Below, one piece after another: positions 1 through 64,000 of a DNA stretch of 64,000 bases (position 1 is its first letter; each line of letters starts with the position of its first letter). The notes beneath the pieces were generated by a model. That model was not told the DNA's origin. It was given only the letters and a program-made list of their open reading frames with translations, and did not search any database. The stretch is taken from positions 35,643,883 to 35,707,882 of the forward strand of contig NC_088789.1 in the NCBI RefSeq assembly GCF_949628265.1, written 5' to 3'. A program made the translations under genes and the position numbers. This DNA is from Cloeon dipterum (lineage: Eukaryota > Arthropoda > Insecta > Ephemeroptera > Baetidae).

Positions 1-3000
1 GCTAATAATGTCCATTTGCGGTGTTATTGGCACTCGGAATTCAGCATTCGTGCCAGAGTGCAGTGCGCGCTCTTCCCGCTATGAGGACACGGATAAAAAG
101 AGCAAAAAAAATATATGCAAATTGTAAACCTCGCAAGAGTGCTCACTTTTAAAAATAGGTCGGCCGAGACAGTAGCTTTTTACTATTAATTCTTCCTGGG
201 TTTGCAAAAACCAGAATTTTGCCGGAAAACCTTGTTTTTTTGCGGATTTTTCTGCAAATTTTTTCTGCCAACACTTTCATTTCTACGGAAGGTAAAAATT
301 CTCATGATGGATGACCAAAAATAGGAATTTTACAATAACGGAATAGCTGCCACTGGTTCAGTGTTCACCAATTTTGCAATGCGCAGCTGTTTTTTTGTGC
401 ACAAAAAAACACCAGTCTTAGGGTTTTTTATTGCTTTTTTCCGAATTCAGCTCTGAAAAAATCATATATTTCGGACAAATTATATTACTCTGTCGGAGTT
501 AAATTCTGAAAAACGCGGATAAAACCAAAACTAGTGTTTTTTCCACCTGATTTTCGCGCAAAAAACCAGTGGTGAATTTTGCGTCATGCAAAATTAGCTT
601 CCTTTCCTCCTTGAACCGACAAATTGAGAATCTTAAGGCTTTTAATGCTGTCCCAAAACACAAAATTCGTCCCGTCCCTGAGGGACGTCCCGTAATCCCT
701 GTCCCTGGTCCCCTTTCTCCTTTCTCGGTCCGATAATGTTTTCAAGAGCAGCCCTCTAACAGCTGAGAAATTTTGTAAGTTGGACTTTTCTCGATATGAA
801 AAGTCCACCGACAATTTCCGTTGGTAACAAATCAATAATTTACATCTTGAGTAGAGTGTATTTCAAGAACGAGACGAAAAAACAACACACCGCGCATTTC
901 CGGTATTGTTCTTGTTTTGCCGGATTGTTTTTTCAAAATTAAATGCCAGAACAATACCAATCAATACTGGAAAAGGCAATACAAGAATATTGTTTTTTCC
1001 TCAATTCTTTATGGTGGTAGAGAAATTTTCATTGAAAAGTTCTGCTAAAGCAGTCAAGCATAAATATTAATCTTTTCGCGACAAGGAAATTTTGGTTGTT
1101 GAAACCTGCGCGATTTTTCCGGAATTAGGACGATGTATTGCTTTTAGGTTTCCCAAACAATATAATTAAAAAAAACTGCATTGTGAAAGACTTTTTCTGA
1201 AATTTTGTGCATTTTTCCGAAAAACGTGTAATTTTATGAAAGATATAAGATTTTTATAACGATGACCAAAAAGAGGGATTTTACAAAATCAGCATAAAAG
1301 CCACTCGTTCAGGGTTCGCCAATTTTGCAATACGCAAAAATGCATCACTTGGTTTTTTGCGCAAAAAATCAGTTGGAAAAACCGAATAGTTTTGGGTTAT
1401 TTTACATTTCTCAAAAAGTCTACATTTCGCGTTAAAAAAGTCAGCTATTTTGGAACATTTCCGGTTGTCTCACTTTTAATGAAACAGTGGCGTTTTTACC
1501 GATTTTTAAAAATCCTTATTTTTGGTTGTTCATCCTGTGAAATTTTTACTGTCAATAAAAACTGCAGGAAAACCAGCAAAAAACGTTCGTTGCAATGCCG
1601 TGGGTTTTCCAAAATAATGCGGGGTTTTCGCAAACCCTGCACTGTTTCCACCAAGAAATAAAAAAATCTAAACGCCAATCGTAACTATCCAAAGTTTTTA
1701 ACTTTTTGGCACGAAATATATTGTGACTTTTCTGGGGTTAAATTTGGAAAAATGCGGACAAAACCAAAACTAGTGAAATGTTGCCATTGTTGCGGATAAA
1801 ACTGTCCCTCGTCCCGCTACAGTTTGTCCCTGTCCCGGCCCGTCCCTGTCCCGAAATTCAAAGTTCGTCCCGTCCCTGATTCCCTCTCTACATTGGAGCT
1901 GTACTCCTTTCGATATAGCTGAGAATATGCGGAATGAATCCATATTTTTTTTCAGCCGCGAATCAAATGCCTGTTAGCTGGGCCTCTCTTTTCAACGCAC
2001 GCAGCAACTCCCAAAAAATGTTAGACTTTCCTGCGGCGATATCATTGGCCCTATTTTTCCTATTTTTATACAAGGTCGGCACGCGCTGCTTTTTCTATCT
2101 GCCTAGCAATTTTGTAAGTTGGACTTTCCTGGAAATGATTCCCATGGTAATAATTACAATTTTCGCAGGGAAATAAAAATTTAGACAGTTCAGATGAAAA
2201 TTAGAGAATGCGAGACTTTTGTTCAGTTATGTTAATCGGTGATTAAATAAATTATTGGCCACAATGGATTTTCGAGTTGTAATTTATGATTTATAAAATT
2301 CCTATTTAATAACGCAACGCTTCTAAATAAATCGCATGGCCATGGCTTCTCGGCAGATAAATTTGGGCCAAAAGCGTCAAGGTGAGACTTTTTTATAAGC
2401 AGAAAACGTCTTGGTTCGAATACAACTCGACTGTAATCGAAATTAAGTTTTCCTTTCGACGCGAATGGAATCGGGATAATTAACAGACTGGCTTCAATTT
2501 TGCTCCTCTAGGTTAAAAATGCGATTAATTTGTGTTTTCTCGCTAACTTTGGATCGCGGCAGCGGCATCCAATCGCTAATTTCAGTGTCTGGCTGCTCGC
2601 GGGATTAACAGTGGGACTTTTTCGCTGTGAGGTGACGTCAGCGGACTTTTTTATTGTATTTTTATTTTGAGTGGTATTCGCTCAAATAAGGATCTACCAA
2701 TCGAAGCAATATATTTTCAAATTATTCTTTAGATAAATAAAATGACAAGGTTTGTGAATTTTAGGAAATTTTCCATTTTTTTTAATGTTCGAATCATAGC
2801 GTGACCATCAAATGAGCACGAATCATGCAATTTTATGCCGTTTGAACTTTTTTGTGGTTAAGTTTCTCGAAAAATAATAAATATTTCTTTGCCTTAAACT
2901 TTGTAAATAATAGAGGCGACGCGCCGAGAAAATAGGAATTTTTCCAATTTCGTCATTTTTGCAACTCCAAATCTCGTGTTCTAATTATCAGATTTGAAAA

Positions 3001-6000
3001 CACTAACCACCGTTGGACTTGCCTCGACCAGCCCTGGCCAGCTGAATGGTTGAGGGGGTGCTTACTCTCCACCCCTAAGGTGTTTTACTCTTATCGAGGA
3101 GGTTGAAGTATAGCAACTAAGTGGTGGAGGGTAAGCACCCTCTCAGCTCGTCAGGGCAGGGCGAGGCGGGTAGTTTTTTTTAATTTCTGATAGTTAGAAC
3201 CAAAGACAATATTTGCAAAAAATAAATGTAATTTTCCATTAAATTTCAGCATGGTAATAAACAGTCGAAAATAGAAATAAACACTATCGTCCGAAACCGT
3301 CTAAATTTATCTAAAAATTCATCTAAATATACTATCGATTATTTTCCCGAAAATAACCGTTTTAAATTAACAGCCCTAAATGTGACACGGCTTCGGAAAA
3401 TAAATTTGTGCCGAAATTTTGTTTAAGTTGCAGGCATAATAAATACTGTTTGAAAATCAATCATTTCGGCGCTTTCTGACTGGGCGTAATAAAAAATAAT
3501 TCAGGTCCGGCAAGGAGATGCGAGAGCTGGAAAACTTACCAAAACTGCTGGTTGTGAGTGAGGAAGGTGGGAAAGGTGAAGCGCATCCGCCCTTCCTTCT
3601 GCTTTGGGTCTCCCTCTCGGCCTCCTTTCTTCTCTCGCGCGTCTCTCTGCGAAGAGTGACACTTTTCAGCGTTCATCCGCATCAGTTAGGCTATGCGCGT
3701 CAGTTTGTCGGAGGTAACCGCAGCTTGCTTCCCTCTCTCGGCGCCGCGATATTATTAAAAACGCAAGTGCCGGATCGTGCAATCGCAGCCGAACGCGACC
3801 TCTCATTTCCAAAAATCAACTCAACTTAAAAATATTCGAACATTTGGTAGGCTTATTGTGGCTAAAAATTTTTATTCATCCCCATGAGTTTTAATTATTC
3901 CGCTCTGACGGTCCTGCGACGACCTCTATTTAACCCTTTGTTCACCATGGCGCACGTCCCAATTAAGCAAATAAATACTTCTGCATTCAAACTATGCTTA
4001 TTTTAATAGGAAAATACAAACAGTCACATATTTTCACGAATAAATTTTTTTAAAGGTCCGAATTGATGCATATTTTCCCGTTTCTCTTTAATTTTCTTGT
4101 TGAAAAACAGTTGCACATACGCCGAATGTGTCTATCGGGATTAAATTTGCTTTTGCTTCGCTCGCACGACCTCAGTTCTGGACGCTTTTAAAAACTCAAA
4201 ATGCCGATTGTGATTGTTGCAGTCGGATTTTGGGGGATTGCAGGTGATAAGAAAAGAATATCACAACGATAAAATAAAATGTGCTCTCCTCTAAAGCCGT
4301 CGAAAGCCAGTTAGCAACGATTCGGAAAGTGATTTATAGTCACGCTTAAAATTAATTAGACAAGTGCAAATATTGCGAGGAAGGCGACAAGAATTGCAAA
4401 GACAAAAAACTCTCCATGTGGAAGCGAGCAGCTGCGGCTTCGCAATAATTTCTCCGCGAAGGAGCTGCAGGAGAGCCGACGGGCCGGAAACCGAGACCAA
4501 TTCGGCGCGAGCCAATAAATAGACAAACGTAGAGTTGCTTTATTTCTTTCTAAATTTGCCAGCCCTCCCAGTGAACACCAGTTTGTAATTAATAATTTGT
4601 GAGGAGTTTGCACAGGCCAAAAACATTCACGAGTTGGTTTGAGGCAGGATTTCCTTGGACAGAGGCGGAAAAATGCGTCGTGAATAACAGAAGTGTTGGT
4701 GCAACTCGGCCAGCCTAATTATTTCTCTTATAGTTTGGTAATTTGGGCGATAATTGTATTTATTGTCGGCATGATCACCGCAAACGGCTTTTTTAATTGT
4801 TAGGTAAGTACTATCCCTCTCGAAATCGTTGCAAAAACAAGAATCAGACCATTTTTGCTGCATAAATTGAGCCGAAAATAAAAAAATGAATGCTTGCAGC
4901 CTATTTGCTGTGCCTCGATCTTTTCAAATAACTTCATCTAAAAGTGAGACATTCATTTGGTCACGTCGCGGCCCCAGGGAAACCCACTGCATTGAAAAAG
5001 AACTGTTTTTTGTGCCTTTTTCAACCATTTTACGCGGAACACATGCATTTTTATGGAAGATAAAAATTCCCATGATGGATGAACAAAAAAGGGATTTTAC
5101 AAAATCCGCATAAAAGCCACTGGTTCAGGCTTCGTCAATTTTGCAATGTTCAAAAATGCACCTCTGTTTTTTGCGCAAAAAGACAGCAGGAAAAAAATAC
5201 TAGTTTTGAGTTTTTCTACATTTTTCCGAATTTAACCCTGAAAAGTTCACATTTCGCGCTAAAAAAAGTCAGAAATTGTGGAAAATTGCGGTTTGTGTTA
5301 CAATTGTCTGTCTTTTAGTGAAACCATACTTGCTATATATTAAACTGATTTTTAAAAATCCCTATTTTTGGTCATCCATCCTGTGAATTTATATAAATTT
5401 TAATTAAAATGCATGTGGTTCAGAAAAACCCGAGAAAAAATGATCGCTTATAATTTTTCAGGATTAAATTCGGAAAAAAATGCAGATAAAACCGAAACTA
5501 ATGGTTTTCTAGTTGTTTTTCGCGTGGAAAACGAGTAGTGCATTTTTGCGCATTGCGAAATCGGCTTCCTTCCCTCCTCGCACCGACAAACTGAGAATCT
5601 TTGGGCTTTTAATGCTGCCGATTGTCCCTGTCCGAAAACACAAAATTTCCCTGGTCCATTTTCTAGGCCCTATAATTAATGTTTCCAAGGCAGCGCTTCT
5701 CGCGCCGCTATTTCTCTCAGCCGAGCGAGTTTGCGAGTCCGAAAAAAGTCTAACTATTTCCGGTGGTGATACACATTACAATTAAAAATTTGGATAAATT
5801 AGAATGGGAGACTTTTTCGCCGCAATAATTAAAGGGCCGCAAGAACCTTTCAAATTATAATTTCTGAAATTAAATAAACGTTTTTAAAAATAAATAATTT
5901 TTTTTCAATAATCGCTTCAAATTAAATTTTTTTAGTATATATTCTGGTTGTGCGTAATTAAAAATAATGCAGATTCGGCAAGTAGTTTCGAGTGCTGGAT

Positions 6001-7459
6001 AACTGACCAAAATTGCTGGTTGTGAGTGAGAAAGGTGGGAAAGGTGAAGCTCGTCCGTCTCTCCTTCAGGTTTGGCTGTCGCTCTCGGCTGAAGGGCGTC
6101 TTCCTCCTTTTCCCTCTGGCTCTCAGCGAAGAGGGAAAACTCTTTCCCCAAGAAGAGACCTTTTTCACAATTAAAAAATGAGCTGGATGAGACCAGAAAC
6201 GTTTGCACGTTGATCAGCTGACCAGCCAAACTTGGTGCAAAATCTTGAATAAAAAGAGATTCCATGCATTTTTTCCTGGAATTTTAGATCTGCGATTAAA
6301 AAACCACGCCGTCCTCACTACTGAACACAGGAAAAAGCTGTTTTAAAATAATTTTGCTGCACCTTTTCTGCTGCGAAATGGTTAAAAGCACCTCAATATC
6401 GAACGAAAAACACTAAATTAATTAAGCTGAGATAATTACGCTCTTTCAATAGGATTTGATAAGATTCATCATAACATATGTTTTTAAAATAATCTCTTTG
6501 CAAAATACTGCCTTCGAAACCGGCTCTAATCTTTTTGAAAATCGTCTGAAACCAACATTTAAATCGTAAAAATCATCACAAATTAAAAAAGTTAACTATT
6601 TAATTTTCTGAAAAATGATTCTCATCTGATTAAAAAATTTGCGTGGTGCAACACGCGACGTTTTATCTAATTATTTTTTATGGCTTCCGCTGCTCTGCAC
6701 TTTTCTTTTTTATTTAATGACGCAATCCAAACACAGCTGCCCCCTCTTCCACAGAACAAAACGTGGTTTTTGCCAAGCTGCAGATAACTCTGGCAGTTGC
6801 TACCAGGGTTCGCAAAAACCCGCATTTTTCCGGAAAAACCCACTGCATTGCAAAAAACTGTTTTTTGCGAGTTTTTCTGCAATTTTGCGTATTTTTCCGA
6901 AACACAACATGCATTCTTATGAAAAAAAAATATTCTCATGATGGATGACTCAAAAATAGGTATTTTTCAAAATCACCAAAATCAGTATTAGAGCCACTGG
7001 TTACACCAAGAAACTGAAAATTTTAACTCTCAACGTAATTGTTCTGAAATTAGTAAACTTCTGAAGGTTAAACGGCACAGGGTAATATATTTTTTACTTA
7101 TATATAATATCTGAATTAAAATTCCTTTTTAATAAAAAAAATCCCTTTCAGGAAGAGAAATAAATTTAGGCGACTTTGTTATTTTCCCACCGCGCTCATT
7201 GCGTTCTCACTGAAAGAACTTGAAAGGAAATTAATTAGAAAGGTAAATTCATCCTTTTTTCCCTCAGGTTTTGGACTAATTTGCGCCAGAGACAATTAAG
7301 CATAGGGCTTTTTATCGCTGCTGTGACGTCAAAAGGAGCAATAGTTAATATTGCTGCCGTTCGCCGTTCCCGCGCTTTACGATTCTCCTGCCACCTATCG
7401 GTTAATCAGCGAAATATAATCTCATGAAATTATATAGCTTTTCTTGTCGAGGCATTCTT
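1..7459. repeat. Repeat-rich spacer without a convincing gene
   Basis: No open reading frame here has coding character, and I see no reverse transcriptase, transposase or integrase. The stretch is a patchwork of old repeats. Bases 1-125 are the reverse complement of about 50748-50865. Blocks at about 1959-2190, 3475-3790, 3921-3990, 4366-4610 and 5930-6130 recur at 49.6-62 kb on the same strand. A second, AT-rich family built around the words CATGATGGATGA and AAAAATAGG occurs at about 199-360, 1170-1340, 4960-5160 and 6800-6990, with reversed pieces at 1494-1660 and 5340-5400, so it is a foldback-type element. CRE-like TGACGTCA words occur near 2634 and 7324 inside repeat copies. The spacer is best read as accumulated non-autonomous elements. 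Confidence 0.7.
2970..3201. repeat. Foldback (inverted-repeat) element
   Basis: The left arm (about 3014-3076) reads toward a short centre and the right arm (about 3120-3172) is its imperfect reverse complement. Paired segments include CTTACTCTCCACC with GGTGGAGGGTAAG, and GCCCTGGCCAGCTGA with TCAGCTCGTCAGGGC. The outer ends carry the related words TCTAATTATCAGA and TCTGATAGTTAGA. No coding capacity is visible. The outer words recur in the 13.3-14.35 kb array, so the two belong to one family of non-autonomous, MITE-like foldbacks. I did not find a clean target-site duplication. Confidence 0.65.
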
Positions 7460-7577
7460 GTCTACGACCATATCACGTTGAAAACACCGGTTCTCGTCCG
7501 ATCACCGAAGTTAAGCAACATTGAGTGCAGTCAGTACTTGGATGGGTGACCGCCTGGGAACACTGCATGTTGTAGAC
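7460..7577 (+). rRNA. 5S ribosomal RNA gene
   Basis: About 118 bases match eukaryotic 5S rRNA throughout, including the internal control words GATCACCGAAGTTAAGCA and TACTTGGATGGGTGACC. The ends pair as the terminal helix, with GTCTACGAC at 7460 against GTTGTAGAC ending at 7577. A T-run shortly after the end (about 7586-7591) fits an RNA polymerase III terminator. It is a lone copy rather than a tandem array within the window. A few bases (for example TATCACG where TACCACG is usual) could be lineage differences or early pseudogene decay, so activity is likely but unproven. TXNDC12 lies immediately downstream on the opposite strand, with the two 3' ends facing each other. Confidence 0.88.
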
Positions 7578-7701
7578 GCATTTCACTTTTTGCTAATCGG
7601 CATTTTGTTAAAATTTAATTTCCATCTTAAAAATTCGTTTTATTTATTTTTAGGTAAAAGCTCTCAAGTCATCAAACTGAATTATTTATCAAATAGCGAG
7701 A

Positions 7702-7707
7702 TTTATT
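7702..7707 (-). terminator. Probable TXNDC12 poly(A) signal
   Basis: TTTATT on the plus strand reads AATAAA on the gene's strand, 67 bases past the stop codon. The spacing is normal for a short insect 3' UTR. Other AT-rich candidates lie nearby. Confidence 0.45.
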
Positions 7708-7773
7708 TTTTCTCCTCAAGCACAAAAGACACTCACGCAGTCACTCTCGGACAAAGAAAAATAAATAAAATTT

Positions 7774-8750
7774 TCACAATTCCTCTTGGCTAGCGGGTCG
7801 CGTTTGTTTCGCTTTGAGCGCCTTGCTCATCGACGCAACGATTCCGTCCGGCGTCGGGTAAAAGTGCTTGTAGTTGGGGTTGCCCTGCTCGTTCTTGATC
7901 CCCTCAATCACCGCCCCTTCGGAGTCTGCAAATTCAAGATTTTTGTTGATTATCGGACATTTTAAAACACGAAAATCGAAAAAAAATAGCAAGAATTTCG
8001 GGGTCCAGATATATGCGATAAAATTGGTTCGCACTGCGCAGATCCAAGATGGCGTGCGAATGTGGGAAACAAAAAGCTCTCTTTGGAATGCCGTACGAAT
8101 GTCAAGAGTTTGTTTTTACGATCCGAAAGACACAAATTATACGTCACAATATTGACCAAAACTTGTTTCTTTGCATTTTTCGCGCCATACTCCACCGGAC
8201 GCCATATCTGCGCGTCGCACGAATCTGGCCCCCGCTGGTCAGTGTTAATAAACATCTTAAGTCGCTTTGGTGATTCAAATCTCACCCAAGAAGTAAATTC
8301 TAGGAACGTATTTTCCGTCCTCGGCGAATTTGGGGTCGGCCGGCTCGTCGTCGTCGCCGGCGATGATCATGACGAATTGCTGACTCAGCTTTTCAATGGC
8401 CGACGACGCGGCGAACTGCGGCTTAAGGGCTGTAAAGTAATAAAAATGTCAGCCAGAGATAAATAATCGTTTTATCTCTAGTTTAACCTTTGCAAGCGCC
8501 GCACCAGCTCTTGTGGATGAGCACCATGGCCGGCTTGCCAGAGTCCCTGGCTGCCAAGAGGCCGTCGTCCAAACTGTGCCACAAATACTTGCTGCCGAAT
8601 CCTGCGGACCAACCACAAATAAATTAGTAAAATTAATTCCCCTTGATCGGAGTAGAGCTAAAAACCTGCATCGTCGACTTTTGCCGCCGCGAAAACCGCC
8701 AGCAGCGCCAAAAGCAGAAGCGTCGCTGATAAGGACGCCGTTCGCAGCAT
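7774..8750 (-). CDS. TXNDC12: Thioredoxin domain-containing protein 12 (ERp18/ERp19-like)
   Basis: Four exons on the minus strand: 8666-8750, 8488-8601, 8286-8429 and 7774-7925, giving 164 residues with all junctions in phase. The family is a small ER-lumen thiol-disulfide oxidoreductase of the AGR/TXNDC12 group. The start encodes a hydrophobic signal peptide (about residues 1-23), then a thioredoxin fold with the active site Trp-Cys-Gly-Ala-Cys-Lys at 61-66. CGAC, rather than CGPC or CGHC, is the family signature. A YVPRI segment before the last exon matches the cis-proline loop, and NEQGNPNY fits the conserved tail. The C-terminus is QEEL, a KDEL-like ER retrieval signal. Length matches the usual 165-172 residues. 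A cluster of ACCGGT-type motifs and a long hairpin lie just upstream. Confidence 0.93.
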
Positions 8751-8819
8751 TTTCGCCAAAATTAGAGATCAAAATAACATCATCCACCGTGTTTTGACAG
8801 CTTTACTCCTGCCAGCGGT

Positions 8820-8890
8820 GCCGGTTTTCGCTTCCAACCGGTTAAATTCTCATTCACCTGGAATAAAAATCGTTTCTTTTCAAACCGGTA
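8820..8890. promoter_or_regulatory. Cluster of CCGGTT motifs upstream of TXNDC12
   Basis: Within 140 bases upstream of the TXNDC12 start there are three related words: GCCGGTTTT (about 8820), CAACCGGTTAA (8835-8845) and AAACCGGTA (8882-8890). AACCGGTT is the known core of Grainyhead/CP2-family sites. The same core also clusters before ERGIC2 and MED14. A regulatory role is inferred from position only. Confidence 0.4.
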
Positions 8891-8937
8891 GGGGGCTGCA
8901 TGAAAGAAAGTGATGTGGCGACTGCTCCCACACTGGA

Positions 8938-9138
8938 TAGTAAGTTAAGGAGTAGTAGAGTATCAGCTCTGATGCCATTGTCGCCTGCTAGTATCTAATC
9001 TCTTTTCCTTACACTCTAGGGGGCCTGGAGAGCTGGCGCACCTGATTGGTCGCGACTCTAGAGTGTAAGGAAAGGAGAGTAGATACTAGCAGGTGACAAT
9101 GGCATCAGAGCTGATACTCTACTACTCCTTAACTTTTA
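8938..9138. repeat. Long hairpin with arms of about 80 bp
   Basis: The left arm (8938-9020) and right arm (9056-9138) are reverse complements at roughly nine of every ten positions, separated by a loop of about 35 bases containing CTGATTGGTCGCGA. Shared segments include GAGTATCAGCTCTGATGCCA and CTTACACTCTAG. Near-identity of the arms implies either recent formation or maintenance. It lies in the spacer between TXNDC12 (start 8750) and ERGIC2 (stop 9472), about 190 bases upstream of TXNDC12. A MITE is the simplest reading; a hairpin-RNA source is possible if it is transcribed. Confidence 0.8.
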
Positions 9139-9173
9139 CTTTTCTCCGTGGAGTGATGCTCGCTAGGGGGCCT

Positions 9174-9331
9174 AGAGAGTTGACGCATCTGATTGGTCGC
9201 TGGTTACGCCCACTTTTTCAGTCACAACACAACAACAAAATTCCGCATAACAAACAAAATTTGTTAACCTACGAGCCATTTAGTATTGATTAAAAAAGTG
9301 GGCGTGGCCAGCAACCAATCAACACGCTCGC
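9174..9331. mobile_element. Small inverted-repeat element (MITE-like)
   Basis: The left end (9174-9218) contains CTGATTGGTCGCTGGTTACG followed by CCCACTTTTT. The right end (9293-9329) contains AAAAAGTGGGCGTGGCCAGC followed by AACCAATCAACACGCTC, its imperfect reverse complement. The interior is AT-rich and non-coding. A second member with the same ends is at 40366-40608 in a MED14 intron, which supports a mobile non-autonomous family. No transposase is present in the window. Confidence 0.7.
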
Positions 9332-9449
9332 CTTTTGAAGCTGAAGAGCAAGAAATCAACTCACTGAATTCTCGAACCTTTTAATTTTATTAATAAAAAA
9401 TTCAATGAGGAAAACACAATTTTAAATGCAACCAAGTCCTACAATTAAA

Positions 9450-9455
9450 TTTATT
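9450..9455 (-). terminator. Possible ERGIC2 poly(A) signal
   Basis: TTTATT on the plus strand (AATAAA on the gene strand) begins 17 bases past the stop. A second candidate lies at 9386-9391. Which one is used cannot be told from sequence. Confidence 0.3.
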
Positions 9456-9471
9456 AATTTAAACACACAGA

Positions 9472-11671
9472 TCACGAATTGGTCATCTTCTGGTAGTTGT
9501 TCTGTTTGCCGGAAAACAGGGCGATGAGGGCCTGCAGTTTTTGGCTTATCACAGCTGAAAATAAAAAATTAATCATAATCCTCCTCTATTTTTATTTTTA
9601 ATTTTGATTCTACTACCAGAAGTGGCGAAGACGCCACCGACGACGGAGCACAGCTTGGCGAGCAGCTGGATCCACGAGTCGCGCTCCTCCGAGATGCTGA
9701 CCCTGAGGGCGCTGCTGTCGTACTTGAAGTAGACGCCTGGCGTGCCGTGCGAGCCTTTGTCGTGCGAGATGACGCGCGCCACCTCGCGCACTGAGTACTG
9801 GTACGTCTGCACGTGCCGCCCGCGCACCCGCACCTCCGTAGGTACCACTGTAATGAAGTACTGGTACTGCATGTCCTCTGAAATCAAAGGCAGATATATA
9901 TCATGGTTTTTGGCATGCGCAGATAGGTTTAGATGCGTTAAAACCATGCGCAGTGGGTGTGATTGGCTTAGAAATATGTTAAACTGAAGATTTAAATCAA
10001 CTGCGCATGTGTAATGTGTTTACTTTTCTTCTGCGCATGCGTACAATGCGCACAAATTTCCTGCGCTAGGTCAGATTATTAAACTATTCGGCGATCTTTA
10101 ATTAATTGCAAGTTAATTGGTTTAAGTAAACATTTTTTATAAATGTTGCTTGACTAGGAGCATGCGCAGTAGGTTTAGGTGTGTAAGCGCCATGCGCAGT
10201 GGGTGTTATTGGCTTGAAAATATGTTTGACTGAAGAATTAAACCAACTGCGCATGTGTGGTTCGTAAACATGCCTCTCGCGCATGCGTACAATGCGCACA
10301 AACTTTATGCGCAGGGACTAAAGATTGAAGCATCTGCAATCTTTAACCTTAATGATTGTCACCTAATTGATTCTAAACAACAATATAGTGTATATATGTA
10401 GCTTGACAAGGAGCATGCGCAGTATGTTCCAGAGTGTAATGCACATGCGCAATGGATTTTGAAAGCAGGAAAGAAGATTTTTCTGCGTTTTTCTGCCTCC
10501 GGTGCATGAGTTAGAAGCAAAATAATCATTCACCATGCACAGTGGAATTCTACTTGCTTCTGAGCATGCGCAATAGGCTTCTATGAGTCTCACGCATGCG
10601 CAGTAAAGCCATATTCTCTCCTTCATTATACCTTAAGTTTTATCAATTACATGCGCAGAATCAGTACGTTAACCTGCAATTTAAACATGCGCAGTGAGGA
10701 AAACATTACTTAAGACATGCATTTAAATCATAAATCATGTACTGCGCATGCGCAGTGAGCACACAGACCTATTGTGCATCTCCTTTTCAAAGGAAACGCG
10801 AGTGAAATTAAAGAAATCTCACCTTGCTGGGCGACCTTCTCGTCTCCCTCAAGAGGGTGGACGACGCCGTGGTCAGGTGGGCCGAACGAGAAGCGCGTGA
10901 CCCTGTGCGAGAAGTTGAGGTTGTGCCGCATGGTGGCCAGGTGGACGTGTCCGCCGGGCAGCGGCAGGGTCTGTCCGGCGGCCACGTGCAGGTTCCCGGC
11001 AACCTTCGTCAGCTCGAGCGAGCCCCTGATGCGGCAGGCGTCGAAGGGTCGGCCGCCGCGGTCCGTAGCCTCTGGAAGGTCGTAGGTGCGGCTCAGGGCA
11101 GCCTTCCACAGGACTTGCTGCAGGGCGTGCGCCTCCTCGCGCAGGTACTCGTTGACGTACTTCAGGGAGGAGAAAAAGTCTCGCTGTCCTGCATCCAACT
11201 CGAACCTGAAAGGTGACTCCGGTAATGCGTGGGGGGTACAGTGTGCGGTTGGTTACGCACCAGGTGTCCTGGTACTCGAGCTGTCCGAACGAGGTGACGC
11301 CCTGTCCGGTGGAGTCGACGACGTCGGCCCCGATGGAGCGGCAGGGCATCGCCACGGTGACGTCCAGGTTGACGGCCATCTTTTCGTCCATCAACTCGTC
11401 CGGACTGAGCTGGAAGCTGAGCTTCGAGTCCCAGAAAAAGGCGAATTCCGAGTAGAAGAGCCACATAATCAGCACCACGCTCGCCACGGACACTGCAAAA
11501 TGGTTCAAAAAATGTCCGAATTTATTTTTAGGGACACGTACTGCAGCCGCCGACGGCGCTGGGCTTGACGGACGCCTCCCTCAGCTTGGGGAAGGCGTCC
11601 AGCTGCGCCACCCGCTCCACCGGCGTCTTCGTCTTGCCGCGGAACCGCAGCTGCGGACCGCCGGACGCCAT
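9472..11671 (-). CDS. ERGIC2: ER-Golgi intermediate compartment protein 2 (Erv41 family)
   Basis: Five exons on the minus strand: 11542-11671, 11261-11492, 10823-11205, 9617-9877 and 9472-9554, giving 362 residues in a continuous frame (human protein 377). The Erv41/ERGIC2 family cycles in COPII/COPI vesicles between ER and Golgi and, with Erv46/ERGIC3, acts as a cargo receptor. Visible family marks are LDAFPK near the N-terminus, a first membrane segment at about residues 46-62, DVTVAMPC in the lumenal start, ACRIRG and KVAGNLHV, then QYQYFITVVPTEV and a second membrane segment at about 320-336. The tail after it is shorter than in human. I chose the ATG at 11671 because it places LDAFPK where relatives have it; an upstream in-frame ATG at 11749 is possible. 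Intron 4 (945 bp) holds a TGCGCA-rich repeat array. Confidence 0.93.
9914..10756. repeat. Intronic array of CATGCGCAGT motifs (ERGIC2 intron 4)
   Basis: About 18 copies of TGCGCA-centred words (CATGCGCAGT, CTGCGCATGCG, ATGCGCAC) lie between 9914 and 10756. The last is the perfect palindrome ACTGCGCATGCGCAGT at about 10741-10756. A larger unit of about 250 bp is tandemly repeated, with starts at 9914, 10161 and 10414, each opening with CATGCGCAG. The core equals the NRF-1 (insect Ewg) consensus YGCGCAYGCGCR. A second, independent array with the same core but a different larger unit lies in the clip-protease gene at 20.3-21.4 kb. Confidence 0.85.
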
Positions 11672-11764
11672 CTCCGTCCACGGGACACTCGTCAGCAACC
11701 AGCGGCGGACCAGGAACGCACCGGCATCGGAAAATGAAAACGAAAACACAGCTGATGGGGGTTT

Positions 11765-12250
11765 ACCGGTTTTTTTGGGCAGTCAGAAATTCACCGAGTT
11801 TTAAGAGTTTGCATTTCAGCCCGACAGGTGGCAGGCCAGTACGGGAACAAGAATTTTTAGTGAAATAAAAGCGGTTTTTCTGTACGGGGATTAGAAGCGT
11901 TACCGGTTTTTTCATCTTTTCGTAAACTGAAATTCAGTGAGAATTCTTCAGATTTAACGGTTAAAGATGATTTGAAAGAGTAATTCTCCGATTGAACCAA
12001 CAGGTGGCAGGCCAGAACGCGGGAACAAGAATTCTTAGTGAAATAACCGGTTTTTCTGCGCGTTGGATTGTTATGGGAATTAGAAGCGTTACCGGTTCTT
12101 TATCAGGGATTAAAATTCTTTCCTTAAGCGGAAATTCGGTGAGAATTCTTCAGATTTGGAATGAAAGATGCATGATTTAACGGTTACAGCTGATTCCAGT
12201 CATATTGAATGATTAATTCTCGGATTGAACCGACAGATGGTACCGGTTTT
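11765..12250. promoter_or_regulatory. Tandem promoter repeat with five ACCGGT motifs (ERGIC2)
   Basis: ACCGGT occurs at 11765, 11902, 12046, about 12091 and 12242, mostly as TACCGGTT or AACCGGTT. Two tandem copies (starts near 11820 and 11997, a third start near 12230) share CAGGTGGCAGGCCAG, GGGAACAAGAATT, GATTAGAAGCGTTACCGG-like and GAGAATTCTTCAGATTT blocks. The array begins about 95 bases upstream of the ERGIC2 start. The core resembles Grainyhead/CP2 sites; function is inferred from clustering and position. Confidence 0.5.
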
Positions 12251-13329
12251 AGTGGCGGAATAATCGAAAGGCGATCGGCGGGAAGGAAAAGGCGCGAAAA
12301 GCACATTGCGCAAGGAGTGGCGTACATTACTGATTCACCGTTATTATAAATCACCACAATTTAGAGGTTTTGTCCGTGAGGACCAGTTAATCTAGCGGAG
12401 GATCGGCTTTGCTCGGCCGATCGGCTGATTAGCAATTCAAATGGACGCAATTATTTGTTGCGGAGTGAACTCGAGTGCGGTTCAAGGCTCGTCGGCGGCC
12501 GCGTCACCAAGAACAGCAGCTCTGATTCATTGCATTCCTAGATTTGTCCATTATTTCTTCATCGCAATGTGTCAGCCGTGCTAAAATGCATTTATTCCTC
12601 GAAGAAGAAGAAAAAATAAATAATAAATAATCGAACGGTGCGAAACTAGTGTTTAGGATTGGGAGTGTCGAGCGTTTGCCTCGAGGCACCGACGAATTAT
12701 CTTTTCATTGCCACATATGTCTAGCTCTCCGCGAAATTCGAACCGAGTGACGCGTATTATTAAATCATCAGTTGGCCGCCTGCTCAATTACACGTTTTGC
12801 GTAGCGGTGTTTTTTATTTTTTATTAACTGACTGGAAATTCCTGTTGCTCTCTTTCTGTGTGCGTCGGATTAATTCGCACAATCTCTGCTGCTCTGCTCT
12901 TTAGGAATTCGCCAATCAAAGCGCGTGGCAATTAAAAGAGCAATAAACGGAGCGATCGACGCCGTCGATTGTTAAACTCGATCGTGCGCAACAAAACGCC
13001 AATTAGTCTCCAGAGCGGCTGGCATTGGAGCAGACGAAATGTTGCCTAATTTATTGCGCGCTCTAACTAAGCAAATTTTACTATGCATAATTGTGTCCGC
13101 TGGGTTTATGGTAGGCTTTAATTTGCTCCTTATGCAAATTTCGGTTCTGGAAACTAGAGAAGGAGAATTGTTACGATTTTTAGCGAATTTTATCGTTTGC
13201 TTACGGTTCAAGGGCGATTTTATGTGTCTCTAAAGTCATAAAATTATGATTACTTTCATGGGACCATCAAATCATGACGATTTTCGATTAAAACCAGATA
13301 ATTGTTGATGCCCAGATTTAATTTTGGGT

Positions 13330-14345
13330 AGATTTTTATTAATTTCAGAGAGTTGCAATCGCAGTGAAAAAGTTTATGAAAACGTTTTTTATCGTTTTGC
13401 AATGCACAGGGTGGAAGGGGATGAGGGTTGACCACCCAAAAAACCATTCAGCTGGCTAGGGGAGGTTGAGACGAGTTGATTGGTGGGTATTTCATGCAAT
13501 TCTGACTGTTAGAACTCGAGATTTGGTGATTACAATATTACCAAAAAATGAAATTTTCGATTTTTTTTTAATATTGCCAACGCTTAATCTCAGGTTCTAA
13601 CTGTCAGAATTGCAAAAACTGGACACCGTTCGACTTGTCTCAACCTTCCCTAGAAAGCCGAATGGTTTAGGGGGTGATTTGATACCCACCAACCCCAATA
13701 AGCCTTTCTTCCCCCTCTTTAAAAATGCGATGAAATTTTTAATTTTTTTAAAATTTTATTTCTAACCTGTTCGCATTTAATTAAGGGTAAGAAGGGGTAG
13801 TTTGGGGGTGGATTTTTATAAATTTGTCTATTACTGAGTAAGTTTGCCGATAAAATCACATCAAGGCGATTTTTATCGATATTTCAATGCGTAGGGTTGA
13901 AGGGGGATGAGGGTTGATCACCCTGAAATTCAATTGGCTGTCTAGGGGAGGTTGAGACGAGTTGATTGGTGGGTATTTCATGCAATTCTGATAGTTAAAA
14001 CTTGAGATATGGTGGCTACAATGTTATCAAAAAATGAATTTTATCGATTTTTTTTTAATATTGCCATCCCTTAATCTCGGGTTCTAACTATCAGAATTAC
14101 AAAAACTACACACCTTTCGACTCGTATTAACCTCCCCTAGATAGCCAATGTAATTTAGGGGTGATAAATTTCTGAAAATTCTAAGCGACGCGATTTTTTT
14201 CGTTAATTTAATGCTTAAGGTGGAAGAGGGATGAGGGTTGACCACCCTTAAAATTAATTTTCTGTCTAGGGGAGGTTAAGACGAGTTGATTGGTGGGTAT
14301 TTCATGCAATTCTGACAGTTACAACCCGAGATTTGGTGTTCACAA
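13330..14345. repeat. Foldback repeat array upstream of the phospholipase gene
   Basis: Three direct copies of a block with GGGATGAGGGTTGA, then CTAGGGGAGGTTGAGACGAG or close variants, then TTGATTGGTGGGTATTTCAT begin at about 13411, 13899 and 14220. Between them, at about 13640-13700 and 14110-14170, are reverse-complement versions (CTCAACCTTCCCTAG, AACCTCCCCTAG). The region is therefore interleaved inverted repeats with strong hairpin potential. Outer words (TCTAACTGTCAGAATTGC) match the 2970-3201 foldback, so this is a local cluster of the same family. Confidence 0.7.
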
Positions 14346-14701
14346 AATGGGCAAAAACGTCTTTCGTCGCTTATTAAAAAAATCTAAATTTTCATTTTTG
14401 CAAAAAAAGGTGGATTCTGAGCTGACGAAACGAGGTGGAAGCCGCGGCGTTTGGCATTGATCTTGATGAGAGAAAACGCGCTGCTCGCGTGTCACCGCGC
14501 GCGACTTTGAGGAATTTTTGGCGAGGCAAAGGTCGCTTGGGCAACGGCGAAAGCGGCCTCGGCTTCTTGCGTGGCCCGTGGGCCTCCGGCGGGCCGACCT
14601 TTTGCCAGCGTGCTCGTGGCCTCGGCTGACCGCCGGCCAGGCAAGAGGCCAGCCGACCGGCCGGCCGGCCGCTCTCATTCATTCATTCACTCTCGGCCGA
14701 C

Positions 14702-17700
14702 ATGACGCCCTGGACGCACGCGCTCACCCTCGCGCTCTTCGCCACCGCCACCGCCCACGCCTTCTCGGTCAGTTCACTCACACACTTTCTTTTATTTTGA
14801 TTTAAACAATGGTGATTTTTAAATTTATTTTAGAAAATTTTAAAAATTAAGACCGCACGATATTTTACTTAAATTTAAAATGAAATGAAAATGAACATTC
14901 GTACAGTGGTTTTTTACCAGGAAAATTTTTAAATTTTAAAAGAATAATAAATTTAAATGAACCTGATTTTATTCCCAGCGTCAGATTTTGCGGACCAGGT
15001 AATTAAATGGCAAATTGTACAGAAATGCGACCGTCAGAATGTGTCCTTGAAACCGGTTAAGATGCCCGTAAAAATAAATTAATTATTATACGGCACCCAT
15101 TTTTTTATTTATTTTAATTTTGCAGTCGTCGTTCGTTAAATTTCATCATCTCAAATCCGTAATTAATTCAAAGGCACGTCTGATTGTGAGTAATTGCTTT
15201 ATTATTAGAACTGCGGCGATAGCATTGAACCCGGCGCGAGAGTGATATTGTCGTGGGAGCTGGCGATCTTATTTGCGCTGCCTACGCGCCAGATGGACTG
15301 AAATAATATAAATATGCACGTGCCTCGTCACCGCCGCTCGCATTTCGGTGCGTAATTCGATCTCGCTCGCTCGCTGCCGACTGCTTAATAACTGTAAAGC
15401 GCAAACCGCAAAATGCTCGCTCCCGACAAGTTCGTGCTCTCCGAAAATGATTTTTTATGTGGTTTGAAATAAACACTGCGCTGGCATTGCTCCTCGGATC
15501 TAGACGAAATTTTCTGAAGGGATTGCCCTGGTGGTTTTCTGCTAAACCTGAAAATTTTGGGCCGAAATTTGAAAAATTGCCTAATTTACAGGGGCTCAAA
15601 ATTGGCGGTTTATTCAAAAAGTGATTTTTTTCAGATTGAGGTAAATTAATAAATTTGGTGTCAAAAACGTTATAAATTTAATTTCAAACAAGTTTTCCTG
15701 CGGAACCAAATTCGTAGGTCAAAGGACAAGGTCACGAAAATCAGGTTGAATTTTTCAAAAAATTCTGGTATTTTTTGTATTTAAAAATTTGAAATTCCAA
15801 AATAGCCGAAATGTGGTCTATGCACGTGGTAACAACATATTAAAATTTGGTTCAATTATTTAAAACGGTTTTTGAGAAAATAAAAATCAAAGTCGAAAAA
15901 ACGTGTTTTTTCGCACCCTAAAAATCTAAAATATTTTTAAAATGAGGGATTTTAATTAAAATTATTTAAAAAAATATTAATATTTACTTCTGGAGGTCTT
16001 GGTATAGGGGTTGAAAGTTTAAACCCACCCCCTACCCCGGGGGTGAATTTTTTTACAAAATTTTTTAGAACTGGGCGTTCATGGGTGTCATTTCATATGT
16101 TTTCTGGCTCGGAAAACCCAATTCCGGACTTAATTTAATCATATCTCACTCCCTAAAGACTCTATATTTAACATTTTAATTTTTAGCGTCGGCAGATGCA
16201 GATTCCGAAGGGATTGCCGTTTCCGTGCGCGCACGCGGATCATTTCCGGTCGAAGGAGCGTCCGCAGTCGGTGCACCAGCTGATGCCCGGCGACATCGAC
16301 GTGGTGGCAGCCATCGGCGACAGCCTGACCGCCGGCGTCGGCGCCCTGGCCGAGGACGTCTACAGCGTCATCCTGGTGGAGAACCGCGGCATGTCCTGGT
16401 CGATCGGTCAGGGCGTTTTTAAAAAAAATTCATGCAGGCGTTCAAGTCTCCACTCGGTTATCTAGGTGGGCAGGGGACGTGGCGCGAGTACCTGACCCTG
16501 CCGAACATCCTGAAGCAGTTCAACCGCAACCTGACGGGCTTTTCGGTCGGCGACGGACACTCGGAGAGCCGCAGCTCGCGCTTCAACGTCGCCGTCAACG
16601 GCGCCATGGACCAGGACGTCGAGTTCGCCGCCGCCACCCTCGTCAGGCGCATGCACGCCGACCACTCCATCGACTTCCAAAATGACTGGAAGGTCAGAAT
16701 AAAATTTTATTAATTAAAAATAAAAACTTGGAGTTTTAAGACATTTTGGGCAAATCAGGGCGGTCAGGAAGCGCCCTGATGGCTTCTTAAGGGTTTAATT
16801 CTACATGTTCTGGAAGGTCTCGACTTGGTGGTTCTAAAGGTGTGCAGATTTTACATTTGGAACCATTACAGAGCCCGTCAGATGCCGTTAAATTTGCTAA
16901 AAATGCGAATTGAAGAATTTTAGGGCTGCCCTGACGTCAGGGTTCGATTTCTAAACCATCCTAATGGTGTTTTCTGACCTTCAGGGATGACCCAAAGCAT
17001 GTTCCTAGGGCAGAAATGCAATTTTTAAAATTTTTTATTTTTTCACCTGAGCTCGAAAACGCCCGTTTTTTAACCTTTGTCCCTCTGTATCTTAAAAACT
17101 AAAGGTTAGACCGTCCTGAAAATTTCCATGCATGTTACATACATTTAGAGAAACATTTCTTCCAATTTTTAGAAAAATGTACCGTGCCGTTTTTTAATTA
17201 TAAAAATAATAAAATAAATTGTTCCATGGGCCGATTGTCGGCTGTCAATTTTAATAACGATGATGCAATTTAATAAATTCATAACTCACTCTGGCTCAAT
17301 TCAGATTATGCGGCGCGTGCAAAATTCTCATCTCGCGTCAGGGCAAACGGCTTTTTTGCCGATTTGGTCGCTAATTGGCCGCTGCCGGCTCTCGGAGGCT
17401 CTCGTTTCAATAATCGGAATGTCTCTCTCGCGAGTAAAAAGCGTGGGTTGCGCGCTGCAGCAGGTTCAGTGACATGTCCAGTGCGCGCAAAAAGTAAACA
17501 CACACACACTGCGCTCTCTCGTCAGCACCGTTAATTCCTTTTGTAATTTATGCTCACAAATTTCTTTTTCACATCGATCGCCGCTTGCTTGACAACGCGC
17601 GCGAAATCGAAGGCCTTTCCGCCTTCGATCGCCTCTAATTAATTGCTCTCTCCGCAGCTTCCTCGATGTCTTTGTACTCGTCGAGGGTTGCATTTTTTTC

Positions 17701-19443
17701 GTTTCTTTCTAGAATGCTCTCGCTGCAAATCGTAATTTAAACTTGATACTAAAATGGTAAATTTTCTTTCACAGATGATCAACGTGTGGGTGGGCACGAA
17801 CGACATCTGCAGCGACTTTTGCTACGACGCGAACCAGGGTCCCACCCAGCACTACCTCAACCTGCAGAAAACCCTGGATTACCTGCACCAGCACGTGCCC
17901 CGTGCCTTTGTCAACCTTGTTTCCGCACCCTGTGAGTCTTAAATACCTTATCAAACTGGGAATAAGGTCCTTTATTAAATGATATACACAGTAAAATAAA
18001 TTAGGGGGGAAATTTTACCCTGAGTAAGGGGAAATTATTTGAAATTAACTGTGTAACGTTGAAAATTTAATATAAAATATGTTTTGTACGATATTTTAAA
18101 CTATTTTCAGAATTTTTATAGAATGAGGGGAAATATTTTTACCCTGAGTAGAGTTAAGATGAATTTACCTTGATTTTTAATGTGGTTTTCACAATCTTTT
18201 AATCGAATGAAGGTTTAAATGTTTTAATTAAAATTATCAAGTGGCTTAAAATTTCGCGAATTTTTATCCTGAGTAAGGAGAGTGAATTTCAGGTCGAATT
18301 TATTTTTAAAAGAAATTAAATTAGCTCAACTCTAGATTTTTATGTCCTGAAAATTGGAATGATTCAACTTCGATGGGGTTAAAGCCGTGCACCGATTTTA
18401 CCAACCATTCCAAAACAAATAAGGGGTAAAATGTTACCCTAAGTAAGGGGAAATTATTTCAAATTTACAGCAAAATGTTTAAAATCGAATATAGAACGTC
18501 TTCTTTTACATTACTTCAGCTATTCTTAATTAAATAAGAGGGGAAATTTTTACCCTGGGCAAGGGGAGTTAATTTCAGGTCGAATTAATTTTTCAAAATA
18601 GCTCTTTTCTCGATTTTAAATATTTTAAAGCCAGAATATCCTTCAAGAGAGGGGAAACTTACGTACCCTGAATAAGGGGAAATTTACTTTCCTTTCGAAA
18701 TTCTCAGTTATTCCGGCGTACGCGCAGATGCGAGGGGACGAGCCGAGCACGTGCCTGACGATGCTGCCGTTCATGTGCTCGTGCCTGTTCGGAGGAAACC
18801 ACGCCGAGAAGCTGAAAAACGTGACCAAGGCAACCCGCTACTTCCAGTTGGCCGAAGAGGCCCTGGTGCGTCCACCCTTTGCCCTATTTAGACTATTTTT
18901 TTGTTAATTTTGGTCATCGCAGGTGGAGAGCGGGCGGTACGACACGAGGCCGGACTTCACCGTGCAGTTTCAGCCGACCTTCAAGCACCTGAGCTTCCCG
19001 ACGATGCGCGACGCCGCCACCAACGCCGAAGTCACCGACTACAGCTACCTCGCCTTCGACTGCTTCCACTACTCGCAGAAGTTCCACGCAGTCGGTAAGC
19101 AACACAGCAAAAACGTGTGTTTCAAACACGTTACAATAAAATCGCAAGACTGCAAAAATGACTGGTTTAACACACTCGGGTTTTATTTTAAAATAATTGA
19201 AACTCTGGAATTGTTGTGTACTAGTTATTCAGTTGGTTTATTTGCCAGTTTTACAAGATCCATGGTGTTGTTTGTGTAATGCAGCGGGAATGCACGCTCA
19301 CTGTTTCAGCGGCGAACGCGTTTTGGAACAATTTGCTGGAGGCGCCGGGGCAGAAGAAGAGCAGCCTCGGCGCCGTGTTTGAGCATTTCGAGTGTCCCAC
19401 GAAGCGGCGGCCATTCCTCGCCACGCACCTCAACATGTCGTGA
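14702..19443 (+). CDS. Secreted phospholipase B1-like lipase (SGNH/GDSL family)
   Basis: Seven exons: 14702-14767, 16187-16406, 16466-16692, 17775-17931, 18708-18865, 18923-19094 and 19310-19443, giving 377 residues in a continuous frame. The family hydrolyses acyl esters of phospholipids. Exon 1 is a signal peptide (about residues 1-20). The SGNH catalytic blocks are all visible: GDSLTAG with Ser68, the RGMSWSIGG block, GTND with Asn180, and DCFH with Asp322 and His325. PRAFVNLVS and SGRYDTR match PLB1 lipase units closely. Mammalian PLB1 has four tandem units and a membrane anchor; this protein is a single unit with no C-terminal membrane or GPI segment, so it is predicted to be secreted. 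It converges on the clip-protease gene, their stops being 363 bases apart. Confidence 0.92.
18005..18690. repeat. Degenerate tandem repeat with ACCCTGAGTAAGGGG motif (lipase intron 4)
   Basis: Six copies of TACCCTGAGTAAGGGGAA or close variants occur at about 18017, 18139, 18268, 18433, 18551 and 18664, roughly every 115-165 bases and filling most of intron 4. The same words recur in introns of the neighbouring clip protease (22400-22740 and 25150-25600). The sequence is non-coding and AT-rich between motifs. Confidence 0.7.
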
Positions 19444-19518
19444 CATTTCCATCAGAGAGCTGCTTCTTTAAATCCTACTAATTTATCTATTTATTGATTC
19501 ACCGTGAGCCCAAATCAA

Positions 19519-19524
19519 AATAAA
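19519..19524 (+). terminator. Lipase gene poly(A) signal
   Basis: A canonical AATAAA lies 75 bases past the lipase stop codon, followed by a GT-rich stretch (GTTGTAGTG) typical of a cleavage-site downstream element. Confidence 0.65.
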
Positions 19525-19805
19525 GTTGTAGTGCCAAAATTTTCCTTTGTTTTTCTCTCCAATTGCGCTCGCGGGGAGGGGAATTTGAGCCTGTTGCAGG
19601 CCGTCTCGTGCTATGGTAACTAATTCGGGGCCTGCAGAGGTAGCGTTTTTCGTCCAATGGCACTCGTTCATTCGGGAGGGAGGGAGGGAGGGGAAGGGGG
19701 CAGGGGAGGGGTGGGGGTCCGAGTCGAGGGCCTCACGGCCCCCGCGGGCGGCCGAGCTGCGCGCCGGGGGCCGTCAGGGTCGAGTCGAGCCGCCGCCGCC
19801 GCTTT

Positions 19806-25969
<6,164 letters not shown>

Positions 25970-27360
25970 GGACGACGCTCGGGCTTCCACTGTCGTTCGC
26001 TTCTGCCAATAAACTGGTTAAGTAAGCAGAGCACAGTGGGGAGACACCTGGGCAGCCCCTTCCTTCCCGCCATTTCCCTCCCACCCACTCTCTCCTCGCC
26101 CGTCGCCTCCCCTCTGGAAAAACAAAACAAAAAATAATCATCTTTAACGGGACCAGCTGCTCTATTTCTTTTTTTTTTCGAGTGAGCGAAAACGCGCGGC
26201 CTCAGGTGCTTTTCGGCAAATTCCTCTTCGGATGCACCTGCCCTGAGAGGAAGGGTGTGGAAAATTTCGATTTCAAATTGTGGTGAAATCTCGGATTTCG
26301 TTTTATATCGCAATCCAAGATGGCCGCGTCCGGATTTAGGGTGCGAAAAAGGGCATCTGGGGCAGTCCCTCCGAGTCGAGATCAGGAATTCCCCGACGGA
26401 ATTCGCTCGATCGGTGATTGCGCCTCATTTTCCTTGTGCGCGTCGCTTTATTTATTTATATGAGAAAAAAACGAGTTTTCACTTGTGCGTAACTGTAAAG
26501 CTGGCGGCTGCGGCGGCGATCGGATCATTTGTTGCGACGAGGAAGACGCGAAATCGAAAAATGGGTGTCCGAATCCGTCCAAGGCCTCTCGTGTGTGTGT
26601 GTGCGATTGTTGCAAGGGATTTTGGGGAAAAAGGGCCCCGCCCTGACCAAGTGCGCGGCTGCTGGCGATCGGCAGCCAAGGCCGCCGAGAGATGGATGCG
26701 GAGAGAAAGAAAGAGAGAAAGAGGCCCGCCCTGTACCCTGGCAGGTGAGAAAATCGCTCCGCAGCCGCCGCTTGCTCGGTTTTCGCTCTGATTGCAATTT
26801 GGTCGTGACTTGCGGAGGATGCGGACCTTGGCAGCCGCACACACGAGGCCTCAAGGCTGCCAGGGTGCGCCCACCCACCCACACCCACCCCCTACTACCC
26901 TGAAATCGGCCCCCCTCTCCAGCCGCTCCTCATCGTACTTTGATATCATGGGAAAATTCAGTTTATTTACTCCCATACTCACCCATGTTTCAGGTTCTTT
27001 ATTTAATCACCTGAAACCAAACAAATCAGAGTTGAAAAAAATACGCTACTTACTGAGAAGTCAAGGCGACGACCGCTGCAGGGAGAAAAAATATGGAATG
27101 CCTGCGAGAGAGAGAGAGAATATTATACATACACACATTGAAGTGAAACAAATAAGGTTTTATCGCATTTATTACGAGACATTTTATCGGCACATAATAT
27201 CGTGTTGGCAGCCAACGGAGTGAAACACAGACGCGCATTCCATTGTTTGGCCGATGCGACTGCCAGGTATGCAACGCCGCCGCACGCCTCTGTCACCACA
27301 ACTGCCTAATTCGCAGGAATTATTTATTTGTAACGAGGTTATACTAATTAATATTTTACA

Positions 27361-27940
27361 GGCGGACTGGAACATTCGTTCGGCGTGATTTTGAACAATT
27401 TTGGTACGAATATAGTGCGGAACACGGCCATATTTCCAAAATGGCGTCATTTTTAGGGGTGTTTGATGAGGAGTACAGTTAAAGTAATGAGATTCTCCCG
27501 TCCAAATGTGCGGGGATGAATTTCTGAATTGTATTTAAAGGTTTTTTTATTTATTTAAACCAAAAAAATGATTTTCCAACCCCTAGACTAAATATTTTAA
27601 GAATTTTCCTGTTCTCCTCATTAAACACCCCTCTTTTACATGCAACTATTCAGTATGAATGCAAATTATACTTATCAGATGGACTGGAACACATGTTTGG
27701 CGTGAATTTAAACAATTTCGGGGATTCTCTTTGCGGAAAGCGGCCATGTTTCCAAAATGGCGTCATTTTGAGGGGTGTTCGATGAGGAGTACAGTTCAAG
27801 TAATGAGATTCTCCCGTCCAAATGTGCGGGGATGAAATCCTCAATCGTATTTAAACCAAAAAAATGATTTTCCAACCCCTAGACAGAATATTTAAAGAAT
27901 TTTCTTGTCCTCCTCATTAAACACCCCTCTTTTACATACA
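27361..27940. repeat. Tandem duplication of about 315 bp
   Basis: Two copies, at about 27361-27640 and 27678-27940, share TCCAAAATGGCGTCATTTT, AGGGGTGTTTGATGAGGAG or a one-base variant, GAGATTCTCCCGTCCAAATG and ATGATTTTCCAACCCCTAGA. Divergence is modest. No reading frame survives both copies, so the sequence is non-coding. Confidence 0.75.
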
Positions 27941-28957
27941 ATAAATTAAATAAATTATGCGAATTCGCTTCCGTTACAGGCTATTGGAAAGTAGAAACGC
28001 AATTTCCGCGTAAAAACCAGGAGAAATACATACACTCTGTCGGCTGGAAAGCGAGAAAGCGAGCTAGCTGTTCGGAGTTCCCGGAGTCTCGATTTCCCAA
28101 TTTGCGTAATGGAGGCGGATGGATTTCGGGACGCAGGGCATGGCTGGATGCGGCACAGCCGGCCGTCGGGAGGTGCTCTCAGCTATGCCGACATCTTGCC
28201 TGGCCCTGGACGCGGCGGGTGTCGGTGTGGCGGCGGCTGGTGCCGCTCGGCAGCCTAAATGCGGGCCGCGAGCCGCTAATTAGTCAGCAGACGCTGCGTG
28301 ATTAGCGCCCGGCAGCAGAGCACACGGCCGCCCGTTGTGTCCTGCCTTGCCTGCGACGGCTCGACGACGACAAAGCCCACCGAGCGCCGAGAGCCGCACC
28401 GATGGCGTCACCGGACGACGCCGACACGCGTGCCCCGAATCCAAATCGACGCCCGATTTCCTTTTTCCAACCGACGCACGCCTCAGCACCATTGTTTCCA
28501 CTCGCTAGCTCTCTCCGTGGCTTGCCTATCGCCCCCCTCGAAAACACAACCGACAAATTCTAAAAAATTCCTTTGGTATTTTTTTAAAAAATGATTTAAC
28601 CTGAAATCCTGCCAAAAATTTATTTTAAATTTACAAATTGAAGAATTTTAATAAAAGTCCCCGATGAAAAAAAATTCAATACTTAGAATTGACATTAAAC
28701 TGTGTCAAGTGGCTGCGCGACGTGATTTGGCGTTCGCTCAAATTCGCGAACAAGTTTTTAGCCATAAACGCCGATGGTCAACAAAGCAGTTTTCTCCGAA
28801 CAAAACCTTTAATTCCATTCCTATCCTGTTTCCGCCTAAGAGACTGAGATTTTTAGCCTTTTCAAAATAAAAAAAGGTTATAAAAATGTTTAAAATAATT
28901 AAATCCTGTCTGTTGAGGCGGCAAAATTGACCAAAAGACTAAAAAATGGTCAAATAA

Positions 28958-29760
28958 TAGTCCTCAGGTCACGCGACCTGAGGGAGGTCGGTGCAATCAA
29001 GGATGAAATATCGCTAAATGTGCTCAAAAGTACTGAAAAAGCTTTAAATAAAAATCTCAGGTCGGAGTACCCTGAAAAAAGGTCGCCAGGGTAGCGCAGG
29101 TCAAAGCCCTATCCAAGACCTATCCAATAAGGGGTCGTGGTCACTAATCGGATAAACCACCGAATTTTAATCAAAATAAAACCTTTTTTTTTGAAAATTT
29201 TGACTTTTCCGAAAATTCAGCCGAAATAAGTTTGTAAAAATTCGTAGAAAGGTCCGATTTTTGAAAACCACACACGGACGGACGCGCCTCACCAAGGGAC
29301 ATCGGTTGAAACCCAAATAGGTGCTATTCGGCCCACAGGGCCCCTGAAAACTAGTGAGAAAGCGTTAAAAACCGGCCTCGGAACGGATCTCAGGACGGGA
29401 TACCCTGAAAAAGGTCGCCAGGGTATGTAAATTCAAAGCCCCATTTAATACCTATCCGATGAGGGGTCGTGGTTAATCATCAGATGAACGGCCGAATTTT
29501 AATAAAAATAAAACCATTTTTTGAAAATTTGGACTTTTTTGAAAATTCAGCAGGAAAAAATTCTTTTAAATTCGAAAAATGGTCCGATTTTGAAAAACCG
29601 CATACGGGCAAACGCAATTCACCAAGGGGCATCGACTGGTACCAAAATCGGCCCCGTCGGGCCCATGGGACCCCGCCTGGGCCCCGAAAACAAAAGTTTG
29701 AAATGTCTCAAATCGCGTTTTTTTTACTTTAAAAATTCATAACTCGGCTTCTATGGGCCG
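28958..29760 (+). repeat. Dispersed non-coding repeat, two tandem sub-copies
   Basis: The element opens with a short palindrome, TCAGGTCACGCGACCTGA. It then contains ACCCTGAAAAAAGGTCGCCA, CAAAGCCC, GGGGTCGTGG and AATTTTAATAAAAATAAAAC-type blocks, repeated once about 330 bases later (near 29061 and 29390). Related copies lie in reverse orientation in MED14 introns (about 32640-33180 and 36805-37325), and the start of another is at 63889-64000. No coding sequence or clear terminal repeats are seen, so the class is unknown. Confidence 0.65.
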
Positions 29761-31137
29761 TAGAGTAAAAAACCAAAGTTTATCAGACTCCCCTTAAAAT
29801 TTTGCGTCTTTTGAGTCAAATTTCCGCTTCCGCCAAAGCTCCAGAAATCTGAAATATTTTTAAGTACTTGGTTTATTTTTTTTTTAAATTCTCCTATGGC
29901 TCGAATTCGGTTTCTGCTTTTTAAATACGCCTCCCCGCGACTAAATGCGTCGATTTCTCGAGTTTTGCGTCAAACTTTGCAACTTTTCCGGGTTTTTCCA
30001 GCCCGGAAATTCCCCCCGCAGACGCTGTCAAGCAGCTTTTTAATTTAATTAAATTAATTTTGCATATCCACCTGATTTATTTCGTATGTGAATAAATTAT
30101 TGACAATTTGTTTGCCTTTCTCTTTGCAATTGAGGTCTAAAAAGGTCAAGTCGAAGTACCCTGACCTATGCATATATATCTTTTGGACACTTTTCTCCGC
30201 ACTCTTCTGAGTGAGTGCGAGTAAACAAGAATTCGAGCGCTCCAGTTAAGAGAAAAAGCGGCGAGTCGCGTGTTTGGATTGATTTGTTGGGCAAACACGC
30301 GTTTTGAGCGTCGATCCTATTTATAGGAGGCTGGTGATAAACTGCACTTTTGCCCGGCCGGCGCTAATTACGCGACGAAAAAGGCCTGCGCCTCGCCGCT
30401 TATACGGACTCACAACTCGGCGAGTGTGTGAGCGGAATATTTGAGCCGCCGCCGCCGCCGCCGAGGATTAAAAAGCGATTCGTCAAACGCGACGCACGGG
30501 AAACCCCCGGCCGCGAAATTCGTCGTGACTCGCAGTTCTGCAGTTTATTTAATTGGAATTTATCTCTGTCTAATTAGAGCTTGTTAAACGAAACAATAGA
30601 GATTCTTCCACGCAAGAATGAGGAAAAACCAGCCTGATTAAAACCTATTCAGACTATTTTATTGCTTTTTTTTCTTTCATAATCATTAATCAACGTGAAT
30701 ATAATTTAAAACGGCTGAAACTGATGTCAAAGGCAAAGAATTTTCTGGAAAAACCGACCTCCTGTGCCAGAATAATGGTCGCTTTGTTGTCTCGAGCCTC
30801 TGAAATGCTGCACACGAAATAATATGCGACGTGCCCGCGCGCCGAATGAACGTCGATTAGGACGCTCGTGGAATGAATATTGCATATTTAGCAGCACAAT
30901 GTCGCACTTGCGTGCCAAATCATAAAAAAAGCAATTTAAGAACATAAATCATCATCATTAATGGCCGATTTGCTGGGGTTGGCAGCCCTACCAGGGCCAA
31001 AAAGGGCTGAAAATGAGAAAATTCACGCTGTTACCGAATGCAAAACGCGCCAAAGTCGTCAAGGTACACTTTTTCGCCGCCAGGGACCTCTGTTAGTCGC
31101 TCCTAGGCAAGCGCTGCTAGCGCCGCCACGCTCAAGT

Positions 31138-31378
31138 ACCGGTTTGTAGCACTTGCACTACATCAACGGCGCTGGTTAAGAATACCGGTTATATTTAAAT
31201 TAAAAACTTTGTATTTTTCAAGAAAATACAACATTTTATAATTAATATCAATAAAAAACACTTTCTTAATTGGATAAAACCATTTTAATTGTGTTTTAGA
31301 CTCTAATAAACAAGATATCCAGTTAAAACCTTAAAAAAACCGGTATTAATCTGCACGACCGGTATTCTTCTGACGTCA
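31138..31378. promoter_or_regulatory. MED14 upstream region with ACCGGT motifs and a CRE
   Basis: ACCGGT occurs at 31138, 31184, 31339 and 31358, and a full TGACGTCA palindrome lies at 31371-31378, about 115 bases before the MED14 start codon. The ACCGGT clustering repeats what is seen before TXNDC12 and ERGIC2. No TATA box is evident. The promoter assignment is positional inference. Confidence 0.45.
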
Positions 31379-31492
31379 CCGATCGGTGTTTCAGCCGATT
31401 ATTGTTTTGCCTTGTTGCCCATTCGTGTCTGCGGCTGAGGTTCGAGTCGCCTGCGGATTTCGGACGCTTTCGGACCGGTCGGAAGGGCAAGG

Positions 31493-34400
31493 ATGGCGCC
31501 CGTGCCGCTCGAGGGCCACCAGGCGGCCGTGGGCGGCGGCCAGGAGGCCCGCGGCGGCTCCGTATCGCTCAGCATGCTCATCGACTTCATGGTGCAGCGC
31601 ACCTACCACGAACTCACCGTCCTCGCCGAACTGTAAGGCCCAATTTTGACCCTTTCCGGGACACACCGGACACTTGGAACTGGTTCTAATCTGTATTTTG
31701 ACCATTTAACATGTAATTTTACCTCCTGACCATTAAAGTCGGTGGCCACCATCTGCAATTCTAACTTTTTCCACTGTCCGGTACTGTAATTTGACCATTT
31801 CTGATATTAATCAACCCTTTTCGGACAGCCTGCCGCGGAAGACGGACGTGGAGCGCAAGGTGGAGATCTACAACTTCAGCGCGCGGACGCGTCAGCTGTT
31901 CGTGCGGCTGCTGGCGCTGGTGAAATGGGCGTCGGGCGCGTCCAAGGTGGAAAAGTCGAACGTGATCATGCAGTTCCTGGACAAGCAGAGCCTGCTGCTG
32001 GTCGAGACGGCCGACCTGCTGACCCGCGTGGCCAGGGACACGCTGGTGCACGCGCGGCTGCCCAGCTTCCACATCCCGGCGGCCGTCGAGGTGCTCACCA
32101 CCGGCACCTACGCCCGCCTGCCGGCCGTCGTCCGAGAACGAATCGTCCCGCCGGACCCAATTTCGGCCGCAGAGCGCAGACAGACCCTCCTGAGGCTCAA
32201 CCAGGTCATCCAGCATCGCCTCGTCACCTCCGACATCCGCCCGCAGATGCGAAATCTCAAGGTTTGTCTCGGGAAGAGGGAATTTAATTAAAATATCGTG
32301 GAATTTAATTGAAGAATTGCTAGGTCAGGGACGCCCTTTGCAGGGCAGGGGCGGGGCACCGTGTTGTCATTCGAAATAAAAAATTTCAAAAATCTGGCCC
32401 ATAGGGGCTCCGCCAGGGCCCATTGACCAAACCGTTCCCTATCTTCCTGTGTAAAAAAATTGGCAAAGTTGCGAATTTTGGCGCGAAATTCAAGCAACCG
32501 ACGCGTTTTAATGCAGAAAAGCGTATTTGGAAGTCAGAATCTGAATCCGGCCCATAGGCGAATTTTAAAAAAAATAAACGAAAATCTTTTAAAATTTTCC
32601 GATTTCGGGGTCGTTGGTGGCTGTGGGAGCGGGCGGGGGTAGCTCTAGGGTTCATTCGACGCAGAACATTACGTCGAGTCTAAAGAACTTTGGTTTTTCA
32701 ATCTACGACCCAAAGGAGCCGAGTTATTAATTTTTAAAATCGATTTGTGACATTTCAAACTTTTGCTTTCGGGGCCCAGACGGGGCCCTATGGACCGGAA
32801 GCCGCCGATTTAGATTTCTATCAATGCCCCTAGATTGGGCGCGTCCGCTCGTGTGCGGTTTTCCAAAATCGGATCATTTTTCGAATTTTTACGAATTATT
32901 TTCCGTTGATTTTTTGTAAAAGTCGAAATTTACACAAAAAATGTTTTATTTTTTATTAAAATTCGGCCGTTTGTCCAATCGTGGACCACGAACCCTCATC
33001 GGATAGGTCTTGTATAGGGCTTTGACCTGCACTACCCTGACGACCTTTTTCAGGGTACCCCCACCTGAGATCCGCTCCGAGGCCGGTTTTTAATGCTATT
33101 TTTAGTAATTTTGAGCACATTTGGCAATTTTATACCCTTGCATTTCACCGACCTTCCTCAGGTCGGTTCCTCTAAGACCGATGCCTTAATTGACATGAGA
33201 AATTCTAAAATCTAAAATTTCTGTCAGGTTTTAAAGTAATTTTCCGAGGAAAAAAAATATTTTTGAATTTGTTTGTCATTTTTTTAAAATTAAATGGCAC
33301 TTATTAATTGTTGTAATTTATTCGCCAATTTAATAATTTTTGTAAACATTATTTCAGATCGAGGCTGGTCGGGTGACGTTCGTGGTGGACCGGGAGTTCG
33401 AAGTATGCCTGACGGTGATGGGCGAGGGCGAGAACGTGCCGTGGCGCCTGCTGTCGGTCAAGATTCTGGTGGCGGACAAGGAGACTGGCGAGGGCCGGCC
33501 CCTCGTCCACCCTTTGCAGACGCACTACCTTCACGAGGTGCTGCAATCTCGGCTCGTCGACGAAAAGCAGCCGCTTCACGAGGTACGATAAAAATCGAAA
33601 CAAAAATTCAGAGAAGTTAAACTGATCTGAAAATTCAGGTTTACGACCTGCTGCACCACTTCTGCCTGTCGCTGCGGCTGGAGGTGTTGTACTGCCAGAC
33701 GGTGCGGCTGTGTCGCGAGCGCCTCGAGGAGCACGTCCGCATCGAGGAGTACCGGCCGGGACGCACCCTGAGCGTCAGCTACTGGCGCCACCTGGCCGAC
33801 CAGCCGCAGCACCGGCTCACGCTGCACGCCGACCCGCACGACGCGGCCAAACCGCTCGCCGTCGCCCACCTGCCCTCGCTGGCGCAGGCCGACGCCCACC
33901 TCGTCGAACAGGCGCTCGCCACCGAGCAGCTCAGTGTCGAGCGCCTCCTCGTCCACACCATCTACCTGCGCGCCAGGGCCAGACTCCAGGAACTTAACAC
34001 CGAGCTCCTCGCAATTTGCCAGGACCTAGATTGTGAGTTTTTTCTTTGGAACCACTTTTGACCCCCCTTTGTCGGCCGGAGTTGCGGTTTTAGTGGTTGA
34101 GATTCCGTCTAGATCAAACTGGCGCTTGATTCGTCACCTTGAATCTGCGCAAAATGCTAAAAATCGAACTCCGGAATTAAATTAAATAAGCTCTGAAAAG
34201 TTTCTTATTTCCGGCGATGCAGAGGGATTTATAAGTGGGCGTGGCATAATATCGACCAACTGGAGATCCGCTAAAATCGCCACAAATTCATTTTATATGA
34301 TTATTTCTGTATTTTTTTTCCATGGAACCACTTTTGACCCCCCTTGGTTGGCTGGAGGTGGGAATTTAGGGGTTGAAATTCCGTCTAGATTAAATTGGTT

Positions 34401-37400
34401 CTTGATTGGCCACCCTGAATCTGCTCAAAATGCTTCAATTTGGGACTCAAAGCGATGGATTGTATTTGGGACCACGCCCATTTTTTCTATCCCTCCGTAT
34501 CGGGAAGACAGGCCAAGTTATCACAGGGTAGTTTGCGCTATAAGGTGGTCCTTAATGATTACTACTGCCTGGAATTAACTCCACTCTGAAAAAATGACTC
34601 GTCTCGGAGATACAGAGGGATTTAAAAGTGGGCGTGGCACATCGTAAATGCAGAATCGTTAAAAATCGCCACATTTTCGATACTCGACATTCCTAAATTT
34701 GGTTAAGCTTTTGATAATATAATTCTGTATTATTTTTACCACCACCTCCGGTCTGAGGACTGGGGTCCAGTGTGGTGTTGATAGTAAATCAGTGAATTTT
34801 TCGTTTCCGAAGGTGAACTTCAGGGTTCGCCAGCGGTTTTGTCGGTTGCCGTGTTGCAACCTTGTCTGCGCGCGGAGCTGATGCTGGTGAGCGTGGACAC
34901 GCACTCCGGTCAGCTGCTGGTGCACGTGCCGCAGTGGGCGTCGTCGTCGCCGGCCGTGGTGACGGAGGTGCAGATGGCGCTGAACCACGACCGGACGCGG
35001 CTGCCGACGCTGCTGCCCGAGGTGCGCTTTTGGCTGGCGCAGCGCCGCTGCGAGAAGACCCTGCAGCACCTGCCCGCGTCGGCGCACGAGCGGCTGCCCC
35101 TGCTGCACGCCGCCGACCACCCCCTGACGCGACTCTCGCGCCACCGCATGTACGTGCGTCTGCACCGCCACCGCCGCGTCATCTTGCTCGTCGAACTGCT
35201 GCCCGCCGCCGGCTGCCGCATCCGCACCGCCTTCCACCTCCTCATGGTCAAGCCCGCCAGCATCGAGGACAGCCCTGACGACGATGGTGTCGAGACGGAA
35301 TTCCCCAAGACGTATCTCAGGGTGAGTGTTACTTTGGCCCCCTCCTTAGACTGGAGGTGCTGAGGCTTTGTTTGGATTGTTTCTAGGGAGAGTGGGTGGA
35401 TTTGTAGCTTACCTGAAAATTTCAGGTTGATATCTGAAATACCAACCGAGATATTGAAGGTTTAAAAAGGGGGCGTGGCGTTCGATCGGCCATTGTTGCC
35501 ACGTTACTGATATCAAAATATGGCCGTATTTGGTGTCGATTTATATGTTTTCAACCCTCTGGAACTCAAATCTGGGGTCAATTTTGTGATATCTGATCAA
35601 AATTACGGTTTTTGTCAAATTTTTAACCTTTTGAATGAATAAAATTCGTGATTAGCCAACTTCACGACTTATTTATCCCACGATTCAATTCCAAAACATT
35701 TTATTATTTATACCTCTTTAGCAACACACGGACCCCCTTCCCAGATCGGAATTCTTCCGTTTTAAACCCCAGTCTTTACTTTGGGCCCTCCTCCTTGGAC
35801 TGGAGGTGCCGAGGAATCGTTAGGATTGTTTTTAGTGAAAGTGGGTGGAATTATAGCCCACTTCAAAATTTCAGGCTGATATCCAAAATAGCAACCGAGA
35901 TATTGAAGGTTAATTAAGGGGGCGTGGCGTTTGACCGGCCATTGTTACCACGTTACTGATATCAAAATATGGCCGTGTTTGGTATCGATTCCTATGTTTT
36001 CAACCCTCTAGAACTCAAATCTGGGGTTAATTTTGTAGTATCTTATCAAAATTACGGTTTTTGTTAAATTTTTTAACTTTTTGAATCACTGAAAATCATG
36101 ATTAGCAGTCTGAAACAAGTTTTTATTTATTTTTACTCTCTGCCAACACACGGACCCCCTTCCCAGACCGGAAATCCTCCGTTTTAAGTCCCCTATTTGC
36201 TCAGGTTCAGCACATGGTGGAGTTGGACATGTACGTGGCAACACACGGGCCTTGCACGGCCGTGGACGAGAGCTGCGGCCAGAAGCGCAAGGCGGCCGAG
36301 GGCCCGGCGGCCAAACGGGCCAAGCACTCGGAATACTTCATCCCGGAACTATCTCACGTGGTGGCCATGTGCGACGAACGGCTGCCGTTGGTGACCGTGG
36401 CGGCCGAGCTGTCGAAACGCGGCATTCCGCACCAGGGCATCCAGGTGGAGGCCGGCGCGACGGCCGTCGTGCTGCGCATCGTCAAACTGCCCACGCGGTC
36501 GCCGGCCTTCGAGAAGCGGCTGCTGTCCGTGTCGCTGCGCATGCAGGGCAAGGGCGGCCGCGCCTGGCTGGCCGAGTTCGTGTTCCACGGCGCGCCGCTC
36601 CAGAGCACCCACCCCCGTGAGCAGACCTTCCGCAGGCCCGTCTACTTCCAGTACGAGCTCGGACTCGAGGAGCACGTCCCCGCCACCGTCGACGCCCTCC
36701 TCAGGGACTGGCACACCCTCGAGAACCTCTACCAGCTCGTTGATGACCTCGCTTTCTTTTTCAAAAACGGTAAGATTGCTTTTTTAATATTTATTCTACG
36801 CAGAATTTTATGGACAGTCTAAGGAACTTTGATTTTTTAATCTACGACCCATAGGAGCCGAGTTATTAATTTTAAAAGTTCAAAAAACGCGATTTGGGAC
36901 ATTTCAAACTTTAGTTTTTGGGTCCCACACGGGGCCCTTTGGGCCCGATGGTGCCGATTTTAATACCAATCGATGCCCCTTGGTAAAGCACGTCCGTCGG
37001 TATGCGGTTTTTCAAAATCGGACCATTTTTCGAATTTTTACGATTTTTTTCGGCCAAAAAGTTGAAATTTTTAAAAACATGGTTTTATTTTTGTTAAAAT
37101 TCGGCCGTTTGTCCGATCTACTAACACGAACCCTCCAACCCTCATAAGATAAGTCTTAAACGGGGCTTTGACCTGGCATACCCTTGCGACCTTTTTCAGG
37201 GTACCGCGACCTGAAATCCGCTCCAAAGCCGGTTTTTAATTCTTTTTCAGCTATTTTCAGCACATTTGGCGATTTTTCATCATTGGTTGTCGCTGACCTT
37301 GCTCAGGTCGCTTGACCTGAGGACGTGTTTGTCATTTTTCCTTCGCCGACCCTTTTATTTTAATCTTTTGGTCAATTTCGCCGCCTTGACGAACTAGTTT

Positions 37401-40400
37401 TTATACTCGAAAATCGATCTATTTTCACACGGCGGAGAAATATGGATGTTCTGATTGGCTGGCGGCGGAATACGCTTTTTTAACCAATCAGAACGTTCGT
37501 GGTCCTCCGCCGGGCTTAAATAGATCGCTTTTCATGACTCGTAACCGAATCCTTAGAGAGAAACCCTAAAAGAAAAAATTTTCAGGTGACAAGTACGGCC
37601 TGTCAGGGTTGGTGACGATAAAATCGTACTCTTACAAACGCTTGGTGGTTTCGTACGGCGCGGAGCGCGCGTTGAGCGTCAGCGTGACCTGGAGTGCGGA
37701 GGAGCGGGCCTTCAAGCTGATCCTGAACCCGAGCACGAGCAACCCGCACTCGTTGGTGCGCGAGCAGCTGCAGGCGCACCTGAACCGGCACCGCGACCTG
37801 GCGCTGACCCTGGCCCTGGTGTGCGAGACGCAGGAGCCGCTGCAGGCGCTGGCCAAGCTGCCCGGCCTGCCGCAGCTCGGCGTCTTCCAGTCGAAGCTGC
37901 AGGTGGCCACTCAGGGCTTCACCTTGCTGCCCCAGTCACCGACGCACCTTCGCCTCGTCTACCAGGGCGTCTACTGCCTCGAGGTGCGCGTCCGCGGCCA
38001 GGGACTCGTCAGCATCCGCGACGGCTCCTACAGCCACCTCGACCGCACCCACATCCTCAGCGACCTGACGCCGACGCAGGGCCTCAAGGTCAGTGTGATT
38101 TCTATTTTTTTAAATTTTAGTGTCTGATGGGTCCTTCCTCAGGCGTTCCTGTCCAAGTACGTGGACGAGTCGGCCGTGTTCATGCGGCGCCGGTCGCAGT
38201 CCGAGGACGACAACCCTCCCTCCCCCGTGGTGGCGATGGAAAACCCGGCGTCCAACCCTGGAAGCGCGTCCGGACAGTCAGAGACGCAGAACACGAGCTC
38301 GCCGTCGGTGCCGTCGCCGTTCCTGGGCGGCCTCAGGCCCCAGAGCCCCGCCACGAGGGGCCCTGACGCGCCCACCCCTGCCGCCGTGATGCGTTTCCAC
38401 CCCCCGCCGCACACGCCGCCCAGCAACCCGCACACCCCGGCCAGCCCCCATCCCGCCATGGTGAGTGCCGATTCTGAATTTTATAATTCTTCATTTTGCT
38501 GCCGCGGAAATTTGGCCGGTCGCTCGCCCCGCCCACTCTTATATACCTACGAGTCAGCTGACTGGTGCGTGCGATGCGGAGGGATATAAAAGTGGGCGGG
38601 GCGGTCACATTTCCGCGCCACGAACGAAATTTAATTACTGATCTCCGTCCTCAGGGTCACGGCTTTTCGCCGGCGTCCTTCTCCCTAGCGTCGCCTCCCC
38701 CGGCGGCCGGAGCGACGGCGCCACTGGTCAACCCTTCGCCGACGGTGCTGCCATCTCCGTCGCCCATCTTGCACTCGCCCAATCCGCTGCCGTCGCCGCT
38801 GCTGGCCCAGAGCTCGCCTCAGCAGGTCGTCGGACACTCTCCTGCCGCTGCTTTTCCTCAGGTACGCCTCCAGTTAAAAAATTTGCCCTATTAACGCGTT
38901 CGGACAGGTGACTTTGGCCGAGTCTAGCCCGTTCCCGTCCTCGCCGGCGGCGTCCAACTGGCCCGGAAGCCCGAGCGTGCCCCGCGGCTCCCCGGGGGCC
39001 GCTCGGGGGGCGCCGGGGCACAGTCCGGCCTTCACGCAGAGCCCGGACGCGGTGGGCGCCGCGGCGGCTGCCTCGAAGGCGGCGCCGCACATGTCGCGGG
39101 TGCTGCCGCAGCGGTCGTGGGCCGGCGCCGTGCCCACGCTGCTCACCTACGAGGCCCTCGACCTGCTGTGCACCCCTGGGCCGGGCCCCGCCCCCGTCAA
39201 CCCCCTCCTGCACCCGTGCCCCCTGGAGCGCTTCCTCGGATCGCTCTACCTGCGAAGACAGCTGCAGAGGCACATCCAGTCGGACGAAGCGGTGAGTGCT
39301 CGGTTTTTCACCTCCCCTCTTTTATTTTTCTGTCCCTTTTTGTTTGTTTCGACAAATGATGCAGTTTTCGAACTCGCGGGCGAATTTGCAGCTGCACCCT
39401 GTGGCGAACCAGGAGCCGGGCGTGGTGCACATGAAGACGGACACGATGATGTGCCGCGTCTACCAGAACACGACGCACCTGCAGAGTCTGCACATGAAGC
39501 TGTCGCCGCTGGACGAGCACGACGAGAGCTCGTGGAGCGCCGAGGAGTTCCAGCTGCTCGAGAAGTACTTTGAGTCGAAGGTCGCCTGTCCGCCCTTCAA
39601 GCCGCAAGCGCTCATCTCGTTCGCGCGCATGCTCATCGTCCCGTACAACGTCCTCAAGGACGTCGTCCAGATCATCCGCTTCGAGATGGTGAGTCTCGAA
39701 ATAGAAAATGCCACGCCCCCTTCTAAAACGCATTCCGATGGAAACTCAGGTGCCGCAGATCGGTCTGCAGCAGAACTGGCGGTGGTCGGTGCAGTGGCGG
39801 CTGCGCAACCCGCCCTCCGGCTACGGGCTCATCCCGATCGGGGTGGCCTCGTTCGTGATTTGCCGCCAGAAGATCCTCTTCTTCCTCAGCATCACGCGGC
39901 AGGGCGTGCAGTACCCGCCGGGCGTCGAGCCGCCCTCCACCATCTTGCCGCTCGTCTACGACATCATGACCAACGTCACGCAGCTCGCCCACAAACAGGA
40001 GCAGAACCAGGTCAGTGCTACACCCCCTTTTTTGGCGGGAAAGCAGGCCAAGCTTAATTAGAATTAGCATAAATCCGTTTAAACCACATTCTGCTTGAGC
40101 AATATTATGAGAAAGTAAAATTGGCGCCAAAGAATTTCAATTAAACGGCAGCCATCTTTGGTATTTCTGGTTTCGGGCCTCTGCCGGCGTTGTTAACAAG
40201 AAAAAAAGGTGAATAAAGAAAGGTTAGGTAGCGGGAAACAGAAAATTTGCACTTACTTACATTGTTTCAGAACCGAAAACGGAAATGAAAAGATTTTGAG
40301 AAATCGGCGGGATGGCGAACGGCGAATTTCTCGCGCAAGTTGGTGGGGTGGGGTCGCGTTCCGCGGGCGAGCGCTCTGATTGGTTGCTAGTCACGCCCAC

Positions 40401-41066
40401 TTTTTCAATCAACAGGAACAAAATTCTTTGAAGCATTGAAATTGCGCTAAAATTGCTCATTATAGCTGAAAAATCCCCATAATTTCATTGTCGAATTGAT
40501 TTTTGCCCTTTTTTTTGCAATTACGCGCAATTTGAACGCTACCGGCACCAATAAGTTTTTTAAATCGAAAAAGTGGGCGTGGCCAGCAAGGAGTCAGCGC
40601 GCTCGCCCGGCGCCATCTTGCATGAAATGAATTTGCCGATTTATTCTCGAAATCTAAGAATTTTATTGATTTTGACGTGCTTTTATTGGTGTCGCAGGTA
40701 ATAACCTCTGCGCTGGCGGCCGCCAACATGCAGCTGAAGCGGTTCAGCGAGTCGCACGCCGGCTACGATCAGTGTTCCCTGCTTCCGGCCATCCGCGACC
40801 TGCTGGCCAACCTGGTGATGCCCAACGAGCCGCAGCCCCTGATGCCGCCCATGGCCGCCGCCCAGGTTTGTAGAAATCGTTGGAGCCGCGGTGCGGTGGC
40901 GCCCGTCGGTCTACAAATGGCGGAGTCTTGTTCGCAGGTGGTGGGTTCGCCGGCGATGCAGTCCCCGATGGGCCAGATGCACCACTCGCCGCTGCCCCCG
41001 GGGCCGCTCTACCCCCAGCAGCAGGCCTCGCCCATGATCAACCCGCACCCCATGATGCCGCAGTGA
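31493..41066 (+). CDS. MED14: Mediator complex subunit 14
   Basis: Fourteen exons: 31493-31632, 31829-32261, 33358-33582, 33639-34032, 34834-35321, 36205-36769, 37586-38088, 38143-38460, 38655-38861, 38908-39291, 39365-39688, 39750-40010, 40698-40865 and 40938-41066. They give 1,512 residues in one frame (human 1,454). MED14 is the scaffold joining the Mediator head, middle and tail in RNA polymerase II transcription. The N-terminal block (residues of about 25-190) contains QRTYHELTVLAELLPRKTD, RQLFVRLLALVKWAS and ALVHARLPSF-like words typical of MED14. The middle holds a basic segment KRKAAEGPAAKRAKH. Residues of about 870-1,060 are a Ser/Pro-rich linker, followed by a conserved C-terminal region. 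The exon 5 acceptor at 34834 was chosen by frame; one at 34824 breaks it. Intron 13 (40866-40937, 72 bases) is stop-free and in frame. Confidence 0.94.
32640..33180 (-). repeat. Dispersed repeat copy in MED14 intron 2
   Basis: This is a reversed copy of the 28958-29760 family. It contains AAAATTCGGCCGTTTGTCC, CGAACCCTCATCGGATAGG, GGGCTTTGACCTGC, CGACCTTTTTCAGGGTACCC and a terminal CCGACCTTCCTCAGGTCGG hairpin word. It is non-coding. Confidence 0.65.
34048..34650. repeat. Tandem duplication in MED14 intron 4
   Basis: Two copies about 275 bases apart share GGAACCACTTTTGACCCCCC, ATTCCGTCTAGAT and TGAATCTGC, each followed by a GTGGGCGTGGCA word. Copy 1 starts at about 34048 and copy 2 at about 34323. 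Confidence 0.7.
35332..36180. repeat. Tandem duplication of about 440 bp in MED14 intron 5
   Basis: Two diverged copies start at about 35332 and 35778. Both contain GACTGGAGGTGC, ACCGAGATATTGAAGGTT, GGGGGCGTGGCGTT, CACGTTACTGATATCAAAAT and a closing ACACACGGACCCCCTTCCCA. Together they make up almost the entire intron. No open frame is shared. Confidence 0.75.
36805..37325 (-). repeat. Dispersed repeat copy in MED14 intron 6
   Basis: This is a second reversed copy of the 28958-29760 family, with ATCTACGACCCATAGGAGCC, AATTCGGCCGTTTGTCCGAT, GGGGCTTTGACCTGG, CGACCTTTTTCAGGGTACC and TTGCTCAGGTCGCTTGACCT. It has no coding content. Confidence 0.65.
37409..37533. mobile_element. 125-bp MITE-like foldback in MED14 intron 6
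   Basis: The two ends are imperfect inverted repeats of about 50 bases: AAATCGATCTATTTTCACAC then GGCGGAG at the left, and CTCCGCCGGGCTTAAATAGA then TCGC at the right. Inner parts pair TTCTGATTGGCT with AACCAATCAGAA. The whole intronic element could form one hairpin. Confidence 0.7.
38525..38605. repeat. Short inverted repeat in MED14 intron 8
   Basis: GCCCCGCCCACTCTTATATA at the left pairs with TATATAAAAGTGGGCGGGGC at the right, leaving a loop of about 40 bases with CAGCTGACTGG. The ends resemble the GTGGGCGTGG ends of the 9174 and 40366 elements, so this may be a reduced member. Confidence 0.6.
40366..40608. mobile_element. MITE-like element in MED14 intron 12
   Basis: The left end contains CTGATTGGTTGCTAGTCACG then CCCACTTTTTC. 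The right end contains GAAAAAGTGGGCGTGGCCAG then CAAGGAGTCAGCGCGCTCG, an inverted counterpart. The 243-base, AT-rich interior is non-coding. It shares its ends with the 9174-9331 element. Confidence 0.7.
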
Positions 41067-41115
41067 GCCTCAAATCTCATTCCACACAATCATGTACACT
41101 TTTGAGACTGTAAAT

Positions 41116-41121
41116 AATAAA
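41116..41121 (+). terminator. MED14 poly(A) signal
   Basis: AATAAA lies 50 bases past the MED14 stop codon, in an AT-rich stretch followed by TATGTACACC. It is the first canonical signal after the gene. Confidence 0.6.
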
Positions 41122-41639
41122 AACTACTCTTATTTAATTCAATATATGTACACCCTATATGCGTTATTAAAAATTCAATTGTCAATATATTATACTCATT
41201 GGAATCGACTTCGTTTTCCGTTTTATTTCATCCTGCACCTGATTTAAATTGAGATTAGTCAGAAATTTGGTAAATTTGTGATGGAAACTGCGTCTTTTTC
41301 GTCTTGCAGACCTAGAAATTGGTCAATTTTCGAAAATTTTAAAAATATTTTCAACGATTTACACGTGATAAGTAGGGAAATCTTTGGATTACCGGTGAAA
41401 TTTTAAATTTTCCACATTTTTTAATTATTAATTTTCGTAATTTTTAACATCAATATAATTACCAATTTTACGCGCATTTTTTAGCGTATTTAAAATAATT
41501 TAATGATTTCCCATGAATTAAATTATGAAATAATTTACTAATAAACTAATTTCCAATTGAAATTTCGCTATAAAAGAGCAGAAAACTAATTGAGCGAATT
41601 ATCTGAAGTGACCAGGCGTAATGTTCGCGTTCATTTGGC

Positions 41640-41915
41640 GCCAGTTTGGAGACGGCTCACGTGATTGGTCAATCGGTTCACCGGCTGATCGCAGCGGCCA
41701 ATCATCATGCAGCTGTTTTCTCTGCATACATTTTTAGTCTTGCTTTCTGTGTGCGCGGACATTGATTGTTTTTGGACGGATTTTCAGGTGTTTTTCGCGA
41801 GTGCAGTGCCGAAAATATACTAAAAAGGTGCAGTGCGAGTGTTGTGTCGTCGGACGGTCCAGTTTGCGGCGCCGGGGACGTGACTTCGGAGCAGAAATTC
41901 CAGAAATGCCGGACC
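41640..41915 (+). promoter_or_regulatory. Candidate promoter and first exon of an unidentified plus-strand gene
   Basis: A CACGTG E-box and two CCAAT/ATTGG boxes (about 41655-41705) precede a GC-richer stretch. That stretch ends in GAAATGCCGGACCG followed by GTGCGT, a good splice donor. If spliced to the candidate 34-base exon at 43424, the ATG frame stops after 12 codons, so this would be 5' UTR or a short upstream frame. The rest of any such gene is not recognised in the window. Confidence 0.3.
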
Positions 41916-42280
41916 GGTGCGTGTTGACACTTTTATGTAAATTAAATTGATCTCCTTTTGCCAGCAGCCATGCGTATTTTGAAATTTGAGCCTCTATTTC
42001 AAATTTTAGCCAGTATTTAGTGCCCCTAAATTTGTCTTTCAATCATTTTATCTCGCAAAACGTGATCTGACGCACCTTTTTTGCGTTTCTTTTTTCACAA
42101 GAAAAATTTTAAAAGTGTCAATAGGCATGTTATGCATTGTTTGAGCTTACTCGATAAGACTATTCAGATAAGGCAGGGTTTTCCCTATTTTCTCGGCCAT
42201 TTACGCGCCGGAATGAAATATTTCGCCTGAAAATTGGCTCCTTCCTGCCAGCTGGAATATTTATTTTATGTATTTTAAAA

Positions 42281-44053
42281 TTTATTCCTTCTTCAAGTCA
42301 GATGAATAAATGATTTATTCGGCCTCGCAAACAAATTGGCACAGTTTTTGTGACTGAGGCGCAGGTGTTTGAGGCAATCTGCGCCATTCCTGTCGAGAAC
42401 GCAGGGCTCTCGATCCTCTCCACATCTTCGAAAGGTCGCTGTGTCGGGGCACCTGCCTTACCTGTTGACGCTGTCCACTCCAATGTTGGTGCCCGCGAGT
42501 TCCAAATGTCGCCACCAGGCCAACCAGCAGCTGCGATTTTTAAATAAATAATGATTTTACGGGGATACCAAACTCTCATTTGAAGCAATCGTGAAGGCAA
42601 CACGTTCTCATTGAGTAATTTTTATTTTTTATGCTTGACAGAGTGTAAAATAAATAATTTAATCTTGTGCGCAGGGATTAAAATCAAAATTATCAACCCC
42701 CTGCGTGTAGTATTGCCTTTCTGATTTTTAATTAAAATTTTTTGAGGGTTGGTGAACATGAGCTTGACGGCACTTCCTGTTCGCTCGGACCTTTCGAAGC
42801 GAGAATAAAATTTAATGCTACACTTTCCTCCTTAAACCAATTTTTTCATCGGCTTTTTTATTCATTTTGTCAATTTTCAATCAGTAGTTGGAACTCAGAA
42901 ACAAAGTTGCTATTCATTAATTAATTATTAATTAAGAATTATCAGGGAATGAGAAGGCCAAAAGAAAAGCGGATGAAATTGCGGCCAGAAAGAGATTCTT
43001 TTCTCTCGTGCGGTGAGAGTGGAAAAAGCAAAAAGGCTCGCGCGCTCTTTGCGAGCTCAAAAAACGGAGAAATGTTTCCTCCTGTCGGATTTTCATGGAA
43101 ATTTGAAAACCGAATGACCAGCTAGTTGAACGCTGCAAAAGGATTTCTAAATTTGTATAGTGAACAAAAAATCGCACATTTTTTGTACAATTATATTTTT
43201 ATTTATGAAATTAATATTTGAATGACAGGAAGGCTTATAAAATAAATTCTGGTACAATTATTCGGTAAAATTACATGAAACGAAGCTTATGAGTTTTAAT
43301 TACATTCAAGTATTAGTCATAGTCGATTTCAACAATTAATTTAATTTTTACATCTTTTCGAGAATGCGGTGCCTGTGAAGCGATGAAAAGTTTTGTGTTT
43401 TGATAAGGTTATTTCTTGTTTTCAGCCGCGGAGACGTCGTTTTGGAGCCATAATTCCAGGTGAGTGTTTACCTATTTTAAATATTCTGTTTTTTTACTTA
43501 CAATCGGCCTCCAACGGCGATGGCCAAATTGATCGAAATGTGCTTGGAGCCTCCACAGATTTAAAATCGTACAGAAAAATCGTCTTTTTTATTTTGCAAT
43601 GTGGTACAACGAGCCAAAATCGTGAAAATTCTGATAAAAAAAAGCCTAAATAAGAAACTCAGGGCATTCGACCTGAGCAAGGAAGGCCGAAGGAGATTTA
43701 AAGTTGTGGAAGAGAGAAGTTGAAAAATGTGCTGCAATTGCGACGGCAAATTAGTGGCTGCGGTTTCTGTCGATTCGCAGGTGGAGGCATTGGCGAGGGA
43801 AAGGGGCGTTGCCTCTGGCGACACCAAGCCCACCTGCCCCGCCATCCAGTTGTCCTTGCTCAGTCCTAAAAAACACTCAATTTCGAACGCCAAGCCGAAC
43901 CACAAATGAAAAAGACCCGAATTTCAGCAAAACTGCACGCTCTCTGCTTCCAATGTGCCCTGGAATGTGTAATTTTCCTTCATTCGAGCCAAACGTGTCG
44001 ATGCAGCTCTCCGCAAGGGCGAAATGCGCACAAAATGAGAGCGTTTTGGAACT
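42281..44053. repeat. Left copy of a 1.77-kb segmental duplication
   Basis: This segment matches 62105-63870 in the same orientation with only scattered substitutions and small indels. Shared landmarks are GCGCAGGTGTTTGAGGCAAT, GGGGATACCAAACTCTCAT, GAGACGTCGTTT and GCTCTCCGCAAGGGCGAAAT. It includes the last 130 coding bases of the caspase-NACHT gene (43924-44053). The match ends at GAGCGTTTTGGAACT. Confidence 0.9.
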
Positions 44054-47000
44054 TCTCTATTTAAATTTCCCCAATAACCACGGTCTTTATCATTGGCCAC
44101 GTCCTCTGCCGTGCGGCCTTTGCTGTCCCTGGCTTCCAAGTCCACCCCTGCTTCATACACAAGGAAACGGAAAGGTTTTCTGCCTGACCATGTATAACTG
44201 TTGGAAGATAAGCGTTTGAAGTTGTTGTTCACCAAAATGTGCAGTGCAGTTTCTCCTTCATTTGTCGTTTCCTTCACCAGTTGAGGGTTAGTTAAGTGCA
44301 GGAGTTTGACCACTTCTGAATTGTTGTGCCAGTTAATGAAATCGATGAAAGTGCAGGCGAAGTGCAGGGCATTCCATCCTCTGGCGTCTTTGGCAGCCAC
44401 GTCGGCGTCTTTCGCGATGAACTCGCGGACGAGCTGCAAATGTCTGTGCTGGGCGGCGCAGTGGAGAGGAGATTTTCCTCGCTCGTCCTTTTCCGTCAGG
44501 TCGCCTCGCAGCAGCAGGAAGTGGTCGTAGATGAAGTGATCGTGTTCGGTCCAACTTTGTGTCTCGCCTCTTGGAATGAAAGAACTCAGGTCATCGCCGA
44601 TTTCTCTCGCCAGCCAGAGCACGAATTCTCCGAATCTACGGTCCACAGCCAGCTGCAAAGGACTCTTCCCCTCTCCTGTCCTGATGTGTTTCAAATGTGG
44701 ACTCTTTGAGAGCAGGTACTCAGCAATTTCCTTTTTTCCGTAATAGACGGCATAGTGGAAAGCGTTGAAATCGCCATTGTACTCCTTCACTGTCTGAAAA
44801 ATATTTGCCTCAAGCGTCACCTTATCTCGGGCCAATCCGCTAATTTCTTCCTCCACGAAAAGCTTGACAATGTCCAGCTGGCCGTGCTTCACAGCCACGT
44901 TCAAAGGGTCCCAAATTTTACGGCCATCAAAGTATTGTTTGGCGCCGTGTTTGAGGAGAATTTTAACGTACTTAAGTTTCCCCTCTCTGCAAGCACTGTA
45001 AAGGGTGTCTCCATACATAGAACGTTCTAAAGTATCTTTGCCGAATCCGTTTTCCAGGAACAATTCGAGAATCTCATAGTTATCATTAGCTACCGCTGTG
45101 CAACCGGCGCCGGCGTTGGAACTTGATTTTCTGAGCAGCTCGACGAAGTTGGGGAAAGTCTCTTTTAGCTGGTTGAACACGGAGGTTGCGTTGTAACAGG
45201 CGATTTCTATGAGGACCCAATCAATGTATTCTTCCAAGGTTCGTGAATCGATGGCGTTCATTTCCAACAGCTCGGTGAAGATTTCTTCGCTTCTTATCGC
45301 TTTGACCAGCAATTTAATAGCGTAATTCACGCAAATTGAAGAACGGTGTTTTTTACAACCAAGTACTTGAATATCAAACCTTAAATAATTGAAATAGTTT
45401 TCCATTTGCACGTCACAAAAAGTAATGTGTGGCTTCAGCACTTTAAAAATATGCTTGAGGTTTTTCTCGCAAACGTGATACAGAAACAGAGCAGATTTGT
45501 TTGAAATTTCCTCGGGCACTTTTATTTGCGTGTAAATCTTGATCTCTTCTTCGTTTTCCAAAGTCGAATAGAAAAGATCGAGAAACTTACTGACCTCTGC
45601 CATTCCCCAGCTGCCAATAAATTTAAAATCAAAATTGCTTGACTCTCCCACGTTTTTCAAAAAGTGTTGGGCGGCGAGAAATTCTGCAAATGTCTGGTGA
45701 AGGAAAGTAACCGTTTCTTGTTCCACGATTGCGACTCCATAGTCGTTCATCTTCGCCAAGTCTTCTCTCGTCACTCCATCCCCGACAAGCGGCTCGTTAT
45801 TCATATAGCGAAACGCGATCAACGGAAGAGGGATCAGTTCCTTGTCAATACTTTCGTCTTCCACTTGTTTGCAGCCATATTTCCTCTCCAAACCCTTTTG
45901 TACCTTCTTCCTCACCACCTTGTCGTAAATTTGGAATAAATTTCCTTCGCCGCTGCACTGAGCAACTAACGACAGGTGCAGCGGGTTGACCAGAATCGTG
46001 TTCATATTTCCATGTCTATATTGTAGAGGTATATATATGGAGTTTGAAAGGCCTATTTGTTGGACGGCGTGAAGCACTCTTTTGATTTCTTCGTCGTTGT
46101 TATTGGTCTCTAACCGCAGAAACTCGATTTGCTTTGCTTCATCGAATGGCTCTATTTCAACAAGTGTAGCGTTTTTAATCGTTTCCTCGATCACTTTCGC
46201 TTCGTGCGGTCTCGTTGCCACGCAGAGTGGAACTCTTTTTTCTTTCAAAGCCCTCACTATTCCGAGAGCTTTGTCCCTGCTGTGCGGACAAATTTCGTCG
46301 AAACCGTCCAGGAAGACGACTACTTTTTTCTGAGCAATCCAATTGTTTATGTCTTCAGAGGAATTCCCCGTGGTTTTTGCTAGAAATTCGACTGCATCCA
46401 CTCGACGTTTTGTTAATGTTTTAAAGTTTTTATTTAAGGAAATATTCAAAATTTTGGCATTTTGATCTGATTTACCGACTTGAAAAGCGATTTCTTTGAG
46501 TACAGTCGATTTTCCTGCGCCAGCCACCGAACTCAACAGCCAAACCTGGTTTTCTCGCAACATTTTCGCCTCTTTGATCAGATCCTTGAAGCAAATCTTT
46601 TTCTTGTTGCCTCTCACTGTCAGCTTGAAATCTGGTTTCACGAAAATCCTCGGCCAGTTAGGAAAATCAAGCAAGTACTGAAGCGTCGAGTTAAGCAAAG
46701 TTAGCTCTTTTTTAGTGCCAGTTGTGAGCAGCGGCACTAAAAGTTCTTGCAAACTTCTTCCTTTTTTAAGCTCATCTCCTTTGAAAATTTCGATCAATTT
46801 CTCCAGCAAGTCTGACAAAATACCAATTGTTTTGAACAGTTTTTAAAAAATGAACGAATGATGCGCTATACCTTTGTCCTTCAAAATCATGATAAGCCAG
46901 CCGCTGTGGTTCGTTGACGCGACCTTCAATGGGTACTTTGCTGAAGAGTGCTAAAATCGAACCAAGATTGAAAAATATGGAAATTAATAAAACAACGGAG

Positions 47001-48760
47001 CTCACAGAGTCGCATTTCAGCGGCTTTTGGTCAATAATGAAGAAGATTTTGGGCTTGCCGATCAATCTTTTATTTTTTGGTCCGACAAATTCGTGCACAA
47101 TGCTCGTGATTGGAATATCTCTTCCGCCCACAAGCACGCAAACTTCTTTTGTCTCTTTTTTTTCGCTCACTTGGCCGAAAATGAAAGTCAAAACGCAGCC
47201 GACGTCGTGCTCCATCTCGCAAACTGTGAAGGCAAACGTTTATATTAATGTTTTTTTTTTAATTTTTGTTATATACCTTGTTCGGAATAACTTATTAAAT
47301 TAGCATCATTCAACTTCCAAGTTCTGGTGTCAAAATCCAAGTTTTGCCGCAGAGCTTTTTCTGTTTCTTCAACTTTTTTTGTAAGCTGTTCGTAAAAGAT
47401 GAAGGCTCGCCGGCCTCTGATGTTTTTTCCTTCGTCCGACTTCCAAGAAAAATATTCAGATGTTGATGTGATTGTTGCTGCTTTTTCCATTCGCGAATCA
47501 GTTCTTGAAATAGATTTTTCAGCAGTCAATGACCTAGAAACAAGCATGTTTGTTATTTAATTGTTGGCTCTGAATGAAATCACCTGGAGAAGGAAAAACT
47601 CCTGTCTAAGGGGAACATTTTGACCTCTGCCGTCTGACCAACAGGAAGTTTAGTTTCTGGGTCAATTCCTTCGAGCGACACTTTGTGCATGGCGTACTGG
47701 ACTGACGTGAGGAATAACAACAAAGGTTTATCCTCGCTCATCTGGTTCAAAACATCGCACACTATTTTCACGAACCAGGAACCGTCTACACTTGTTGTAG
47801 CCGTGGTTGCTGAAAGAAGATAATAATTTAAATATTATTTTTTGAATATGAATTACGCTGTTAAATTATACTTTCGACTGTTGAATAAACGATGACTGTG
47901 TTTGGCATATCAGGAAACGACGTGATTCGGCAAGAATTACGGTTGTTGTAGCTGTATTTTTCCTTGTTTGGATCGAATTTTGCGTCATCTAGCTCTCCCC
48001 TACACGGCTGTGGAATTTTTACTTGCATAATTTGCGATTTTAGCAATGCTAGCCGCAAACTTACGCCAAAGTTGACAATCTTCAAACATTCCTTGAATTT
48101 GTCCAGTATTTCCAGGGAGTCGAAAACCTCTTTTGTCGTGAAGGAAATATATTTATTCCCGTCGAACACTGATCCCAAGTAATCAGTGTCGATCGATCCA
48201 TTTCTGTGGCCGTGAGAGAGGATAAACAGCACGAAAACCGACGGAATGACTGAATTGCAATGGAAATAATGAAAATCGGACGTGACGTTTCTCTAAATTC
48301 CATTATTGCACACCTTTTGAGTTGAAATAACGCAAGAGCTTTTCCTGGCTGCCGAGAAGATCGAGCAAAATTTTCCGTGTCGGTCTATAAAGGCTGCGGA
48401 AATTACAATTTCGGTTGTCTCCAAAGGTCTTTTTCAAGTTCTCAACGTCTGCCTTGTCCCACATTCGATATTCTGGCGTGTTTTCGAAATCGTAATGGAC
48501 GACAAGAACAAACACGCTGTAAAGAAACGACATTTAAAACGATATGGCGTTTAATAGATAAGAAAATTTACTTGTCTGCGTTTTTTGTCCTAATTTGCCC
48601 GTCTGATTCAAACTGGAAGAAACCTAGAGTCGATGGACCTTTTGGTAGACCTTGATCCTCCCCTGGAAAATCGGGGATTTGCCGTTAGGTTCGAGGGACT
48701 CGCAGTTAAACTTTGTACCAATGTGCCGGAAAAATTACCTTCTATTAAAATCTTCTCCAT
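43924..48760 (-). CDS. Caspase-pseudocaspase-NACHT-ankyrin protein (NLR-like)
   Basis: Ten exons on the minus strand: 48739-48760, 48572-48662, 48314-48516, 48065-48249, 47872-48007, 47584-47809, 47277-47533, 47006-47223, 46872-46950 and 43924-46811, giving 1,434 residues in one frame. Residues of about 38-287 form a caspase (C14) domain with LFILSHGH (His118), PCRG (Cys169), VIVYSTVE and DGSWFVK. Residues of about 325-530 form a second caspase-like domain with GKPKIFFI and SGWLIM. There IDQKPLK replaces QACRG and FIFGQ replaces SHG, so it is predicted inactive. A NACHT NTPase follows, with Walker A GAGKST at 570-575, Walker B FLDGFDE at 639-645 and the ATRP sensor. Ankyrin repeats fill about 1040-1390. 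Family knowledge suggests ligand- or stress-triggered oligomerisation that activates the protease; that is inference, as is a cytosolic location. Confidence 0.87.
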
Positions 48761-51700
48761 AGTATTTCGATCTCTCTGTAAAGTGCATTTTAAACCTTAA
48801 TTAAATTGCAAATATCGAATAAAATTTTTATAACAATATTTTAACAATGTCGTTTGTAGCATAGTAATAATTGTACATTTTTTAAAGGCCCTATATTAGT
48901 CCTGGAATCGGACCTCGGTTCCGATCCTGTGATCGACGCGTGACACTTAAAATTTATTCAGTGCATGCAGCCACCGAGATGGCTGGACGGCTGGACCTGC
49001 AAACGTGCAAACTGGAAGATTTGCCTGTAAGACGTCCGTGTCGCCATCGAGAGAGACGAACAGTTTACCGTCCCCGTATTTGCGAATTTCCGTATAGGTT
49101 GGCATTGAATTATTCCACTAAAAGTAAAATTAAAGTTGTACAGATACCTTCTCCATCTTGATCTGGAGTTTGTCTCTTTCTTTTAATTCATGGAAGCAAC
49201 CAACACGACAGACACTCCTAAATTAAAGCGGCAGCTCAATCTGGAAAAAATACCGAAAATAGGAGAATTATTTGTACAAATATAGTTACATTTTTAGCGA
49301 CTCCTTGAACCATAAGGATTGCCGCGAAACCAGTAAATAATATGTGAAAATAAACATAATTATCGGCCAACAATAAAAGGAAAAGGCACAAATGGTGGCG
49401 GTGCACCTGCACCGGTATCGACGGTCAGGTGCCTGCATACTAAAACGCTTATTTGGGGAAGATCCAGTCTTCCGGATCGTGAGTGCACGCTAGCCATAGC
49501 TCGCCCGATTTTGCCTGCAAACTATAGCGGGCTGTTTTTTACGGGGTTTGAAAGATCGCGATTTTCTTCCTAAACAACGATTTAATGTCTTTATGCTGCT
49601 CACGAGTGCAAAGGGAGACTTTTTCGCCGCCTTTTTAAGTGGCAGCCGCTTAAATTAGGTTGTACCGATCGAAACAGCGATTCAGTTTCAAGAAAACTCA
49701 TCCACGATCCTGCTTTTAAAAAGGCCAAGGCTAGCTTTTTACCTCCTTTTAAGATGGATCGTGCCAAAATGTCGTATTAAATAATTATTTTGCAGTCCCT
49801 AAACGTACAATGAAAGAAAAAAATTTATAAGCCTAGAAAATGCAGTGTTCCCAGTTGGTAACCCATCCAAGTACTGCGATTGCACTCAATGCTACTACTT
49901 CACTTTTTTGCGAAATATAATTCTGCACCTTTTGCACTCTCGCTATTTCCAATTTTTTTCCAACGTATTTTATTAATACTTCATAAACCCAATTGAAGTG
50001 CCAATTTTAAAAAAAATGAAAATAATAAAAAGTTAAACGTATTTAATTAATTTTGCTGGTTGGTCCTTAAATTCTTAAAAAAACACTCTGTATTGGCACT
50101 AGCGTATATTGTTTATTGTTTTAGTCGGTAAAACCTCAAACAAAAGTTGAAGTCTCAAACTAATATTTACCAGTGTGGAATGGAGTGGGTGCGCTGGCGT
50201 CCACTCTCGAGGGAGCGCGGAGATGCCACGCGAATTCACTCACTCGGCTCTGACTCACGAAAAATGAGCAGCCGCAACGCAAAGTGGCCTGCTGCCTTTC
50301 GCGGATCCGCCCTGAGTTGTGACGCTCTGCGGCCGGGCAAAGTGCGGCACCGACGGAACCTAATTTTAAGACAGAAAAAGGCGAAAAAGGGAATGGTTTA
50401 ATAAAGTAAAAAGAATACAGTTCAGAAGAATTTTTAAAGCTAAGCATTGGAGAGATAATGACCCAAAATAACCCTAAAAATTGTATTTTTAGTCAGAATT
50501 AATTAGAGTCTTCTTTTATTTCTAGACAAGAGACCTGGAAATTTAATGTTGATCGTATTTCAACTTTTCTAACAAATTATAAATCGCACAGTTCGTGCCG
50601 ATTGGAAGACTTGCAAGGAGAGAAAATATATATTCTGGTGTGGTAACAACTGAACTGAAACTCTTTCTTAGAGAGGCAAGCTGATGGCAAAACAGGCAAT
50701 TGAATAATTTATTTAATCGCATACAAATTACCCTCGGTATTTTTAAAATACATATATTTTTGCTCTTTTTATCCGTGTCGTCGGATCGGGAAGGGCGCGC
50801 ACTGCACTCTGGCACGAATGCTGAATTCCGAGTGCGAATATCACCGCGAACGGATATCATTATCTCACCAGGCCGCACATTTCAGGGACCCAGCCCACTC
50901 AAGGGCCACTTGCCTCCGTACCGAGGACTTTTTTTTTTGATTCGCTAGACATTCGTGTCCCGTGAAGCCAAATCACAAAAATGCTGGAAAGGTGCAAAAG
51001 CAGCCCGTTGAGCAATTCGAGCATTTCGAGTCACTAAACTAACCACTTTTTGCCATCTCTGACGCATTGGCTAGCCAGAATTAGATCTCCCAACTGCTCA
51101 AAATACCTCTCGTTGCTTTGACACTCCTGAGAATGCCGCTGAACAATGCGAGCCAACGGGCTGGTTTTATCAATATTATTACTTGAAATTGTTCCAACAC
51201 ATAGAATACAGGATCGGTTCACGCTTTGGGGCCCGAAAGGGGCGGGGGGTTTGGGAGTGGGATGTCTGCCAATGCTGCGACGGCTTCGACACTCGTCAAA
51301 ATTCCGTAACATTGCGAGCCAACGGGCTGGTTCAAGATCTACAAAGGCGGTGGAGGCCCTAGTGCTTCAAACCTTGAACCTGCTCTGGTTTTCGGTTAAA
51401 AATAATTAATTGGTAAGCGAAGGAGCAAAAGAAGGAGTAGAAGAAAGAAAAAAATCGAATTTCCTGCTGGATTTTGAAAGGTTTCAACTATAAAATTGTC
51501 AGCAGGCCCACTTGGGTTTCGGTTTAATTTCAAAACTGATGACTGGAAAATAATTTTCCTTGACACGCACGATTAATTAAGGCACTTTTTGGTATATATT
51601 TCGGCACAAAAACGATAAACTGAAAAATGTGCCGATTATTCACTCTCCTCGAGCCATCAATGCCTGCTGTTGGTCGGCGAAACCGGTGACGCCGCGCGTG

Positions 51701-54700
51701 CAAGGAAAGTGTTAGTTGCTTCATTCTCTCGCGCTTTGCCTCTCTGCTCTTAATGCGCGGTGCCAGTGGTCTTTTTTGAACTGATGCGGGCTCGGAAGGG
51801 CCATTCTGTGCTTCATTTTAAGTAGTTCGATTCCCAATTTTGGCCATCTAATTGTTCTAATCACGCCGCGATAATCATTTATTTTATTTTTACTTTTGCC
51901 ATTGCTAAAAAGGGTCAAAAGCTGCGGAAAATTAAATACACTTTTTTAATACGTTAGCTCAGTGATATATTGTTTAAGTAATAACACATTGACCTTAATT
52001 TTATTTGCTGGCCCAGTCCGACATAAAAATAGCTCGCCATCATTGTAATGGCAGTGACGCAAACGTAGACTTTAAACAAAGTCTAGCTTTTTCCCTGTTG
52101 CCAAGCCAGAAGCCCTCACGGCCGCGTTTATTTTTTTCCTTGCAGAAAAAAATATAACCACCGCATTGCAAAGAGGATTTTCGGCCTTGTACTGTTCATA
52201 AATTGATTGAAAATTTTTGAACGTTTGAAGTTTAGTTTTTAAATTTGGGTTTCATTTTCTTCAGGCACAATTTTGGAATAACGCGTCCTGTCCACGGACA
52301 AAATATTTGCCGGGTCCTTTTAGCGAAAAAAGTTATTGGGCGACTGACTGTCTTTGGTGCGAGAGGTCGCAACCCTTTCCTCGTGGCAGTCTCTCCGGCA
52401 CTCTTTTCCTTTTTGCTGCACTCTGCACGCACTATTTTACACTCGCAGCTCGCGCGGCGCGAATTATTAGAAATAAATGGACAAGGGGATAATATGCACG
52501 TTATGGGAATCACAATTATTATTGCCTAATTTACAACAAATTCATTAAACCTTTGTTTCCCAAAGTGCGCAGGGAGAGGCAAGCTGACGGCAAAACATGC
52601 ATTATATATCAGTGGCCGCGAATAAAAATTAATTTATTTGCAGCGCGACGCAAAATAGCATCCAAATGTTAGACTTTCCTGCGCGGCGATGTCACGGCGG
52701 GATAATAAATTCCAAGGCCAGCTCTATCAGACGGACAATTTTGCAAGTCGGACCCAATATATGAAAAGTGTAACACATTTTTTGGGAAAAAATCAATAAA
52801 TTGGTTCCGTCCGAACACTATTTAAAAATCAAGCGACTTATGTGCGCGTGCCCCCTTTTTTCTCTTGCTTTTATTTGAAATTATAGCAACGAGTCAGACT
52901 TTTTATCGCTGCCTACGTTTGTCCGCATCAATTGTTTCGCGGCCGAGCAACTTCCCTCTCGCGGCGCCTCGTCTCAATAAAAAACCAAGCCGCCGGAAAA
53001 AAAGCACTCGCATTTTTTAATTATTCCGCTGGGACAGTCTTAACCTCTTTAAAAGAGCGTCCCTTTGCCTGTTTGCATCCGAACTCTGCGGTTCTAAATG
53101 AAACAAAAAAAGTGGCCGATTGTTGTGATAGGCCAAACGATTTCCAACTCTATTTTTTATATTTTAAAGTTAATCTCAGGTGGCAAGAGCAGAGAATCGT
53201 GAGCAAAGGGTGTTTCTAGCCATTTTTTTAAGAGAAGAGAAGTGATAAAAGCGTGTTGCAGTCGGATTTTGGCGGATTGCGCGAGTAAATTACCTGCTGT
53301 GTCGATTGATAAACAAGCATTTCTCACAGATGAAATTAAATGTGCTCTCCTTGCTTAAAAATAACATACAGACAAGTGCAAATATTGCGAGGAAGGCAAA
53401 AACTTGACGCGACACGAATTGCAAAGACAAAAAACTCTCCCTGTGGAAGCGAACAGCTGCGGCTTCGCGATAATTTCTCCGCGGAAGAGCTGCAGGAGAG
53501 CCGCGGAAACCGAGACCAATTCTTCTTTCTAAATTTGCCAGCCCTCCCAGTGAACCCCCAGTTTGCAATTAATAATTTGTGAAGAGCCAAAAATATTCAC
53601 GAGCTGATTTTCTTGGCCAGGGGCTGAAAAATGTCGTGAAAAACAGAATTGTTGGTGCAACTCGGCCAGCCTTATTGTTCCTCCACAATTAAAACTCCAA
53701 ATGTATGCATCGATTCCTTTTTTCTTTTCTTCTCTCCGCACGTCCGCCGAAAATGGGTCTAAAGGAAATATTTGGCTGTGGGCGCGTTTTTTCCAAACTG
53801 ATTGTGTTCGGTCAAATAATTTTCAACTCGATTATTCGCATTTTAAAATCTAATTTCAGGAAGCAACAGCAGAGATTTGTGCTAGAAGCGTTTCTGCAGC
53901 CGAATTTTGTAGAGATAAAGCGGATCAATTTGATGTTAAACAATAATTAATGAGAGGCGAAGCGCGGACACGGCGGCGATTGCTCCAATTGACGTCGCAG
54001 CAGCGATAAAACTTTATTTATTTATTTCTGACTGTGACGGACCGAATAAGTCGACTGCGAGTGCAAATCTGGCTGCATTTCTAAATCATTTTCTTTCCAG
54101 CTGTGTCAATGAGAACGCAATGGTCGCGGCGGCCAACGGGAAAGCACTAGCATTAGGTCGAACTCTGACTTAGCGAAGAGAATCTCTTGGTTCTGAGTTT
54201 CTGGCCGGCTTTTGAAAGGTTTTTGTCAGGAATTTGAAATCTGAAGGCTGGAAAATGATTTTCCTTGTTAATTAAAGAACTTTTTAACCTCATTTTGGCA
54301 GAATTAATTTAAATTTCGAAAATCTGCCGATCGCTTGTCTCTCCTTGAACATGGACGCGTGCTTTTTAATTACACATTCTGCACAATTTCAGTATGCGCG
54401 AGTTAATTTTTAGAGAAAAGAAATTGTTGATCAGGCAACACCAATAATTGCAATGAAAATAGTCTCAGTTTCCAATTTGCTCTTGATTTGCAAGAGGAAG
54501 AGCAGAGCAGACGAGAGGCCCCGCAAGGAAAGTGTTGCTTCTCTCTCGTGTGCTTTTCGCGCCTCTCTTAAATGCGGTGCCGGTGGATGCTTTTTTTAGA
54601 ACGGCGCGGATGCAAAGGGCTACTCTGCGCTTCATTTCAAGTAGTTTGTTTCGCATATAATATCAATATTGGCCATCTAATTCTTTTAATTATACTGATA

Positions 54701-57700
54701 ATATTTTGATTTAAAACACAGTCTGCTTAATTTATTTGTTGGCCCAGCCTGACAAAAAATAACTAACATTCAAATGGCACTGGCAGTGACCCAGACGTAG
54801 AATTTTTACAAAGTCTAGCCTTTCCTCTGTTGCCAAGCATATTCTCAGAGGCCCTCTCACTTTTTTCCATGCAGAAAATAACCACCACTATAAAGAGGAT
54901 TTGCGCTCTTCTTAACTGCTCATAAATTGATTAATTCAAAATAATATTCGTGATTAGCATGTCACGCATTGCTCACAACAAATTTCCCAATTTTAATTTG
55001 TTGCGTTAAATTTTTTAAATAATTAAAAAACCCAACTGGTTTGCCAAAATATCCTGTAAAATACTGAAAAAGAAACTTTTCAACGTCCTAAGTTTTAGTT
55101 TTTAATTTTGAGTTTGATTTTCTGCCGCTAAAATTAAAAGTTGCAATATAAAATTGCTACCAACACTCGGACATCTGCGGCAAGAGGAGACGCATATTTT
55201 CTTATTTCAAGTCGCGGAGCTGTGTAAATGTTTGATACCCAAAAATGCGGCGAATAATTAATTATTTGCGGGTCTTATGTCTTTCAGATGAACGTTTTTC
55301 AAATTTCCAAATCGCGGTTACATGTTCTGAAAAAGCATGATGCACATTCCCTTTGGAAAAATTGATTTTCTCGAGATGTTCGCGTCTTGCCAGAGGTGAA
55401 ACGAAGAAAAGGAAGCCCATTGTTGCGACACCGCGAGTGAAATTCAATTAATTGCGGCAGTGCGATTTGATTTATTCTGCAGGCGGATGGAACACCGCAC
55501 ACGCAAAAGTGATTTTGGTTTTTTCAACTAGTAGTGTCAAGTGGGTTAAAACAAAGGTTGCGGAAAAAACCATTTCGTTAGTGCTGAAATCCCCACAAGT
55601 GGTGGAAAACTGTTAATTGCTGCAATCCCCGATCTGCCACTGCTTTCGACACTCCTGGAAATGCCGTGACAATGCGAGCCAAAAATAAATTCAGGAAAAA
55701 ATAATATCTGGCGTGCTTTGCGTGGGACGCGCGTCTCTTTCTAATTCGATGAAATTTCAACATTCAGCACAAATTAAAATAATATTTAAAGAGTACAGGA
55801 ATTTTATGCAGGTCTTTTTAACAAAGAGGGCTGATGGCAAAACAGGTTGTTTTTCAAATCTCGGGATTTTTAAATTAAGTAAATTTCAGATCAACATAAT
55901 TTCCTCAAAAGATTTATACGCGGTTAATATTTTCGCCCTTCGCAGATTAAAATTAATTTCGTCGAATTAGGTGATGTACTACCGCTTGAAGGGACTGTTC
56001 ATATTTAGCTCCACAAATCGAGCCGCGACTAAAATTAATTTATTTGTTTCACCTCTTTTTTAAACGCGACGCGATATTATGCAAATGTTAGACTTTCCTA
56101 TTTGGTGATGTCGCGGGCGGATCATAAATTCCGATCAGCCCAGCAAACCCTCGATATAAAAAGTCTTTCTAATTCCGATAAAAATAATTTACAAATCCAG
56201 TTTGCTATTTTGAAAACTGTAGAAAAATTGAGAATGTAAGACTTTTCGCCTTGCAACAAGTAGGTTAATTGATGATAAATAACTGACTGGCCGCAATAAA
56301 TAATTTCCGAAATAAAATTAAACAAAAAATGAGATGGCTTTGAAAAGAGTGTTGGGCCGAAATTTGTTTCAAATAATTGCAGGTATTTAAAATTCCATCC
56401 TTTTGGTGCTTATTTTGGCTGTGCGCGAAATAAAAATAATGCAGATGCGGCAAGTCGTTACGAGTGGTTGAAAACTGACCAAAAGTGCTGATTGTGAGTG
56501 AGAAAGGTGGAGCTCGTGCGTCGTTCCTTCAGGTTTGGCTGTCGCTTGCGGCTGACGAGCGGCTGCCTCTTTTTCCCTCTTGCTCTCCGGGAAGAGTGAG
56601 ACTTTTCGTCGCTGACTGACAATGGGAGGCTGCGCGTGAGTGTGCGGCAACGAGCGACCATCTAGCTGCCCTCTCTCTGCGCCTCGTCTAAATAAAACAT
56701 TAGGCAGAACAAAAAGCTCTCGTTTTCGCAAACCAACTCATCCGCTTGTTCTAAAAGGCTTAGATCGAGACTAAATCTTCAATTTGAACATTTTCATCCG
56801 CATCTGTTCCTTTGTTAATCATTCTTTGCCTGTTTAACCCTTTGGTTTAACGCGTGGTGCAATAAATATTTCTGCTCGCTCTCAAACACAACCTTTTGTG
56901 TATCGAAACTAAGCTTAGACCAATTGAATAATAAAAATCACGCATAAAATATAATTAAAGCAGGCAAATGACTCTCTCTTCAGTTCGAGCGTGCGAACGG
57001 GCTCTGAGAGAAAACGTTTCTCCGGCTGCACGGAATAAAAGGGTCTCCGGACAGCCAACTGGCTATCGAAATCGGGACTTTGCGGGCGTGGCTTTGTGGC
57101 ATGAGCCAGGCTGGCTGGTAAAAAAGGGACTGATGAATCGGGAGAGTGGCTAATTCTAATTCAAAGCTGGCAGGAGAGATTTTTTGTTTCAATTCAGACA
57201 TTTTATTAAGATTTAATTTATCAAACGGGCGCAAAATATTAAAAGGCCGCGTGGGAATTTACTGCCGGGGAGGAACTGAAACGAACCTAGAAGAAAATAG
57301 TTCTATATATTTTATTTATTAAAAAAAATATTCCCCGGGAAATCATAAAATTTAACCACGTGAAAAAAATACATTTATTAATGTGAATAATGTGCCCGTT
57401 TTCAGCTTGATTTGCAGCAAAACTTGCTCGAGATATTTTGCGTGTTTAGCAAAAGGTTGAGCTGGTAGGCAAAAATGTTGAGGCCGCACGCAAGGAAATA
57501 GTGTTGCTTCTCTCGCGCTTTGCGTGTCTCTCGCTTGCCTCTTTATTTGTTGTGCCCCTTTTTTAAACGCGAGACGCAAAATAACATGCAACTGTTAGAC
57601 TTTTCCTGCGATGATTTCATGCGCCGATAATGTTTCGAAGGCCAGCAAGCGCCGCTTTTTCTATCAGCCAAGCAATTCCTCGATATAAAAAGTCCAACTA

Positions 57701-60700
57701 ATTGCGATGCAAATCATTTAAAATACAAGTAAAAGGTTTTAAATATTGTAAAAAACTTTGGTGAAAAATTGAGAATGTGAAGCTTTTCACCTTTTGTACA
57801 AAGTCGCTTCGGCAGGATAAACGGCACTAAAAATAATGAGTGGCAGCAATAAATTAAAAAAATAATTAACGGTTTTAAAAATTGCACTGCTTCAGAAAAT
57901 AAATAAAAAAAATTTTGAGGAATTTAAAATTTAATCATTTTAGTGCTTTCTGGCTGTGCGTCATTACAGATAATTCTAATCCGCCAAAGAGATGAGTTTT
58001 TGAAAACTTACAAAAAGTGCCGAGCGAGAGTAGTGAGAATAAGGGTGCAGCTCGTCCGCCTTTCCCTCTGGTTTTGCTCTCGCTCGCGAATTATGTGCCT
58101 CCTTTTCTCCCTTGCTCTCAGCGAAGAGTGAGACATTTTATCGCTGCCTGCATGATGCGAGTTTATCTATTAAATAATAGGCTGCGCGTTTTTGTGCGGT
58201 GGCCGAGCAGCTTCTTTTCCTCTCTCGGCGCCTAATAAAAAAGAACACAAAATCCGCGGATAATGCGCTCGCAGCCGCACATTTCCGCTAACCAACTCTC
58301 AACTTTTTCTAAATATGATAGGCCAGTTCTCCAATTTGAGCTTTTTATCCATCTTTTTCTGTTCTTTTTTGTAATTATTGCGCTGCGACTATGCTGATCT
58401 TTTTAAAAAAGCATTTGTTTGCCTTTTTAACCCTTTGTTCACCACGGCGCACGTCCCACTTGAGCAGATAAATATTCCTCCTTACTCAAACACAACCTTC
58501 TGCGTGCAAATTATGTTGATAATTGAAAAAGAAACCGGAAAAATAATCTCAGCAGCGAATCGTGCGCCAAGTGCTTTTGCAGCCGTGTGTTTTTCCAATT
58601 TTCTAGAGACAAAAGCAGTAAAAATATGATTGAAATTACTCTAATTTAAATACGCAGGGGCACACAGCACGAAAGCCGCTTTTAAATTATAATGTGTCTA
58701 CAGAATCTGAACAAAAATACTTTAAATTGCAGAATTTTTTGCACAAATTATTGCCAAGAACAAGTGGCAGCCGCTCAGATTGTGTTCTACCAATCAAAAC
58801 AGCGAATCAATATTTAGAAAATTTATCAATTGATCCTTTCACCTTAAAAATTGCTTTAAAAACTATTATTTGGCATTTATTAATTTCAAGAATTCAAAGC
58901 GTGTGGTTGAGACTTTTTATAAATGGAAAAAATGGTAAAACTCGATTATTCTCCAAAATAGTTTTTTTTTCGTTAATCGGGAACACGCGAATGCCTTGAT
59001 TTTTGCTTCTCTAGCTAAAAAATGCGATTGATTCTCAATTTCTCAATTACTTAATGATCGCGGCTGCGGCACTCAAACAGGACTGTGAGTGTGACACACA
59101 CTTCCGCGGCAATTTGACGTCAGCGGCCTTTTTTATTGCAATCACTGAGTGGCAGCCAGCCGCTCAGATTATTGGCTCTATCAACCGAAAGAGCGACTCA
59201 ATTTAAACAAATATTAATTTTACTTCTGCCTTAAAAAGGCCAAAGGCTAGCTTTTTACCGCCTGAATAGATAAATCGTGCTAAATTGGTTGAATGTCATC
59301 TTAAATAATAATTATGCAGTCCCTAAATGCGCAACGAGAGCAACAAATTTTTAAACAGTTTACTTCTCAAATTAAATTACCCACGCAAGCCAATATTTTG
59401 AATATTTTAATAAACATTCACGGAGGAAGAAAACCCTGGTGCAAAAAAATCAACTGATCTATTATTAATTAATTGTTTGCCTATTACGCTGAAGTAATTT
59501 AACACAAATTTTTATATTAATAAACTTTATAGAAAAATATTTATGACAAAAAATGCTTTGATGATGGCAGTGCACATTCTCTTTGGGAAAATTGTTTTTC
59601 TCGAAATTTTCTCATGTGGCCAGAGGTGGAGGGAAAAAAGGAAGCCCATTCTTCCATCGTTGCGACGCCGCGAGTGCTCTTTTGCAATCGACACTCGCAA
59701 ACTCATTAGCTTGCTGCTGCAATTTTCCAACTGCAGGCTGATGGAACAAGCAAAAGGCGATTCTTAGCCAAAACCCTACTGAGTTTTGTTTTCCTAGAGA
59801 AACTTTTTTAAAGATGATGCCGAAACCGGCAATAAATTAAAAGGTTTTTCAATCGCAAGTATTCCCCTCTGGATTTAGATCATATGTAAATTTTTATTAA
59901 CGTTAAAGTGATAAATATTTTTGTAATCGCGGATTTCAAGTTTCAAGCGGCCGATTTTGAGAAACGGAATCAGTTTATTTATTTTGCTCGCCTAGTTGAG
60001 CCGCGAATAAAATTAATTTATTTCCAGCGCGACGCGATAACATTAAAATTGCTGCTGTCGTGTCGAGGGCCGATAATAATTTCGAAGGCCAATACGAGCC
60101 GATCTTTTCCTCAGCCTACAATTTTGTAACTCACATCGACTATTCTCCAGATGAAATGGTCTCATTAATTCCGTTGGGAATAATTCAATAATTTCTTTCA
60201 ATAAATTTTGTAGTCATAATTTCTGGAAATTCCTTTTCAGTACTAAAGCGCTTTTGAAAATGAGACACGGCTTCGGGAAATAAATTTGGGCTGAAATTTG
60301 GTTTCAATTGCTGGAATAATATTTAAAAAATCAATCCTTTTGGTGCTTTGAGGCTGTGCGTAATTAAAAATAATTTAGTTTTGCTGGAAAACTTACCAAA
60401 ATTGCCGAGTGCGAAGGGTGCAGCTCGATCCGTCTTTGCTTCTGACTTGTTTTCGCCTGCCTCCTTTTCTCTCTTGCTCTCAGCGGAGAGTCTGAGACTT
60501 TTTATCGCCGCCTGCGTTTGTCTATCAAACAGGCTGCTCGTGAGTGCGTGTGGTTTTCGATTAGCTTTTCCCTCTCTCGGCGCCTCGTTTAAATATAAAA
60601 AAAACACTCCTAGCCGAACGCGACCTCTGATTTTCGCAAACCAACTCAACCCCGCTGAACATGAAGCTTTTTCTACATTTCTCAGGCTTCAACTCCAATT

Positions 60701-62104
60701 TGAGCTTTTTTATCCATCCCCGTGATTTCCTTTTTCCAATTATTCTGCTGCGACTATGCTGACTTCTTTAAAAGAACATCTCTCTGCCTGTTTAACCCTT
60801 TGTTCGCCCCGGTGCACGCGTCCCAATGAAGCAAATAAATATTGCTCCTTACTCAAACCAACCTTCTGCATCCAAACTGGCTTAATAATTTAAAAATAAT
60901 AATAAAATAAATAAAAATGCTCCAAATTGGAGAATCGATCGTAACAATTTATTTATTTTGAGCAAGGGTGAGAATTTTTATAAATTAATTTAATTTTAGT
61001 AAAACTTGAATAATCTGTAAAGTAGAATTATTTCTTTTCGATGCGAATTGAATGTGGAAGACTCACCGATGCCTTGAATTTAGTTCCTCTTAAGTTAAAA
61101 TTGCGACAAATCTCACTTATGATGGCGGCAAACGCTATTTCAGTGTCCGATTGTGAATTTCTGCGCCTGCTGCTCACAATCAGGAGCGGCATATGTTGTG
61201 CGACTTTCGCGGCGAGTGGACGTCAGCGCACTTTTTTTTTAGTGCAAACAACAAGTGGCAGCCGCTCGAAGGCTAGCTTTTTACCGCCTTTGAAGGTAGA
61301 GCATGCCAAAAAAATTAAATAATAATTACTGACTGACTGCACTCAATGCTTCTTAGCCACGCTAATTTCGCCATCAGCATTTCCAGTTTTAAATTTTTAC
61401 AATATTTTCTATGAATATTTTGATAAAATTGTTAAAAATTCACGTCTTTTCGAATGTTTCCAAGACTTTGGCTGGTTTGAAAGATATTTTAAAACACTCA
61501 AAAATCGCTCTGATTTGGCACTAGCTTGGCCGCCCACGCCTAATTGTGAGTCGGACAAAAAGTGTTGCTTTGTAATCAATTGCCAGTGTCGCGAACGAAG
61601 CGTCTCTCGCTTTCAATCGGGAGAGCGAGTGAGCGCGGAGATGCGGTGTTTGGATGCTGCAGCAGATGCGAGCCGAATCGCCTCTCGTCTCACGAAAAAT
61701 GAGCAGCGGCAACGCAAAGTGGCTTGCTTCGCCTTTCCGCGTCGAGTAGTGACGCTTCTGGCCTCAAAGTGCCGCACCGAAAACGACCTGAGACGAAAAA
61801 TAAGAAATATTCGTATAAAGAAAATATGCAAGTTGGAGCAACTCTTCGACCGAGCCAAAATTAATTCTCAAATGATATTTTCTGTTAGATTAATCTAGCC
61901 GTGTAGCAATTCATTTAGCCCTCTATAGAAAATAGAGACCTGCAGCGGTTAAATTTTTGCTAATTGCGTTTCGACGACTCTAACCAAACATAAGTTGCAT
62001 AAATCGTGCCGGTTGGAAGGCGATTAATCTCTAAAAATCGAAGAGAGGCCGCACACAATTAAATAGATTGAATATCGCGACAAACTTATAACTTCAATAT
62101 CACA
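48761..62104. repeat. Long gene-poor stretch of degenerate complex repeats
   Basis: No credible coding gene is visible in 13 kb. Blocks recur several times in the same order. One carries GAGTGAGACTTTTTATCGC or close variants plus CTCTCTCGGCGCCTCGT (about 52890-52980, 56590-56700, 58125-58240, 60490-60600). One carries CCTGTTTAACCCTTTGTTC or close variants and CAAATAAATATT (about 58400-58510 and 60770-60870). One carries GGCTAGCTTTTTACC (49731, 59246, 61271). One carries ATGAGCAGCCGCAACGCAAA or GGCAACGCAAAGTGGC (50264, 61699). A block with CAAGTGCAAATATTGCGAGG is at 53374. Several match 1-7 kb. No reverse transcriptase or transposase remains. The layout fits old tandem duplications of a multi-kilobase repeat unit. 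Confidence 0.7.
49841..49893 (-). pseudogene. Truncated 5S rRNA copy
   Basis: On the minus strand about 53 bases match the 3' half of the 5S gene at 7460-7577, including GTACTTGGATGGGT and CTGGGAACACTGCA, with several substitutions and a changed spacing. The 5' half and terminal helix are missing, so it cannot be functional. A still shorter trace (TGCACTCAATGCT) is at about 61340, in the homologous repeat position. Confidence 0.75.
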
Positions 62105-63870
62105 ATTTATTTCTTCTTCGAGTTTGAACAATATTATTTAGGCCTCGCAAACAAATTTGCACAGTTTTTGTGATTGAGGCGCAGGTGTTTGAGGCAATCT
62201 GCGCCATTCCTGTCGAGAACGCAGGGCTCTCGATCCTCTCCGCACCTTCGAAAGGTCGCTGTGTCGGGGCACCAGCCTTACCTGTTGACGCTGTCCACTC
62301 CAATGTTGGTGCTCGAGTTCCAAATGTCGCCACCAGGCCAACCAGCAGCTGCGATTTTTTAAATAAATAATGATTTTACGGGGATACCAAACTCTCATCT
62401 GAAGTAATCGTGAAGGCAACACGTTCTCATTGAGTAATTTATATTTTTTATGCTTGACAGTGTAAAATAAATAGTTTAATCTTGCGCGCAGGGATTAAAA
62501 TCCAAATTATCAACCTCCTGCATGTGAGCATTGCCTTTCTGATTTTTAATTAAAATGTTTTGAGGGTTGGTGAACATGAGCTTGACGGCACTTCCTGTTC
62601 GCTCGGACCTTTCGAAGCGAGATTAAAATTTAATGCTACACTTTCCTCCTTAAACCAATTTTTTTATCGGCTTTTTTATTCATTTTGTCAATTTTCAATC
62701 AGTAGTTGGAACTCAGAAACAAAGTTGCTATTCATTAATTAATTATTAATTAAGAATTATCAGGGAATGAGAAGGCCAAAAGAAAAGCGGATAAAATTGC
62801 GGCCAGAAAGAGATTCTTTTCTCTCGTTTGTTGAGAGTGGAAAAAGCAAAAAGGCTCGCGCGCTCTTCTTTGCGAGCTCAAAAAACGGAGAAATGTTTCC
62901 TCCTGTCGGATTTTCATGCAAATTTGAAAGCCGAATGACCAGCTAGTTGAACGCTGCAAAAGGATTTGAAAATTTGCATAATAAACAAAAAATTGCACAT
63001 TTTTTGTACAATTATATTTTTATTTATAAAATTAATATTTGAATGACAGGAAGGCTTATAAAATAAATTCTGGTACAATTATTCGGTAAAATTACATGAA
63101 ACGAAGCTTATCAGTTTTAATTACATTTTAGTATTAGTCCTATAATCAATTTCAACAGTTAATTTAATTTTTACATCTTTTCGCGAATGCAGTGCCTTGT
63201 GAAGCGTTGCAAAGTATTTTGTTTTGATAAGGTTATTTCTTGTTTTCAGCTGCGGAGACGTCGTTTCGGAGCCATAATTCCAGGTGAGTGTTTACCTATT
63301 TTAAATATTCTGTTTTTTACTTACAATCGGCCTCCAACGGCGATGGCCAAATTGATCGAAATGTGCTTGGAGCCTCCACAGATTTAAAATCGTCTATTTT
63401 ATTTTGCAATGTGGTACAACGAGCCAAAATCGTGAAAATTCTGATAAAAACAGCCCAAAGAAGAAGCTCAGGGCATTCGACCTGAGCGAGGAAGGCCGAA
63501 GGAGATTTAAAATAAAGTTGTGGAAGAGAGAAGTTGAAAAATGTGCTGCAATTGCGACGACAAATTAGTGGCTGCGGTTTCTGTCGATTCGCGGGTGCAG
63601 GCATTGGCGAGGGAAAGGGGGCGTTGCCTCTGGCGACACCAAGCCCACCTGCCCCACCATCCAGTTGTCCTTGCTCAACATTGAAATAGACACTCAATTT
63701 CGAACGCCAAGCCGAACCACAAAGCAAAAAGACCCGAATTTCAGCAAAACTGCACGCTCTCTGCTTCCAATGTGCCCTGGAATGTGTAATTTCCCTTCAT
63801 TCGAGCCAAACGTGTCGATGCAGCTCTCCGCAAGGGCGAAATGCGCACAAGATGAGAGCGTTTTGGAACT
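62105..63870. repeat. Right copy of the 1.77-kb segmental duplication
   Basis: This is a direct repeat of 42281-44053, about 19.8 kb away. It carries the same candidate plus-strand exon (63250-63283, between TTTTCAG and GTGAGT) and the same 3' flank of the caspase-NACHT gene. At its right edge the match stops abruptly at GAGCGTTTTGGAACT, and a dispersed repeat begins within 20 bases. Confidence 0.9.
63741..63870 (-). pseudogene. Orphan C-terminal fragment of the caspase-NACHT-ankyrin gene
   Basis: These 130 bases copy the last 43 codons and stop (TCA at 63741-63743 on the plus strand) of the gene ending at 43924, with only two or so substitutions. Nothing upstream on the minus strand continues the ankyrin repeats within the window; the next sequence is a repeat. 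It is either the remnant of a lost paralogue or a partial duplication that never carried the whole gene. Confidence 0.85.
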
Positions 63871-63888
63871 CGGAGGAGCTGGAAAAAT

Positions 63889-64000
63889 CCTCAGGGAGTG
63901 CGACCTGAGGAAGGACGGTGACAGGTGAGGCTGAAGTAAATACGATCACTGAAAAAGCATTAAAATGCGGCCTGGGAAAGGATGCCAGGTCGGGGCACCC
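63889..64000 (+). repeat. Start of another dispersed repeat copy, cut by the window edge
   Basis: CCTCAGGGAGTGCGACCTGA then GGAAGGACGGTG, CTGAAAAAGCATTAAAA, and GCCAGGTCGGGGCACCC match the first 100 bases of the family at 28958. The window ends inside it. Confidence 0.6.

Follow-up and report, generated by a model that had tools for sequence, protein, structure and literature searches.

The window analysed here, a 64,000-nucleotide stretch of the genome of the pond mayfly Cloeon dipterum, carries a spliced gene whose product joins, in this order, an active-type caspase domain, a dead caspase domain, a NACHT domain with winged helix, and ankyrin repeats. We read it as belonging to an extensive family of mayfly STAND/NACHT receptors that carry a caspase effector in the same chain and work as an inflammasome-like, one-protein switch that would free its own protease, and we give this reading slightly better than even odds (about 0.5).

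Gene Structure and Domain Order

The gene corresponds to RefSeq LOC135942108 (protein P0001, 1442 aa), which was matched at 100% identity and 100% query coverage by a spliced query whose first residues were guessed. Re-splicing of the minus strand, by hand and by script, gave a chain of eight exons with GT/AG borders and seven introns of 50-64 bases each, and a single reading frame that stays open for 1396 codons up to its stop. Two further exons upstream complete the ten-exon chain proposed in the first-pass annotation (Table 1), the ATG of which (48760) lies inside exon 48739..48775, while the RefSeq model has an extra tiny coding exon upstream of that start. The GT/AG borders, the one frame and the one RefSeq protein bear out the earlier claim of one in-frame gene, and there is no stop between exons 9 and 10, the last two exons lying in an open frame.

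Table 1. Features of the caspase-NACHT gene, in window positions.
Feature	Position	Strand	Remarks
First RefSeq coding exon (MEK)	about 49148..49156	-	P0001 N-terminus MEKRDRNTMEK placed by hand; too short for tblastn mapping
Coding exon RDRNTMEKILIEG	48739..48775	-	P0001 residues 4-45 map at 100%; borders by hand
Coding exon with LGFF...NAD lead-in to the caspase domain	48572..48662	-	lead-in common to paralogues; borders by hand
Eight-exon chain	48516-48314, 48249-48065, 48007-47872, 47809-47584, 47533-47277, 47223-47006, 46950-46872, 46811-43924	-	
Active-type caspase domain	47584..48516	-	four exons; P0001 residues 46-296
Catalytic His codon (H126)	48212..48214	-	His in 44/44 aligned rows; position by hand
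Catalytic Cys codon (C177, GPCRG)	48002..48004	-	Cys in 44/44 aligned rows, window gene included
Exon with caspase domain end, linker and pseudocaspase start	47277..47533	-	from splicing
Asp308 codon, predicted self-cleavage site TD/S, in the disordered caspase-pseudocaspase linker	47497..47499	-	
Pseudocaspase, without His/Cys at the catalytic positions	46872..47427	-	P0001 residues about 332-480
NACHT core	46114..46527	-	Walker A about 46521-46504, Walker B about 46314-46294
Helical, fast-evolving region separating the winged helix from the ankyrins	45118..45648, approximate borders	-	P0001 about 869-1045; pN/pS 1.12, bootstrap 95% 0.82-1.58
Ankyrin repeats and C-terminal tail	43924..45117	-	

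Pfam searches of the window protein returned Peptidase_C14 (7.8e-15), NACHT (2.8e-10) and Ank_2 (6e-34), with caspase and NACHT above cut-off, and the motifs reported earlier could all be read: LSHG (H126), PCRG (C177), DGSW, Walker A GAGKST, Walker B FLDGFDE and the C-terminal ankyrins. With its NACHT domain, Walker A and Walker B, the protein is a NACHT-clade STAND NTPase, and both Asp residues of Walker B are invariant across the 44 aligned family rows. The predicted fold of the NACHT half of one family member has NLRC4 as its structural match, and a winged helix follows the NACHT core, as in an NLR-like fold. No LRR was found by Pfam in the last exon of the window gene or in the Pfam list of P0001, which holds caspase, NACHT and ankyrin families only and is free of CARD, pyrin and death domains. 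Lacking a C-terminal LRR, the protein falls outside the bona fide NLRs as defined in PMC12909245 (NACHT plus LRR).

The Two Caspase Domains and Their Linker

The first domain has a caspase fold (peptidase family C14A) with p20 and p10 parts. Its residues were compared in an alignment of 44 of the 62 mayfly matches, the other 18 having been omitted as near copies or as apparently without a caspase part. A recheck of these 18 found both catalytic residues in ten, Ser in place of the catalytic Cys in P0042 (where the linker Asp is still present), and seven models without one or both sites. The His and Cys dyad is thus retained in 54 of the 55 members with models that span both sites, across two genera. 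Together with the Pfam caspase match and the NLRC4-like model, this upholds the order first described, caspase, pseudocaspase, NACHT and ankyrins, and with it a sensor that contains its own protease.

The substrate pocket is less uniform. Of the S1-pocket residues that read Asp, which we take to be R64, R207 and Q161 in caspase-3, the R64-like Arg is present in 39/44 rows, including the window gene, and the R207-like Arg in 26/44, with Thr in 16/44, the window gene among them; the Gln of QACRG is replaced in 44/44. Because of the Thr and the lost Gln, the usual specificity for Asp is not assured. The term 'executioner-type' used in the first-pass annotation is not supported by these substitutions, nor by the fold comparison, in which caspases-3, -6, -7 and -8 tied and the best caspase match by Foldseek was CED-3.

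Pfam Peptidase_C14 matches the second caspase-like domain weakly (0.025, below cut-off), and at E 0.05 it was found in this region in 2/16 members (best 8.1e-6). A 16-row profile of the domain matched PDB caspases (E 4.4e-9 at best), the best 60 of 134 rows were all caspases, and the best match ended just ahead of the catalytic Cys; for these reasons the reading as a pseudocaspase is kept, despite a non-significant hhalign comparison with the family's own caspase profile (probability 0.3%; P0016 and P0012 were excluded from the hhalign profiles and from the tree). At columns 389 and 437 of P0046, which were set by the PDB alignment, neither His nor Cys occurs in 44 rows. Judged from sequence, the domain appears to be a caspase homologue without the dyad, of the c-FLIP kind.

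Within the disordered linker that joins these domains, Asp is followed by Ser, Gly or Ala in 39/44 rows, and the rest of the linker varies freely; counted by column, with P0016 left out, Asp is present in 39/43 and A/S/G follows in 40/43. When 69 windows were scanned for D[SGA], four had a higher z than the linker, all in parts modelled as structured (e.g., the DG of Walker B), so that the z-score alone fails to single out the linker, and the shuffle statistics ignore shared ancestry. The linker Asp stands out as the sole well-conserved column within the disordered stretch, and with the small residue that follows it resembles a site at which a caspase cuts itself. A second set of 45 proteins, five of them non-mayfly (P0063-P0065, P0076, P0079), with linkers pattern-matched in 25, gave D[SGA] in 26 of 28 linkers, displaced in three (P0025 once, P0066 twice), two of which have Glu in the aligned position; many of its rows are closely paralogous to the first set, so it is no independent replication.

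Evolutionary Rates and the Role of the Protease

In four hand-picked, close, non-overlapping paralogue pairs, among which the tree confirms only P0001/P0002 as sisters, and with pairwise rates that are distorted by gene conversion, pN/pS was 0.39 for NACHT and 0.76 for the ankyrins, and the stretch ahead of the ankyrins was fast-evolving (Table 1). For the two caspase domains the figures come from three pairs: the caspase, at 0.84 (0.59-1.33), lies above NACHT (p 9e-4), and the pseudocaspase does not differ from NACHT (p 1.0). Since the caspase is also fast, the rates fail to set the sensor end apart, and constraint on the protease is not evident among close paralogues.

These rates, with an upper bound for the caspase above 1, would suit the alternative that the caspase domains are mainly scaffold or decoy, with little or no protease activity in many of the copies, that of the window among them, and with ordinary caspases recruited for signalling. 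The change of S1 Arg to Thr in the window gene and other rows, the universal loss of the QACRG Gln and the Ser of P0042 point the same way. Set against them, the dyad is kept in all but one of the members that could be scored, in both genera, and a conserved Asp-small site in the linker is hard to explain without an Asp-cutting protease, although another caspase could serve. On balance we consider this alternative unlikely.

A Large Family in Two Baetid Genera

The Cloeon genome has at least 101 NACHT matches, and 92 of the 101 have both caspase exons upstream, on the same strand and in the same order. Control counts for the His exon were 1/101 on the opposite strand and 3/101 downstream, which puts the arrangement beyond chance. 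The window gene is therefore one member of a large family; the 'single gene' of the first-pass annotation holds as one fused gene and fails as a lone gene. Its lineage distribution, formerly given as unknown, now takes in at least Cloeon and Neocloeon, the only genera with caspase-bearing relatives among the matches listed in protein searches that scored about 8000 candidates each (one of them giving the best 120 of 156).

The family is large and clustered, with many copies that arose within Cloeon and two baetid genera so far. This pattern would also fit the same machine in a non-defence role, such as the policing of development, of moulting, of selfish elements or of meiotic conflict, where copies would kill cells without a partner allele, and fungal NACHT proteins are described as controlling non-self recognition (in passages of PMC12881547). 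Receptors for pathogens would, however, show identical features, and a role outside defence seems to us distinctly improbable. Least credible is an annotation artefact in which neighbouring caspase-like and NACHT-ankyrin genes were wrongly merged: the protein is known here from sequence models, and P0007, P0008, P0011, P0018, P0031, P0034 and P0053 are missing some or all of the first caspase domain, but the order and spacing recur in 92/101 copies, the introns are short, in seven genes of the cluster the split-codon positions are spaced by 174 or 175 residues, caspase and pseudocaspase are tied together by the exon that they share (47277..47533), one paralogue on C5 has its pseudocaspase and NACHT matches in one frame (assigned by hand) within an open stretch of 1180 aa, and the same fusion is found in records from other Cloeon contigs and from the second genus. 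On this evidence, and with one RefSeq protein at the locus, two adjacent separate genes, the case that the first-pass annotation had set against its own claim, are rejected at the sequence level.

Proposed Mechanism

The preferred reading, a receptor that carries and releases its own protease, can be set out in steps. At rest, an ADP-bound NACHT domain and the winged helix would keep the protein from oligomerising and the caspase from acting, as the NLRC4-like fold suggests. The fast-changing surface of the ankyrins and the stretch ahead of them may then be bound by a ligand in the cytosol or by a perturbed host protein, after which the NACHT domain would exchange its nucleotide and the proteins oligomerise. 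Crowding would pair the caspase domains, either mutually or with the built-in pseudocaspase, in the manner of caspase-8 and c-FLIP. The caspase would then cut the linker at the conserved Asp-Ser/Gly/Ala bond, which would set the protease free of the scaffold, or the cut might limit the signal. A freed caspase may trigger cell death or another defence response, by a route that would bypass recruitment through CARD or death domains, as the first-pass annotation had supposed.

A more elaborate version is tentative, and we would put the odds somewhat against it. Baetids would hold an arsenal of about 100 one-protein inflammasomes, in which the fast ankyrin surface senses, NACHT gathers, the pseudocaspase partners the caspase and self-release occurs at the conserved Asp; gene conversion would homogenise the effector ends and sensor ends would diverge, giving new specificities on a fixed killing module.

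Relation to Known Systems

Animal NLRs and inflammasomes (NLRC4 and its kin) have LRRs and recruit their caspase, whereas the mayfly protein has ankyrins and a caspase in its own chain, and by Pfam none of the LRR, CARD, pyrin or death domains. Caspase-8 and c-FLIP(L) bring a working caspase domain together with a dead one in an active heterodimer; those are two proteins, whereas in the mayfly both domains lie in one chain, where they may pair. Two caspase domains in one protein, one of them predicted to be inactive, are described for caspase-X of the coral Acropora (PMC4715348), with the inactive domain first and not second as in the mayfly; the main text of that paper makes no mention of NACHT. 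The LRR-caspase and TNFR-caspase proteins of amphioxus resemble the mayfly protein in fusing receptor domains directly to a caspase, the cases named in the accessible part of PMC2575513 being without NACHT. A figure legend on the NLRs of the sponge Dysidea avara explains CASc among its domain names (PMC12909245); the arrangement is described there no further, so sponges may provide a precedent for an animal NLR that bears a caspase.

Among bacteria, metacaspase-NACHT-WD40 and caspase-STAND conflict proteins likewise have a single chain that combines a protease of the caspase fold with NACHT and repeats (passages of PMC3501461 and PMC8195603); the mayfly version differs in its metazoan-type caspase with pseudocaspase, in its ankyrins and in its insect host. 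Fungal NLRs with an N-terminal S8 or CHAT protease share with it a protease as the receptor's N-terminal module, and the fungal proteases are also fused to WD40, TPR or ANK repeats (PMC12881547, in the part available). They belong to other protease families, and gasdermins are controlled there; a search of the mayfly genome for gasdermin (PF04598), run without a positive control, gave no match, and its controls were equally silent. A CARD search gave one match.

Models of insect immunity are built mostly on Toll, Imd and RNAi. NACHT is reported to be absent in Drosophila and C. elegans (PMC2575513, in the part available), and the literature found agrees with the earlier statement that NACHT effector proteins are rarely reported in insects, although a crustacean NLR has been described (passages of PMC12370184). 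No description of a mayfly or insect caspase-NACHT fusion was found in the open-licence literature, at the level of titles and abstract openings. The main texts of two Cloeon papers (PMC7250882, PMC11491810) are without the words NACHT, caspase or ankyrin, and the passages available from PMC8260672, PMC10050748 and PMC3196919 contain no caspase-NACHT protein. As far as this search reached, the mayfly system is undescribed.

At least 92 caspase-NACHT loci would mean that winged insects possess an extensive system of intracellular receptors equipped with a protease of their own. Because sensor, switch and protease share one chain, a single gene might suffice to reconstruct in a cell line every step between recognition and proteolysis. 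In animals the family would be a counterpart of the protease-NACHT proteins of bacteria and fungi, and it would offer a natural setting in which to learn how an active caspase cooperates with an inactive one.

Gene Model and Domain Content

The window covers positions 35643883-35707882 of contig C4. The best protein match to the spliced gene was RefSeq LOC135942108 (1442 aa) from Cloeon dipterum, with 100% identity across the spliced query. When the minus strand is spliced, one open frame spans eight exons with canonical splice borders (see table), and the remaining coding exons are the two leading exons of the first-pass annotation plus one tiny exon further upstream. The chain proposed there, a single gene joining caspase, pseudocaspase, NACHT and ankyrin repeats, is borne out, and the ten exons envisaged become 11 according to the RefSeq protein. 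A MED14 gene adjoins it on the opposite strand, and an ordinary secretory-pathway gene also lies in the window.

Coordinates of features within the window
Feature	Position	Strand	Basis
Receptor gene, eight-exon open frame	48516-43924	-	canonical splice borders
Asp308, predicted cleavage site in linker	codon 47499-47497	-	linker Asp column
MED14 gene	31737-40057	+	Med14, RM5, RM6 and RM8 domains (Pfam)
Secretory-pathway gene, open frame	10876-11580	-	ERGIC_N domain (7.9e-16)

In Pfam searches, Peptidase_C14 (7.8e-15) is spread across four exons, and the last exon carries NACHT (2.8e-10) and Ank_2 (6e-34). The second caspase-like part is weak in Pfam (0.025 for the window gene), with Peptidase_C14 found at E 0.05 in 2 of 16 members (best 8.1e-6). 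A 16-row profile of this part matched PDB caspases (best 4.4e-9; the best 60 of 134 rows were all caspases), and within-family profile comparison detected no similarity to the family's own caspase. Alignment with PDB caspases placed the catalytic His and Cys at columns 389 and 437 of P0046, a family member, and since neither residue occurs there among 44 rows, the domain is classed from its sequence as a pseudocaspase in every row examined.

Family Size and Distribution

Across the C. dipterum genome there are at least 101 NACHT matches, the biggest cluster (18 matches, contig C4, 35.60-36.04 Mb) including the window gene. Searches with the caspase exon bearing the catalytic His gave 113 matches, located at 104 places with nine exons split in two pieces and none containing a stop codon, while the pseudocaspase and p10 exons gave 114 and 94. 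A His exon lies upstream within 6 kb of 93/101 NACHT matches, compared with 1/101 on the opposite strand and 3/101 downstream, and a pseudocaspase exon lies upstream within 3 kb of 97/101. Both are upstream in 92/101, with an identical order in all 92 and median distances of 1590 bases (His exon) and 537 bases (pseudocaspase exon).

In protein searches the caspase-NACHT architecture was found in C. dipterum and Neocloeon triangulifer: these species supplied 62 of 65 hits in one search, all caspase-bearing proteins among the best 120 of 156 hits in a second, and 8/8 in a third. Lamprigera (among the matches listed) and Blattella have NACHT-ankyrin proteins without a caspase. In a 42-row tree, a Cloeon-only clade holds 31 of the 32 Cloeon rows (support 100/98), and the remaining Cloeon protein P0057 groups with a Neocloeon protein (100/100), a topology suggesting a fusion older than the divergence of Cloeon and Neocloeon, with most Cloeon copies arising afterwards.

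Eleven divergent pseudocaspase-exon matches at C3:8346641-8631669 have no partner among the listed NACHT matches. Two of them have a weak His-exon match close by, and the group looks like another family branch that has diverged. His and pseudocaspase exons also lie close together without a listed NACHT match at C4:29991825-29998494, C1:20967496, C4:20444743 and C5:21743300, where either the NACHT has diverged or the proteins are caspase-pseudocaspase forms without the switch. P0076, a NACHT-ankyrin protein on a 9043-base JGI metagenome contig, resembles the family profile, and its listed domains include no caspase. An exon-by-exon genome scan, which diverged or split CARDs could escape, gave a sole CARD match (C3:11478003-11478242).

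Active Site and Linker

The catalytic His, the catalytic Cys and the Arg following it are present in 44/44 aligned rows. These rows were picked by the analyst, and 18 omitted mayfly hits were therefore checked separately: ten keep both catalytic residues, P0042 has Ser for Cys, and seven models miss one or both sites. Retention of the dyad in 54 of the 55 members whose models cover both sites favours proteolytic activity among family members. P0042 (LOC135943092) reads EPSRG and retains the linker Asp; our reading is a natural dead effector or decoy. The substrate pocket argues for caution over activity, above all in the window copy. By caspase-3 numbering, the R64-like Arg is kept in 39/44 rows, the R207-like position is Arg in 26, Thr in 16 (the window gene included) and other in 2, and the Gln of QACRG is replaced by Gly (38), Ala (5) or Ser (1). 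The Thr carriers are Cloeon copies, mostly in two groups, and the substitution may alter cleavage specificity.

The linker between caspase and pseudocaspase is modelled at pLDDT <50 (residues 290-308 of P0046) and is free to vary except at one column, which is Asp in 39/43 rows, with Ala, Ser or Gly at the next position in 40/43. Caspase sites typically take this form, an Asp with a small residue after it in an exposed linker. D[SGA] is present in 39/44 linkers (mean 17.9, maximum 28 in 2000 shuffles, a comparison that is not a probability because the sequences are related). In a second set of 45 proteins, 20 of which yielded no linker by the search pattern, it occurs in 26/28 linkers (25/27 distinct; elsewhere in the linker for three), with a shuffle mean of 9.0 and maximum of 17. 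It also occurs in 9/10 Neocloeon rows, where the remainder of the linker is quite different.

Evolutionary Rates

From exact codon maps of the cluster genes, median dN/dS (NG86, all usable pairs) was 0.61 for caspase, 0.38 for pseudocaspase, 0.41 for NACHT with winged helix, 1.09 for the helical pre-ankyrin part and 0.76 for the ankyrins. For four analyst-chosen pairs, pN/pS (95% bootstrap) was 0.39 (0.32-0.47) for NACHT, 1.12 (0.82-1.58) for pre-ankyrin and 0.76 (0.64-0.92) for ankyrin; three pairs gave 0.84 (0.59-1.33) for caspase and 0.34 (0.14-0.70) for pseudocaspase. NACHT differed from ankyrin (p 7.6e-6), pre-ankyrin (p 1.4e-8) and caspase (p 9e-4), and not from pseudocaspase in these pairs (p 1.0); thus protease and sensor end are both fast-changing, and the switch and dead caspase are held. 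The pre-ankyrin sequences suggest positive selection. In the C4 cluster proteins P0005 and P0006, the caspase domains are identical at all 247 codons compared despite an ankyrin pS of 0.19, a pattern suggestive of gene conversion or exchange homogenising the effector end while the sensor end diverged.

Relationship to Known Receptors and a Proposed Mechanism

Published reports describe bacterial metacaspase-NACHT-WD40 proteins (PMC3501461), fungal NLRs bearing S8 or CHAT proteases (PMC12881547), coral caspase-X, in which a dead caspase domain accompanies an active one (PMC4715348), and amphioxus LRR-caspase (PMC2575513), and CASc is named in the legend to a figure of sponge NLRs (PMC12909245), so the protease-in-receptor is an already known kind. 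The mayfly family joins a metazoan caspase to a pseudocaspase and ankyrins, at large scale in an insect, a combination that the searches made of open-licence papers, mostly through titles and abstract openings, did not bring up. The parts would form a closed circuit: the sensor is variable, the switch resembles NLRC4, and a disordered hinge carrying a cuttable Asp sits between the dead caspase and the active-type caspase. Binding at the sensor would lead through assembly via the switch, pairing and cutting at the hinge Asp to killing.
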